In this document: piece by piece, positions 1 through 64,000 of the stretch
Layout of the letters: each line of letters begins with the position of its first letter
How positions within the stretch are numbered: position 1 is the first letter of the stretch
Origin: Sanderia malayensis
Taxonomy: Eukaryota > Cnidaria > Scyphozoa > Semaeostomeae > Pelagiidae
Direction: 5' to 3'
Assembly: GCA_013076295.1 (NCBI GenBank)
Contig: RQOL01000535.1
Location: forward strand, 1-64,000
Length of the DNA stretch: 64,000 nucleotides
Notes under the pieces: model-generated
What the model was told of the DNA's origin: nothing
Databases searched by the model: none
The model's input: the letters and a program-made list of their open reading frames with translations, nothing else
Translations under genes and position numbers: made by a program

Positions 1-1406
1 AGGGACGGATCCAGGCCAAAATTTGACTGGTGCAATCTATGGGATTTTAGGGCGTGTCCCCAAGGCCACGCCCTAAAAGCCCATAGATTGCCTCTGCCAC
101 ACCCTTTGACAGTTCAAGTAACGTTCTATAGCAGTAAGACAGCGTAAACTCTTAGCAATCGTTTCATTGCCCAGTAATGCAATCGAGCAAGCATTGTATA
201 AACAATTCCCTTGCCCATTTGTTCTAAAAAGAAATTAAACAGGCACTTTGTATATGAAACTTAACACTAAAAGTTCACCACCCGGGATTAGCACTTTCTT
301 AATTGGCTTCTTGTTTTTTTGCCTTGCTTGTCGAGAAGGTTCTCAAATGTAACTAGATACATAGTAACATCATAAGCAATTCGAGACTTCCGTTTTTTAT
401 CTTTTGTTTTCCATTGTTGTTCTTATTTTGTGGTTGTTGGAAAGCTTTTTCGTATAATAAATAAGTGAAATATTTGTATCAGAGAGTTGAGATTATTTAT
501 AATATACTTTATTTTACGACTGATACGACACCTAACGAAAGGTTGGCTTCAAATTCAACACACAGGCTTCCTCGACTAATGAGCCTTTCGTTACATTGCT
601 TGGTTCTATTCCTTGCTTTGTAGTTACTAAGAACTTTAAAATAAGAACTTTTGTACCGATCAAAGACTGTTCTACTAACTTTAGAATAGTATTTAATGTC
701 ACCCCAAGAACATACTTTCGTTACATGGCTACGAATACATCTTAATTTCTGTATCTTTTCTTCTTGGAGGATCGCTTTACTTTGTGTGATTGCTTCGACT
801 TGTAATAAGTACGGACTAACGCTAGCCATCATACGTATGAAGAGTGTGTTGCAGTTCAGGACTTTAGTTAGATCAGAAAATATCAACATTCCGATGAATA
901 CGTAATAATGACGTTTTGCACCAGTCAGCCCTGCATTTTCATTGGTAGATTGGTCTTTGCACCAGTGGAAATGACGTTTTGCACCAGTGAAAACTCATTT
1001 CATTGGCTAATGTTGAAATTTGGATACAATAAAACCTGGGTCACTGGTGCAGTAGAAAGCTGTGACGTGTTTCTCATACAACGGGCAACAAGTTTTCACA
1101 ACCATTCTGCGTGAAACTGGTCTAGCTTTTACAGCATTCCATACTACATGGCATGGCATGAAGCTCTGCTTGACCCAGACAGTCAGCCTATGTGAATGTC
1201 ATAAGTCAATGAATTATATAAGCATAGTCCGCAGAAAGTGTAAATATCAATTGGATTGAGTGTGGACCTCGAATAACTAATTTCATCTGCACTTATTGTC
1301 AACTATATTTTGTGTGAACTTTATTATTTAACCGATTACGTCACTGCCTTTGGGAGAATCTGACTGGTGCAGTTGCACCAGTTGCACCAGTCTAGATCCG
1401 CCTCTG
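1..1406 (+). mobile_element. Non-autonomous hAT-type transposon, copy A
   Basis: The left terminus starts one base outside the window (agggacggatccagg visible), and the right terminus reads ctagatccgcctctg, the complement of CAGAGGCGGATCTAG. Both termini match the hAT-type CAGRGRCGGATCYAG end. The body is almost identical, in inverted orientation, to 8851-10257; I see two substitutions, near 1076 and 1258. It contains short open frames (126, 69 and 65 codons) with no transposase signature, so I treat it as non-autonomous and those frames as spurious. Its right end lies in the last codons of a minus-strand open frame of the virus-like cluster, so it truncated that gene. The left flank is outside the window, so a target duplication cannot be tested here. 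Confidence 0.85.
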
Positions 1407-1691
1407 CATTATCTCTGTTTCACTCATGCGTGCACATCTTACACTATTTGCAAATTTACCATGATATTCAGGTAAAATAAATTCATGTGCTTCTTTTACC
1501 ATGTCAGTGTCGATTGTAAATCGAGTAATGTAATTTCTATCAAGCACAACCTCTCTTATCGTTCTTAGATATACATAAGCATCCTCTAAATTTGTCATGT
1601 TTATACATTCAACTTCACCTTCTGACTTTAAAATAGAATGCAACATCTTTCTTTCTACTTCATCAACATTAATTCTGTATACTCGATTCAT
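1407..1691 (-). pseudogene. Truncated ORF of the virus-like cluster, function unknown
   Basis: A minus-strand frame starts at 1691 (MNRVYRINVDEVERK) and runs 95 codons into the hAT end at 1406, so its C-terminus is lost. I recognise no domain. It lies in the same orientation and just downstream of two very basic proteins and a Bcl-2-like protein, so I infer it belongs to the same virus-derived transcription unit. A start of a capsid or other late protein is possible but not shown. The reading frame is clean up to the transposon junction. Confidence 0.45.
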
Positions 1692-1797
1692 TATGAATTA
1701 TTCTCGAGCTCCTATCTCCACGAACTTCTTATTGGAAATGAGCTTTTTGTCTGAGATTTGTTCATCTATTTCTTTCAATTTTGTTCATTTAAAAATG

Positions 1798-2262
1798 TTA
1801 GGTTCTTACTCTTGCTATTTTTATAGATCTAGTCCCACTTTGTCTACCTTTCATATGCTTCTTTCGAACCAGCTTCCTTCGCATCCTCCGCTTTCGGCCG
1901 CCTTGCATTTTCCTCATAGCTGTGTCTAAACCATATCCAGCTGCAACGATTGCTCCACCTTTTGCAGCTTTCTTAGCACCTCTCAATGCTATCTTCTTAA
2001 CAGCTTGTTTACTAACTCGTTTTGCTATCGCTCTTCCACCCTGTCTTACAGCTTGTTTAATAGCTTGCCTAGCTGCTACCCGTGCTATTGCGGAACCCAT
2101 GTTTGTTGATTTCCTCTCTCTTCTCCTTTCACGTTTTCGTATTCTATCCCTTTTATACTTTCCTTCACCCGTCATTAGTTTAGTCGCTTCAACTCCACCA
2201 TCATCCTTCAACATATCGTCTATCAGCATTGATGCTACAACACTTGCTGCTATACTAGCCAT
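1798..2262 (-). CDS. Small, very basic core-like protein (adintovirus/Polinton type)
   Basis: This 154-codon frame encodes a protein with three zones. Residues 1-20 are hydrophobic (MASIAASVVASMLID). Residues 35-55 form a Lys/Arg-rich block. Residues 55-110 are an Ala/Lys/Arg amphipathic stretch (ARVAARQAIKQAVRQGG), followed by a Gly/Ala hydrophobic patch (GGAIVAAGYGLDTAM) and a second Arg/Lys block to the C-terminus. Basic DNA-condensing minor virion proteins of this size are common in adenoviruses, adintoviruses and Polintons (family knowledge). The assignment rests on composition and on neighbours: another basic protein at 2311-2589 and a Bcl-2-like gene at 2748-3278, all in tandem on this strand. 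No catalytic motif is expected. An alternative is a host nuclear protein, but lack of introns and tight packing favour a viral origin. Confidence 0.55.
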   Translation of the reverse strand: MASIAASVVASMLIDDMLKDDGGVEATKLMTGEGKYKRDRIRKRERRRERKSTNMGSAIARVAARQAIKQAVRQGGRAIAKRVSKQAVKKIALRGAKKAAKGGAIVAAGYGLDTAMRKMQGGRKRRMRRKLVRKKHMKGRQSGTRSIKIARVRT

Positions 2263-2310
2263 GATTATATTATAGCTATTAAATTGTAGCGTTCTTCCTT
2301 CTTTTATAAT

Positions 2311-2589
2311 CTATTTCTTAAATTCTTCATCTGCATATGCCCACTTATCGCGTTGTTTTTTCGGTACTCCAGCAGCTCTCCAAAATTCCCTAGGAATGAA
2401 TTGTAGGGGATTTGGTTTTTTCCAACCCTTTTTCCATATTGTTGGTTTCAGCTCTCGCTGTAATCCTGGTAGTGGTGTTGCTGCAATAGCTGTTTTCACA
2501 ACCCAATTTTGTATGTTTTTAAAAAGACCTTTACCCCTAATTCTCTTAGTGAGCCGTTTCTTTCTACTCTGTCTCTTGCGCTTACCCAT
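2311..2589 (-). CDS. Small basic protein, second core-like ORF
   Basis: This 92-codon frame begins with a dense basic block (MGKRKRQSRKKRLTKRIRGK), then a short hydrophobic helix (NIQNWVVKTAIAATPLPG), then a Trp/Lys/Pro-rich tail (WKKGWKKPNPLQFIPREFW). That layout suits a nucleic-acid-binding virion protein. It sits 48 bp upstream, in transcriptional sense, of the other basic ORF and about 160 bp downstream of the Bcl-2-like ORF, so the three look like one compact cassette. Identification as an adintovirus/adenovirus-type core protein is inference from composition and context; I cannot assign a named family. Confidence 0.5.
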   Translation of the reverse strand: MGKRKRQSRKKRLTKRIRGKGLFKNIQNWVVKTAIAATPLPGLQRELKPTIWKKGWKKPNPLQFIPREFWRAAGVPKKQRDKWAYADEEFKK

Positions 2590-2747
2590 CTTTATTTATG
2601 AGGTAAATGCATTGTTTTTATAAGAAATTTAAGACGAAAAAGCTGTTTAATGAATGCGTGCATTGCCCTCCGACATTGTGCCATTTTCATTATTGTAATG
2701 ATGCAGATTCCTTATATAGACCCATGCATACAAATAAAAACACGCAT

Positions 2748-3278
2748 TTACATGAGGATATCATTTTGTGTAATTTCAACATCTCCCCATTCTCTAAGAA
2801 CACAATCATATTTAATGTTATAAAGTAAACAATCCACCCATAAACTACTAATGTTGTATTGTTTCTTTGTGTGATGATAGATAATTTGCTTCTCTATCCA
2901 AAGGAGTATCACAGCAAACCTTCCCAAGTTTCCATTTCCATCAGAAAAACTTTCATTGAATAGTGTTTTCAAGGTGTCATTGATCCTGTCTTTCCATCCA
3001 TCTTCATTCACCGGAGATTCTTCAATCAGCAACCCATCTTCAGCATCCTTTGCTTGTGGTAGATTTCCAAGATTAACGCTTATTCGAGCAAATCCCATAA
3101 ACTTGTGTAAATTCTTATATACTTTCCCAAGATATATGCGCCGAACTTGAACCTTTGTATTAATGCCCATTACATCTCTAAAATGTTCCTTCAAATAGAC
3201 TAAGAGCAAATCTTTTTTTGTTCTTTGCAGAAATGACCTAAAGTCATTAATTATAATGTGTGCTAATGTTAACAACAT
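2748..3278 (-). CDS. Bcl-2-like protein of the virus-derived cluster
   Basis: This 176-codon frame carries a recognisable BH1 region at about residues 107-126, where FSDGNGNLGRFAVILLW parallels the family's NWGR-type core, and a BH2-like region at about 145-166 (WVDCLLYNIKYDCVLREWGD) that keeps the terminal Trp-Gly. The N-terminal half is helical and poorly conserved. There is no C-terminal membrane anchor, so a soluble protein is predicted. Bcl-2 family proteins hold apoptosis effectors in check or promote killing at mitochondria. Several DNA viruses, including adintoviruses, carry such genes (family knowledge). Direction of action cannot be read from sequence. The frame is intact with no internal stop. 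The main alternative is a divergent helical protein with chance BH-like matches. Confidence 0.55.
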   Translation of the reverse strand: MLLTLAHIIINDFRSFLQRTKKDLLLVYLKEHFRDVMGINTKVQVRRIYLGKVYKNLHKFMGFARISVNLGNLPQAKDAEDGLLIEESPVNEDGWKDRINDTLKTLFNESFSDGNGNLGRFAVILLWIEKQIIYHHTKKQYNISSLWVDCLLYNIKYDCVLREWGDVEITQNDILM

Positions 3279-3522
3279 CTTTGCTACTGAGATAATAAGT
3301 GAAATCGATCGTTTTTATGGATTACTCGAAATCCGGCGCATGCGCAGTTAAGAGGTCGGTTCTAGCCCACCTGATTAAGGTATGCCAATTCGAATGAAGA
3401 TTATGTAATCATTCAAAGAAGGTTCGAGCCATAAAGTGATGCTTGCGCAGTTGAGAGGTAGAAGCATATAAGAATACACACAGTGATATTTTTTCTCAAT
3501 TATCATTTTTAACATTATTAAA

Positions 3523-3792
3523 TTATTCGTCATCATTAACATCATCATCATCATTATCATCATTATCATCACTTATTATGAACCTTTTCTGTATGGTTAC
3601 GTCTGCCAATGCGTGGGCAAAAATCTTCATGATCACTTCATCATCATCATCTTCAAAATCATCATCATAGTCTTCAAAATCGTCATCATCATCAGGGCAT
3701 CTGTGGTTTATGCCCAAGAACGGCAAAAGTGCCCAACACCCCGGACACTCAAATGCAATTAATGCCCCATTTTCAATCGTTAATTGATTCAT
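3523..3792 (-). CDS. Small acidic protein with a CxxC/HxC cluster, unknown function
   Basis: This 89-codon frame has an N-terminal possible zinc-binding group (CPGCWALLPFLGINHRC: C-x2-C then H-x-C), followed by long Asp/Glu tracts (DDDDDFEDYDDDFEDDDD) and a second acidic tail. The acidic tracts come from ATC/ATCATC-type microsatellite DNA, so part of the frame could be a repeat artefact, but the Cys/His group lies outside the repeat. It follows the Bcl-2-like gene on the same strand after about 240 bp of AT-rich spacer. The plus-strand 228-codon gene nearby also has a Cys cluster plus an acidic tail, a loose parallel. Confidence 0.3.
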   Translation of the reverse strand: MNQLTIENGALIAFECPGCWALLPFLGINHRCPDDDDDFEDYDDDFEDDDDEVIMKIFAHALADVTIQKRFIISDDNDDNDDDDVNDDE

Positions 3793-3940
3793 GTTTCTTC
3801 TTTATTTTTTCAAGCTCTAAAATAAACGAATCATAATCACTAATATTATGAATTAATTCCAAATAAAGCTGTAAGGATAAAAAAGATTTGAAGCAAAAAA
3901 AAATGCAACTTACTTTTTGAATGTCCGACGTGTTTGAATA

Positions 3941-4288
3941 TCATTCCAGACTCCAGAAGTTTCTGCTTTCTCATGACAGAGACTTGCCGCGTACATTCGA
4001 ACGTCGCATTCGAAAGTTTCTGATTGGTTCTTTGAATTCAATCTCGAGCCGAGAACGTGAATTTTTCAGTTCCTCAATATTTTTTGTGTTTTCTTGCGAT
4101 TTATTTAACAAATTCTTATCATCTTATAAGTGCATGAAAAACATGAAACAATTCATTCAATATAACCAAGAGATTTTCTTTTTATTGGTGTAAAAATCTT
4201 TTTCATAAACAAAACCGTTTTTTAGTTATTAAGCTTTTTATGGGTTTTTTATCAGCTTTGACGATGTTTTGCAACTTCAAACTAACTT
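3941..4288. repeat. 345-bp direct repeat, copy A
   Basis: This segment starts at attccagactccagaag and ends at aacttcaaactaacttt. It is a near-identical direct copy of 5479-5823, with substitutions and a few length changes in T runs. It contains the CCAAT-type string tctgattggttc and a degenerate heat-shock element (GAA gt TTC at 3956-3963). Copies A and C flank the 228-codon gene in direct orientation, about 1.54 kb apart. A 91-codon open frame at 3921-4193 lies in this repeat and shows no protein-like character, so I do not call it. Confidence 0.85.
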
Positions 4289-4431
4289 TACCAGATTCTA
4301 GAAGTTTCTGCTTTCTCATGACAGAGATTTGCCGCGTACATTCGAACGTCGCATTCGAAAGTTTCTGATTGGTTCTTTGAATTCAATCTCGAGCCGAGAA
4401 CGTGAATTTGCCAGTTCCTCGATATTTTTGT
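4289..4431. repeat. Partial copy (B) of the 345-bp repeat
   Basis: About 140 bp repeats the first part of copies A and C, from accagattctagaagtttc to gatatttttgtg, then diverges at taagtccctg. It carries a perfect three-box heat-shock element, TTC (4296) - GAA (4301) - TTC (4306), with 5-bp phasing. It is directly joined to the end of copy A, so the array is A-B-gene-C. Confidence 0.85.
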
Positions 4432-4446
4432 GTAAGTCCCTGTGAT

Positions 4447-4530
4447 CTGATTGGTTGATAGCTCCTGGAAACTTCTGGAAGCTTCTGCTTCTGGAAACTA
4501 GTGGAACATCTTTAGACTTATATAAAAGGA
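4447..4530 (+). promoter_or_regulatory. Heat-shock-type promoter: CCAAT box, HSE array and TATA box
   Basis: An inverted CCAAT (gattggttgat, 4448-4458) is followed by boxes GAA 4468, TTC 4473, GAA 4478 and TTC 4483 in exact 5-bp alternation, then TTC 4489 and GAA 4494. A TATA box (tataaaag, 4521-4528) lies about 70 bp before the ATG at 4591. Together with the perfect HSE at 4296-4308 this matches the consensus nGAAnnTTCnnGAAn bound by heat-shock factor trimers (family knowledge). The array is the best regulatory signal in the window and predicts stress-inducible transcription of the 228-codon gene. Confidence 0.8.
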
Positions 4531-4590
4531 TAGTCGAGTAGATTTCATTTAACTATAAATCGTTGAAGAAGAAAGAAGTAATTAGTCAAG

Positions 4591-5277
4591 ATGTATCATT
4601 TTGAATCAAAAATCTCATTAGATGATATTGAAGAAACTGATGAGGTGGAAATTCTTTTTACATCATTTTGTACTGAGGGTTTACCGTTTTCCCCAATGTT
4701 TCATACAAATGTGTATTATGAAGCATTAGTTCAATTCATCAGAGGCGATCAACGTACATATACAGCAAAGCCTCTAAAGAATGGTGCGTGGGATATGTTT
4801 CGCAAAGAACAAGAAGGACACTGGGAGAATGCCGATAAGCATGAAATAGATGGAGATGCGTCAAATTTTGAATCTGGGTCAACACTTGTCTACCTGTTTA
4901 AAGACTTGTTGGATATGTTATATGGTTACTATCCTCCATTTTTAACGATTGAAGAAAAATCTTCAATTCTTCTCAGTCTAGATGAGGGAAAAAAAGAAAT
5001 CATTTTCAATCTATATGGGGTGATAGATGATAGGCTGGACAGATGCATCTTATATCGCTATACTCCTGGATTGTACACTGATGAAATTCCTACGATAACG
5101 ATCTGTGGTGATTGTGGTCGAGAATGGGATGGTTTCGCTCAGTGTGATTGCTATGGCATAATTTTCCGAAATGCTGAGACGGATGATTCAGAAGATGAAA
5201 AAATGTCTATAGTAGAAGAAGATCCAGAAGATGAAACAATGCCTATATCGGAAGAAAGAAGAAGATTCCCAAGATGA
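4591..5277 (+). CDS. 228-aa protein with Cys cluster and acidic tail, heat-shock promoter
   Basis: The frame starts at the first ATG after the TATA box and runs 228 codons without interruption. Residues 1-160 have no family I recognise, but a regular mix of hydrophobic segments (LVYLFKDLLDMLYGYYPPFL) suggests a folded domain. Residues 171-185 carry a possible zinc-binding group (CGDCGREWDGFAQCDCYG: C-x2-C-x9-C-x-C). The tail is Asp/Glu-rich with two near repeats (EDEKMSIVEEDPEDE, then EDETMPISEE). Transcription signals are a heat-shock promoter upstream and AATAAA sites at 5344 and about 5404. Lack of introns and closeness to the virus-like cluster suggest an accessory gene of the same virus-derived element. 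Alternatives are a stress-induced host orphan gene or a transposon passenger. Confidence 0.65.
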   Translation: MYHFESKISLDDIEETDEVEILFTSFCTEGLPFSPMFHTNVYYEALVQFIRGDQRTYTAKPLKNGAWDMFRKEQEGHWENADKHEIDGDASNFESGSTLVYLFKDLLDMLYGYYPPFLTIEEKSSILLSLDEGKKEIIFNLYGVIDDRLDRCILYRYTPGLYTDEIPTITICGDCGREWDGFAQCDCYGIIFRNAETDDSEDEKMSIVEEDPEDETMPISEERRRFPR

Positions 5278-5324
5278 AAAACGTCTATATCAGAAGATGA
5301 CACATACTGCATGCTGCACATGTT

Positions 5325-5425
5325 GTGCTTAAAATTGTTATAAAATAAAGTTAGTATGATGAAAAATTTACTGCATATGTTACGTTTAAAATTGTTATAA
5401 AATAAAGTTAGTATGATGGAAATTT
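5325..5425 (+). terminator. Duplicated polyadenylation region
   Basis: The string aaaattgttataaaataaag, followed by ttagtatgatg, occurs twice, starting near 5331 and near 5391. Each copy contains AATAAA (5344, about 5404). They lie 50-150 bp after the stop codon of the 228-codon gene and would serve as its cleavage/polyadenylation signals. The 60-bp unit looks like a short tandem duplication. Confidence 0.6.
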
Positions 5426-5478
5426 ATGGCTCATTTTTCTAAATTCTACTAATATAAATTGTAAAAACTTTCTAGATC

Positions 5479-5823
5479 ATTCCAGATTCTAGAAGTTTCT
5501 GATTTCTCATGACAGAGATTTGACGCGTACATTCGAACGTCGCATTCGAACGTTTCTGATTGGTTCTTTGAATTCAATCTCGAGCCGAGAACGTGAATTT
5601 GCCAGTTCCTCGATATTTTTGTGTTTTCTTGCGATTTATTTAACAAATTCTTATCATCTTATAAGTGCATGAAAAATATGAAACAATTCATTCAATATAA
5701 CCAAGAGATTTTCTTTTTCTTGGTGTAATAATCTTTTTCATAAATAAAACCGTTTTTTAGTTATTAAGCTTTTTATGGGTTTTTTATCAGCTTTGACGAT
5801 GTTTTGCAACTTCAAACTAACTT
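5479..5823. repeat. 345-bp direct repeat, copy C
   Basis: This is a full copy of the repeat described at 3941-4288, from attccagattctagaag to aacttcaaactaacttt. It carries a perfect HSE with TTC at 5487, GAA at 5492 and TTC at 5497. No gene follows within 500 bp on the plus strand, so this promoter-like copy now drives nothing visible. The next 540 bp (5824-6361) hold GCGCATGCG-type strings and no open frame I can support. Confidence 0.8.
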
Positions 5824-6361
5824 TCCACAACCTGTCGTTTTCGATTATTTTTTACTGTTCATGCTCTTTTCAATTCTCGAAGACTCTCGCGCATGCGTGA
5901 TCTTAACACTAAAATAAAATAAAAAAATTCTACTGCGCATGCGTGCGCTCGGACGCCCACCTCATCTCCTACTGACTTCTGTGACTTTAGGAGACTGTAT
6001 TAGTTGAATCGTGTGACATGAGTTCGTTCCAATGCAGATCCATCTACATTGGAGCTTAGAATGTTATAACTGATAAATTTACTCTAAACGATTTCTTTTA
6101 TAGCTCTAAAGAGTGTGTATATTTACTGCGTGACATCATATAAGTTACATCACGTTACGCATTTGGTTGTGTATTGCTAAGTAACAACATGCATGCAGCT
6201 AAATATTGCCACCTACGTACGATACACTCTGACAACGAAATACAACGAAACAGACGTTATTTTTAGCCTAAACGTAATCAGCCTACATAATCGACGAAAT
6301 TAAACAATGACAAAATACAAATGTAAATGCTATTGAGAGGTGTCTAATCTGAATCGATCAA

Positions 6362-6834
6362 TACCGTAAATCCTCGAATAAGCCCCCACGTTCGAATAAG
6401 CCCCCCCCCCTCGATTAATCCCCCACCTAAAAAATCATTTTTGCAAATAAGCCCCCCCCCCTCGAATAAGCCCCCATGGGGTCTTATTCGAGGGAAGCAT
6501 AAGTGCAGAATAATATCTTATTTCGAGAAAGCCCCCACAGGACAATGCTATACAGTATCACTTCCTTTGACTCGAGACAAAAAAGCAAAAAGAAACGCGA
6601 TTTTCGTGATGATAAACAAATTATAATTTTTGTTAGATCTTCACACAGCACTTTGTGAAAAAAGTTTAGCTGATTGAGAAAATTATGTTGTCTTTTTTCT
6701 GTCAACCTTTGAGGAAAAAGCAAAACTTTGAAATAAGCGCCCCCCTCGAATAAGCGCCCCCCTCGAATAAGCCCCCACCCAAAAATTCATTTTAGCAAAT
6801 AAGCCCCCGGGGGCTTATTCGAGGATTTACGGTA
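6362..6834. mobile_element. MITE with tatataagccccc-type palindromic ends (TA target)
   Basis: The ends are taccgtaaatcctcgaataa and its exact complement ending at 6834, so the element is bounded by TA. Inside, the phrase cgaataagccccc recurs in both orientations next to both termini. The central 200 bp is AT-rich and non-coding; overlapping open frames of 61 and 79 codons are by-products. TA boundaries and the short palindromic TIR suggest a Tc1/mariner-mobilised MITE (inference). A related family member is at 8100-8428. From here to 8099 (about 1.26 kb) I see no gene; short frames at 7105-7317 and 7470-7673 lack protein-like features. Confidence 0.8.
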
Positions 6835-8099
6835 GTGGATTTATTCATCACAGAATTCAAGAAAATCAAGAAAACAGGCAAAAAAAGGCCAAATTGAGGT
6901 GTCATGCCAAATGTTTTTTTGTGTCAAACAATCGCGACGTCGTCTTAAGTCGAGGCAGATTATGGTGTGTTGGCCGGGCCACTTTGCTCGAGGATCGATT
7001 GCAGGACATCAGCAAATCCCGTGAAAATATATAGGGCTGAACGAAGGCGGGGCCAAGGGAACAAATAAAACCCTCGCCAAAACATTCTCAAAAATTGTCG
7101 TCCTTCAGGCCTCAACCTTCGACATAGAACTTGCCAAGGTTATTAGGGGTGGTTGAAAATCTTGGCCCTTGACTTCTGGGTTGTTCGCAGTTGCCATAAA
7201 CATATCAACGAAAATAGCGTAAATAGAGAAGGGTAAAATAAGGAACAATCTCACCAAATCAAGACACGGTGTCCGACGAGGGCATCGTAAATCAGCAACT
7301 GTGAGTAGATAACCCAACCCGAACGTTGGAAAAATGCTCTTCTGGTGGCTGGGTACCGCAACAAGTATCGGCCGAGTTTGTTGTTACAACCAAGGTATAT
7401 AAATTCGAGTCAACACCAAAGATAATCCGAGAATTGAATTGAACGTGTCCAAAGCACACTCGTAAAACAATGATTAACCCACCTATGGTCCATGCAATTC
7501 AATACCACAATGGAGAGGAGGTGAAAGACTGTCGATTGACAACGATGTTGGAGATGCCAACCCCATGGGAATGTCACTGCAGGATCAGGGATCCGATTCA
7601 TCAACCCGTCAGCACTTTGCTAAATGCAAATAACAAGGAATGGATGACTTCTCTCGACATTAATTTTGCTTAAATTGAAATCTAACAAGCATTTTGTTAA
7701 GCCCAAACCGCCCGCCATGTTACTCCCCCCTAGACTCATTACATTGCGTCCCTGTGTTTTTGCTCATGCCTTCGCTCCACCAACAGGGGCTTATCTCATT
7801 TGAGCATCAAAAATCGGAGTTCGGGAACAAATTTTTATTCCTCCATTCACAGAGCAGGATTTGAAAATACCTCGTTCTGATTGGTCTATTCAAATATTTT
7901 CATCGATATCGAGGCCAATAACGGCGTTTGTGTCAAAAATGCTTACCCTTTAGTAACTTGCGAATGATAAAGTTAATAAGCCGAATTGATTACTACGAAT
8001 GCCAATTTTATCTTGTCCGACTAGAAGTACGATATATATAAAACAAATAATTCCCCTGACTTCTCTTGATTCGAATATTCTGAGCACGTGAAAATAAAC

Positions 8100-8428
8100 T
8101 ACCGTATTTCCTCGATTAAACGCCCACCCTCGATTAGAAGCCCCCCTCGAATAAACGCCCCCTTATGCTGCTAAATTTTGAAATAAACGCCCCCTTCGAT
8201 TAAACGCCCCCACATAACAAAAGTTGGTGTAGTGTATTGTTGCTCGATAAAAGCAAGGCACAACTAAACCATTTTCTCTTTTTCTGGGCCCAATGACAGA
8301 GGCTGTGATCTTGTACTTTCTAATAAGCCCCCCCCCCCACCTTGAATAATGGCCCCCCTCGATTAAGCGGCCCCCCAAAATGCCGAGGTTAATAAGCGCC
8401 CGGGGCGTTTAATCGAGGAAATACGGTA
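8100..8428. mobile_element. Second MITE, cgattaaacgcccc-type ends
   Basis: The ends are taccgtatttcctcgattaa and the complement, ttaatcgaggaaatacggta, at 8409-8428, again with TA at both edges. Internal copies of cgattaaacgcccc and cgaataaacgcccc lie next to the ends. It shares the TACCGTA...CCTCGA layout with the element at 6362-6834 but differs in most positions, so it is a sister family rather than a copy. No coding capacity. Confidence 0.8.
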
Positions 8429-8474
8429 ACTAATGATCATTCTATTTACAGGGTATTTATATTAATTTCAAAGG

Positions 8475-8850
8475 TCATCGTGACTGAGCAAACAAGCAAA
8501 CAAGATCTTGAGGAAAATGTGCAGGTGTTTGAGGGCGAAGAGAAACGGAACGGAGTTTTTCCATGGCGAACTGTAATCTTTGCGAATATACGGTAGAATC
8601 CAAATCCGTGATGGTAGTGGGCGTGAAGAACTGACCAGGTAAGCGAAGAGTTGTGCCATAAGCAAGTTGAGCTGGAGTAGCATCAAGGTCAGGCTTGAAT
8701 GTAGAGCGAATGCTGAGCAGAATCACTGGCAGTATTTCCGACCACATTGAAGGATCCGGCTGTGCTTTCATCGATGCTTTCAGTTGCCTACGGAAGCGTT
8801 CCACCATGCCATTTGCGGAAGGGTGTTTAGTAAATGTTGATAAATCTGCC
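8475..8850 (-). pseudogene. Ty3/Gypsy integrase C-terminal part
   Basis: On the minus strand the frame reads STFTKHPSANGMVERFRRQL, the region around the catalytic Glu of a retroviral-type integrase, then WSEILPVILLSIRSTFKPD and ATPAQLAYGTTLRLPG, typical of the CsRn1/Kabuki-like Gypsy group. The ATG at 8807 is internal; homology continues upstream to 8850, where the hAT copy B begins. About 180 codons of integrase core are missing between here and the RNase H end at 11629. It is probably the 3' part of the Gypsy relic whose gag, protease and RT lie at 11629-13749, in the same orientation. Confidence 0.75.
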
Positions 8851-10257
8851 CAGAGGCGGATCTAGACTGGTGCAACTGGTGCAACTGCACCAGTCAGATT
8901 CTCCCAAAGGCAGTGACGTAATCGGTTAAATAATAAAGTTCACACAAAATATAGTTGACAATAAGTGCAGATGAAATTAGTTATTCGAGGTCCACACTGA
9001 ATCCAATTGATATTTACACTTTCTGCGGACTATGCTTATATAATTCATTGACTTATGACATTCACATAGGCTGACTGTCTGGGTCAAGCAGAGCTTCATG
9101 CCATGCCATGTAGTATGGAATGCTGTAAAAGCTAGACCAGTTTCACGCAGAATGGTTGTGAAAACTTGTTGCCCGTTATATGAGAAACACGTCACAGCTT
9201 TCTACTGCACCAGTGACCCAGGTTTTATTGTATCCAAATTTCAACATTAGCCAATGAAATGAGTTTTCACTGGTGCAAAACGTCATTTCCACTGGTGCAA
9301 AGACCAATCTACCAATGAAAATGCAGGGCTGACTGGTGCAAAACGTCATTATTACGTATTCATCGGAATGTTGATATTTTCTGATCTAACTAAAGTCCTG
9401 AACTGCAACACACTCTTCATACGTATGATGGCTAGCGTTAGTCCGTACTTATTACAAGTCGAAGCAATCACACAAAGTAAAGCGATCCTCCAAGAAGAAA
9501 AGATACAGAAATTAAGATGTATTCGTAGCCATGTAACGAAAGTATGTTCTTGGGGTGACATTAAATACTATTCTAAAGTTAGTAGAACAGTCTTTGATCG
9601 GTACAAAAGTTCTTATTTTAAAGTTCTTAGTAACTACAAAGCAAGGAATAGAACCAAGCAATGTAACGAAAGGCTCATTAGTCGAGGAAGCCTGTGTGTT
9701 GAATTTGAAGCCAACCTTTCGTTAGGTGTCGTATCAGTCGTAAAATAAAGTATATTATAAATAATCTCAACTCTCTGATACAAATATTTCACTTATTTAT
9801 TATACGAAAAAGCTTTCCAACAACCACAAAATAAGAACAACAATGGAAAACAAAAGATAAAAAACGGAAGTCTCGAATTGCTTATGATGTTACTATGTAT
9901 CTAGTTACATTTGAGAACCTTCTCGACAAGCAAGGCAAAAAAACAAGAAGCCAATTAAGAAAGTGCTAATCCCGGGTGGTGAACTTTTAGTGTTAAGTTT
10001 CATATACAAAGTGCCTGTTTAATTTCTTTTTAGAACAAATGGGCAAGGGAATTGTTTATACAATGCTTGCTCGATTGCATTACTGGGCAATGAAACGATT
10101 GCTAAGAGTTTACGCTGTCTTACTGCTATAGAACGTTACTTGAACTGTCAAAGGGTGTGGCAGAGGCAATCTATGGGCTTTTAGGGCGTGGCCTTGGGGA
10201 CACGCCCTAAAATCCCATAGATTGCACCAGTCAAATTTTGGCCTGGATCCGTCCCTG
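8851..10257 (-). mobile_element. Non-autonomous hAT-type transposon, copy B
   Basis: The element runs from cagaggcggatctag (8851) to ctggatccgtccctg (10257), 1,407 bp, the same length as copy A, and is nearly identical to it in inverted orientation. Expected 8-bp target duplications are not clean: the left flank is aatctgcc and the right flank tctgcatt, sharing only tctgc out of register, so one side was rearranged after insertion or the copy arrived by a rearrangement. It interrupts the Gypsy integrase relic. Confidence 0.85.
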
Positions 10258-10440
10258 TCTGCATTCAATAATTAATCGAGGGTTGTTCTCGATGAAGCTG
10301 ACTTACGAAGGCTTGAGCTTGAGGCTTACGAGAAGAATTCCAAAGTGAGTCTAGTACGAGTTGTCGAAGAGTTTTTCTTGAGAGTGAACACAACGGTCAT
10401 GAAGCTTTTTCTATCACTGTATTTCTCAACTAACTAACTA
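10258..10440. other. Unassigned spacer
   Basis: This 183-bp stretch between hAT copy B and the Tigger-like MITE shows no open frame and no match to Gypsy integrase in any frame, although the Gypsy pol should continue here if copy B had inserted cleanly. Confidence 0.4.
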
Positions 10441-11407
10441 CAGTCAACTCTGTCTAATTCGAACTCTATGGGGGAATCCAAATTTGTTCGAATTACAGAA
10501 AGTTCGAATTATACGAGTTTCATGTAAGTGCCATATTTTACCCCTAGTTACCCCCATATCTCCGTTTTATGGCCATAAACTTTATTTTTATGACCACTGT
10601 TATAGACTAAAGGCATTTTAAAGAAACAAAACAGTTTATTAATTATTATAATAGAAAACAAAAATTTATGGATTACGTCACAACATGGAAAATTGTTTTG
10701 CAAAGCGTCCATCACTGCCTTTGTCTAAGTGCCCCAAACTTTGTCATCTTTGAGCACACCCACGGCATATTTATCCGTTGGGTTCTCTGGTTGTCTTTTA
10801 GTTTCTAAAGCTTTATTAATTATACAGGTCTTCATACACTTTGGTACACGTGATAACCGTTTTCATGAGATAGAACGCTCCAATTTTTTGTAACAATAAC
10901 CGGCAGTTCAGCATCGAAAGGAATTGAAATTTCGTTTATATTGGCCTTAATACCTCCTCTGCATCTTCAATGAGCTTGACAGGTTTGGGTACTTTAATTA
11001 GTGCCATTGATAAAGTTCAACTGATCGAATCTAACTTCTAGAAAGTGCCACGCTTAAACTGGGTGGTAAAAATCACTGTCTGGCATCCCGTACTAAGTCC
11101 CAGTAAGTCAATTTGCGTCAATTTGCCCAATGACGCAAGCTTCAATGGGCTTGCCAGAGACAGGAGCAAAAAAAAGTTCTGTCATCAGGTAATTAACTGA
11201 GATTAACAAAAAGTTCGAATTACAGAGGTTTTTTCTTTGAGGGGACAAAAATAAATGGTTGAATTACAGAAAGTTCGAATTACAGAGGTTCGAATTATAG
11301 AGGTTTTTTTATAAGGGTTTGTTAGGAATTTTTCAAGGGACCACAGAATTTGGTTCGAATTAGTAAAAGCTCGAATTACACGAGTTCGAATTAGACAGAG
11401 TTGACTG
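10441..11407. mobile_element. Tigger/pogo-like non-autonomous element
   Basis: The TIR cagtcaactctgtctaattc at 10441 is matched by its complement, gaattagacagagttgactg, ending at 11407. TA dinucleotides flank both ends (acta|cagtc and gactg|tact), as for Tc1/mariner/pogo elements. The 967-bp interior repeats the phrases ttcgaattacagaggtt and aaagttcgaattaca near both ends and has no transposase frame. It sits inside the Gypsy relic. The next 220 bp (11408-11628) contain nothing I can assign. Confidence 0.85.
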
Positions 11408-11628
11408 TACTATCGTACAAAGAATATTTATAATTGGTTTAAGGAAACGGAATATAATTTGGTTTTACTTAAATTGTGAATAATACGGAAAAGGATAGGC
11501 TATGTGAGTAGTGAAAATATGCTAAAAACACATAGGTTAAGTAAATGTAAACATGAGTAAGTTCGGGCATGTTGTGATTCATGTGGTTAGGGAATGACCT
11601 AAAATGCAGGCACGCTGCGAATGACGTA

Positions 11629-12501
11629 TTATGGATTCCTTAATTTAACAAAAGAAAATATCGAAGGCGTTGCTGTTGAGATGTCGCAGAGAATGGTGCC
11701 GGAAGATGAAGGTAGTGGAACTGCTTGAAGCTGCAGAGATGTCGTTTGCAATGATGATAGATCTGGATCAGATTGCTGAGCTTGGGCGAGCAAGGTGAAA
11801 TCGATGGTTGCAGTGGTTGAGGTTTGAACAGAGTTAATTTCCATGCGAGAAAATGCATCTGCGACGACATTTTCCTTGCCAGTAACGTGACGTATGTCGG
11901 CCGTAAATTGAGAAATATAATCAAGATGCCGTGTTTCGCGAGGAGAGTAACGATCAGGTGAGGTCGATGAGGCATAGGTTAAAGGCTTGTGATCAGTCAG
12001 GATGTAAAATTCTCGACCTTCCAAGCAGTGCTGAAAGTGTTTGATTGTGAGATAGATGCCAAGTAACTCGCGACCAAAGGTACTGTACTTGACTTCTGCT
12101 GGTTGTAAGCGCTTGGAGAAAAATCCGAGAGGCTTCCAGGTATTGTCGATGAACTCTACCGACGGCGATATTTGAAGCATCAACCATTAAACAATATGAA
12201 AATGCCGGAGAAGGACGGACAAGAAGCGTAGCATTGGTTAATGCAGAAGTGCGAATGGCTTCTTCAGACAACTGCAAAGTCTCTTTTGTTTTCTTTGGCG
12301 ATAGTAAATCCGTCAGAGGTTGAATGATAGAGGCGCAATTTGGTATAAATCGCCGGTAAAAGTCGACAAGACCAAGACATTCACGAAGCTTGCGAAGTGA
12401 TGTGGGTGGAGGAAATTCTTCAATAGCCTGGACTTTGGAACGCAGAGGAGAAATGCCACGTGCCGAAATGTTATGTCCGAGGAAATCCAATGACGAGGCA
12501 C
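11629..12501 (-). pseudogene. Ty3/Gypsy RT C-terminus and RNase H, internally deleted
   Basis: The frame 12490-11993 starts within the RT thumb (LDFLGHNISARGISPLRSKV and LRECLGLVDFYRRFIPN). The RNase H begins around SYCLMVDASNIAVG. After a frameshift near 12180 it continues in 12183-11629 as WKPLGFFSKRLQPAEVKYST, REFYILTDHKPLTYA and RHVTGKENVVADAFSRM. The RT fingers and palm, with the YxDD box, are absent: a deletion joins protease codons directly to the RT thumb near 12490. The part after RNase H, which should lead to the integrase zinc finger, is replaced by unrelated sequence at 11629. The element cannot be active. Confidence 0.85.
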
Positions 12502-12934
12502 CGAAAACTTCTCACCGCAGGTAGAGGTAGAGCGTAAACAGGGCGAGGGGACTCAACACCAGCTCGAAAGCCATTGATAGCCAGGCTTGTAGTAGTGTCG
12601 ATCAGTTGATGGCGTCCAACTTCTACATTTAAACCAAAATTAGCAAGGAAATCAGCGCCAAGAATCGGAGTAGGAAGATCGGCGATAATAAAATCCATCT
12701 GAATTGACGGCGAAGACCGATATCCAATGTGCAGGATTTTTCGCCGTAAGTCGTGATGGGTGTGTGATTAACAGCTCGTAGAGTAACAGGAGAAGTGCGT
12801 AATTTATCAGAAGATGACGGCGGGAAAACACTAACATCGTCTCCAGTATCCACCAAAAAACGTGTACCAGTGTAGCGATCGGTGACATAAAATAGACGAC
12901 TGGATGGAGAGAAGCTAGGGAAACTTGTCGTCAT
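12471..12934 (-). pseudogene. Ty3/Gypsy aspartic protease
   Basis: The frame 12934-12629 reads YVTDRYTGTRFLVDTGDDVS, with the DTG catalytic triplet. After a frameshift around 12650-12690 the second half continues in the frame 12698-12471 (MDFIIADLPTPILGADFLAN, where ILGADFL is the conserved C-terminal hydrophobic-G-A-D box). It follows gag immediately, as in CsRn1-type Gypsy elements. The frameshift and fusion to RT codons show decay. Confidence 0.8.
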
Positions 12935-13749
12935 TAGTCTCTGGCTCTATAGGTTTCCGACTGCTGAGAGCGATATGATCGTTGCTGTTGTTGCTGTTGT
13001 TGTTGTTGAGCTGGCGAATTGACAGGAAGACTGCATGGGGAGTTGCATCTAGTTGCACTGGCTCCGAAGTTGTAGTGGTACCAGCAAAATGCTTCTGAAG
13101 GGTCGTCCGGGCGGGGGTTTGGAGGTCGCGCAAAAGAGTTGCGGCGAAAAGGCGATCGCAAACGAGATTGTTGACGTCCGCGAGAAGGAGGCTGAAGCTG
13201 GAACTGATCGGCAAGTGCTTGCATATGCGAAGTGAGCTGGCTGATTTGCCCTCGAAGTTCTGCAATCTCACTTGACGATGAACTCGGCGTTTCTGCTGTT
13301 GGTTTCGATTGCCAGGCAGCTATGGCAGCCGTAGGCAAAGCAACTTCTAAAATCTTGTCTGCTATCGCGGCCAATGCAGCTAAGGGAACTCTGTCCGCAG
13401 TCGAAGCCAGTATGCGCTGAGCGTTCATGGGCAGTCGTTGCAAGAAGAGCTGCTTGAAGATGGACTCTTCGAGAAGATTGTACCCCAAAAGTTGTTGCAT
13501 GTCTCTCAATAACTGTGAAGGTTTTCGATCTCCGAGTTCTTTCGAGATTAGAAGACGATGCAAACGCTTTTGTTCAGAGGCCGAGGTACGTTTAATTAGC
13601 TCTGTCTTGAAATGCTCGTAAGGTCGTACAGTTGGTGGATCAATGAGTAAGTTTCTAATTTCCTGGGCAGTTTCGGGCGGTAGTACTCCAACAACATGAT
13701 CAAACTTGGTGGCTTGTGCTTTAATTCCATGAGCTTTAAACTGGGACTC
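12934..13749 (-). pseudogene. Ty3/Gypsy Gag
   Basis: The frame can be followed from 13749 (QFKAHGIKAQATKFDHVVG) through VLPPETAQEIRNLLIDPP and LGYNLLEESIFKQLFLQRLP, the CsRn1/Kabuki-type capsid region, to a Gln-rich tail (QQQQQQQQQ from a CAA/GTT repeat) near 13000. A probable nucleocapsid remnant reads FCWYHYNFGASATRCNSPC (C-x2-Y/H... C-x3-C). The start codon is lost at 13749, where the sequence turns into a perfect palindrome. Retention of a long open frame suggests moderate age. Confidence 0.75.
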
Positions 13750-13784
13750 GATCTGAGTCCCAGTTTAAAGCTCATGGAATTAAA
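13720..13784. repeat. Perfect 30-bp inverted repeat with 5-nt loop
   Basis: The left arm, 13720-13749 (tttaattccatgagctttaa, then actgggactc), and right arm, 13755-13784, are exact complements, separated by gatct. The left arm is Gypsy gag sequence; the right arm is the same gag sequence inverted. It marks the junction between the Gypsy relic and the BEL/Pao relic, so it looks like a fold-back or template-switch scar rather than a functional site. Confidence 0.9.
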
Positions 13785-15985
13785 AACGTTTTTAGAACGC
13801 TTTTCCGGCTGGTTCTCCTTTCCTTTCGGGCACCTTTTCTACAATTTGCTGCTCCAGATACCCTCTAATCGCCGCATCATACTCGCGGTCAGGTCTGGTT
13901 GGGGCCTTAGTTTTCTCAACAGTGATCCAAGTCTTGCTAGGCTCACTTTCTCGCTTGTGGGCAACTTTAGGTGTCCAATTTTCCAATGAAGTCCTGTTTC
14001 ATACCATCCTTGGATGCCTCTTCATAACTGGTCCTTGAAGTCTTCAGATACCACTTGTTGGTCCCCTGGCGGGAAATCTTCTACCCCCAAAACGTCTAAT
14101 CTGCACAGACGGTCGTAGTTTTCGGCAGTAGATTGTGTTGCGTATAGACCAGCCAGGTCCACTTCCACCCCTGGTGATATGATCGTCCAACCAATGCGTG
14201 TGTATTCGGCCATGGGCTCACCTGGTTCTCCTATCCTTGGTTGAGTTGCTGTTTTGACTCTGGAATACTCGCTGGCTCCAAGTACCATCTGCACCGGCCG
14301 CTCACTTTTGCCATCAGTATCTGACATGCGAATCCCTCGTAGGTGTCGATATTGCTTGATCATTTGCTCGTAGTTAGGATTTTCGATTGACAACAGCACT
14401 TTCTTGTCGACTTTACTGACGTTCACGCATATTTCAAAGTCTTCTTCCAGGTTTGTGACTTTCAGGTTGTAGACTTGTACTTTCCTGGACGTTGTGTGCA
14501 TCATCATTTCAATTTTTCTTTTCTCAACTCGTGTAGCGGGAATCCCAATGCAGTTGATCAGGGTTTCTGATGCGTACGAACTTCCAGCGCCTGTGTCGAG
14601 AAGTGCTCTACACTTTACACTGTTGACCTTAACTACCACCACTGGATACGTCACTTGGTGAAGCTCGGCTGTTAGCATTGTTTGCGTTGTCACTTCTGCA
14701 GGCTTTCCCGACTTGTCACAAATGGAAGAGTGGTGCCTTCCTCCGCATTTGATGCATGACTGTTTGCTTTTGCACTCTGTTGCTCTGTGGCTCGCACCAA
14801 GGCAGTTGAAACATAATCGCCTTTTCATGATGACGTCCTTTCGTGTTTCTTGTGAGGCCATCTTTTCGCAGTTGATTGACCTGTGTGCGTCGCTATCATA
14901 ATATGCACAGCTCCTTGGCTTCAATTGCTTCTGGCGTGTTTGAACTGTTTTCTCGGATCTTTGTGTTGGTCCACTATGATCCTTTTTGTCTTCTTGGATC
15001 GGATTCTTTTCTGCCCATTTTCTGATCGCTTCTACGAGCTGTGGAAAATCCCAGTTGCTCCAATTGTCATCATTTCTCACTAGATCTGATCGTATTCCAG
15101 GAAATCTGTCAAGCAACAGTCGAGCATAGCCATTAATCGTCTTCAGCTTCCCAAGGGTCTCCATAGCTTGTACATGTGTCACCAATTTCCCATGGAACTC
15201 ATGAATTTTCGCCGAATCTGAGCCATTGATGTTTGGTAGCTCCATGATTCCTTTCACATGTGCTGTAATGATGTCACTGGTGCTCCCGAACTTCGTTTAC
15301 TGGATGTTCTTTGCTCGTTCGTATCCTTCAGATGTGAAAGGTAACCCATCTATGAGCAGCCGTATTTTTGATGCAATAGTTCTTTCAGGTACGAAAACTT
15401 GGAGATGCTTGACATCTTGGGCGCTTCGATCTCGGCTAGAAACTGTCTCCAGAATCTTGTCCAATCCAAGGGCGTGCCATTGAAACTTGTTGTGCTCAGT
15501 TATGACAGCTTTATCTTGACTTCACGTTCTTTTCCTGCCGATGCTTTCAGCTCTATTTCCTTTGATTTCTCGCGCAGTCTTATCTCTTCGATTCGTTGTT
15601 CTTCCTCAAACCTGTATTTCAGACGGTGTTCTTCCTCGGTTTTTTCTTTTTCTGCTCTAGCCTTTTCTCGCTCATCCTCTATGTTACCGATTGCATGGTT
15701 CATCAGGTCGATCACTTCTTCGTAATGCCTCAGTTTCTGATCAACTTCGGCTCCCCACACTTCAATCTGCTCTGGACTTTCGTCTTCCATAATTTTAGAG
15801 TCTTCTACTTCATTTTTCAAGCCGTAAAGTTCTTCTACTCGATGTGAAATATTCTGAACTTGCCGTTTTAGTTCTCTTTCTCTCTTTCTCTGTTTTCTTC
15901 AAGGATTTTTTCAGTCGCTTTGTCTTTAATTTCCAGGAGCTTGAAAATACCTTCTAGTCCTTTTTGTGCTTCTGTCGAACCCATA
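13785..15985 (-). pseudogene. BEL/Pao relic: Gag, protease and start of Pol
   Basis: Gag begins at about 15985 (MGSTEAQKGLEGIFKLLEI) with a long coiled coil (EKARAEKEKTEEEHRLKYRF), then breaks near 15500. It resumes through 15257-14022 with the BEL capsid region (GYARLLLDRFPGIRSDLV), a double zinc knuckle (CFNCLGASHRATEC, CIKCGGRHHSSIC), an aspartic protease (CRALLDTGAGSSYASE) and AEYTRIGWTIISPG. A stop at 14022 is followed in frame by GWYETGLHWKIGHLKLPTSE, the usual start of BEL Pol, up to IVEKVPERKG near 13800, where the palindrome cuts it off. RT, RNase H and integrase are absent. Frameshifts and stops show it is dead. Confidence 0.8.
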
Positions 15986-16104
15986 TTTGCTTCTTCAAGA
16001 AGCCTTCTTGTAGTTCTCACAGTTTCTATATGATCGAACATCGAACTAATTCGGAACGTCTGGAATTAGTCCGGTCGGAGGTGATACTTTGTCGGGAATT
16101 CTTT

Positions 16105-16370
16105 TGTTAGCCTCGACAATAATCGCAGAGATACGCAGAGATCTCTCACTCGCTATTGCTTTCTCTTTAAGGATCTCTCATTTAATGATCTGAAGTCTAG
16201 AAGGTTACCCCTTTTATTGCTACGATTTTACGATTACACCACATTACGATTTCTCTAAATTTAACTCTTATTACACCACATTGCGATCATCCATTACCTA
16301 ATGTCTAAATTTACTTGAATAATTGCCGTCCTCAGCTTAAACGGTTGCGTCAGACATGTCAATATCAACA
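16105..16370 (-). repeat. Probable 5' LTR of the BEL/Pao relic
   Basis: Upstream of the Gag start, read on the minus strand, a segment starts tgttgatattgacatgtctg and contains caataaaagg as a TATA/poly(A)-like site, ending near gacaaagtatca. TG start, size and place fit an LTR. No second copy exists in the window because the 3' end of the element is lost, so the boundaries are tentative. Confidence 0.4.
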
Positions 16371-16739
16371 TGTACTCCTACCTATATTAAACACTATTTT
16401 GAAAGGTGAATCGTCTTGTATAATGCATTGTGTTTAATACAAGAGGATATGGAAGACTGCCTCGTAACAGAGATCCAAGTCTCTGAAAGTCGAAAAGAGA
16501 CTCCTATATATTATTATTCTTTTCGGTACGAATATATTACAGCAGGATTGGGATTCGAATGTTTTGTATTCTGTATGAAGCAATTTTTGTGTTGATTTCA
16601 GAGTTCTTGTTTCAGAGAAATGAGTGTTGTTACCTAATCAAGATGATGAGTTTTCATTTGGTGAATTTTTTTTTTAATTAACCAGCACGTTAAGAGAGCT
16701 TGGTTTAGGTTATGCTTTAGGCCTTCGTCGTTACTAAAA

Positions 16740-16845
16740 AGCGGAACAACCCAAGAACAAGCTGAACAACCCAAGAACAACCCAAGAACAGGCTGAATAC
16801 CCCAAGAACAACCCAAGAACACGCCAAGAACAGGTCGAAATAATT
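16740..16845. repeat. Low-complexity caagaacaaccc array
   Basis: The phrases aacaacccaag and caagaacaaccc recur about eight times with variation. The 62-codon frame here is a repeat artefact. The surrounding 16371-16860 has no supported gene. Confidence 0.6.
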
Positions 16846-16859
16846 GTTAAAAAGCCAAT

Positions 16860-17392
16860 AACAATCCATTGCGATCAATGACTAAGCTAGAAGATGCCAT
16901 TGTTACCATTTCAGTAACTTTTCTTGAAGTTAGAACATTAATTTTCAACTTTCTTTTCCAACATTTAGGCCGCCATGATAACAACAATTGACTTCCATTG
17001 TTATTACAAGCTTTTGTTGTTTTCCACCAATCATCAGGGTTTCAGTCACAGGGTTTCGAAGTATCAAGTTGGAAAAAAATGGCCGCCATTGGAGGGTATT
17101 GAGAAAAGATATAAGATAATCTAGAGTGCTAACAGCCGATACTCCCTCTGTGTAGCGGGTGTAGCAAAAATTTCTAACCAGCCACCCTCCAACAAAATGG
17201 CGGACAAAACTAAACAGCTGGAACTTTGCGTGACTGGTGGAAAACAACAAAAGCTTGCAATAACAATGGAAGTGAATTGTTGTTATCATGGCGGCCTAAA
17301 TGTTCGACAAGAAATTTAAAAATTAATGTTCTAACTTCAAGAAAAGTTACTGAAATGGTAACAATGGCGTCTTCTAGCTTAGTTATTGGGTA
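16860..17392. mobile_element. MITE with about 165-bp inverted repeats
   Basis: The left arm, about 16860-17027 (actaagctagaagatgccat, then ttaggccgccatgataaca), is matched by a complementary arm at about 17232-17392 (caatggcgtcttctagctta) with around 10% divergence. The roughly 200-bp centre has no coding sequence. Target duplications are unclear. It abuts the next element at 17397. Confidence 0.75.
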
Positions 17393-17984
17393 TCAGGGTC
17401 GTTCCGCCCCACTGGCCATCCGCCCGCTCTCCAATCCAATCCGCCCCACCGTATCAAGTCGATCCGCCCACCCTATGAAAGTCAATCCGCCCCACATTAA
17501 ATTTTTATTCATATTTGGCCTTGTACATATTTTGGTGAATTAAGTTTGATTTATATTTCTATTTTGAAATTTTAGTTCGTTGATGGCCTATTTCAGAAAA
17601 AATTAGGCCCCTTTTCCGACTTTATTTGTCACACACAAATCAACTGAATAATGTCTTGTTTGATAAAGGTGGGAGAGTATGAATAAACAATGATTTTGAG
17701 CAAAATCATCTTTACAACTTCTAATTGAGTCGAAAATGAAAATCGTTGCAATTCTCGCGTTAAAATGCGCCAAAAAGTTGAGTGTAGAAAGAAAGGTAAG
17801 TTTTTTTGTAAATCTATTAATGAATGTACTGATCAATATAAAAAGTTACAAATGTTCCAAAAAGAAATCAACCAAAAGTAAACTTGCAAAAGGTGTTAAT
17901 AAAAAAGTTATTTTAGCATCATACATTAAATTAAATTGAAAAGATCACAAAGCTAAAGATAAACTGAGATTATTAAATTGTTAT

Positions 17985-18449
17985 TTACACATGTGGTCCA
18001 TTTAAATAGGCAACAGCTCTCAGAAGAGCACTGGTACTGATTTCATGATTTGAATATTGTTTCCACAGTTCAAAGTAGCGTCCCTGACAATTTCTATATG
18101 TTTTTCTTTGGCATCTTTGTAATTTATTACTTTTTACTAGTCTTGCTTGTAGGGTAACAAATTGCGATTTCTCAAATAGTAAAGGAAGCAATACGTAGAA
18201 TTGAAGAGAGCTTCTTCCCGATTTGTTGCTCAGACGACGATGCCAACCCTCCACATCGTTGTTGGATACGCACAGGCTGGTTGAATATAGACCATGTTTC
18301 TGGTGGCCAACTTTTTTCTTATTAATATGCATGCTAAGCATTGCGTTTAACAAGACAAATTTGAGAAAATTTGTCTTGTAAAACAAGGTCTTGAAAATCA
18401 AGACCTTGTTTACATAATTACAAGTGATCATTTTACTATTTCTCAACAA
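17985..18449 (-). pseudogene. MULE transposase C-terminal exon
   Basis: The informative part is from about residue 58 on: SLCVSNNDVEGWHRRLSNKS, with the Asn-Asn-x-x-Glu-Gly-Trp-His signature that contains the third catalytic acidic residue of many animal MULE transposases, then LPLLFEKSQFVTLQARLVKS and the tail. Residues 1-45 derive from two tandem hairpins and are probably intronic; a splice acceptor is expected near 18310. The first and second catalytic residues are missing, so the copy is dead. Confidence 0.6.
18350..18411. repeat. Two tandem short hairpins
   Basis: Hairpin one has arms acaagacaaatt (18350-18361) and aatttgtcttgt (18368-18379). Hairpin two has arms aaacaaggtcttga (18381-18394) and tcaagaccttgttt (18398-18411) with a 3-nt loop. 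Both are perfect and adjacent, upstream of the MULE exon. Confidence 0.8.
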
Positions 18450-18490
18450 ACAACAGATTGGGTGGTAATGAGTTAAGAAACTTTATTCAG

Positions 18491-18690
18491 TTACAGTTGA
18501 CATCCGCTTACTCGAACAAGTTTTTATTTCCCTTGGTTTTGCTATAGCGTTACGTATAGAGCTCACTGCTTGCTAACTCGAACTTGCTAACTCGAACATT
18601 CGCTTGCTCGAACGAATTTTCGTTTCCCTTGGACCAAAAAGTATCCGCTAAATCGAACTCTGAGACTTTTTCACAAAATAATTCAAAAAT
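18491..18690. mobile_element. Tigger/pogo-like fragment, one end only
   Basis: This starts acagttgacatccgcttact and repeats the phrase cttgctaactcgaac several times (tactcgaac, taactcgaac, tgctcgaac), the layout of Tigger/pogo-type subterminal DNA. The opposite terminus is absent. It lies within the MULE remnant. Confidence 0.55.
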
Positions 18691-18949
18691 TTTATTGACT
18701 TTTCATCAAATTAATATGTTATCAGTTGTTAGCAATTAATTGTTCCTGTAGAATATCTTTAAACGTCCTTGTTCCTTCAAATTTTAGTTCACAAGAAACT
18801 TTCATTCTTTGACCGTCACTAAGGTTGACTGCTGGACCCTTTGTTGTTACATGGCACGAATCGCTTTTATTCCCCTCAGAAGGTAAAATACTGCTTTTGC
18901 AAATTTTTCGGATTGGAAAATGGGCGGATGGCCGGTGGGGCGGAACGTC

Positions 18950-19650
18950 TAGAAACCTTCTGGCATGTTCCTGTGTGTTACGCTTTTTAGTATCGTCGTA
19001 TTCATGATATTGATTTGCTTCAGCTTCCACTTCAAAAACTTCATCTTGCAACTCATCCAACTGGTTATCAGGAACATTGACCAGGCAGTTCTGCCTATTG
19101 TGGTATTCCGGTAAGAAATACATAACATCTGGAATGCCATGAACAGTGGCATATCTATTTTTGGAAATCCAATGACTGTTCCAGTGATCTCTCACAGCAG
19201 CAATGTCTTTGTTGATTAGGTTTCCAAAACAAAGCCATAAACACTCCATATGTAAGTTGGCTCCAAGTAATAAAATTCCACTGTCAGCCATGCACTTGAA
19301 GAAATCAATCCACCAGCTGCTTCGATTGCACCTGTAGAAAGACCACCACCCCTCGATTCGCTGATTTGCTGGGGACGAGCAGTAACGGTGAGATTGAAAT
19401 CCCTGTTGCACATCAATGCCACTTTCACGCAGTTTGCATTGCATCGCAGCAGCAATTCCGTTTTCTGTGCCCCTGTCTGAAATAAGTTGCTTGGGACATC
19501 CACCCAATTCTTTTACTGCAAAGAGAAACAAATTTGCCACGTTCTTGGGATTGTTGTTTGACCTTAAAACTTCCAACCAAATGATTCTGCGACTAAATCC
19601 ATCTATGGCTCCATGGATCGGAAAGCCATATGGCTTCAATTTATCGTAAC
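18950..19650 (-). pseudogene. Integrase-type (DDE) transposase gene, exon 2
   Basis: Exon 2 begins after an acceptor at 19651 (tttaattag|gttacgataa) and reads GYDKLKPYGFPIHGAIDGFS, then PKQLISDRGTENG and SSPANQRIEGWW. The IDG, SDRG and RIEGWW boxes are the D, D and E of a retroviral-integrase-like catalytic core that recurs in many invertebrate and fish genomes. The frame is intact for about 230 residues. From 18949 down, the codons belong to another element (VPPHRPSAHF onwards), so the native C-terminus is lost. The gene is joined to exon 1 at 19908 by a phase-1 GT-AG intron. Confidence 0.75.
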
Positions 19651-19907
19651 CTAAATTAAAAAAATAGTCTTTACAATAATAAAGTTACAAAACAAAGCAA
19701 CCAGTGCCTGCTTTTGGTTTTATCGTTTTTTGGAACCTGCCTGCAACTATATACTGCCTATTTCTTTAGGTTGATGCACTCGTTTGAGCTTCGAGTAAAT
19801 ATGGCACGATTGTATTATCAATCAACAGCTTTTGGAACACAGCAAAGTTCAGGCTCAGTGGGTTACCTGTGAAATGAAATGTGTTCAAAAATTAAAATTA
19901 TTGTTAC

Positions 19908-20356
19908 CATCGATATGCCACGAGTAGTTTGGTCCTTCAGAAAGGAAGGCTCGACATTTGAGTCTTCGTTTTCGACGCTGTTCAACCCGTCTGGATCAAT
20001 ATCTTTCATAATGGCAGCCACAAAATGTCTTGGGATATGTATCTGGTGTCTTAGGCGAAGTGCATGCCAAATTGTTCTGTATCCTGCCAACATTCCTGGA
20101 CTTGTCATTTCTTCTCGGATTATCTCTCGAATGATTTCTTTCATTTAGATTGTTCTTTCTTTTTAAACCAAGTGCAGCCAGCTTCCTTTTCAGTGTCCTA
20201 AGAGACATCCATCTCTCTCCAAAAATTGTTGAATAACACTGTAAGGATACCCACGGTGAAAACATGAGGTAACAAGTCTTGTAAGTTCCTGTTCTTTAAC
20301 ACATTTATTGCAACATTTAGAAGTCGATTGGTGGCCGCATTCTTCACAATACGTTG
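19908..20356 (-). pseudogene. Integrase-type transposase gene, exon 1 (frameshifted)
   Basis: Reading toward lower coordinates, this shows a Cys-rich start (YCEECGHQSTSKCCNKC), a helical DNA-binding-like region (MSLRTLKRKLAALGLKRK), then REEMTSPGMLAGYRTIWHAL and HIPRHFVAAIMKDIDPDG, ending EGPNYSWHIDG at the donor 19908 (gatg|gtaac). Three single-base frameshifts break it, near 20212, 20150 and 19985. The start lies beyond 20357, where the BEL element has inserted. A homologous first exon at 53825-54306 confirms the family. Confidence 0.7.
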
Positions 20357-20785
20357 TGTTAGATATTTCCTGACATCAATTGCCAGGATAAGAACTCCAT
20401 GAATTCATCCCGAAAGATTCAACTCGTTCCGAAAATTACTCGTAAGAAATAACTCAATCTTTACTTGGTCAGGCTCATAGATTCACATAGATTCGTAGGC
20501 TCAATCTCAATCGAAGTAACAAAATATATATTTAAAACTATTTACACATTCGGTAGGCTTGCAGGCTCCAATTCTGAAATTCCGTATCTCTGAAAAATGC
20601 ACTTCTGTTTCAAGGAAGGTTAGACTCAAATTCATGCCCTGTACAGCAACAACACCAAGTTTTATGGTGTGTACAGCGATTATCATCTCAGACATGTAAA
20701 CAACTACCAAATTCCAAAAGGTCTGAGTCACTGTGTACAGGGGGGTTGCGCCCGCAAACCTATTAATCTTCACAAAAATCCCACA
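20357..20785 (-). repeat. 3' LTR of the BEL/Pao element
   Basis: Begins tgttagatatttcctgacat and ends aaaaatcccaca; same length as 29656-30084. Seen differences are few: for example attcatcccg against attgatcccg, and ttctgaaatt against ttcttaaatt. Confidence 0.92.
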
Positions 20786-20797
20786 CTCCCCCCTTGA

Positions 20798-21884
20798 TCA
20801 ATCGATAGATTTATCAACAATTTTGCGAATTAAGTCTGCGTTCATCGCAGCTACCCTTCTGGGTCGAACACGCGGACCCTCAGTTTCTTCTATATCATCA
20901 AACTTAGAAAGTTTCTTGCCTCTTTCGTCATTAGCAGTTACCTCAATAGGATACAAATGTTGTACAGAGCGTCTCAATCGAGTAAATGTTCCCTTCGTAT
21001 TCACAAGTCTGATCACTGCTCCACGCATTTGCTTTTCCTCACTGACGATCAACTCTTCTACCACTGCTACTTTCCATCTTCCTCGTGGTAAATTGACATC
21101 CTTCACAATGACAACATCACCTCTCTTTACACTTTGTTGCATCTCATTAACTTCTTTTGAACTGTGCTGTTCTCGCAAATTGATCAAATATTCATCTGTC
21201 CATCGTTTCCAAAAATGCCCAAGAAGCGTACGTAAATATCGAGCTCGCTTCTCTAACACTGTTGCATCATAATCATCATCTTCATCATCCAGCTCATCAG
21301 GATATGGCAGAGATAGTATACGTCTGCCTATTACTAGATGAGATGGAGTGATAGGTTCTTCTAGGTCATCAGAATAAATAAAGCCAAGTGGTCTGGAATT
21401 AACAGTTCCTTCCGCTTCAGCAACAACAATGGTCAACTCCTCATAATCCAATTTCGCATTACCAAGAATCTTTCTCAATGTCCTTTTCAACAATTGTACC
21501 ATCCGTTCATAAAAGCCTCCAGCCCACGGTGCTTTCTCCAGAATAAATTTCCATATGATTTTCCTTTGTGCCACAAAATCTTGAACATCACAATTCCTAA
21601 ACAATGCGTCCAATCCCTTGTTAGCATTCTTGAAAGTCTTTGCATTGTCTGTAGTGATTCTTAATGGCACTCCTCTTCTTGCAATAAATCTTTTCAAACA
21701 TCGAATGAAAGCCGGTGCTGATAAGTTAGGCACAACTTCAAAATGAACCGCTCTACTTGATGAACAAGTAAAAAGACAAACATAAGCCTTTTGAGAACCT
21801 CCATTATTCACCTTAATAAATAAGGGTCCAGCAAAATCTATTCCAATATCAGCAAAAGCAACTCCACCCTTTACTCTTCCTTCT
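20798..21884 (-). CDS. BEL/Pao integrase core and C-terminal domain
   Basis: The frame continues from 25229 once the hAT is removed. It contains IGIDFAGPLFIKVNNGG (first Asp), LRITTDNAKTFKNANKG (second Asp) and ILEKAPWAGGFYERMVQLLK (Glu within the WxGGFYERxV box of BEL/Pao integrases), then NSRPLGFIYSD and the C-terminal KRGDVVIVKDVNLPRGRWKV domain. It ends at 20798, 12 bp before the 3' LTR. The triad is complete. The apparent start at 21919 is an artefact of the hAT end. Confidence 0.88.
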
Positions 21885-21892
21885 GGTAAACT

Positions 21893-24800
21893 CAGAGCCG
21901 CATTTACCCATGGGCCCACTGGGCCCGGGCCCAGGGGCCCCCGAAGATTCTTAGATTTAGGGGGCCCCGAGCAAAATTTCGAAAAACCTATGAACTGCTA
22001 TTGATTTTATTCTTGTGTTTGAATCGAGAAGTAATGTCTTCAAACAACGCAATAATACATTGTTCCTTGAAATTGGATATCATAAACTGAGTTTGGCGAC
22101 ATCAGCCATGCTATGATAATTTTCATTTAATCTTCTTTCCGTTAGCAGATCGTTAGTTAAATAATCATCTTGACAATACATTTGAAATTTACACCAAGTT
22201 TATGACTGATCTATGTTTGAGACAATAGTAATTGACTACGATATTTGCTCTTCCATGACCATGACGTGACTTCATGACATGAAGCCAAAGAATCTACCCA
22301 AAACATTGATCTTATCTTATGGTTTAAATAAAGTTTGAAGATGAGCAACAGGTCTTACCCTAGCGGTGCAGCAAAGAAAAAGTTGAAGAAAATTCGTGAA
22401 ACTGAATCTCTTAAAAACGTTCCAAAATTAACAAGTCTTGGTTTCAATTCAAAACCCAAAGAGACTGAAGGAAATGATGGTGAAGGCATCCAAGAAGATA
22501 TATGCGAACTGTCAACCGAGGGACAAAACCAAACGTTATCAACTAATGAAAAAATAGCTTATGTCACAGATAAAGAAGAAGATCTCTCAGGCTCAGAATC
22601 GGATTCTTCTTGCGAGGAGTCCAGAGAAAGAAGTAGGAAAGGCGATGTGGAAGAAAGTCTTTTGGTCAGTCACTTTTCTAATGATGCAGCACAGTGGACA
22701 GAGATCACTGAGGAACTTCGACACTACTGGGCCTCGAATGGACCCACGCAGTGCCAAAGGTGGACATCTCCGTACATTCAGTCGGCAAGGGAGTTTAAAG
22801 AGAGAGCACGAATAAAAACTCGATATTTCAGTGAATCCCTTCTTCACAGAAAGCTGCCAGACGGCGAGAAAATTAAGAGAGAGTGGCTTCTTTATTCTCC
22901 ATCAACAGGGAAAGTTTTTTGCTTTTATTGCAAGTTGTTCGAAAGTACTAACCATTCTTCGATGTTTTCCAACGAAGGCTTTGATGACTGGAAACACCCA
23001 GAGATGATTCACGTGCATGAGCGTTCATCAGCCCACTTTGAGAGCATTCAATCCTGCAGACGTTGGAAAACAAGACAAAGCTTGATTGATACCCAACACC
23101 AACAGCAAATACAGAAAGAGGAAGCATATTGGGGAAGCGTATTGTCAAGGGTGGTCGAGGTGGTGAAGTTCTTGGGAGAAAGAGGATTGGCTCTACGTGG
23201 AGATTCTCACATTATCGGAAACTCAGATTACGGGAATTTCCTTGGAATAATGGAGCTCATTGGAAAATTTGACCCTTTTCTAGCTGACCATATTGCCCGT
23301 TTCGGAAATCAAGGATCGGGATATCCATCATATCTATCTCACGCAACTATGGAAGAAATTGTAAGCATATTAGGAAACGCGTTGCGTGAAAGTATAGTAG
23401 CGTCCATCAAAGAGGCGAAGTATTATTCCATTATTGTGGACTCCACCCCAGATGTCTCCCACGTTGACCAGCTGACTTTGGTTGTGAGGTACATTGAAAA
23501 TGGAAAACCCGTAGAAAGATTTGTTGGTTTTACACCTATCAAATCACACAAAAGTGAATCATTGACCTCAGACATCCTGGAGACCTTGAAAGCCCTGACG
23601 CTGGACATTGATCTGTGCAGAGGCCAGTCATACGACAATGCATCCAACATGTCAGGAAAATATACTGGGGTTCAAGCAAGAATCAAAGAAGTAAATAGTT
23701 GTGCACCTTACATGCCTTGTGCCAGCCACTCACTCAATCTTGTGGGCAATGTTGCTGCTGAGTGTTGTCGTGAAGCAGTCTCATTCTTTTCCATTGTAAG
23801 TGAAGTTTATAATTTTTTTTCTTCTTCAACCTACCGATGGGACTCTATGAAAGAAAACTTAGCAAAACACCAACTGGTGGTTAAAAAGTTATCAGACACG
23901 AGGTGGTCTGCTCGGCATGATGCTATCAGGGCACTTGCGAAAGGTTCTGTTCCCATTAAAAAATCCTTAGACGAGTTAGCTGACGATGAAGAGCAAACAA
24001 TGCAGACCAGACATGATGCTGAGTCAATTTCTGACAAAATGAATGCTCTGGAATATGCATTCATGTGCTTGTTTTGGTATGACTTACTTGGGAGAATAAA
24101 TGCTACAAATCTGTCTTTGCAAACGATTGATCTGAGTCTTTCATGCGTTGTTGACTTGTATCGCAGTTTGAAGTCATACATTTCAGAGATCAGAAGTGAA
24201 GGAAAATTCAAAGAGTATCTCGACAAGGCAAAATCATTCAGCGATGCAACATATCAGGAATTCAGAGATGAGAGAAGGAGGAAAATCAAAAGAAAAAAGC
24301 CAACGGACGAGAGTGCAACAAGTGGAGTAGAGCTAGCTGGCGAACGAGCCTTTTACGTTAATACGTACCTGCCAATCATCGACAGTCTCCAAACTGAGCT
24401 CTCCCGGCGGCAAGCAGCATACGAGCTTATCAATGACAGATTTGGTTTTCTCGTTAGTCTGGATAGCAAAGATGTGGACGTTGCTACTAATTGTAAAGTC
24501 CTGAAAGAAGCCTATCCAAATCATTTTGATGATGACATGGAAATGGAAATTCGGCAATATCGCAAGTTTGTTGAAAAGCCTCTTCAAACGTTCCTCTATA
24601 AGAGGAGGAATCTCCTTGATACCGACACCGAATGTCACAAAAAAAGAAAGAAATTGAAGAGGCGACAGCCCCATGAAAGACAAAAGCCTATTTCGGAGTT
24701 TCTGTTAGAGCAAATTGTGAAAGGAGGTGTAGCTGCCACTTTCCCAAATGCAATGACCGCACTTAGACTGTTACTCACCTTGCCATGTGGAGTTGCCTCC

Positions 24801-25220
24801 GGTGAAAGAAGTTTCTCTATGCTGAAAAGGGTCAAGAGTCAACTATAGGTCCACCATGTCACAAGACCGCGTTACTGCGTTATGCTTAATGGCCGCAAAT
24901 TTTGATGTGCTGAGAGGTTTAGACGCCAAGAAAATCATCTGCAATTTTGCAGCAGTGAAGGCAAGACGAAAAGAATTAGCAGCATCATGAACTAAAGGAC
25001 AAGAGTAGTTTATTGGGATTGCACCGAAATGTGTATATTTTTACAAATTATTCATTTTTTGAGTTTTTTCTATCAAACTATTTAGTTGATATTAACTTGT
25101 TTGTAATGACTGAATCTGAGTACTCTATACGTGAAATACATAAAAAAATTTTTTGATGTATTTCAAGGGGCCCAAATTAATTTTGGGCCCAGGGCCCCCA
25201 CCGACTTAAATGCGGCCCTG
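21893..25220 (+). mobile_element. hAT transposon inserted in the BEL integrase
   Basis: Termini are cagagccgcatttaccc at 21893 and, inverted, taaatgcggccctg at 25220 (cagggccgcattta). GC-rich subterminal gggcccaggggcccc motifs sit inside both ends. A perfect 8-bp target duplication, ggtaaact, lies at 21885-21892 and 25221-25228. Size is 3,328 bp with a single transposase gene. The perfect duplication implies a fairly recent event. Confidence 0.95.
22335..24990 (+). pseudogene. hAT transposase (TTF finger, ZMYM/DUF4371 type)
   Basis: Starting at ATG 22335 the frame runs 837 codons. A Lys-rich nuclear-type N-terminus is followed by a TTF-type zinc finger around residues 170-240 (KREWLLYSPSTGKVFCFYCK ... 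HVHERSSAHFES). The RNase H-like core begins with YYSIIVDSTPDVSHVDQLT (first Asp) and continues through LCRGQSYDNASNMSG (second Asp) and APYMPCASHSLNLVGN. The C-terminal dimerisation segment reads LPCGVASGERSFSMLKRVKS (Glu in SGERSFS). A stop at 24846 truncates it. One frame over, homology continues without gap (NYRSTMSQDRVTALCLMAA) to a stop at 24990, so a 1-bp indel at about 24838-24843 removed the last 50 residues. Confidence 0.88.
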
Positions 25221-25228
25221 GGTAAACT

Positions 25229-27640
25229 TGCTGCTTGTGGCACTCGATAAGATTTCCCATGTAACTTCTTACATTTCCGACAACCATCAATAATCTTCTT
25301 GACTAACTGGCGACCTTTTACAATCCAATATTTGCTCCTCACTTCTGTCAAGGTATCTCTAGTGCCTCCATGATGAACCTTCAGATGACAATCTTCAATT
25401 ATCAGTCCTGTGACAAAATGCTCCCTGGGTAAAAGAATTGGAAATTTCGACGTAGAAGGGAGACACGATTCACTCAGTCTACCCTTGCATTTAACAATTC
25501 CATCCTCTTCAAACAAACCAAATTGACCAACTAACTGACTGTAATGATCTTTACTCTTCTTCAAATCAGACTGAATATCAACCAGCAGCAAATGTTCAGC
25601 TTCAAGTAAATCTTCTGCTGAAACATTAAGGTCTTTGCAACTTCTCTTCAACAGCTTCGTGAATTTCAAAACATAAGCAATAACTCTCAACAGTTTACTC
25701 AGCTTACTAAATCTTGAGTAATCCACAATATTTGACAATTTGTGATCTTTGGAAATTAACAATGACGTAACATTTCTTGATTGCACTTTAACTTCTTTGT
25801 TACATTCTTCCTGAATCTCCTCTGCATACGCATCTTCTTGTACTGAAGGATAACCGCAAGAAGGACCTTTTAACCATCCAGGTCCTTGCCACCATAAATG
25901 ACTTTCAGCAATTTCTGTTGCTAAGCAACCCCTAGAACCGAGGTCAGCAGGGTTCTCAGATCCAGGACAATGATTCCAGCTGTTTACTCTTGTCAACTTG
26001 ACAATTTCTTCTCTTCTGTTAAAGACGAATTGCTTGTAATCCTTATTTGCACGAATCCAGTATAAAACTGCTTTACTATCTGTCCAACAATAAACTGTGT
26101 CAACTTTAACAACAGGTTTCAAAGCCTTCTCCACAGATGTAACTAATCTCGCAGCAATCAGCGAAGCCAACAATTCCAGTCTCGGAATAGATAAATCCGA
26201 TAAAGGCGCTAAACGAGACTTTGAAGTAACCAATGATACTTTTGTTCCCTCCTCGGTTTCCATACACAGGTAAACAACTGCGCAATAAGCCTTCTGAGAG
26301 GCGTCTCCGAATACATGCAATGATGTAGATAAAACTTCCCTTTCCATGTTCCGCAAATAATATCGATCAACCATAATTTCCATGCTCAAACTAGCAACCC
26401 ACTTCTCCATAAACGATAAATCTTGCGAAGAAACTTCAGAATCCCAATCGTACTTCTCTTTACAAAGCTCCTGAAATAAAGAGCGAACTGGGATGATAAC
26501 TGGGGTTATCAAACCAAGTGGGTCAAAGAATTTGCCAGCCACACGTAAAATGTTCCTTCTCGTCAGGTGTGGCAACAATTTCAAGGCAAACTCTCGTAGT
26601 AAGGGCAGTTTCAAAACAATGGTGTCTTTTCGTAAATCCCAATTTAGGCCCAAAACTTTGTGCTCACAACTCGACTTGATTTCGTTTAATCCTCCAACAG
26701 ACACTTTAGCAAACGATTGCTCATCACTGCTATTGACAACTTCTTCTTGCTTCAACTGCTCGTCGATTTTCTCCATAATATCTGCAGAATTCGAAGCCCA
26801 TTTTCTCAAGTTGAAACCCCCAGAGCTAAGACAGGCTCTTGCCTCTTTGAATTTCATCATGATTTCTTCTTCGTTTGCTCCCCCGCAGGTCCAATCGTCG
26901 ACGTAGAAACTGCGGAGCATCTCCTCCGCCATTCTCTCGTTGAGCTGATAATAACTTCTGATATGAAATGCTAATGTTGCATTCAAACAGAAAGGTGAGC
27001 ACGCCATCCCAAACAATACTGTCCTGTAGCGATAAACTACAATCGAAGGGTCATTATCCTTGACATCAGACACCCACAGAAAACGCATAAGATCTCTTTG
27101 ACTTTCATCAACAAAAATATTGAGAAATGCCTTCTCAATATCCGCCACTAAACCAATAGAATAAGCTCGAAAGCGTAATAAAATATCTACGATCGCTGGG
27201 GCCATCGCCGGCCCAATGTATACACAATCATTCAGTGATGGCAATTTATCACTCACTTTCGAGCTTGCATCAAAAACAACACGAACTTTCGTCGTAACCG
27301 AATCCTCTCTTCTCACAGCTTGATGAGGTAAATAAAATACCTCTCCGACATCTTTCTTCTCAGAAACGACCACCCTTTCAATAATTCCAGCTTGAAATTG
27401 TTCTTGAATTATTTTGTCATATTCCCGCAGAAGATCCGGATCCTTTCTCAAACGATTCAGCAGCGAATTTAATCTTGCGACACTCAATTCGTAATTGTCA
27501 GGCAAGGTTTCATGTTCTTCCTTCAAGGGTAGCTTTACGCTGTATTTCCCGCATTTTGTCATGGTGATATTCTTCGTAAAGGTGTCGTAAACCGTATCTT
27601 TATTTCGTATTCCAACGGACTCCAAGTCCCACAACCGATT
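25229..27640 (-). CDS. BEL/Pao Pol: RT, RNase H and integrase N-terminus
   Basis: From 27640 the frame reads WDLESVGIRNKDTVYDTFTK (Pol start), then GIIERVVVSEKKDVGEVFYL and the RT. DIEKAFLNIFVDESQRDLMR carries the first catalytic Asp and SFYVDDWTCGG the YVDD box. RNase H follows with SLHVFGDASQKAYCAVVYLC and YCWTDSKAVLYWI. The integrase zinc region follows as LKVHHGGTRDTLTEVRSKYW and CRKCKKLHGK. All residues expected for activity are visible. At 25228 the hAT interrupts; before that insertion the protein continued into 21884-20798. Confidence 0.9.
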
Positions 27641-29632
27641 TCACAAACTTGGAGCAGATTCACTGACAGCACTATATTGACTTTCCAACACAACAGGGTT
27701 CCCAGCAGATATCCTCAAAACGTGAGTGGATACCATGTTTGCAGCACAGGATAAACTTCTTCTATCGCAGGGAACTGGGCCCGACAATACCCATCCCAGA
27801 GTGGTTTCGTACGCCATAGGGCTCTCCGCTGTCTCCCCCCGTTTCACACATCCAGTAAAAAATCTTGCAACATTGTCAGCACCAACCAAAATACTGATCG
27901 AACTGGCATCGGCTCCGTCGTTATAATCTGCTAATTTCAAACCCTTCAAATGTTCAAAACTCTGTACCGCCTTCTTGATATCTTGATTAGCAATTGCATC
28001 GCAAATCTCTGTGCTTGAATAAGCTCTAATTGGTGTTGAAAAACCTCCATCGGTGCTTGCAATCATACAGTCAACGATAGGGTAAGATCTAACTTCCCCT
28101 GCCCGGGAACCAAATACTTTTACATTCAACGTCTCTTCTCCGACAGTAGGCAATTTTAATCTCTGCACGAGGTCTTCCTTAACATAGCTGTGTTGACTCC
28201 CAGAATCAAAAACAAGACGAGCTCTGACCTTCTCCGTTGACCCCGATTGATACACAAATGCTTGCGCTGTCTGCAACAATACAGAATTCTGCGTTCCGAC
28301 ATATAACGAACCTGTCTCCTTCGCATCGGTCGTTACCACGTTCGATTGACTGGGGTGAACCTTTGACGTTGAATCCTGTGTCTCACCTTGTCTTCCTTCA
28401 CAAATACTGATGTGATGTCTGCCATTACAATTGAAACATTTTCCGGTTGAGGGGCAATTTTTCGCAATATGATTCTTCCTTAAACATACAAAACAACGTC
28501 CTTGCTTCCGTAGAATTTGTCTCCGTGTTTTTTTGACAGTTATGACTTGACATTGTCTTGAACTGTGACTCTCTCGGCAATAAGTACAGCTTGGTGTAAA
28601 CGTCTGTTTAGATTCTGTAAACAGAGTCGCTGCAGTTGGCAGTGATGATTTATTCCCATAAACATTTGCAGGTTTTGACTCGAAGGATTCATATTTCGTG
28701 GGCAAAGCAGCCTTTATGCCGAGACATCTCTCCCTATTTTCAACTTCGTACCTCAACAAATTCAACAGCCGGCCAAGTTCCCATTTATCATCCTTTATTT
28801 CTCTACCAATCAACAACCGGACATCTTCTGGAATTTTACTGAGGAGCACAGGCACCAACAAACTTCCATAGGATGATGTAGGCACATCTAAAGACTGTAA
28901 CCCACGTACGTGCACTTCAACCTTGTCATACAACTTACGTAAGTCTCGTATGTTCTTTGATGAAGTCAGCGGTGTAATCCTCAACAACGCATCGTGATGT
29001 CCACTGATTATAACTTGTTTATCACCAAAACGTCGCTGTAAAAGCTCAATAGCCGAGACATAATTCGCTTCAGTTGTAGGAAGACCAGCTATCACTGAGG
29101 CTGCACTTCCCTCCAGTAAGTCTCTCAAGTAGCTGAATTTCGTTATAACGTTCAGACTCTTTTCTTCGTGGATCGCACTTTTGTAACTGTCCCAAAAGGA
29201 TTGCCATTGCGTTACTTCTCCACTAAATTTTTTCAATTTTAACTTGGGCAATATCGACGAAACTGCAGTAACTTTGTTAGGAGCTTGTGAAGAACCTTGA
29301 CTGGTGTTTGCAGTATTCACACCAAGACTTTCATCAATTTTCAATAGTGTTTCGTGTACTTTACTTCTGAAAGCTCCAGCGTCACTGATATCGTTAAATA
29401 TCTCGTTATCATCGTCTGTGAGCTCTACCACAGCGTCATCCAGGTATTTCAAAACTTCTAATTCTTCCCGTAAAGTGACTTTCAATTGTTTCAATTTTGT
29501 CGTAGCCCCAACTTCTGCACTCTGTGCGACTGTCTCTTCGGCGATCTCGATCGTTTTCTCTGTGAATTTTCTGTGTCCAGTTCTAATACTCAGATTTTTC
29601 TCAAGGCTTTTTCCTCCTTTTTTCTTTGGCAT
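27641..29632 (-). CDS. BEL/Pao Gag and aspartic protease
   Basis: ATG 29632 lies 24 bp after the 5' LTR and gives MPKKKGGKSLEKNLSIRTG, then a capsid region with the typical LPKLKLKKFSGEVTQWQSFW and FSYLRDLLEGSAASVIAGL. A nucleocapsid has zinc knuckles CFVCLRKNHIAKNC and CFNCNGRHHISIC. The protease has VRARLVFDSGSQHSYVKEDL (D-S-G in place of D-T-G) and the BEL-type YETTLGWVLSGPV box. The frame ends at a TGA (27641-27643) and Pol carries on in the same frame. That stop could be a point mutation or a readthrough site; the sequence cannot tell. Confidence 0.9.
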   Translation of the reverse strand: MPKKKGGKSLEKNLSIRTGHRKFTEKTIEIAEETVAQSAEVGATTKLKQLKVTLREELEVLKYLDDAVVELTDDDNEIFNDISDAGAFRSKVHETLLKIDESLGVNTANTSQGSSQAPNKVTAVSSILPKLKLKKFSGEVTQWQSFWDSYKSAIHEEKSLNVITKFSYLRDLLEGSAASVIAGLPTTEANYVSAIELLQRRFGDKQVIISGHHDALLRITPLTSSKNIRDLRKLYDKVEVHVRGLQSLDVPTSSYGSLLVPVLLSKIPEDVRLLIGREIKDDKWELGRLLNLLRYEVENRERCLGIKAALPTKYESFESKPANVYGNKSSLPTAATLFTESKQTFTPSCTYCRESHSSRQCQVITVKKTRRQILRKQGRCFVCLRKNHIAKNCPSTGKCFNCNGRHHISICEGRQGETQDSTSKVHPSQSNVVTTDAKETGSLYVGTQNSVLLQTAQAFVYQSGSTEKVRARLVFDSGSQHSYVKEDLVQRLKLPTVGEETLNVKVFGSRAGEVRSYPIVDCMIASTDGGFSTPIRAYSSTEICDAIANQDIKKAVQSFEHLKGLKLADYNDGADASSISILVGADNVARFFTGCVKRGETAESPMAYETTLGWVLSGPVPCDRRSLSCAANMVSTHVLRISAGNPVVLESQYSAVSESAPSL

Positions 29633-29655
29633 CTTTCATCCGGCTCGGTGGACCA

Positions 29656-30084
29656 TGTTAGATATTTCCTGACATCAATTGCCAGGATAAGAACTCCATG
29701 AATTGATCCCGAAAGATTCAACTCGTTCCGAGAATTACTCGTAAGAAATAACTCAATCTTTACTTGGTCAGGCTCATAGATTCACATAGATTCGTAGGCT
29801 CAATCTCAATCGAAGTAACAAAATATATATTTAAAACTATTTACACATTCGGTAGGCTTGCAGGCTCCAATTCTTAAATTCCGTATCTCTGAAAAATGCA
29901 CTTCTGTTTCAAGGAAGGTTAGACTCAAATTCATGCCCTGTACAGCAACAACACCAAGTTTTATGGTGTGTACAGCGATTATCATCTCAGACATGTAAAC
30001 AACTACCAAATTCCAAAAGGTCTGAGTCACTGTGTACAGGGGGGTTGCGCCCGCAAACCTATTAATCTTCACAAAAATCCCACA
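29656..30084 (-). repeat. 5' LTR of the BEL/Pao element
   Basis: 429 bp, TG...CA, same as 20357-20785. In minus-strand orientation it precedes the primer-binding site at 29655 and the Gag start at 29632. Confidence 0.92.
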
Positions 30085-30188
30085 CATTGTTCACAAGAAA
30101 AGGCCACCTAGCGGTACAAAAGTCAATATAATATAAAGAAAATAGCGAATTACGAGCTGATGTTAGTGCTAGAGGGTTTTGGCAGCGT

Positions 30189-30599
30189 ATGCAACGAGCA
30201 TTTGTTGACGTTGGGGTATTTTACCCTTTTGCTCCAAGTTACCGCTGCAAAACCCTAGCCTCGACGTTTAAATCAATGGAGCTTGAAAAGAAACGAAAGT
30301 ATAATGAAGTCATCATGAACGAAGAAAATGGAACTTTTACCCCATTGATATTTTCTTGCAATGGTGGTATGAGCCGTGAAACAAGAAAATTTTTCCAGCG
30401 ATTGTCTGAACTAATTTCAGAAAAGCACAATCAAAATTTTATTGAAACATGTGCATGGGTTAAAAGAAAGTTGGGTTTCTGTTTACTCAGAACTGCTGTT
30501 TTGTGCATTAGATGTTCAAGGTCTCGAAAACATAATGTCCCCATTGGTGAAATGGGCGATATTGACACTAGAAACGTTTTATCTAGTATTGTTAATTAG
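30189..30599 (+). pseudogene. Retroelement RT-protein C-terminal fragment
   Basis: The frame reads QRAFVDVGVFYPFAPSYRCK, MELEKKRKYNEVIMNEENGT, FTPLIFSCNGGMSRETRKFF and LLRTAVLCIRCSRSRK. This block, with the RAFxDVxVFxPxAPSY opening and a terminal LLRxAxLCIRxSR, recurs at the C-terminus of RT-bearing repeats in many fish and marine invertebrate genomes. The RT domain itself is not present upstream, where the BEL insertion ends at 30084. A non-LTR element end is most likely, though I cannot name the clade. Confidence 0.6.
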
Positions 30600-30639
30600 C
30601 AAAAGTTACTTGTACTTTCTTCTTCTTCTTCTTTCTCTT

Positions 30640-30900
30640 GGCCCCTAGGGCCGTCGAGGCATCTTTGATGCCGCCAACACGCGCCTCCTCCAGCCATCCC
30701 GGTTCTGCGCCAGCCGACTACAGCTCACCGCCGACTCGCCTGTCCAGCGCGTGACGTCCTGGATCCAGTTGAAGATCCTGGATCCTGGATCCTGGCGCCT
30801 CTGCCCGTCCGTGGCCGGCCAACGCGCCTCTGCCCGTCCACCATCCCTGTCATCACGTCATTTGCTAGTTGTCCATCATGTCTTGCTATATTTATTGTTT
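30640..30900 (-). pseudogene. Non-LTR retrotransposon ORF2 C-terminal tail
   Basis: On the minus strand, QRRVGRPRTGRGARI, then after a frame change FNWIQDVTRWTGESA and SRLAQNRDGWRRRVLAASKM, matches the R-R-x-G-R-P...W-x-x-D-I...W-T-G...A-Q-D-R-x-x-W-R tail of many LINE endonuclease-RT proteins. The DNA is much more GC-rich than its surroundings. A triplicated ggatcct-type repeat at about 30765-30790 marks the frame change. Confidence 0.6.
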
Positions 30901-30999
30901 TGCAAGTTTTTGTGAACCGGCAGCCTATCGGTATATAAACATCGCTGGTAATTTTTGATTGGTTGATTCTCATATAAAGACAATCAATATTAATGTTTG

Positions 31000-31079
31000 A
31001 ATTTGTATGCAGCAACTCTGATTTGTATGCGGCAACTCTGATTTGTATGCAGCACCTCTGATTTGTATGCGGCAACTTC
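31000..31079. repeat. 20-bp tandem repeat, four copies
   Basis: The unit gatttgtatgcggcaactct occurs four times in a row with one or two changes. The 177-codon minus-strand frame over this area is a by-product. From 31080 to 32690 I find no gene, inverted repeat or clear element apart from AT-rich unique-looking sequence; frames at 31707-31919 and 32054-32474 lack protein-like character. Confidence 0.85.
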
Positions 31080-32689
31080 ATTAAATGCTGAATTTTTTTG
31101 AAGCAGTGTTGGATAAGGACGAAGTTGTTTAGAAAGATTTTCAGCGACTTGCATGTAAGAAAAATTTTCAAAGCAGTAATGTAATTCAACTGGTTCAGGA
31201 AAAGCATTTTTTTGGCGTTTTGCATGAAAATGTTATATGGTTTTAGAGGGACTTGCAAATAGGCCGATAATGTGCAGCTGAAAACATTCTTCCAATTTTT
31301 TCATAAAATTTGCTTTACTCTCATTGAGGGTTTGGGGGCATAAAATGGGAGTAAAAGGGGGCTTTAGGCAAATTTTCAAACTTATTCAATATGCATCAAA
31401 TTTAGTAAGAAGTGCAATTATGGGGCGCTGAATTTGAAAATTGAACTTATTTCTTCAAATGTTGGTGTTTGGGGGCCAAAAATTGTGGTTTTGCGACACA
31501 ATTGTAACTTAGAGGCCTAGGGCTGAGGCTTATTTTGTTGAACATTTGGCGCGAAATTCAAAATGCCTGTTAGGATAATGAATAACTAAACTGTTTAGAC
31601 ATTACATTCAAAATCAGAAACATCATATTGTGAAATTCTAATTTATTATCTAAAATATAATGAATTTCAGATAATAAATAATAAATTTCGATCCCGAGAG
31701 TTGTTTTCATGACAAGGAAACACGCAACAGAAATACTGTAAATCCCCAAATAATTGAATCCAGATGCTCCTTTGGAAGCAAATGAATCTTTAGGTGAGTT
31801 TTATTTAAGAGGGAGGGGCTAATTGGAAATTCAGAATTTTTATTTTCAGCTACCTTACGTAATACTAACAAAATTAAGTAAATTTTGCAGAGTTTGCTTG
31901 CGAAAGATAACTTGTCCATTGATCTAACTTCAACTCAATTATCAGTTTTGTTGTGCTGCTGATCCAATTTCCCGAATATTCGAATAAAGTTTAATAATGG
32001 TTATTATTAAAAAAACTTATTTAAAGTTTGATAGTTTTTGTTATTTTGTTTAGTCAAACTTTATGCCAGTGACTTCCAGAGGCGGACTGACTAATTGTTT
32101 CGGCCCGGGCAGAGTTCAAGCAAACCGATCCACGAATTGTAGAAAACGTAAACCAAAGGACAAAACTTAGGACAAAAATAAGACCATACATATTGATTTC
32201 ATTCTCACACAGAATTTTTTTGTTTAACAAAGAAACGGGGTCACAATTTTTGGATTTATTCATGCGAGAACGCTCTTATAGTTTTGGGTATGCGACCCTT
32301 GGGACGTCCGCACAAATGGCCCGACCGACCAGTCCAACCCAGTTCATCATTTTTGTTCATCTTTTCCAAGATAATGGTTACTTTGTCTTTAAGAAATGGA
32401 ATTTGAAAAATAACTGTATTAATTAGGAGCCCTCTTCCTCTTGTAAAAAACAATTGAAAAAATTGTGCGAGCATGTTGAGTAATGTAAAATTATGTTGTA
32501 ACCATAATTAAAAAACATTTCTTAAATGCTTTAAAGGTATGGAAAGACAAATGAAGAAACACACTTTGATGTACTCGTAATATATAATAAAATCAAAGTA
32601 AGGACATCTTGTCTGTAACGCGAAAGAATAAAACTGTAACAATATAAACCGAAGGAAGCGAAAGTACGCAGCTAGTGTCAATCAATATG

Positions 32690-32715
32690 TAGTAATAATA
32701 ATAATAATAATAATC
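32690..32715. repeat. (ATA)n microsatellite
   Basis: About eight ataata units lie between the Copia end and upstream DNA, probably within or next to the degenerate 3' LTR of the Copia element. Confidence 0.7.
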
Positions 32716-32749
32716 GAGTCATTCTCAAAACTCCCACCTGACGAAGTTA

Positions 32750-35700
32750 TTATTTCCGTATTATTATACCCATCAATGAGCGTAGCTCCTGGAACTTGTG
32801 CATTGGTAATCCTTTAGTGAGCGTGTCTGCAACCATCTTTTCCGTCTTGCAATATTCAACTCCAATTTGCTTATTTTGAATTGTTTCCAGGATAAAATGG
32901 TACTTAACATCTATGTGTTTTGTTCTCGAGTGGTTGCTGGGGTTCTTCGACAATGCAATGGCTCCTTGATTGTCTTCGTACAGCCTAGTCGGTTGTAATT
33001 GCTTGATTTCTAAGCTATTTAGCAATCGACGTAACCAAATTGCATCTTGAGCTGCTAGACTCATAGCAACATAATCAGCCTCTGTTGATGATAATGCAAC
33101 TATGGCTTGTCTTTGGCTTCTTCAAGAGATTGAACTGCCAGCAACTTGGAATATATATCCCGATGCTGGCTTTCTTGTACCGGTATCTCCAGCCCAGTCA
33201 GCATCGACGTAGCCTTGTAATTGTAAATTTGTTTTGTTACCATCGTATTGCAGACGATAATCCAATGCCCCTCTAATGTAGCGGAATATTCTTTTAATCC
33301 CATGCCAATGTTCATGTGAGGGATTAGACATGTATTGGCTTAGTTTTCCAACCGCTGTAGATATGTCAGGCCTAGTTGCAACTGCAGCATAATTCAAAGA
33401 TCCAATTGCTGCTTGATATTCTCTGAGGTTGACTGATTTAGCACCTTCACTTGATTTGGTGAAGCTTACTCCTGCTTCCAAAGGTGTTGCAACTGCTTTG
33501 CAATCATTCATGCCAAATCTCTTCAGCATATCTTCCAAATAGGCTTTTTGACTAACTTGTAGAATTTTTTTCTCACGATCACGGTTGATTTCCATTCCTA
33601 GGCAGTAGTGAGCTTCGCCTAGATCCTCCATTTCAAACTTTTCAGATAATGATTTCTTTTCAGCTCGCAACATATCTTTGTCGTTTGATGCTATGATTAT
33701 GTCATCTACATAAAGCACTATGATGACTTGACCTCTTCTCTTCTCTTTATCATTCTTTGATTTGATATAGCTACAATAATCTGCATCACTTTGCTTGTAG
33801 CCTGCTGACTTTAGATATCTATCCATCTCTAGATTCCAGCATCGAGCAGATTGTTTTAAGCCAGAAAGACTTCTTTGAAGCTTACAAACTTTGTTTGGAT
33901 GTTTCTCATCTATACACCCATCTGGTTGTTTCATGTAAATGTCTTGATCAAGTTTTCCATTTAAGAATGCTGTTCTTACATCCATCTGATGTACTTCATA
34001 ATCCAATGTATTTGCCACGGCTAAAACCGTGCGGATTGAATTATACCTGGCAACTGGTGCGTATATTTCATCATAATCGATTCCTGCTTCTTGCGAGAAT
34101 CCTTGCGCGACCAGTCTAGCCTTGTATCTGTTGATACTGCCATCAGAGTTTCTCTTGATTTAAAAAACCCATTTACATCCAACCAGGTTCTTTGCGGCTG
34201 GTAGGTCGACTAAATCCCATGTTCTGTTCTTAAGAAGCGATTGATATTCACTTTCAATGGCCTTCTTCCAATGTGGAGCGTGCATGCCATTAAGTGCATC
34301 ATTGATATTTGTTGGTTCAACATTATCAGCCGTTGCAATAGAACAGTTTAAACCTTCATCTGTCCACCAATCTCCAGTGATTATTCCAAGTCTCTCTGGA
34401 GCGTTTCTCACTCTTGTGGAGCGTCTAGGTTCTTCTTGTTCATTAACTATGCGATCTGCATCAATTACACGAACAGCATCGGCTGACAAATCGCCTTCAG
34501 GTCGGTTGTGATTTTCTGGTTCACATTCTGCAAAGCTCGCTTCAGGCAGGATGAACAAATCTTGTTCATTGTCATGTCTTTTACTGCACAGTTGCTTGAA
34601 ATTAAAGTCGTTTTCCAAGAACTTTGCATCTTTACTAATGAACGTTCTTTTCTTCACAGGGTCGTAAAACTTGAATGCGTTGGTCATTGTTCCACATCCA
34701 ATGAACACACAGGTGATTGACTTTGCATCCAACTTACTTCTCTTTTCACTTGGAATATGCACAAATGCCTTGCATCCAAATGTTTTCAAGTTTCCTACAG
34801 CTGGCTTCTTGCCGAAGAGACGTTCATAAGGTGTTACACCATCAAGTACAACTGTCGGACTTCTGTTCCGCAGATACACCGCTGTATTTAGCGCCTCTGC
34901 CCAAAACATTATTGGCAATTCAGCATGATGCAACATACATCTTGTACTCTCCATTAACGTGCGATTCATCCTCTCTGAAACGCCGTTTTGTTGAGGATTC
35001 ATTGGAATAGTGAATTCCCTTCTGATCCCATGATTTGAGCAAAACTGCTGTAACGCTGCAGATATGTATTCACCTCCATTGTCAGTACGGAATGTTCTGA
35101 CTTTCTTTTTCGTGAGATTTTCCATTACTGCTACAAATTCTTTAAATTTATCAAGAACTTCACTCTTCTTCTTTAAAAAATGCACCACAGTGTATCTTGA
35201 AAAGTCGCCGATAAACGTCACGTAGTATCGAGATCCTCCCACTGAATTCACATTAACTATGCCAACATCACTATGGACCAGCTCCAATAACTGTGTTGTC
35301 TGGCTTTGACTCTTCTTGGGAAATGGCTCGCATCTCTGCTTACCTTTAGCACAGATTTCACATGAATGGATGCTTTCCTTAGAGTTAAAGACCAACTCGT
35401 CAACCATTGACTTCTCTAGGAGCTTCAGGTTATTGATCCCCAAATGTGCATAACGAGAATGCCATAAATTCATCTTGCCATTACTGTCTTGTGAAGAAAC
35501 TGCGCAAGCTGAATCACTTGTTCTATTGTTCAGCTTAAATAGATTTCCTTGTTTGTGTCCAATGGCTACCGACAATCCGTTGTTGGTTGCTGTACAAGAT
35601 TTCCCATCAAAGCAAATTTCGCTTCCTTTGTCTACCATAGAAGACAACGACAATAACTTCCTTTTCAGTTCTGGAACGAAAAGAACACCACACAACGTGA

Positions 35701-35915
35701 AATTCCATTTCTTTGTGCCATCGTATATTGGAATTCTGATATTGCCTTTCCCATACGCGTGGACGACCCTGTTATCAGCCAATCTGATTTTCCTTGGTGT
35801 TGAAAATTTCTCATAGTTTAACATTCCACAGTTCTCATATGTCATGTGCTGTGACGCCCCCGAGTCTATCAACCATTCATCACCAGAATGTTCGGTACCG
35901 TTGTTCGCTGTAGTG
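32750..35915 (-). pseudogene. Ty1/Copia Pol, two nonsense mutations, 5' end lost
   Basis: One continuous frame runs from about 35915 to 32750 with stops only at 34157-34159 (TAA after GCKWVF) and near 33119 (TGA for the Trp in SSISW). In order: protease (DEWLIDSGASQHMTYE, D-S-G); GAG-pre-integrase (LWHSRYAHLGINNLKLL, CEICAKGKQRCEPF); integrase (VHSDVG, TFRTDNGGEYIS, NGVSERMNRTL); RT (YKARLVAQGFSQEAG, VDVRT-like MDVRTAFLNG, VLYVDDIIIAS); RNase H (GYVDADWAGD, ALSSTEADYVA, YEDNQGAIALSKN, HIDVKYHF). Gag is gone: a long-TIR element begins at 35916. A candidate polypurine tract (aggtgggag, minus strand) follows the stop near 32745, but I could not delimit LTRs. Confidence 0.9.
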
Positions 35916-38090
35916 TATGGGCTGAGAGCCAAAAATAGGGGTTTTTGGTACCACTTGGCGGGAATAACAATGGTGCTGATTTTCGTGAAGGGTATGACCC
36001 TAGTGGTAAGAAATGGCATGATAGACTTTTTTAAAATGGGGCATGTAGAATTGACAGGGGTTTAAACATTCAAAAGCCAGTACTGAGCCCTTGCAGACAA
36101 AAAAGTTTTGTCAAGCGCTTCACTTAATAGATAGCAAATCTTTATTAATATCAACAGAAAGAACGTTTCAAACTAAACAAGACCAAATTTACAGAATCTT
36201 GATATCGTTCTCAGAACCGAAGATATCGCCCGTTCATTTTATCAATGTGACGTCACACCTTAGCAACGCCTTAGCAACTGGAACAGTTCTATGGACTGAT
36301 GACTATTTTTGGCACCACTTTGCGGGAATAACAATTGTGGCGATTTCAATCAAGTATATGATCCCACTATGCAAAATTGGCTTGATAAGATGTTTTTAAA
36401 ATGGGGTTCTTCGTAAAGACGGGGGTTCAAACACTTTATTCCCAAGATGCTACCTAGCAACAAGCCATATGAAGAATATTTTTGTAGCAATTCGTATAAA
36501 ACGAATATAAATCAATATGTTCGACAAACAACAAGTGGAAAAAATGTCACGGGGGTATGTTACAGGGTGTAATGCTCCTCCCCAGTCACTCACCAATGGC
36601 TCCCTATTCAAGTATGGTTATCAATCCATAAAATTTATGCCTCGTCACTGTTTGGCCGGGTTTTCTTCACAGTAGCCTCCATTTCTCCCCTGTCTGTCTA
36701 TTATCAAGAAACGTTGACTGATAGACGCACTTTGTGCGCTGCATTCGCTTCCGCTCATGCCCCTTCCAACCCCACGTACATATGGGTTATCAAAAGAAAG
36801 CTAAATGTTCATTATTACTATATAAATAGTTATATTGGCTCTTTTATTCGGGCTCTATTTCACCCCAGTTTTTGCAAGGTTGTTCTTTGCTGGTTGAAGC
36901 AGAAAGTTATCTATATCAGAGCTTACAGTTTTGAGTAAATATAGGAAAATATAGAAAAACCTATTGGCAACTGTATTTCTTTAACTTCATGTTATGTTGT
37001 GTGGGTCATTGTTTAACTACAATTGTTATCTTGCATTTTACACGTATTTGTTTGCAGTATTGTTAAGTATGAGCGTGGTTGGCTGGTGCACCCGCTTGAA
37101 AGTGTGAAGGCGCGTGCCAATCCACGATAGGGTCCCAGGTGCACCAGAATGGAGCACCATGTTACCACGCTTGTTTTGATTATTATTATGAGCATAAATA
37201 GAGTAAAGGAGTAGAGTAAAATGAGTTGAGTTCAGTTTAAGTCAGTCAGTCAGTCTGTCAACCTCGGAGAGTTGAAGAGAAGACAAGTGGTACAGTGGCG
37301 GCCTTCGGGTAAGCCGTACCGCACCGCAAAACGTTTGTTGTCTTTATTGCGTCAAGCCTTAGCGGAATCAGCACCATCGCAAGCGAGACATCGCTTATCG
37401 AACTTCTGGCTACCGTCCCCAGCTCTGGGGAGTATTCTTATAGAAGCACCCTATGACAGTTATAGCACTTTATAAAGCTGTTGCCACTGCAACCCCAAAA
37501 ATATGTCAAATTTTTGCCAGCATCCAGACTTCAGCTTGAAAATTTGCTCTTTGTATTTGTTTAAACAAAAGTCTCTAAAGGGAGCTGCTAATATTTTGGG
37601 GGCTCCTGCCCCCAGTTGCCCCCTACCCGGTGATACCACTCGGATCAGATTGACCAAAGTGTGGCAGTTTTTAGTTAGAAGCAATTAACTGAATGATATG
37701 CATTCGACACATAGAGCAAAACACTGAAAAATCCCGGTTGCTAAGGCGTTGCTAAAATGTGACGTCACATTGATAAAATGAACGGGCAATATCTTCGGTT
37801 CTGAGAAAGATATCAAGGTTCTGTAAATTTGGTCTTGTTTAGTTTGAAACGTTCGTTCTGTTGATATTGATAAAGATTTGCTGTCTATTACGTGAAGCGT
37901 TTGACAAAATGTTTTTTCCTATAAGGGCTCAGTACCGGATTTTCAGTTTTTAACCCCCCTGTCAATTCTACATGCCCCATTTTAAAAAAGTCTATCATGC
38001 CATTTCTTACCACTGGGATCATACCCTTCACGAAAATCACCATCATTGTTATTCCCGCGAAGTGGTACCGAAAAAGGTCATCAGCCCATA
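35916..38090. mobile_element. 2.2 kb element with about 360-bp terminal inverted repeats
   Basis: The left arm, 35916-36281, starts tatgggctga, and the right arm, 37734-38090, ends tcagcccata. They are complementary over their length with roughly 8-10% divergence, and each holds the CRE octamer tgacgtca (36248-36255 on the left). A second, diverged copy of the terminal motif (ttggcaccactttgcgggaa) lies at about 36306, inside the left arm. The centre (36420-37730) has no open frame with protein features, so it is non-autonomous or its coding part was replaced. It cut off the Copia gag. Superfamily is unclear; long TIRs point to MULE or fold-back types. Confidence 0.8.
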
Positions 38091-38256
38091 GACTATATGA
38101 CTATGTCATTTCGAAATATGTTCGCCAGGGGGTTTCTGACAGCAGCACGTTTTGTTAGATTAAAAGAGTGCAGTACGCGTGAAACCGGTCGAGCAACACC
38201 CCTGAGAGGCAGAACAAAGGACGAAAAAACAAAAGCTTCTGACACCGATGACAAAG

Positions 38257-39781
38257 GGCTATCTGTAAAAGGGGGAACGGGGAATCAGGGAACGGGGAAC
38301 GGGGAATAAGGAAAAGGGGGAATCTGTGAAAGGGGGAATTTGTAAAAGGGGGAATCAGTAAAAGCGGAATCTGTAAAATGGGGAATAGTTTGCAATTAAC
38401 TCAAAAATGACGCAATATTCACGTGGGTTTATAATTTATTTGTACAATGCTTTTGTCGTATATTACGTGATATATTAATGTTAAATAGCCTCGAAATTAT
38501 TATTTACGCCGTTCTGTTATTCACAAACACAATAAAGAGCAGCGCAGCCAATCAAAATGCCAGCTGGCTAGCCAAAAAGTTGGCTAATCATTGTTGTTCC
38601 ACAATCACGAAACAATAGAGAATTTTCTGAAATCGCAGACTGTTCAGATTGGCTTAGAACTGTTTAGAGACTGCACGCAGGCTAACAAAACCCTGGGCTG
38701 TAAGACATAAAAGCTCACAGAAAGATAATAACACAGCTGTCAAACTGAACGAGCACGTTTTGTGAACATAACATGTAACCACCATACAAGATGAACAACT
38801 AACAACTAACAGCTAACCAAAAACATTTCTAGAAGTCTATCTGATGTATTGAAAATAAATGTATCTCACTTTGTAATGGTTTCTATAATTAGAAATTCTA
38901 AAAGTAAACATGAAACCAAAGAACGCACTGGGTCAAATAGCTGGTTCGAGTCACATCACTACTCATTTGATGCATTGTTCAACACCCGTAGGATCCTTTG
39001 TATTTTTAAACTTTTCCCTTCACGAGAGGTGAAACTTCACCTGGGTAAAGCTTCATTGGAAATTTGGCAAGCGGCAGATTGATGATTGAGGATAAAATGT
39101 AGCATGTGTGTAATCAACAGGGCGCGAATGGCAAAAGTATGCGCTTCAGCAAGGAAAGAAAATAGCAAGTAACGTGAGAAAAAAATCACTTAGATGCTAA
39201 GATACCAACGTCAATATTATTCTATATATTCTTATAAAAGGGCCACACGAGCACAAGAGCAATATAAAGACATTCTGTTAAGGATTGAAAAAATCAGCAC
39301 TCTGGTTGTCTGTGTATATGGTTTCCTTTGGAAGGCAAACCATGACACCATGACGAAAAAGACATTTCAAAATTATTTTTATATAGATTTGTTTGCTGTT
39401 GTTGCTCTTATTGTGTTATTATTTTTCATTATGTTGGATTATTTTAGTTTAGTTTAGAAATGTACCTCATATGAGTTTGTGCTTAGGCTCTAATGATGTC
39501 AATGATAAAAATTCGGAGTTCATGTTTTGTTGTTGTTTTGTTTTTATTGTTACAGATTTTATAGTTTGCTGTTTCGGTTGTTTATTCTCAGTTTAGGGAG
39601 TAATAATATATCACGTAATATACGACAAAAGAACTGCACAAATAACTATAAACCCACGTAAATATTGCAGCTTTTTGAGTTAATTTCAAACTATTCCCCC
39701 TTTTACAGATTCCCCTTTTTACAGATTCCCCCTTTTACAGATTCCCCTTTTTACAGATTTGAAAAAGGAGGAATATGACGT
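38257..39781 (-). mobile_element. Non-autonomous deletion derivative of the kinase-MULE
   Basis: The ends (ggctatctgtaaaaggggga at 38257 and the tandem cccccttttacagatt array ending 39781) match the terminal repeats of the element at 55944-64000. The interior from about 38555 to 39480 is similar, in the same orientation, to about 62725-63620 (shared strings ttggctaatcattgttgttc, gcacgcaggctaacaaaacc, ctcatatgagtttgtgctta). It therefore keeps both TIRs and the non-coding DNA upstream of the kinase gene but none of the coding exons. The 77- and 87-codon frames in it also occur in the parent and look spurious. Confidence 0.88.
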
Positions 39782-41600
39782 GATGGATGAACTTTGTATG
39801 TTAGTACAAGAAAGGCATGGCTATGACCTGGCCTACAGATAGGAACATTTCTGTGTTGGCCTGAAATCGTATCTTTTTCCTGCATTTACATTGAATAAAA
39901 TGTAAACTTGTTGAAATAACAAACAACATGACGTACCATACTAGATGCTGGGCACGCTGTGGCAGGGCGGAACCACAAGCACGATCACGCACAGCGACCG
40001 AGCATTTTTGACTCGTTGGAAGCATCATGTGAAAAGAAGAAAGTTTTCTAGCTGTAATGCTTATGCAACTAATACAACAATTATAGTATTTCACTTTTGT
40101 TTTGGGAAATGAAAATTTTTTAACTTTGATGAAACAAGATCGAAAATTGAAGTCAAAATGATTGCTTGAGTGGTCTCAAAACAAATGTTTTTTGAATTTG
40201 TTGCGTTCAATCCTGAAAATTGAATCCAGGGTATTTTATGTCCAGGAGTTAAAAAACGTGAATATTCAATAAAATTAGTTATTCGGTTTTGCTCAAGCTC
40301 AACTTTTAGCTTCGCAACGTTTGTCTGATATTATTTTCTTCACTTTCTTAACTAATCATCACGTTTCAATACATTGATTGTTCCGTTGTTTGACATTAAT
40401 GCGCGCGCTCGTATTATTGTGGGTGTTTGGCAAATCCTAATCTGATAAACAATACGCTAAACTAGCCATTGTTGTAGCCATTGTCTTTGTGGAATTAGCT
40501 GCTGCCATTGGCCAATTTCTGGTCTTCTCACTGAAGCGTGAATCCTGTACAGTGTACACCGTCTGTATTTTAATATTTGCTGCTTACAGCGCAAATAATT
40601 ACATTTTGTTAAGATACCCAAATTTCTGTGGCCAAATGGTTGCCAAAAACAGAGATTGCATTGCATTTCTTTCGGCAAAACACTTTGAACGGTTATCTTG
40701 TGACTTTTGATTAGATGTTAATTTTCTGGTGTAAGCTTAATCTAATTTTCTGGTAACTCATATTTTCGTTTATTATACTGTTCTGTTCTGTTGACATTTT
40801 CTTATGAAATAAATCTCAATAAATTTTCAAAAATTCTATATTCTAATTCTATATAACTTATATGATACTCAATCTTTTCTAATTCTACATATCTTATATA
40901 TTGAATTCTGTATATTCTCGGTTTTTAAGTGTATTTCTTGTTATTTCATTCTTCGAGTTTGTTTCATGGGGCATAGTTTATTTTTTCATTATATGTTATT
41001 GGTTAGTCGAGTCATAATTCTGACTTACGGTCTACCCCCTGACCACTAAGTTTTTGGTTTTGAACAAACATCGTTGACAGCTCGCAATGGACGGAGTGAT
41101 GATACAAACAGCCAATCGGAAGTCATCAAAGCGGGCGATGTTCATAGTCACAAAATGCATCTGGTCTTTCCTTGTTACATATTAAAACTATAAAATACCT
41201 TGTTTACCTATTAAGACTGTAAATTTTACCGTTATAATAGGTAAACGTTTCGTAACGTTTTATAAACGTTTCCGTATTTAATTAACTTTTGGAAACACAG
41301 ATACTGTTCGTGTAATAACTTGTGTTACCAATAAGAAGGCAAGAATACGCGTGTCTTTGTTTCAAGAATCGAGAGCGAGAAAATATACATGTGCGTTGTG
41401 TGAAAACTATGATCTAACTCATTTATTAAACTTTGTACATAAAACTAATCAATAATAAAATGAGGTGCGAATATCAGAAGAAAGAGAATGATAGGTGATG
41501 ATGAGAAGTTATTTATCGACAGGATGGATTAGTGAGATAAGACGTTAGTGTAGAGGTGTTAGAATTTTGATTACAATATCGTTGTCAATGATGATATTGA
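39782..41600. other. Gene-poor AT-rich stretch
   Basis: No gene is supported. A 74-codon frame at 40489-40710 has a hydrophobic stretch (TVYTVCILIFAAYSANNYIL) but no start context, family or neighbour to back it. Imperfect attctatata-type repeats lie at 40836-40920. Confidence 0.5.
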
Positions 41601-41642
41601 TGATATTGAAACGCTACAAACTGGTAAATTTCAAACGGTTTC

Positions 41643-41762
41643 ATACTTCCGTTCCCCGACCGTTCCCCGGTCGTTCCCAGCTTATTCCCCGACCGTTCCC
41701 TGGTCGTTCCCAGGTTATTCCATTCCCAGTCGTTCCTCGACCGTTCCCCGTTCCCGCTTTTA
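41643..41762. repeat. Degenerate ccgttccc / ggtcgttccc array
   Basis: About ten variants of cgaccgttcccc, ggtcgttccc and cagttattcc follow each other. A similar ggaacggggaa vocabulary occurs at the tips of the kinase-MULE family, so this may be a remnant of a related terminus, but no second end is visible. Confidence 0.55.
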
Positions 41763-41782
41763 GTAATAACCGCGACAAAGCC

Positions 41783-42062
41783 TATTGTATGGTGGCACAT
41801 GGTTGCCACCTTGTGTTTTGCTCATTTATTTAGTTTTACTTTTGTTTTATTTTAATTTGTTTTTCTTTTTTGATTTTATCTTTGTTTCTATTCCACATAA
41901 ATCATTTTTATTGTTTCATAAATATTTTTGCTGTTAAAATGAAAACAAATTGAAATGAAATAAATTCGTACACGTGGACCATCGTTGCCAATCTTTTGAT
42001 ATTCATCAATGGCGGACCATCGTTGCCATACCCATGATCCTTCGCGAGATAAAAAGGCGGGA
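41783..42062 (-). repeat. Dispersed repeat, copy 1 (inverted copy at 54478-54790)
   Basis: The sequence from ggttgccacc to cgagataaaaaggcgggaaat matches the complement of 54478-54790, including ttggcaacgatggtccacgt and the A-rich aaaacaaattaaaataaaac block. Within one copy the phrase gcaacgatggtcc occurs twice. The two copies lie 12.7 kb apart in opposite orientation. No coding capacity. Confidence 0.85.
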
Positions 42063-42085
42063 AATAGATATCGAAAGCAACAGGC

Positions 42086-42454
42086 ATGATACTCGTGATC
42101 ACACGAAAATGTCGAAAAGAAGGCAGTGGGACAATCTTTACGCAAAGTTATCAAAAAAGAAGAAAGGAAGGGATACCGAAGAAAAGAAGACGACTTCATT
42201 ACTGTACAACGATTGTCAGCACAAGTGGAGGGAAAAGCACAAAAGTACTCGAAAGTTGGGGCGTTGACCATGGTGCCTATCAGGGAGCCCGAAGGGTGGG
42301 AGGAGAAACGCGCATTAGCCTTGTTGTTCCATGTGAGATGCGGCTTTTGAAAACGAGGCTTATTTTCGAGACGTTTAATGATGAAGGTGATGAAACTTTG
42401 AAACGCTTGATAAACATGAAAGAATTTGACTTAACAGGACAGTATTGTCATTAG
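42086..42454 (+). CDS. Weak overlapping ORFs, unassigned
   Basis: Three overlapping plus-strand frames (42086-42454, 42126-42350, 41974-42267) are Lys/Arg-rich at the start. The longest ends in a reasonable protein-like stretch (CEMRLLKTRLIFETFNDEGD). No domain is recognised and the best frame cannot be chosen, so this may be a transposon or host exon remnant. The following 42455-43123 holds nothing I can support. Confidence 0.2.
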   Translation: MILVITRKCRKEGSGTIFTQSYQKRRKEGIPKKRRRLHYCTTIVSTSGGKSTKVLESWGVDHGAYQGARRVGGETRISLVVPCEMRLLKTRLIFETFNDEGDETLKRLINMKEFDLTGQYCH

Positions 42455-43123
42455 ACAAGAATTTTGAATAAATCGAAACTTTGGCCGCGATTTAGGCCGG
42501 CTTTCCATGGTGGTGTAAGATCGCTTCTTCGAAAAGTGTTGTTTTGAAACAGATTCCGAGTTGAAAACACTGAAATTAGCACCAAGGAGAACACAAATAA
42601 AAATTCTAATCGACCTGCAACAATTGTTATCAATGTTTATTAATTATCACCATAAACCTATTTTAACAGTAAACATCAAGAAGGAAAACAATCTTGAACA
42701 AAACAATGAAATGAAAACAATGAAAGTAAAACAATGAAATGACTTGAATTGATCTTCCAGCTTTGCTTTGATTATTCTTCTTGTCAAAGATTTTAGCATC
42801 TCTTCAATATCATCCAGTAAATGAGATGTAACGGTTCTGAAAGAAAAGAAAACTAATCTTAATTATAATCTGGCCTCAAATATCCTTTCTAACCTTTCTA
42901 ATACACATTCCAAGTAGCAGCAGGAGTAAGGAAGGAAGTAAATGAAAAATAATTTCCTTTTAATAAATTTCCATTTTCTTTGCCCATGCCCTTGGTATTG
43001 TTGCATTGTGACCTTGAAAAATAGTTTTTTATTGATGACTCTTGAAGTTGCTACTATATATATACTAATTGCTACTATATTCTTGAAGTTCAGAATATAG
43101 TAGCAATTCAATGGATGTCATGC

Positions 43124-43423
43124 TCATTCCACTGCTGAAAAGTATTGGAAAGTATTTGACCTGATTAATTTTGAATCCAGTTTCTTCAAAATTATGTTGC
43201 TTTGATGAAACTGCTGGAGAACATTTCCCATTGCAATCAGAAATTCACCACATGTTGAAACTGGTCTGCTGTACAAAATTTGATGGTTTACATTTTCTTT
43301 ATTTGCATTTTGTTCTTCAGAAAGCAAATTTTTAATTGCTTCACAAAAATCAAATCTTTTTCTTGCAGACAATTCTTGTTGTGTTGGACAGGGTCTTTTC
43401 TTTATGCTACTTTCACCTTCCAT
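43124..43423 (-). CDS. Hypothetical 99-aa ORF
   Basis: A clean minus-strand frame from ATG 43423: MEGESSIKKRPCPTQQELSA, then RKRFDFCEAIKNLLSEEQN and GEFLIAMGNVLQQFHQSNII. The mixed charged/hydrophobic pattern with predicted helices is more protein-like than surrounding frames. No family is recognised. It could be an exon of a larger gene or chance. 43424-44000 has no other feature. Confidence 0.3.
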   Translation of the reverse strand: MEGESSIKKRPCPTQQELSARKRFDFCEAIKNLLSEEQNANKENVNHQILYSRPVSTCGEFLIAMGNVLQQFHQSNIILKKLDSKLIRSNTFQYFSAVE

Positions 43424-44000
43424 TTTTGCAAATATTTATTGAAAATTTTTGAGAACTTCACTTTCTTTTCATTGGAATCAACTTGTAACAAAGCAGTCGA
43501 AAAATCTTTTTAAAAAATCAAATATTTAGAGCATGTTACATTCCTTTCAATCAAACGTCGCGGAACAAGACCGACACCGAACTATTGCCATCTGAAACTG
43601 ACTCAGGGATTGGTTTTGGTCAAAACATTCAAGGCCAAAATTTCAAAACGTTACTAACGTTAGTTAACGAAACAAATTAATTTCTTGTAAATTTAAGGAG
43701 TTAAACTTCAATAATCCGCAAAGAAATTTAACTGGAAATAACGGGCTGAGGAGAAAATAGGAAAAATTGCAGGTTGTAATCCGGAAATTGAGAGTTAGGC
43801 CACAACTGGCGACAATTACAAATATTCCTTAAATATTGAAAATAAGTAGTGTTTCCATTCAAACCAAGCAGAAAGGTGGCAAATTTACTATAGAATGTAA
43901 TAAAATCTTAATTTTCAACTTACCAGTGTAGATCTCTGATCAATGTTGAATTATTGCAAAATGATATGTCCATCAAAATAAGGGCGGATCGGGAGTAAGC

Positions 44001-44490
44001 AAAGGTGGGTGAGTCTTAGGGCTGCAAGTGAAGACCGAGAAGCTTCCGTGACTGTTAGGGCTACCAGGCTACACGACTGAAAAGGTGGGTGAGTCTTAGG
44101 GCTGCAAGTGAATACCGAGAAGCTTCCGTGACTGTTAGGGCTACCAGGCTACACGACTGAAAAGGTGGGTGAGTCTTAGGGCTGCAAGTGAATACCGAGA
44201 AGCTTCCGTGACTGTTAGGGCTACCAGGCCACATGACTGAAAAGGTGGGTGAGTCTTAGGGCTGCAAGTGAAGACCGAGAAGCTTCCGTGACTGTTAGGG
44301 CTACCAGGCTACATGACTGAAAAGGTGGGTGAGTCTTAGGGCTGCAAGTGAAGACCGAGAAGCTTCCGTGACTGTTAGGGCTACCAGGCCACATGACTGA
44401 AAAGGTGGGTGAGTCTTAGGGCTGCAAGTGAATACCGGGAAACTCACGTGAGTGTTAGGGCTACCAGGCCACAAGACTGAAAAGGTGGGC
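44001..44490. repeat. 80-bp tandem satellite, six copies
   Basis: The unit starts aaaggtgggtgagtcttagg and repeats at 44001, 44081, 44161, 44241, 44321 and 44401, with a partial unit at 44481. Copies differ at few sites (aagaccgag or aataccgag; ggctacac, ggccacat or ggctacat). Alternating variants at these sites suggest expansion of a two-unit (160-bp) block in part. A ttagggttaggtaagggtta string follows at about 44505, resembling degenerate telomere-type repeats. 44520-45112 is otherwise featureless. Confidence 0.95.
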
Positions 44491-45112
44491 AATACTCGAG
44501 TGGATTAGGGTTAGGTAAGGGTTACGGCTACGTAAGGGCTAAGAAACGCACAATAAAGTAAATCACATCGTGTTCTGCGTAACACATTTGATATTGAAAA
44601 TAAAACATAACATTTTAACAAATAGAAATAGTCATAGCAAAATCCAAAAAACCGTACCAATGACCGTCTTGCAAAATTTGTTAGAGGATATCTCTCTCAG
44701 ATGATCTATTCGACCTAGACGTTGTTTATGTTATCTATATCTATACCATTCGATGTTGTAACGACCGAGGGAGACAAAGGTCATAACGGGCTGGGCATTG
44801 TGTTGTCTCCATGTCTATGGTTAATGGCACGTGTTAAGTGATCGTTGAGAAGATTCATTGATCAAGTTCCCTTTCCATCAAGGACCCTTCTTGTATGACA
44901 CCTTTCACGCGAATATTAATACTGAATTTCCGGCGAAAACAGTCATGGATTGACAAGCGCATGCGATTAGTATTGCCCATGGCGCCCAAAGTGACATGTA
45001 TTATCCTGGGTGGGTATATAATGGAGTTAGGAGACGTATTTCGTTGGTCATTTTCTGCACCAAACCTACACGTCCACATCTTCGCTAATCGTTAACTATT
45101 ATTGAAATAAAC

Positions 45113-45545
45113 ATGAATCTCTTCGAATTATTCGAAATTGTTCGTCTCGACCAGCGCGGTATCATCGATTGGATGCATGGTCATAATCTGTTGAAGCGGC
45201 AAATGCGATGTCCTCGAAGAAATTGCCGCAGACAAATGATCCTCTCGCCACGTGATGGAACCGATGGCTTCAGGTGGCGATGCAACGGCAGAGGTTGTAC
45301 TGGAACGAAAACTGTCCGGGACGAGTCTTTTTTTGCTGGTTCCCACCTATCACTGGGAGTGTTGCTGGCACTCACCTATTGCTGGTGCGTCGGGATGCGG
45401 CTGTCGACAGTGATGGTTGTGTTGTCGTTAGCCGAACACACGGTTGTCGATTGGTTTAACTACATGAGGGAGGAGTGCACCCACAAGCTCCTGACATTGA
45501 ACATCAGACTGGGCGGCCCGGGCCGGCTTCCTTTTTTTCAGTTAA
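45113..45545 (+). pseudogene. Merlin/IS1595-type transposase, N-terminal part
   Basis: The frame opens MNLFELFEIVRLDQRGIIDW, has a zinc ribbon (CPRRNC ... RWRCNGRGC), then TVRDESFFAGSHLSLGVLLA and AEHTVVDWFNYMREECTHKL, and reaches RLGGPG. In ISXO2-like/Merlin transposases that box is followed by the first catalytic residue (VEIDE). Here homology stops at about 45530, so the DDE core is absent. After removing the Gypsy element and one caaa duplication, the frame stops within a few codons, so the truncation predates that insertion. Confidence 0.75.
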
Positions 45546-45550
45546 CCAAA

Positions 45551-45780
45551 TGTAGCGTAGTAGGTTCGACAAGTCAGAAAAGACGACACGTGTGTATGCT
45601 AAGTCCAATAATCAAAATCTGAATCATTTAGTTACAGTGAATCATTTAAAATAAAATCATAGAAGTATCACGCGCTTGTGAGTCACAAGCGCGTGAGTTG
45701 ATCACAAGGTAATTTCGTAATGTTACAAACATAAAATTACATCATTGCAAATATGTATAATGATTACATCAGCTGTAACA
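45551..45780 (-). repeat. 3' LTR of the young Gypsy element
   Basis: 230 bp, TG...CA, identical to 50546-50775. It contains a palindrome (cacgcgcttgtgagtcacaagcgcgtg) at about 45669-45695. Confidence 0.95.
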
Positions 45781-45813
45781 TCACCCCCCTCCTTATATTC
45801 TCACAGCAGGAGG

Positions 45814-47456
45814 CTAATGGGTGACGTACTCTCCAAACCTCAAGGGGGGTCGAATATTCTGCCTCAAATGAGCAGGGCGTCGAACGGGTTGACGGTTAAG
45901 ATGTTGTTCCCTTTGTTCCCTCCCCGGATCGCCTCGGTTCTCGAAAGAAATATTAATCTCATCAGTTTCACGAACAGGACAATATGGTTCCCCCCGTGAA
46001 AGTGGAACAGCGCACGGTTTGACATTATTGTGATGAACCACCATTTCCTTTCCATCTTTAGATCGTATGTTATAATTTACACCTTGGGCGGAGGTAATTT
46101 GGTACGGGCCAACCCACCCAATGCCAAATTTCCAAGATTTGGGGCGACGTAGCCAAACAGTTTGACCAACAGGTAGGGGTTTCCAGTTGCTAAGAGATGG
46201 GTCCGTGTATGCCTGATCGCTTCTGCGACGGGATAGATTATGCTGGGCTACTTTCTTTATGCTGTCTAGATGTTTGCGTATGGACTCGGAGTATTCAGAA
46301 TGACTTTGAGGGTTCCGTAATGGCAAACCTAATTCTAATTCTAGTGGCATGTTGGCTATACGGCCAAAGACTAACTCGTATGGGCTAAATCCAGTGGACT
46401 CGTGACAACTAGTATTATAGGCAAAGGCAACTAGATCAACCCACAAATCCCAATCATCTTTATGCGAGGAGACGAAAGGGACGAGCATATTCTGTAACGT
46501 GCGGTTTTGTCTCTCGACTAAGCCATCACATTGAGGGTGGTATGCAGTGGTACGGGATTTGTGGATGCCCATTAAGTCACATATTTCGTGCATGAGGTTG
46601 CTCTCAAAGTTGCGACCTTGATCAGAGTGCAAGACGTTAGGAGGGCCAAATCGACTGAAGACTTTAGAGACCAAAATACTAGCAACGGTGCGAGCCTTTT
46701 GGTCCTTTGTCGGAAAGACTTCGCACCATTTGGTGAAATGGTCCATAATGACTAGAAGGTGTCGATTGCCGCGGGATGTTTCGGGTAAGGGGCCCATATA
46801 ATCCATGGCCCAAAATACAAATGGCTCATTTACGTCAATGGACTTTAAAGGAGCTCGTTGATGATGTAGATTTAATTTATTCTGTGAACAGATAGCACAA
46901 TTACGAACGAAATCAGAAATCTGAGCAGTCATGTGGGGCCAATAAAATCGTTCTCGAGCCCGCTGAATTGTACGCTTGATACCTAAGTGACCAGAAAAGG
47001 GGCTGGAATGAATTCCGTGTAAAACTGTGTCAGTTAGATGGGAAGGAATGACAAATAAATAGCTAGGGATGTTATTCGTTGCAGTTAACCGTTTCGTTAA
47101 AAGGCCATTTTGGAGGGATAAACTATCCCAAGCTTCCCAATATGTTCGAAGTTGGGCATCATTGGCCCAGACAAAGAACGGGGGTTTGGGTAGGGCATTG
47201 GATTTCATTTCTATGACTTTACTAATCTTAGGATCATGTAGTTGAGCTTCATGAAGACTTTTATAAGGTAGGACAGTTGTAGCGCAGTTAGTGACAGGGG
47301 CAAGTGGTAAACGAGAGAGGGCGTCGGCGTTGCCATTGGCTGTACCGGCCCGATGTTTAATATCGAAAGTGTACTCTTGCAACTGCATAATCCAACGGGC
47401 AATGCGGCCCTTTGGTTCTACTGAATGTAACCAGCGTAAGGCGCTATGGTCAGTAA
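45814..47456 (-). pseudogene. Gypsy RNase H end and integrase
   Basis: From about 47456 the frame reads TLVTDHSALRWLHSVEPKGR and FDIKHRAGTANGNADALSRL (RNase H end). The integrase follows: HGIHSSPFSGHLGIKRTIQR and CAICSQNK (HHCC finger), AMDYMGPLPETSRG, VLHSDQGRNFESNL and HPQCDGLVERQNRTL (D, D, E). The C-terminal RRPKSWKFGIGWVGPYQITS domain comes last. The integrase itself looks intact. About 40 codons at the start of this RNase H half (the LTxAExNYxTTExECLA region) are missing at the junction with the RT frame near 47457. Confidence 0.9.
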
Positions 47457-49607
47457 CTAAGGTAAACGGCTAGCATACGATATGGCACGCTCATTGCCAC
47501 AGTTGTCAAATTGCGTAAGAACGGCGCCCAAACCCAAATCAGAAGCGTCAGTTTGTAATGTAAAGCGTTGACCAAATTGTGGGTAAGCAAGGACTGGGGC
47601 GCGGCATAAAACATCCTTGAGAGCTACAAAGGCATTGTGTTCAATTTCTGTCCAAACAAACTTAGTATGTTTTTTTGTTAAGCGAACTAAAGGGACAGAT
47701 AAGGCAGCAAAATTGGGGACGAATTTCCTATAATAACCAGCGAGACCGAGAAAAGATCGGACCTGTTCCACGTTCTTTGGGTCTGGGAGAGTAGAAACAG
47801 CTTTGATTTTGTCAGGGTCAGTATGAATACCTGTACGAGAAACAATATGGCCTAAGTACTGAACGCTTTGAGCCCCAAAAGTACATTTAGATGCTTTAAC
47901 ACGTAGGTTATGTTTACGAAAACGTTCTAACACGATTGACAATCGTTCACATTGTTGCTGAAGCGAAGTCGAGGGGATGATGACGTCATCAAAGTAGCAC
48001 AGACAAGTATCATACGTTAAGCCTGAAACGATGATTTCGATGGCACGTTGGAAGGTAGCGCAACCATTGGAAACTCCAAATGGCATGCGCAGGAATTCCC
48101 ATAGCCCGTTGGGTGTTATAAAAGCAGTTTTTTGTCTATCCTCAGGTTCCATACTCAGCTGCCAGTATCCAGACCTGAGGTCAAGAGTACTAAATAGGGA
48201 TGCTCCCTGAAGAGAATCTAATAAGTCATCAACTCGGGGAAGAGGATGGGCATCTTTTTGAGTTACCGCATTAAGTTTGCGATAGTCAACACAAAATCGA
48301 AATGTACCATCTTTCTTTTTCACCAAGACAATGGGTGAAGCCCAGGGGGAGTGGCTCGGCTGAATCACTCCTTGTTGAAGCATATCTGAAACCTGTCTAC
48401 TAGTTTCTTGACGATAAGCATATGGCAATCGTCGAGCATACTGGCGAATGGGTATAGCATTCCCTGTTTCAATTTTATGGGTAATCACATCTGTGTGGCC
48501 CAAAATAGTATCATCAAAAACATCAGAATATTGAAGTAAGGTATTCAAGATAGCTTCACGTTCTTTTGGGTGCAAGGACTGGCTAATAGAGTTTTCTAAC
48601 TGCTTTTTGACTTCTGGGGAGACTGATTTACGAGAAAGAGTCATAAAGCATGGTGACTGGTCTGTCTCTGGGGCAACTGGTTGTTCGGCTAGAGGACAAA
48701 ACTGACCAATTTTCTGACCTACCTGTAATTCAATGTCTACACTAGCAACATTCATTAAACGGACAACAACATCTCTATTATTAGCTTGACAAATTGAATA
48801 TGCAGCTAGTACAGAAGTGCACGGAGCAGTATCGTCAACAATGAGAGAAACCATGCCTAATTGGTCTCTGTAAGTACGAGGAAGTTGGGCTTTGACTAAA
48901 ACTTCAGTGCGACCGGGAATACAAAGGCTACAATTCAGAGAAACTGGTACAGGCCCTCTATCAATGGACTGGATTAATAAACAAGCAGTATTCTGGGTAG
49001 GCAAAGGAGAACCTTCACCTGCATAATGTCTAGAGGTGGGGAGAAGAGAATCTGGCATGAGGGGGATTTCCCCGTGAGGGCCAACAAGGAAATAGGAGCC
49101 GGGGCTATTATACGAGAGGGTCAATTGGTTCGAAGTAAGAAAATCCCATCCTAAAAGACATTGTAAGGGCTGTAAGAGGTGGTTAGACACTAGGAAGTCG
49201 CCTGAGTAAGCGATACGATCATTGTCAGGGAAAGATAATGTGGTTTTCACGGTCCCGTGGACTGGAAGCGGCTGACCAGTGATGCCATAGCACTTTTGGG
49301 CAGTGGCTTACAAGGTTTGTTTGGGCCTAATTTGTTCATAAATCTGATGAGTAACAAACGACTTCATAGAGCCGGTATCGATCAAAGCGTGTACTTCAAT
49401 GCCGCCCAAAGAACAACAAATAAGGGGTTGGTTAGGGGGGGAAGAAACTGGCTGATAAATGGAAAAAATACGGGGGTGACCGTCATCCCAACCCTTCGAT
49501 GAGGCACCCCTTGAAAGTTTAAAGAATACATACCACCCCCACTTGAACTTTGTTGTCCTGATCGGGGAATCTATTGATGTGGAGGAGGCTCTCTGCGGCT
49601 GGAACAA
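47457..49607 (-). pseudogene. Gypsy protease and reverse transcriptase
   Basis: The protease frame 49607-49308 has VHALIDTGSMKSFVTHQIYE (D-T-G), then an in-frame TAA (49308-49310); the same frame continues ATAQKCYGITGQPLPVHGTV into 49250-47457. RT boxes: SPWASPIVLVKKKDGTFRFC, STLDLRSGYWQLSM (first Asp), MPFGVSNGCATFQR and LCYFDDVIIPS (YFDD in place of the usual YIDD or YLDD), thumb FLGLAGYYRKFVPNF, RNase H start TLQTDASDLGLGAVLTQ. The protease-RT frame overlaps gag by about 37 bp in another frame, so a -1 shift would be needed for its expression. Confidence 0.88.
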
Positions 49608-50491
49608 TTGGAGGCATCATGACCCCATCCGAGACAAAACTTGCATTGCGTGTCCCACGGACAGTCCCTGGCAAAATGCCCAGTCATGTTGCAGTTGAAA
49701 CATCGCTGCTGAAGGCGGCCATTATTCATCGAAGGTCTGGTAAATCGTCGACCACGACGACCACGTGACGGGTTGGAAAAGAAGGAAGCATCATGTGTGT
49801 CTGGCGGAAGTGCGGGATCAGACGGCTTTTGGGCAATAGTCGGGGTGGCCAGAGAAGCACGTAGGGCTCTGTGGTCGGCGGCGAGGGCTGAAACAGCGGC
49901 AGTCAATTGCGTAATAGTATTGGCCAGCGGTTCGTTATTATCGGAAGGCGCGGAAGTCGAAGATTGGACGGCTTGCACGTGCGCTGAGTCAACATCGGCA
50001 TGGTGGATAGCACGAAAACGCTGAACGAAGGACGTCATCTCGAACAGTGTTGGCGTTGGATTGTGTTCAAGAAGTCGTAATCGGATGTCAGAAGGCAACC
50101 CTTTCATAAATTGTCGGCCAACAAGGGCCTCACGAGCCTCATTAGCCATCTCAGGATCGGCTTTCGTCAACAGCTCCTGAAGTTCCCACAAAAACAGCGA
50201 AGGATCCTCATGGGGGCGAAGAAATCGGCGTTCAAATTCGGCGAAGTATTTTTCACGATCAACGGCAGGGCAAAGAGCATCACGTAAATTTGTAGTAAGA
50301 GCAGCATACGTGTTCTTTTGAGCACCGGCCAAAGAATAGTAGTACGTCGCAGCAGGGCCACGCAAATATGCTGGCAAGATGGAGAGTCTGCGAGCGTTGT
50401 CCCATCCGTTAGCAGCGGCACAGCACTCAAATTGACGGAGCCACGAAGCAAAATCTCCACTATCAAACTTTTCGGGAGAAATGGTCGCCAT
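49571..50491 (-). CDS. Gypsy Gag
   Basis: I chose ATG 50491 (MATISPEKFDSGDFASWL) because the upstream codons overlap the primer-binding region and LTR. The capsid region (WDNARRLSILPAYLRGPAAT, YFAEFERRFLRPHEDPSLFL, FMKGLPSDIRLRLLEHNP) is followed by an Ala/Ser-rich linker. An Arg/Gly-rich segment precedes two zinc knuckles, CFNCNMTGHFARDC and CKFCLGWGHDASNC. About 306 residues; the frame is intact. Confidence 0.9.
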   Translation of the reverse strand: MATISPEKFDSGDFASWLRQFECCAAANGWDNARRLSILPAYLRGPAATYYYSLAGAQKNTYAALTTNLRDALCPAVDREKYFAEFERRFLRPHEDPSLFLWELQELLTKADPEMANEAREALVGRQFMKGLPSDIRLRLLEHNPTPTLFEMTSFVQRFRAIHHADVDSAHVQAVQSSTSAPSDNNEPLANTITQLTAAVSALAADHRALRASLATPTIAQKPSDPALPPDTHDASFFSNPSRGRRGRRFTRPSMNNGRLQQRCFNCNMTGHFARDCPWDTQCKFCLGWGHDASNCSSRREPPPHQ

Positions 50492-50545
50492 AGTTAAAGC
50501 AAATACAAAGTTCACAAAGTTCTGACCTGCACCTCTGTCACCAAA

Positions 50546-50775
50546 TGTAGCGTAGTAGGTTCGACAAGTCAGAAAAGACGACACGTGTGTATGCTAAGTC
50601 CAATAATCAAAATCTGAATCATTTAGTTACAGTGAATCATTTAAAATAAAATCATAGAAGTATCACGCGCTTGTGAGTCACAAGCGCGTGAGTTGATCAC
50701 AAGGTAATTTCGTAATGTTACAAACATAAAATTACATCATTGCAAATATGTATAATGATTACATCAGCTGTAACA
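50546..50775 (-). repeat. 5' LTR of the young Gypsy element
   Basis: 230 bp, identical to 45551-45780; next to target copy caaa at 50776. In minus-strand sense it is followed at 50545 by tttggtgacagaggtgcagg, the presumed primer-binding region. Confidence 0.95.
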
Positions 50776-51292
50776 CAAATTACCAACTGGAAAGTAATTC
50801 ATAGAAGGTTTGTTAGCTGGCATTGAAAAGATAGGACATCGCAGCAGCAGCAGCAGAAACAAAGATTCTGGAATTACAGGCACCACTTCACTCATCGATG
50901 TCAGCATCATCAGGCCTCCCAGAACAAAGAATGGCGAAATTCCAAGCAGTAGCGTCATAACCAGAACCCTTCCTGCTGCATCTGAGGTTGTCCCCAAATC
51001 AGTCCCACTAAGTGAAATGATAAAACTTGGAAGGCTGGTTTCCGCCAAACGTGAGCATGACATGGTAACAATGGCACTTGAAACATTTGATGCTGAAAAT
51101 GGGTGTTGGGCTGACCCAATTGAGGTCAAAATTCAACTGGATAAAAGTAAATTCAGCAGCGGTGGTATCAGAGATGCGTATAGATGTGCTGGGAAGTCAG
51201 GCTTGTATGGAAGTCTTGTTTTGAAACGATACAGGCCAGAGAGGATAAATGATCTTGTCAGTCTGTTTTCTTCATTGGAATCACACACACGC
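50776..51292 (+). pseudogene. Alpha-kinase domain, N-terminal part
   Basis: After a Ser/Arg-rich lead, the frame from about 51055 reads EHDMVTMALETFDAENGCWA, then VKIQLDKSKFSSGGIRDAYR and YGSLVLKRYRPERINDLVS. The FSxGGxRxAYR box and the LVLKRY lysine correspond to the nucleotide-binding start of atypical alpha-kinases (the eEF2K/myosin heavy-chain kinase/TRPM7 family). It breaks at about 51292 (ESHTRK), where a BEL/Pao piece is inserted, and resumes at 53465. The catalytic Asp and zinc-binding C-terminal half are absent from the window. Host gene or transposon passenger cannot be told apart here. Confidence 0.7.
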
Positions 51293-52980
51293 AAATTGCT
51301 CGTCTCTTGGGCTCCAACACTGAAATTCGCAGCTCTGCTCGGCATCTTCTTAGGCTCTGTTACATATCTTCGATCGAAATTGGATCTCACCGCTGTATCT
51401 CTTCCTGGGTTGTCGGTGATGCAACCGTATATCGGGTCATTCTTTTCATTTGCCACCGTTCTTATCATCATCCTCACATCAGTAATCGTTGGGTCTCGTT
51501 GCTGCAAACGTACATCTTGGACGCGTGACTGCCATCTGGATTTCACGTAGATAGGGCATCGCTCTAAAATTTTCAACAGTCGATCTTCATTGTTCAATTG
51601 CGTCAGTCTTTTGGTAGCTTTTAAAATCATTTCACAGCTTTCCAACTCGTCTGCCAACTCCTGTAGGCCTTCTCTGTCGCCGGGCTTTATTTGCGACCCG
51701 TCACACACCTTCTTTACCCAGGAATTCGCAACGACATACGGATTGCCAAATCTCTCAGCTAATATCGCCTTCGCCTTCGCATATCCATCTCTAGGTTCCA
51801 ACAAAATACAGTTTTCAATTGAATTTTGAGCTTTACCTGAACAAAACTGGATGAGAAGTTGCAAGCGTTTTCCATAGTCATCAGTTCCGATTTCCACATT
51901 ACTTTCAAACGAACGAACAAACAGATGGTAGTTAAGCGGATTACCATCAAAGCTTCGTAACTCTGTTCTTGGCAAGAGGGTAGCTGTGGCTAACTTCTTC
52001 ATGCTTTGCAGATACTCAACATCAGCTACTGATACGGCAGAATTGTTCTTCTTCAAGGAAGAGTCAGGCTGGGGACTACGTTCCCATGGTGAAGCATGTG
52101 GATTCATCTGAAAGTCTTGAATAGCATCAGTCTGTGGATTCACACGGGTACTTGGTTCTGCTTCATACTTCGCAACCACTGATTCCAACGGACGTGCAAT
52201 CGATTCATCAGTTTTCTTCAGAGGGGGAATGCTTGTTGATACATGAGGTACATTGAACGGTTTATCTTCTGTTGATATCTGACTTCTCGTTTCGAAATCT
52301 GTGAAAACCTTCTCCTCTGCGGAAATCTTAGCCATTTGTGTTTCCAACTTCAACTTCTCTTTCATCCGATTTAGCCTCAACTCTTCACTTGCTATTAGCT
52401 CGTGCTGATGAAGAAAGGATACTTCTGCCTGCAGACTTGCCAACTGCGCTCGGTTATTCAGTCTTCTGCTTTCAGTCGCCATTTTGCTCGATCGTCTGGA
52501 CCTGCTGGACTGTTTGGATGAACTATACCGTGAATACTCCGAGTTCACCTGACTTGCGGATTCTACAGGATGTTGCTCTTCACTCCTAGATTGGACTCTG
52601 GACTGGCACCATAATGTTATCCTCTCCTTCACTTCGGAAAACCTCCTCTCTCCTTCTTGAAAATACACCAAGCATTCCTCCATGTCCTCTTCATCTTTCA
52701 GAAACTTGCTGTACTCATCGCACAATCTCTGGAATTCTTCAAAAGCTTTGGACATTCTGCTTTCCTTGACTGAAATCTCACAAATATCTCCACCGATCGT
52801 CAGTTCTGCTACGACATGATTAATGGCCTTCGTCAATTCACCCTTGGCATGGCCTCTTCGTCTCTTAAGGGTCTTCATATTTTCGAGTTGCTCTGCTCCA
52901 CTCTCCGAAGGTACATTCCGGTCTTCTACAATTGGCTCCAACAACAACTGGCTGTCTACTCTCTCCTGTGACATCTTCAA
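51293..52980 (-). pseudogene. BEL/Pao Gag
   Basis: From ATG 52980: MKMSQERVDSQLLLEPIVED, a coiled-coil part (FEEFQRLCDEYSKFLKDEED), Ser/Arg-rich and hydrophilic linkers, then the BEL capsid region LLPRTELRSFDGNPLNYHLF, RLQLLIQFCSGKAQNSIENC and AKAILAERFGNPYVVANSWV. The native frame runs to about AANFSVGAQETSN, where alpha-kinase DNA begins; later codons to 51133 are antisense to the kinase. Zinc knuckles and protease are lost. Confidence 0.8.
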
Positions 52981-53009
52981 TAGATTTGAACTATGTAAGG
53001 ACTTTAAAT

Positions 53010-53464
53010 CCGAACGCGCCTCTTTGCCCCAGATTTACACATAAAGAAATACTACACGTCTCTGGCGATGCAGTTATGGCGGTTCACTGTAAACAAAATA
53101 CACTATTAGCAAAATCTTATTACAAGAAACAAAATAAACAGGAAAATACGATAGAAAAATAACAGCAAGTAAATATTAAATTAGCAAAAAGAAATTAGGA
53201 AAATAATAATAAATTAATAAGAAAATTAAACTTACAATCTGTTAGTCCTTCTAATGTTATCGAATTCCTGCTAGACCAGCCATCTGAACTGCCTCCGAAC
53301 CAACTGATGAACGAACAGATGGCATGGCCTTTTATACTTAAAACTTTACGCACGTGTGCACACCAAAACGAAATTATTTAAATAAAGCAAAACAGGGAGT
53401 CCAAATAAATTATTTAAAACGCAGCAATTACGCAGAATCCCGCGTAATTTATAATTTGTCCATT
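53010..53464 (-). repeat. Putative 5' LTR of the BEL/Pao fragment
   Basis: The minus-strand start tgtaatggac, a tataaaagg box at about 53335 and a leader before the Gag ATG fit an LTR plus leader. The inner boundary is uncertain as no partner LTR exists. Confidence 0.45.
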
Positions 53465-53665
53465 ACAGTTGTGCAGATGCATTCATTGGCTCGATATTTT
53501 GCACGAAAACTGAAGACAGATGCACCACCAAACTTTGGAAGCCATTTATTGTATACCAAGCTATTCTATGGTAAACTTGCTGATGAGCATGTGACAATAG
53601 AAAACTTTATTCCTGGAATGTTATTGGAATGTTATATAAATTATTGTACCGTATATAAAATATAA
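53465..53665 (+). pseudogene. Alpha-kinase domain, continuation
   Basis: The frame picks up at VVQMHSLARYFARKLKTDAP, then LYTKLFYGKLADEHVTIENF and IPGMLLECYINY. VQMHSLARYF and VTIExFIxGxxxxYIN are standard alpha-kinase blocks between the nucleotide-binding lobe and the catalytic core. It joins the first part (ESHTRK) with at most a few residues lost. After YINYCT a GT (gtatat) may be a splice donor, so the next exon was elsewhere. Confidence 0.65.
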
Positions 53666-53824
53666 TTAATTAAAGAATTATAATTTTGAGGAAAAACCCA
53701 TCACATATCTAATATTCATCATCTCATTTACCTCAACAACTTGATTATTTATTTAATTAATTAGGCCTAACTAACTCCCACCCCCTAAAACTAATAAAAA
53801 CATGCCTGACTCGTCAGTCGTACT

Positions 53825-54306
53825 TTATATTAAAATTTTACCAATTGATATTTGTACCCACCTCTGAATGGAATGCCACATCTCCAGCTCGTTTTTCCCA
53901 CGTCCAACATTTCTTCTTCGCTCAAGTCCATCTGGGTCCATGTTCTGCATTAATGCATAAACCAATCTCCGTGGCACTTTAAGATGATGAATCTCTCTGA
54001 TCTTCTTGTGGAGTGCTTTATATCCTAACAGTTGACCAGGTCTATCCAATTCCTCTCTTACGGCTTGTTCAACATCCCCCAAGTCCTATCATCATCCACA
54101 TACTCTATGCCAAAAAACTTCATTCTCCTGCTTATACTCCTGAGGCTCCATGGATACTGTGGGTACCTTTGCTTGATAAAGTCAAGAATGTCTTTTCTCT
54201 TTAAGTTCTTCTCCACATACCCATTTAATTCTTCTTTCAATGTTTTGTCGTTCTTCCATTCACAATCACCATCACCACTGTTGTTATTAATCATGTCCGC
54301 CGCCAT
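53825..54306 (-). pseudogene. Integrase-type transposase gene, first exon (second copy)
   Basis: The frame 54306-54058 (MAADMINNNSGDGDCEWKND, YPWSLRSISRRMKFFGIEYV) and the frame 54082-53825 (DVEQAVREELDRPGQLLGYK, HHLKVPRRLVYALMQNMDPD) join by a single-base shift in ttggggga near 54080. Their product lines up with the exon at 19908-20356 (SLRTLKRKL / PGMLAGYRTIW / HIPRHFVAAIMKDIDPDG). A likely donor (gaggtgggt) follows. The catalytic exon is absent downstream, where alpha-kinase DNA lies. Confidence 0.65.
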
Positions 54307-54477
54307 TAAGTCACTCTTGAGTCAGTCAAATGTCAAAGAACGCAGGAAAACAAGCACTACAACGCAGTACAGTTTAATTTTTTCTTTTTCGGTTGTTTCA
54401 GATGTGTTACAGGCTGCTAGCCTATAGTTATACACTATATATTATTATTATTATTATTATTACTATTATTACAAGTC

Positions 54478-54790
54478 TATTTCCCGCTTTTTTATCTCGC
54501 GAAGGATCATGGGTATGGCAACGATGGTCCGCCATTGATGAATATCAAAAGATTGGCAACGATGGTCCACGTGTATGGATTTATTTCATTTCAATTTGTT
54601 TTCATTTTAACAGCAAAAAATATTTATAAAACAATAAAAATGATTTATGTGGAAACAAAACTAAACAAAATAAAAAAACCGAATTAGAAACAAAGATAAA
54701 ATCAAAAAAGAAAAACAAATTAAAATAAAACAAAAGTAAAACTAAATAAATGAGCAAAACACACGGTGGCAACCATGGGTCACCATACTA
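54478..54790 (+). repeat. Dispersed repeat, copy 2
   Basis: Inverted counterpart of 41783-42062. An (ATT)n microsatellite (54440-54475) precedes it. The open frame across it is shared with the other copy's complement and looks non-coding. Confidence 0.85.
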
Positions 54791-55054
54791 TTGTGATGTT
54801 TTGGCTTATTGTTTTCAATTTTGACTGACACTTAGATAAACGGAACTATGACAGGAACAATGGGTTGTAAAAAAGAGAAAGAATGTTGCTTGTTGTTTGT
54901 TGGCACTTGGCTTTGCTTTGAACTTTGAAATTTGCTTCCTTTTAAGTCAAGTCATGTCGTGATACTATTATATAACATCAATTGATAGCCATTTAGTCTA
55001 CTTTTAGAGCAATGGTAGTCAATTCATAACGGTAGGGGATAATATGGGTTCAAA

Positions 55055-55360
55055 GTGATATCTATTCTTCAGAGCTGCTCGAAACTAATATATGACATTA
55101 ACAATGGTAATCAAAGTCCAATTTTTGACAATTTTTTTGAAACAACATCCTCTCGTCATGGCTATCAAACACGCCAATCTGCAAATAAACAACTTTCTTT
55201 CCCTATAATTCGAACGAACTACAAAAAGCGATTCTTTACATATAATGGTATAAAAATTTGGAATAATATACCCCTTCAAATAAGAGAACAAAAAAGCAAA
55301 AACCTGTTTTGCAAATATTTCAAAAAGTCATTATTACATAACAATGATGAAACTTCTTGA
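55055..55360 (+). pseudogene. Non-LTR retrotransposon RT C-terminus
   Basis: The frame reads SSRHGYQTRQSANKQLSFPI, then YKKRFFTYNGIKIWNNIPLQ and LFCKYFKKSLL. H-x-Y-x-T-R, F-x-Y-x-G-x-K-x-W-N-x-I-P and FKxxLKxxLL are the closing signature of Jockey/CR1-group ORF2 proteins. Everything upstream is lost (5' truncation). About 400 bp of 3' UTR follow, ending in a gaatttgaatttgaatttga tail at 55755-55774, as many CR1-like elements end in short tandem repeats. Confidence 0.8.
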
Positions 55361-55943
55361 AATGAAAAACAAGCGTTTCACTCATGCCTCCCCTTTCCCA
55401 TTTTATTCCCCCCTTATTTTCCTTTTTATATTATATTATATTATTCTATTAACTTTTCATTTAAATTTCCTTTCTTTCTAAACAATTCTTTTTTTCAAAT
55501 TCTGAAATAAAATATATAACTAAAAATTTATGAACGCACTTTATATTGTAGCTTTGCTGTTTTTGTATTATGTATGCGTAATGCACTAACTCACTCAAGT
55601 ATATGCTCTAAATAGGGCGCTGAGCTCGAAAACCGTTTCGGTTCTTTCAGCGTCCTAAGCAACTTTCTTGTTTAACCTTTATGTAAATTAACAAGTAGCT
55701 TATATATCATAAAAAGTATCAGTATTTAAATTGTAAATTGTTGCTGAATTATATGAATTTGAATTTGAATTTGAGCTGATCTTGGTTCATCATATTAATG
55801 GGCATTTGCCAGTCAAAATGGTGATTAAATTTCGAATTTAATCAGAGTTAGGCCACATGTACACGAGCTACTTTTCTAAATATTTGGAGGGATTAACGAG
55901 TTAGCACCTTTCTTTTCCCGTGTACATGGTCTTTTTTAGAAAT

Positions 55944-56307
55944 GGCTATCTGTAAAAGGGGGAACGGGGAATCATGGAACCGGGACCGCGGAAGGGAGAA
56001 AAGGGGGAATATGACGTCACACGATGTCGTATGACGTCACATTCCCCCTTTTTCAAATCTGTAAAAGGGGGAATCTGTAAAAGGGGGAATCTGTAAAAGG
56101 GGGAATCTGTAAAAGGGGGAATCTGTAAAAGGGGCAATCTGTAAAAAGGGGAATCTGTAAAAAGGGGAATCTGTAAAAGGGGGAATAGTTTGCAATTAAC
56201 TCAAAAATGACGCACTATTAATGTGGCTTTATAATTTATTTGTACAGTGCTTTTGTCGTATATTAAGTCATACGTTCTTATCCCTTAAACTGGAAATACA
56301 CTGAAAC
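55944..56307. repeat. Left TIR of the kinase-MULE with 16-bp tandem array
   Basis: The array ctgtaaaagggggaat repeats about eight times at 56058-56187. It is preceded by the octamer pair and followed by about 120 bp of unique TIR sequence shared with the right end. Confidence 0.9.
56012..56039. promoter_or_regulatory. Paired CRE octamers in the left TIR
   Basis: Perfect palindromic tgacgtca octamers at 56012-56019 and 56032-56039 are 20 bp apart, two helical turns. This is the consensus CREB/ATF site (family knowledge). The right TIR has the same arrangement at 63964-63971 and 63984-63991. The whole 28-bp block is nearly palindromic, so it could also serve as a transposase binding site. Confidence 0.7.
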
Positions 56308-56420
56308 ATCAACAAAACATGTAAAATTGGATTAATATAAAAAAAGTGGAAATGCGCACATTGGCAACCGAACTTTAACTGAAGAGAATGATGAAAAACA
56401 ATTATGTAAATATTGCAAAG

Positions 56421-57374
56421 TTATAAATGGAAAATCAACCCAAATTCGGAAGAAAGTCGTTGCAAATGTGCCTCCTGAAAGTAGGCGATGAATTCTGGAG
56501 GGATCTCCAGAAAACCAGGATTGAAAAACATATATTTTGCTAGGATGCATCTTAGTCGCAAATGAAAATGTACATTTTGGGCTTCAGATGTAAACACCAT
56601 GTTTCCTGTAGCTCTGTCTCGATACTGTCGCATGTCCTGGTATACAACCACGAGATCCTCTGGAGCTTGGGTAGGGGGGTTTATTATATCCCCACGACAA
56701 CCGTAGCATTTTGATATACGAGTACCTGCAACCCATTTCAATGAAAAGCGGTTACCTTTTCCAGGAAGGGCAAGGCTAGGGTGCAGTGAAGCAGGCGGCA
56801 ACACATGTTGTATTGGGTGGCACGCGCTTACAGGAGGTGTCTGAACATGAGCACTGTGTGTCTGCAAAGGCATCTTATCTTTGTGGATGTCCACCATATC
56901 TTCAATTGATTTGCGCTTGTTGTTGGACCGTTTGCGATTGGAGGGCTTTTTTCCAGCTGTTTTTGGCCCACCTACAAGAGCTAGATCGACCAGGCTTTTT
57001 TTCTTTTTTGATCTTTTGAACCAATTTATGAAACTATGAATAGTACCGTTTGCCTGTGCTGCTGCTAATGTATGCTCACAGATCTGAAGGAAATACATAA
57101 CATCTTGTTATTGCCAGGAAACCTTTGTGAATCGTGGATAGCTATAAAAGTGTCTAGAATTAGTATGCCCTACCTTTGTACTGTAATGAATACAGGTTTT
57201 CTCGTATGTAAATGAGCCACCTTTGCCGGGTATTACACTGTAAAGCTTATTGTTGGCTGCTACGACACTAAATGCACCATTTGTCGCACCTGGCTGTGGG
57301 AACACGTGTTTGGGTTGCCGCAGAAGATCTGATGCTTTGTCCCACATTGACTCCAGAATCGCCGGTGTAATTAC
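56421..57374 (-). CDS. Exons 7-8: SWIM-like finger and C-terminal domain
   Basis: Exon 7 (57374-57174) ends KTCIHYSTK and exon 8 (57083-56421) begins ICEHTLAAAQANG. Joined, they form C-x-H...C-x-H, a SWIM-like zinc finger split by an intron, in the usual MULE place. Next come a Lys/Arg-rich segment (KKPSNRKRSNNKRKS) and a domain with SKCYGCRGDIINPP and FHLRLRCILAK, seen at the end of related marine invertebrate MULE proteins. Stop at 56421. Confidence 0.85.
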
Positions 57375-60300
57375 CTATATAATAAAGCAAACACATTTAT
57401 ATTTGCAGTGAGCATAAAGCAGAAAATAACGTCACCGATGTCATATGAAAACTTGTTTTGCAAACGAATCGCTCTGCAAGGAATAACGTTTAAGTTCTGC
57501 GTATCCATCACTGTTATCACAGAATGTATATATGAATTTGTATACTTGTGCTGGGCACTTGTCTCGGTTAGCAACATACATACATAATTACCTTAATACC
57601 ACTTTGTACTGCAGATATTGACAATTTTCTGTTTCGGTGATTTGCATCGTCATCATCATCATGATCATCAACACCATCATCGTCGCTGTCCTTCTCCTGT
57701 AGCTCACGCCGTGCGTTGTCCATTCCAGCATTGCGAAACTTCACAGCCTGTGCCATTTTTTGATCGTATGTCATTTTCTCCCATCTTCGATCGTCAATTT
57801 CTAGGTGTGAGTATTGATCCCTCACTTTGTAAGGTCCCTTGCCAAATACTGCACGATCTTCGTTGCGGGATTGGCCCTCGATCATATCCTGGATATGTTC
57901 GATGAATTTCTGTGGGTCTTGAGGATCATAGTGCAGCGATTTCTTTATCACCTGGTTTGCTGCCTCGTTGTCGTTTGTTGTGTACTGGTCTGGCGGATTT
58001 CCTAGCCCAGCTTCGATGCGGACCGGCTTCAAAAGGAAATCCTTTATGTCTTCTGCCTGTAAAAGTATAGCAAAGAAATGACAATATAATACAAAAATAA
58101 TAACATTCTACCTCCTGGATCAAAGTCTATAATATCTAGCACCATATGTGAATTTCTAAATAAAATACAATGCATTTGCTAGACCGTACCTTTTCTTTTG
58201 TAAACCAAGCATGGAAAGATTGACCTGGAAGTTTTCTACATGGATCGCATTTTTCCTTTTCGACCCAATCAACCTGCAATGCCTTCAGTTTGGTGTCAAA
58301 TTCAATTCCATCATCACAGTCCACTAATCCATAGAACTTTGTATGCTCTTCTTGCTTGCCAAATATATCATTCATAACGGCTTTTTTGAAGCTTGTGCCA
58401 AGACCTCTTCGCGTAATCTCTCGTTCGATGTTACCTAGCGCAGAAAACATTTCAGTAATGCTGATACCAGATACAATGATGAAATCAAGATGGGTAAACT
58501 GTTCATCTACATAGGGGTACAGAAAAGTACTTTTGAAATATTCACCTTTGAAATGAATGAAACATCGCAAGAAAATTGCAAAGGGAAAATTTCTTTTGCA
58601 GCCATCCATTATTGCCTTTTCACCGTCCGTACCACAAGCTATAATTGCTTCCAACGCTGGGTTTTCCAAGACAATGCGATGAGCGAATCTAGAATACGTT
58701 CTCCAATCTTTGCGCTGATGCATTAACACAGGGCCAATGAACATTGGTGGCTTGTTGGTATCACGTTTCATTAAGCGGAGATTTCTGTATGTTGTAACGG
58801 TGAGACTGATATTCTCTTTGAATATGTTGAACGTTGGGTCGATACCATACACGCAGAATTCTCTTGGATCGGTACAGAACTTTTCTATATCTTGCAACTG
58901 CCGATCGGTAGCCAGAACAACAAACAGCTCTGGGTGTGCGCTACATTCTCTTATAAATGACCCACCCTTTCCCGACAAACTCTCTCTTTTTGCTTTCTCC
59001 AGCAGCGACCAGAATTCGTCGCACAATACCTTTTCATTGCCATTCTGTTTGCCTGTACTTGTTGAGCTGCTAGCAGATCTTCTTGCATTGTAGAGATCAC
59101 TACGTCCACGTGGTAACTCTCCCAGACTTCTAGCTCCCAGTACGTCTCCTGAGGATAGATACACCTTGTCAAACTCACCACTTGCGCTACTTTGTTTCTT
59201 TGACTTTGAATCTCGCAGCTTGTCTCTTACACCTGGAAATACGCGGATATACTGTCTCCCGCTTTTGCTATTGCCATGAGGTTTTATTGCTGTTATCTCG
59301 TGTTCCTCTCCTTTAAATCGATATTCTAAAAATATGTACTCCCCACATTTCTCTGTTGCATCTGGAATGATGATTTAGAAGAGCAATTCAAGCAAACAAC
59401 ACAATTAACCTAGCAATATGGTTTATATATGCACGATGAAATATACAACCATAACACCAACCTTGCATGATGGAAATTGTCTTGCGGATGCTGCAATCCG
59501 ATTTGTTTTTATAATAAATCCTCTTCATTCGCCATACACCTTGCTTTCCGAACTCTGATTTTGTCACTGGGGTAACCGTGGCAGGCTTCTCGTCAATCAT
59601 GTCCACATGGTAATAGCGCTTTGGTGAGCCTGTATGCTTCCATGCTCCCATGTCATCGCATTTCAAATCTTCCCAGTTGGTAAAGCAGGAATATTCAGCG
59701 AGAAAAGATACGTTGTGAGACACATTAATCGGTGGTGCAACACACAGGGATTCCCTTGTGTAAGTCGACAGCATGATTTTTGCAATGTCCGCAAATTCGT
59801 ATGGTTCTTTTCGCCATGAAAAAACTGGTGTGCGTGTATCGCCTTTATAAGCCTCTCCATCAGGCTGCAGTGACGTATTTTCCTTTCCAGTAGAATGTTC
59901 TTCTCTGAAACACAATTTAAGCAATATAGATATGTAAGTATCCCAGAGCAATGCTCAGCATTGAAACGATAGAAGAAAAGTTGAAAGAAAACTTGTGCAA
60001 CAAAAAAAACTAATGCACCCAAGCTTACCGCTCATTTGTGCTTCGCCCTGAGAGAGTCGAGCCAAGGGAAATTACGCTGCTGGCACTGTTACTGGATTCT
60101 ACATGTCTGCTTGAGTAAATATTATCATCAAATGCTGATTGTTGGTGCAGAAGACTTGAATCTTGTGAATTAGGCTATCAGAGAATAATAATACATGACA
60201 ATGACTTTACGACTAGAGAGCACAGCTTGGAGTATATTGGAAATTATCCCGTCCCCATTCTTACCTCGATGATGGGCTTACGAAGTTGATGAATTGGTTC

Positions 60301-62387
60301 ATCGGCAATGCTGCAAAAGGCTGACGAAGCATCATGATTGTCTATCACACCCTCAGTCTATAACAAACATAAATAGTAGTTTGCAATCTGGAGACGCATT
60401 TCTCATTCGGATGCGCCGCAACGAAAAAGCCAGCTACAAACAAGGTATTGGAAGCATATAAATTGTGTCTGATACTTACTTCAACAGTCAGATTAATGAG
60501 GCAGGACTCAACAACAAAGGGATTGTATGGTTGCTTTTCTGCATTTTCGGAAACAATTGATGTGGACACTATGGCAAGCGATTGTGCAGTTTCAGCTGAT
60601 ATTCCACTGTTTGCTGCCCTTGACCATATCCATAGACAAACTGCAGTCGGTGTCTTGACATCTTCACAGTCATAAACTTTCACTTGAGCGTTGCCATCTC
60701 CATCACATAATTTGGGCACCGCATGGGTGTCGACCGAAAAAACAATACGCCCCGCCTTACCTATGATGATACTGTATGGTTCAAATGTGTAAATAGAAAG
60801 AAAAGAGTATTTTTCTTTCATTAGACAATTCAAAGAGTTCATCAAATTCTTTCGCCCTTTTGCACTTAACAAAGGATCAATGAATGGCATTTCTTCTGAT
60901 AGTTCAGTACCTGCTTCCAAATATCCATGCTTGGCCATAATTACCTTTGCCTCCGATGGTGTATATATTTGATCTCTATCGCGTAGCGGGTTTATAATTC
61001 CAGGAAAGTCGTTTATAATGACATGTGTCAAATCAGCAATTTTAGACCCAATCGTAGAGAGATTTGCACCTTCATTTATCTCCATTGTAAAATTCCTCAA
61101 TTCATCGCACAATTTTAAGGCCAGGAAAACACACGCATTTGTGCCATCCTTAGTGACATCGATGTTTCCAGGAAGATGCAGGCCTTGCTGGAATTGCTTT
61201 GCCGATTCTTCACATACCATTTCGAATGCACTGCCTTGATGTATCTTTAAATTGAAAGTTGCAGAAGTTGACTTTCTCTTAAGTTCCTTTAGAGCTCCAA
61301 CAGCACTCTCTACAGATGTTATTCGCTCATCCTGGTCATATGATGTTAGTCTTTCTGATAGATTTACTAACGGCCACCAAGCTGTAGCATGCAGCTTTTC
61401 ATACTTTGTTGATAGCGACGGGCGCTGTTGTTTTGATACTAGATCTTCAAGAGCTTCCCTGATGTTGTCGTTGGTGCACTTTAAAAAAGCGTCATGAAAT
61501 GGATACGGCTGGTTCGCATTAGTGACAACAAAAATGCACATGCCAACTGCCCACATATCAGCTGCTTTCAATGTCTCCATGTCTGCTAATGCGGGTCTCA
61601 AATTTTTCAGCAATATTTCAGGTGCCATGTACACCGGACTGCCTCGATCTATTTGTGCAACCTTCGATACCAATACTGTCTGAGTTTGAACAAGCCGCGA
61701 TCTGCTCTCACCAAAGTCACTTAATTTGCATATTACGGGCTGTGTCTCTGATATCCATTTGGCAAGGAACGAGGTCTTATCTTCGCTAAATATATGCTGA
61801 TTACTCACCAAAATATTCGCTGGTTTCAAATCACGATGAATGATATCACGTTCGTGGATATAAAGCATTCCGTTCAGGATATCGTTAACTATAAAATCTG
61901 TAACATGTTCAAAGCCGGCAAAGTCATATACCTCGTTTATATGAGACAGAAACATGGATAGCGAGCTGACGTTCGTCTCGTCTTCAAAGGCAGCAAAAGA
62001 AAAATTAACATACTCTTGCATGATAGCAAATGGACTCCAACACACTGCCTTAAATTCAGCTATGTTGTCATGCCCCTTTAGGCTATTAAGCAATTTCACT
62101 TCCTTTATGAATTCCTTTGTATTTTCTTCGCCGCACAAAGGCTGTTTGAGCACAACATGATTTTCTTTGTATTTCGCCAACATAACGAAACCAAAGCTTC
62201 CAGTGCCGATAGTACTGATAAGGTTGACTTCATTCCAATTAAATTTCTGTACGCCGTCAAGACCATCAAGCACTTTGTGCTTTGGCTTCGGAAGACTTCT
62301 CTCTGCCATTGCAAGAAAGACGTTGAATGAACTCAGAGCGGTTGTGTGTCGACTAATATCCTGCCTCAAAATTTTAGTCTTTGTCAC
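56421..62387 (-). CDS. Protein kinase-MULE transposase fusion, eight exons
   Basis: Exons (minus strand): 62387-60480, 60357-60265, 60174-60029, 59904-59462, 59361-58190, 58056-57592, 57374-57174, 57083-56421. Every intron is GT-AG, starting for example gtaagtatc, gtaagaatg, gtaagcttg and gtacgg, and all seven junctions keep frame, giving about 1,696 residues. ATG 62309 (MAERSLPKPK, residue 27) is an alternative start. Order: kinase (about 50-370), possible Cys/His hydrolase-like segment (about 395-585), Ser-rich linker (630-720), MULE N-terminal DNA-binding region (about 740-925), DDE core (D1038, D1109, E1285), SWIM-like finger (about 1470-1485), basic region and Cys-containing C-terminal domain. 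No stop or frameshift is present, so the gene may be functional. The fusion is read directly from sequence; only cDNA would prove a single transcript. Confidence 0.85.
57592..58056 (-). CDS. Exon 6: MULE core with catalytic Glu
   Basis: After acceptor tacttttacag the frame reads AEDIKDFLLKPVRIEAGLGN, then the TNDNEAANQ box, QDPQKFIEHIQDMIEGQSRN and an Asp-rich patch (DSDDDGVDDHDDDDDANH). Both ends are phase 0. Confidence 0.88.
58190..59361 (-). CDS. Exon 5: MULE transposase catalytic core
   Basis: It carries VYGIDPTFNIFKENISLTVT (first Asp, residue 1038 of the fusion), PPMFIGPVLMHQRKDWRTYS and AIIACGTDGEKAIMDGCKRN (second Asp, 1109), followed by FLRCFIHFKG, the C-x-x-H found after it in MULEs. 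The third residue is in exon 6 (YTTNDNEAANQVIKKSL, Glu1285). Donor aaaag|gtacgg at 58189. Confidence 0.9.
59462..59904 (-). CDS. Exon 4: MULE N-terminal region
   Basis: This starts in phase 2 after tgtgtttcag and reads REEHSTGKENTSLQPDGEAY, then CFTNWEDLKCDDMGAWKHTG and GVWRMKRIYYKNKSDCSIRK. With exon 5's EYIFLEYRFKGEEHEITAIK and KPHGNSKSGRQYIR it forms the conserved block, with G-E-E-H and K-P-H-G-N-S, that opens many cnidarian and sponge MULE proteins and is thought to bind DNA. The native N-terminus of an ordinary MULE would lie about here, so exons 1-3 are the addition. Confidence 0.8.
60480..62387 (-). CDS. Exon 1: complete protein kinase domain plus C-terminal extension
   Basis: Kinase elements in order: Gly loop GTGSFG (61-66), VVLKQ with Lys81, helix-C Glu96 (FIKEVKLL), catalytic loop IIHRDLKPANIL (His184, Asp186, Asn191), DFG at 224-226 (KLSDFGESRS), activation segment with APE at 255-257 (PVYMAPEIL), and the DMWAVGMCIF subdomain IX. 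HRDLKPAN and GSPVYMAPE point to Ser/Thr specificity, and nothing essential is missing. From about 385 the exon continues with NIDVTKDGTNACVFLALKLC and IVFSVDTHAVP. A Cys in an NAC box and a His in a DTH box recall papain-fold cysteine peptidases or deubiquitinases, but I could not place the third residue. The exon ends at a strong donor (gaa|gtaagtatc). Confidence 0.88.
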
Positions 62388-63679
62388 ATCTTATGCCCTT
62401 GCGGTATTTGGCATGGTACCTCTATTTTGAAAATAATACTTCACCTGCCAAACCCATCGCCAGGGTTGTCAGATTGAAATCTTCAAAACTCCCAAGTCGA
62501 GGCTCAAAAAATCCAGATATCCATTGTTTTAAAAATAAAATTCCCAAGGTTCTATTTTTCTATGGAACTGACGTCATTCATGCGAAATAGCAAAGATCAC
62601 CGATTAAGTGTGAGAACCGAACAAGACTTACACAATTAAAATTACGACACATTAAAATTAGCACTTCATAACATCCTGATATTTCAATTTTTTGCCTTTC
62701 GGAATTCGGTATCGATGTTCACAATTTACCAGCTGGTTAGTCAAAAAATTGGCTAATCATTGTTGTTCCACAATCACGAAACAATACATAATTTTCTGAA
62801 ATCGCAGACTGTTGGGGCTCAGAACTGTTCAGAGAGTGCACGCAGGCTAACAAAACCCTGGGCTGTCAGACATAAAAGCTGACAGAAAGATAATAACACA
62901 GCTGTGAGCTGAACGAGCACGTTTTGTGAACATAACATGTAACCACCATACAAGATGAACAACTAACAACTGACCAAAAATATTTCTAGAAGTCTATCTG
63001 GATGTATTGAAAATAAATGTATCTCACTTTGTAATGGTTTCTATAATTAGAAATTCTAAAAGTAAACATGAAACCAAAGAACGCACTGGGTCAAATAGCT
63101 GGTTTCCAGTCACATCACTACTCATTTGATGTATTGTTCATCAACCGTATAGGATCCTTTGTATTTTTAAACTTGCGTTTATATATGAGACAAATATGAA
63201 ATAATTCCACACTACTGGTATAGTGCTATTTCACTTCAGGAGAGGTGAAACTTCACCTGGGTAAAACTTCATTGGAAAGTTGGCAAGCGGCAGATTAATG
63301 ATTGAGGATAAAATGTAGCATGTGTATAATAAACAGGGCGCTAATTGCAAAAGTATGCGCTTCGGTAAGAAAAGGAAATAGCAAGTAACGTGAGGAAAAA
63401 GTCTCTCAGATGCTAAGATACCAACGTCAATATATTCGCGTTGAAAAAATCAGCACTCTGGTTGTCCGTGTATATGCTTTCCTTTGGAAGGTTTGCCTTG
63501 TTTGCTTCACATACCATGACGAAAGAGACATTTCAATATTGTTTTTATATAGATTTGTTTGCTGCTGTTGCTATTATTGTGTTATTGTGCTGTCGTTTAG
63601 AAATGCACCTCATATGAGTTTGTGCTTAAGCTTAAATGATGACAGTGATGAAAATTCGAGATTAACATGTTTTGTTATT

Positions 63680-64000
63680 GTTTCAGTGTATTTCCAGTTT
63701 AAGGGATAAGAACGCATGACTTAATATACGACAAAAGCACTGTACAAATAAATTATAAAGCCACATTAATAGTGCGTCATTTTTGAGTTAATTGCAAACT
63801 ATTCCCCCTTTTACAGATTCCCCTTTTTACAGATTGCCCCTTTTACAGATTCCCCCTTTTACAGATTCCCCCTTTTACAGATTCCCCCTTTTACAGATTC
63901 CCCCTTTTACAGATTCCCCCTTTTACAGATTCCCCCTTTTACAGATTTGAAAAAGGGGGAATATGACGTCACACGACATCGTGTGACGTCATTCCCCGTT
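63680..64000. repeat. Right TIR of the kinase-MULE (cut by window end)
   Basis: Complement of the left TIR, with about nine cccccttttacagatt units at 63803-63945 and the paired tgacgtca octamers at 63964-63971 and 63984-63991. The 1.1 kb between the gene start and this TIR (62590-63679) has no coding frame and probably holds the promoter; it is the part kept by the derivative at 38257-39781. Confidence 0.9.

Follow-up and report, generated by a model that had tools for sequence, protein, structure and literature searches.

Background

Animal MULEs were surveyed by Dupeyron et al. (2019; PMC6446971), the main text of which covers Phantom/Muta and other groups and 1631 MULEs. These elements share with the one described here a DDE transposase, long TIRs, target duplications (8-11 bp in those elements) and, in several groups, SWIM-type fingers; one of them, the Hydra MULE MuDR-6_HM, carries an OTU domain, which is also of deubiquitinase type. 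The word 'kinase', however, occurs 0 times in the main text of that survey, which likewise makes no mention of VTDs (viral-tegument-like deubiquitinases), whereas in the present element both domains lie within the transposase chain. VTDs themselves are treated by Erven et al. (2022; PMC9741609), the main text of which concerns those of Helitrons and of herpesvirus tegument proteins, notes that in cnidarians VTDs occur in fusion with domains associated with transposons, and suggests that the Helitron VTDs provide protection from degradation. With the domain reported below these VTDs share their fold, a signature consisting of Cys and Asp-x-His, and carriage by transposons; but the ones studied there sit in Helitrons (RepHel) rather than in MULEs, and the words 'kinase', 'MULE' and 'Mutator' are absent from the main text of the paper. 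Among plant MULEs, those with ULP1 proteases (Kaonashi/KIU; reviewed in PMC13317346) have likewise retained a cysteine protease that they captured and that targets a ubiquitin-like modifier, but do so as a separate gene and in non-TIR MULEs, and 'kinase' occurs 0 times in the accessible text of that review. 'MULE' and 'kinase domain' both occur in the accessible text of PMC3558436 and of PMC8647823, and that of PMC5225508 contains 'kinase' once. Among the titles and abstract beginnings listed in literature searches, no kinase-MULE is described; the first-pass annotation of the present DNA knew of no animal MULE with an N-terminal kinase.

Here a 64,000-nucleotide stretch of the scyphozoan Sanderia malayensis (contig RQOL01000535.1; termed here the window) is analyzed. 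The locus is best read, with a probability of about 0.8, as an autonomous animal MULE whose single gene encodes, in a protein of ~1633 aa, a Ser/Thr kinase, a VTD-type domain, a Ser-rich linker, and a DDE transposase with zinc fingers. A kinase-MULE fusion inside TIRs had been proposed in the first-pass annotation; the same order reappears in a second copy, in ~12 lineages of the genome and in a soft-coral gene model, but the domain list was incomplete, as the VTD-like domain had been missed. The sequence itself bears out the TIRs with their target duplication, a frame that stays open, and an order of domains that recurs in related elements, as well as purifying selection on the kinase.

Gene structure

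The gene lies on the minus strand (Table 1). As had been proposed, seven introns are each of GT-AG type and keep the frame: splicing the window copy at these sites yields a single open frame, and the same seven are recovered from the protein EukProt P0001 (gene6409-7140_t) by a splice-aware aligner. The reported frame of about 1,696 uninterrupted codons is indeed open, but its length is overstated: it starts at 62387 with a non-ATG codon, and the earliest in-frame ATG (62309) gives 1670 aa, a model identical letter for letter to P0001, itself a predicted gene model. Residues are numbered here from this ATG (i.e., the first-pass number minus 26). The EukProt model of the sister copy, P0002, has 1510 aa and matches at 89% over the scored part.

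The eight exons originally counted should be nine, inasmuch as an additional intron of 111 nt was overlooked; it too is GT-AG and in frame, and encodes 37 residues when retained. The P0002 model drops this stretch, and the exon 5 matches of the closest relatives (C103, C613, C836, C303 and C569) stop near residue 272 and restart near 310. At this site C155 and C464 carry 112 nt, which must be spliced out if their frame is to hold, and the 37 residues are missing from 5/5 other aligned sequences; a structure of nine exons, eight introns and 1633 aa is therefore the better model. A DNA search found this stretch in three copies only (window, C155 and C464); as the other aligned relatives lack it, the transposon may have acquired this intron recently. 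Aligner gaps of 40-90 nt in C836, C569, C778, C742 and C155b for the most part span damaged sequence and are not taken to be introns.

Table 1. Positions of the element, its gene and the encoded domains (window coordinates)
Feature	Position	Strand	Remarks
Left target site duplication	55934..55943	.	10 bp, TTTTAGAAAT
Left TIR	55944..56325	.	begins GGCTATCTG; 16-bp tandem repeats at 56056-56186; downstream of gene
AATAAA	56235..56240	-	sole AATAAA/ATTAAA between stop codon and element end; inside TIR
Exon 9	56421..57083	-	SWIM-like finger end, basic stretch, CYGC...HFH...C finger (56547-56708), stop; fingers named by eye
Exon 8	57174..57374	-	SWIM-like finger start; CxH...CxH from 57200 to 57072 across intron; named by eye
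Exon 7	57592..58056	-	third catalytic Glu, 57964-57966; E1259 (1670-aa model) = E1222 (1633-aa model)
Exon 6	58190..58434	-	part of DDE core
Intron	58435..58545	-	111-nt GT-AG; retained as coding in first-pass and EukProt models
Exon 5	58546..59361	-	DDE core, D1012 (58838-58840), D1083 (58625-58627)
Exon 4	59462..59904	-	conserved N-terminal domain of MULE half
Exon 3	60029..60174	-	Ser-rich linker
Exon 2	60265..60357	-	linker
Exon 1	60480..62309	-	ATG 62309; kinase + VTD-like domain
VTD-like domain, papain fold, probable deubiquitinase	60564..61163	-	aa ~383-582; C393, D527-T-H529
Protein kinase domain	61317..62222	-	aa 30-331; Pfam PF00069 E 1.4e-29
Right TIR	63662..64000	.	continues to 64041 outside window; upstream of gene
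Right target site duplication	64042-64051	.	TTTTAGAAAT; same contig (L009), just beyond window

Encoded domains

The kinase domain, earlier called complete, is so by its Pfam match and catalytic residues: GTGSFG (35), K55, HRD (158), DFG (198) and APE (229) are found, and G35, G37, K55, E70, D160, K162, N165, D198 and E231 are all present. A search for its donor found none: its best relatives of solved structure are kinases of diverse kinds that score weakly.

Exon 1 also encodes a separate domain, undescribed in the first-pass annotation, which matches VTDs in structure, including their papain-like fold. Its C393 and D527-T-H529 correspond to the VTD catalytic Cys and invariable Asp-x-His; among six aligned sequences the Cys and His occur in all and the Asp in five. 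These residues are lost or changed in C569, C742, C836 (Glu for Asp) and P0011 (Asn for His); in C569/P0061 the kinase Lys is lost along with the VTD residues. The one link to known VTDs at the sequence level is a match to PF04843 by one of six members, at 0.047; against PDB sequences there was no match up to E 10, an earlier search having given one chance-level row. The domain is read as a VTD-type papain-fold domain and a probable deubiquitinase. Other papain-like proteases (some bacterial effector or toxin domains) are lower structure matches that are taken to share the fold only, and an AF2 model of the domain from one sequence (pTM 0.36) was set aside.

For the remainder of the protein, a full MULE transposase had been proposed. 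The D/D/E residues and, by eye, a SWIM-like finger are there, but no direct Pfam match is: the window sequence did not reach PF10551 (MULE), and one of five members of A3 matched it at 0.074, below the cut-off. Because Pfam gave no match, the label MULE was derived by comparing profiles and by homology through intermediates: when six relatives are combined in a profile, it matches two proteins of this genome that are PF10551-positive (prob 93.5, E 2.3e-7), and exon 5 matches the C303:3371073 and C728 loci, both of which pass PF10551, at 1e-26 to 1e-32. The triad D1012, D1083, E1259 (1670-aa numbering) is aligned in 6/6 sequences, and these residues, the ~380-bp TIRs and the 10-bp target duplication fit a MULE. 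Indirect homology, DDE triad, TIRs and duplication length together assign the transposase half to the MULEs.

Recurrence and the question of one gene or two

Searches of the genome yielded 50 matches to the kinase and at least 117 to the MULE exons (106 of 166 candidates scored), which, when merged within 4 kb, correspond to 40 kinase places and 79 MULE places. Half of the kinase places (20/40) have a MULE match within 8 kb, and in all 20 the MULE match follows the kinase in the same orientation, with none upstream and none on the opposite strand; random placement, by our own arithmetic, would give ~0.3. Contigs such as C778/C780 and C440/C679, among others, appear to be duplicates of each other, and ~12 lineages are therefore counted; outside the window's own subfamily, identity is 32-56%. 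The best divergent member, C103, aligns, spliced and stop-free, over kinase, VTD-like domain, linker and MULE at 37-46% identity, shares with the window copy a phase-1 intron at aa 837 and a phase-0 intron at aa 1228, and has its own inverted arms of 658 bp at 91%; its outer ends are unclear and no target duplication was found there. The other 20 kinase places, without a MULE match within 8 kb, include weak matches, which may be ordinary kinases, and two 544-aa kinase plus VTD-like frames (C289:264297-265820 and C675:5351451-5352405; L063, L064), which are solo genes or else elements with a diverged or lost MULE.

The genome is that of an animal, with 45 Wnt-domain matches, and the relatives of the element point to a cnidarian. 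Beyond this genome, the soft coral Dendronephthya gigantea (Octocorallia) has an annotated 712-aa protein, P0005, of which the kinase is 38% and the C-terminal part 43% identical; the latter matches the MULE N-terminal domain, and the VTD-like domain is absent. P0007, a 631-aa ORF from a JGI record, joins kinase and VTD-like domain in one ORF (34% over 576 aa). A protein search with the MULE half found 193 matching proteins; among the matches listed (120 of 193) only P0001, P0002, P0004 and P0061, whose names follow the naming scheme of the window's genome, bear a kinase Pfam label, which is weak evidence either way because many of the remaining proteins are so short that they may each represent one exon. 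The MULE half occurs without kinase in P0009 and P0010 (both Dendronephthya), P0003 and P0031, and is joined to the end of a VTD-like domain in P0011, which from its 'Seg' label we take to be from the jellyfish Aurelia. On the simplest reading of this distribution, a MULE lineage associated with cnidarians would have gained kinase and VTD-like domain once, and losses would have followed. In P0011 and P0003, acidic stretches before the MULE core (IIDISDSSSD, IIEILSSPE) look by eye like SUMO-interacting motifs.

The same kinase-MULE order, a search for which had been recommended, is thus found in a second copy, in ~12 lineages and in a soft-coral gene model; and in the copies whose ends can be read (window, C155 and C103) the kinase nowhere lies outside the TIRs. 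Together, the relatives in the same genome and in the soft coral suggest an old, selected arrangement rather than an accident.

The halves might nevertheless be two genes within one TIR pair, namely a kinase-VTD passenger and a MULE with separate mRNAs, the frame through introns 1-3 being accidental or a minor isoform. If exon 1 is left unspliced, its frame continues for 45 codons before it ends, and could give a kinase-VTD protein by itself; the C289 and C675 frames without a nearby MULE match and the MULE-only proteins P0003, P0010 and P0031 would fit as well. Yet the frame has no Met between aa 497 and 734 from which the conserved MULE N-terminal domain could start, there is no AATAAA/ATTAAA in 60480-59905 (between exon 1 and the MULE exons), while fused gene models exist at several loci and in Dendronephthya. 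These features favour one mRNA for kinase and transposase, and the constancy of order and strand in 20/20 pairs likewise speaks against two genes, an arrangement we consider unlikely.

Selection and divergence

For the C103/C778 pair, dN/dS is 0.27 for the kinase (340 codons), 0.34 for the VTD-like domain (256) and 0.74 for the MULE N-terminal exon (119). Between window and C155b kinases, synonymous change is saturated (107 at 141 sites), as against 109 changes at 543 nonsynonymous sites; between the kinases of window and C155 there are 3 synonymous and 4 nonsynonymous changes (dS 0.0139, dN 0.0049). The VTD-like domain of window/C859, at 1.14, is without constraint, and that of window/C464 has 15 nonsynonymous and 2 synonymous changes, a pattern that would suit copies in decay or a domain under relaxed constraint. 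The kinase is retained in most cases, though not in all. Kinase and MULE distances correlate (r 0.85, 28 pairs), a value taken to mean only that the halves are about equally diverged, because two close pairs (C103/C778, C569/P0061) drive it.

These data bear on a second alternative, that a host kinase was captured recently in Pack-MULE style and rides along without function for the element. MULEs are known to take up host gene fragments (accessible texts of PMC5225508 and PMC13317346); the kinase here, however, is complete, is as diverged between lineages as the MULE half, is under purifying selection in C103/C778 and window/C155b, and is present in the soft coral, all of which makes a recent capture highly improbable.

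Element ends and close copies

Matching long TIRs around the gene had been reported, and hold up: two stretches, of 270 and 176 bp, are 97% and 96% complementary, respectively, with the perfect 10-bp duplication just outside. The TIRs start with GGCTATCTG at 55944 and, on the opposite strand, at 64041, the element extending 41 bases beyond the window (read in L009); they are ~380 bp long with 16-bp tandem repeats, which recall Rehavkus. The C155 copy is 98% identical over most of its length, has the same domain order, is stop-free from residue 10 onward and carries TTTGTACGAC at both ends; there are thus two insertions with different target duplications and, in both, the kinase is inside the TIRs. 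Two further copies are damaged: C464 is interrupted by an insertion and has 2 stops in its MULE half, and C686 is broken.

A DNA search of the same genome with the element gave 237 matches, and among the matches listed many are short elements sharing its ends. At the fetched loci 18 pairs of ends were found, of which one false pair inside L009 was dropped; perfect 10-bp duplications flank 15/17 paired ends, or 13/15 distinct ones after removal of L016 and L020, which repeat other duplications; L022 and L038 show no target duplication at their paired ends. Many short nonautonomous elements within L014-L038 share the ends of the kinase-MULE element and carry 10-bp duplications; several of them retain the sequence that precedes the kinase, and a piece of the C-terminal coding region is retained in L014/L022. 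In C778, C780 and C103 the kinase is preceded by an inverted copy of the sequence that encodes the MULE C-terminus (L060:381-641, L061:3350-3610, L070:1587-1637), so that there the TIR seems to reach the last exon.

That the locus is instead a domesticated host gene, a transposon no more, would fit the intact frame and purifying selection too, but given the TIRs, the perfect target duplication, the intact DDE residues, the 98% identical copy with a different duplication and the TIR-sharing short copies with duplications of their own, it is the least credible of the readings.

Possible function and significance

Host kinases control other transposases. The MULE half would cut and paste TIR-bounded DNA, the short relatives included, and the N-terminal module would control the element's host setting. 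Joined to the transposase in one chain, a kinase and a deubiquitinase-like protease would accompany it everywhere. The VTD-like domain could deubiquitinate host factors or the transposase, which it might protect from turnover; the kinase could phosphorylate and switch the transposase, for which the Ser-rich linker is the closest candidate target, or else act on host proteins nearby. The first-pass annotation had suggested the transposase, host chromatin or repair factors as possible substrates of the kinase. With its own kinase and VTD-like activities, we propose, the element would depend less on host kinases and resist turnover. Taken jointly, these steps are tentative. More doubtful still is the proposal that this lineage long ago built a virus-like host-control cassette (an active kinase and an active tegument-type deubiquitinase) into its transposase, for joint use against host silencing, DNA-damage signalling or transposase turnover, and that this cassette has been selected in cnidarians.

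Were these readings true, a transposon carrying its own kinase and deubiquitinase-like domain within its transposase protein could regulate itself or manipulate its host, the latter in the manner of herpesviruses, which use the same protease family; and MULEs would be a second transposon class among the known carriers of tegument-type proteases. The intact copies, TIRs, target duplications and short nonautonomous relatives provide a concrete system in which to study roles of phosphorylation and deubiquitination in transposition.

Neighbouring sequences

On the minus strand at 53825-54321 there are two short ORFs that by eye resemble part of an integrase-type transposon protein; a Pfam search with one of the two gave no match. 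At C103:99000-110400 (L070, L074) an integrase-core ORF (PF00665, 5.9e-12) comes after the kinase-VTD-MULE element, and before it there is an ORF that by eye resembles a packaging ATPase, so that this element may sit inside a Maverick/Polinton-like element.
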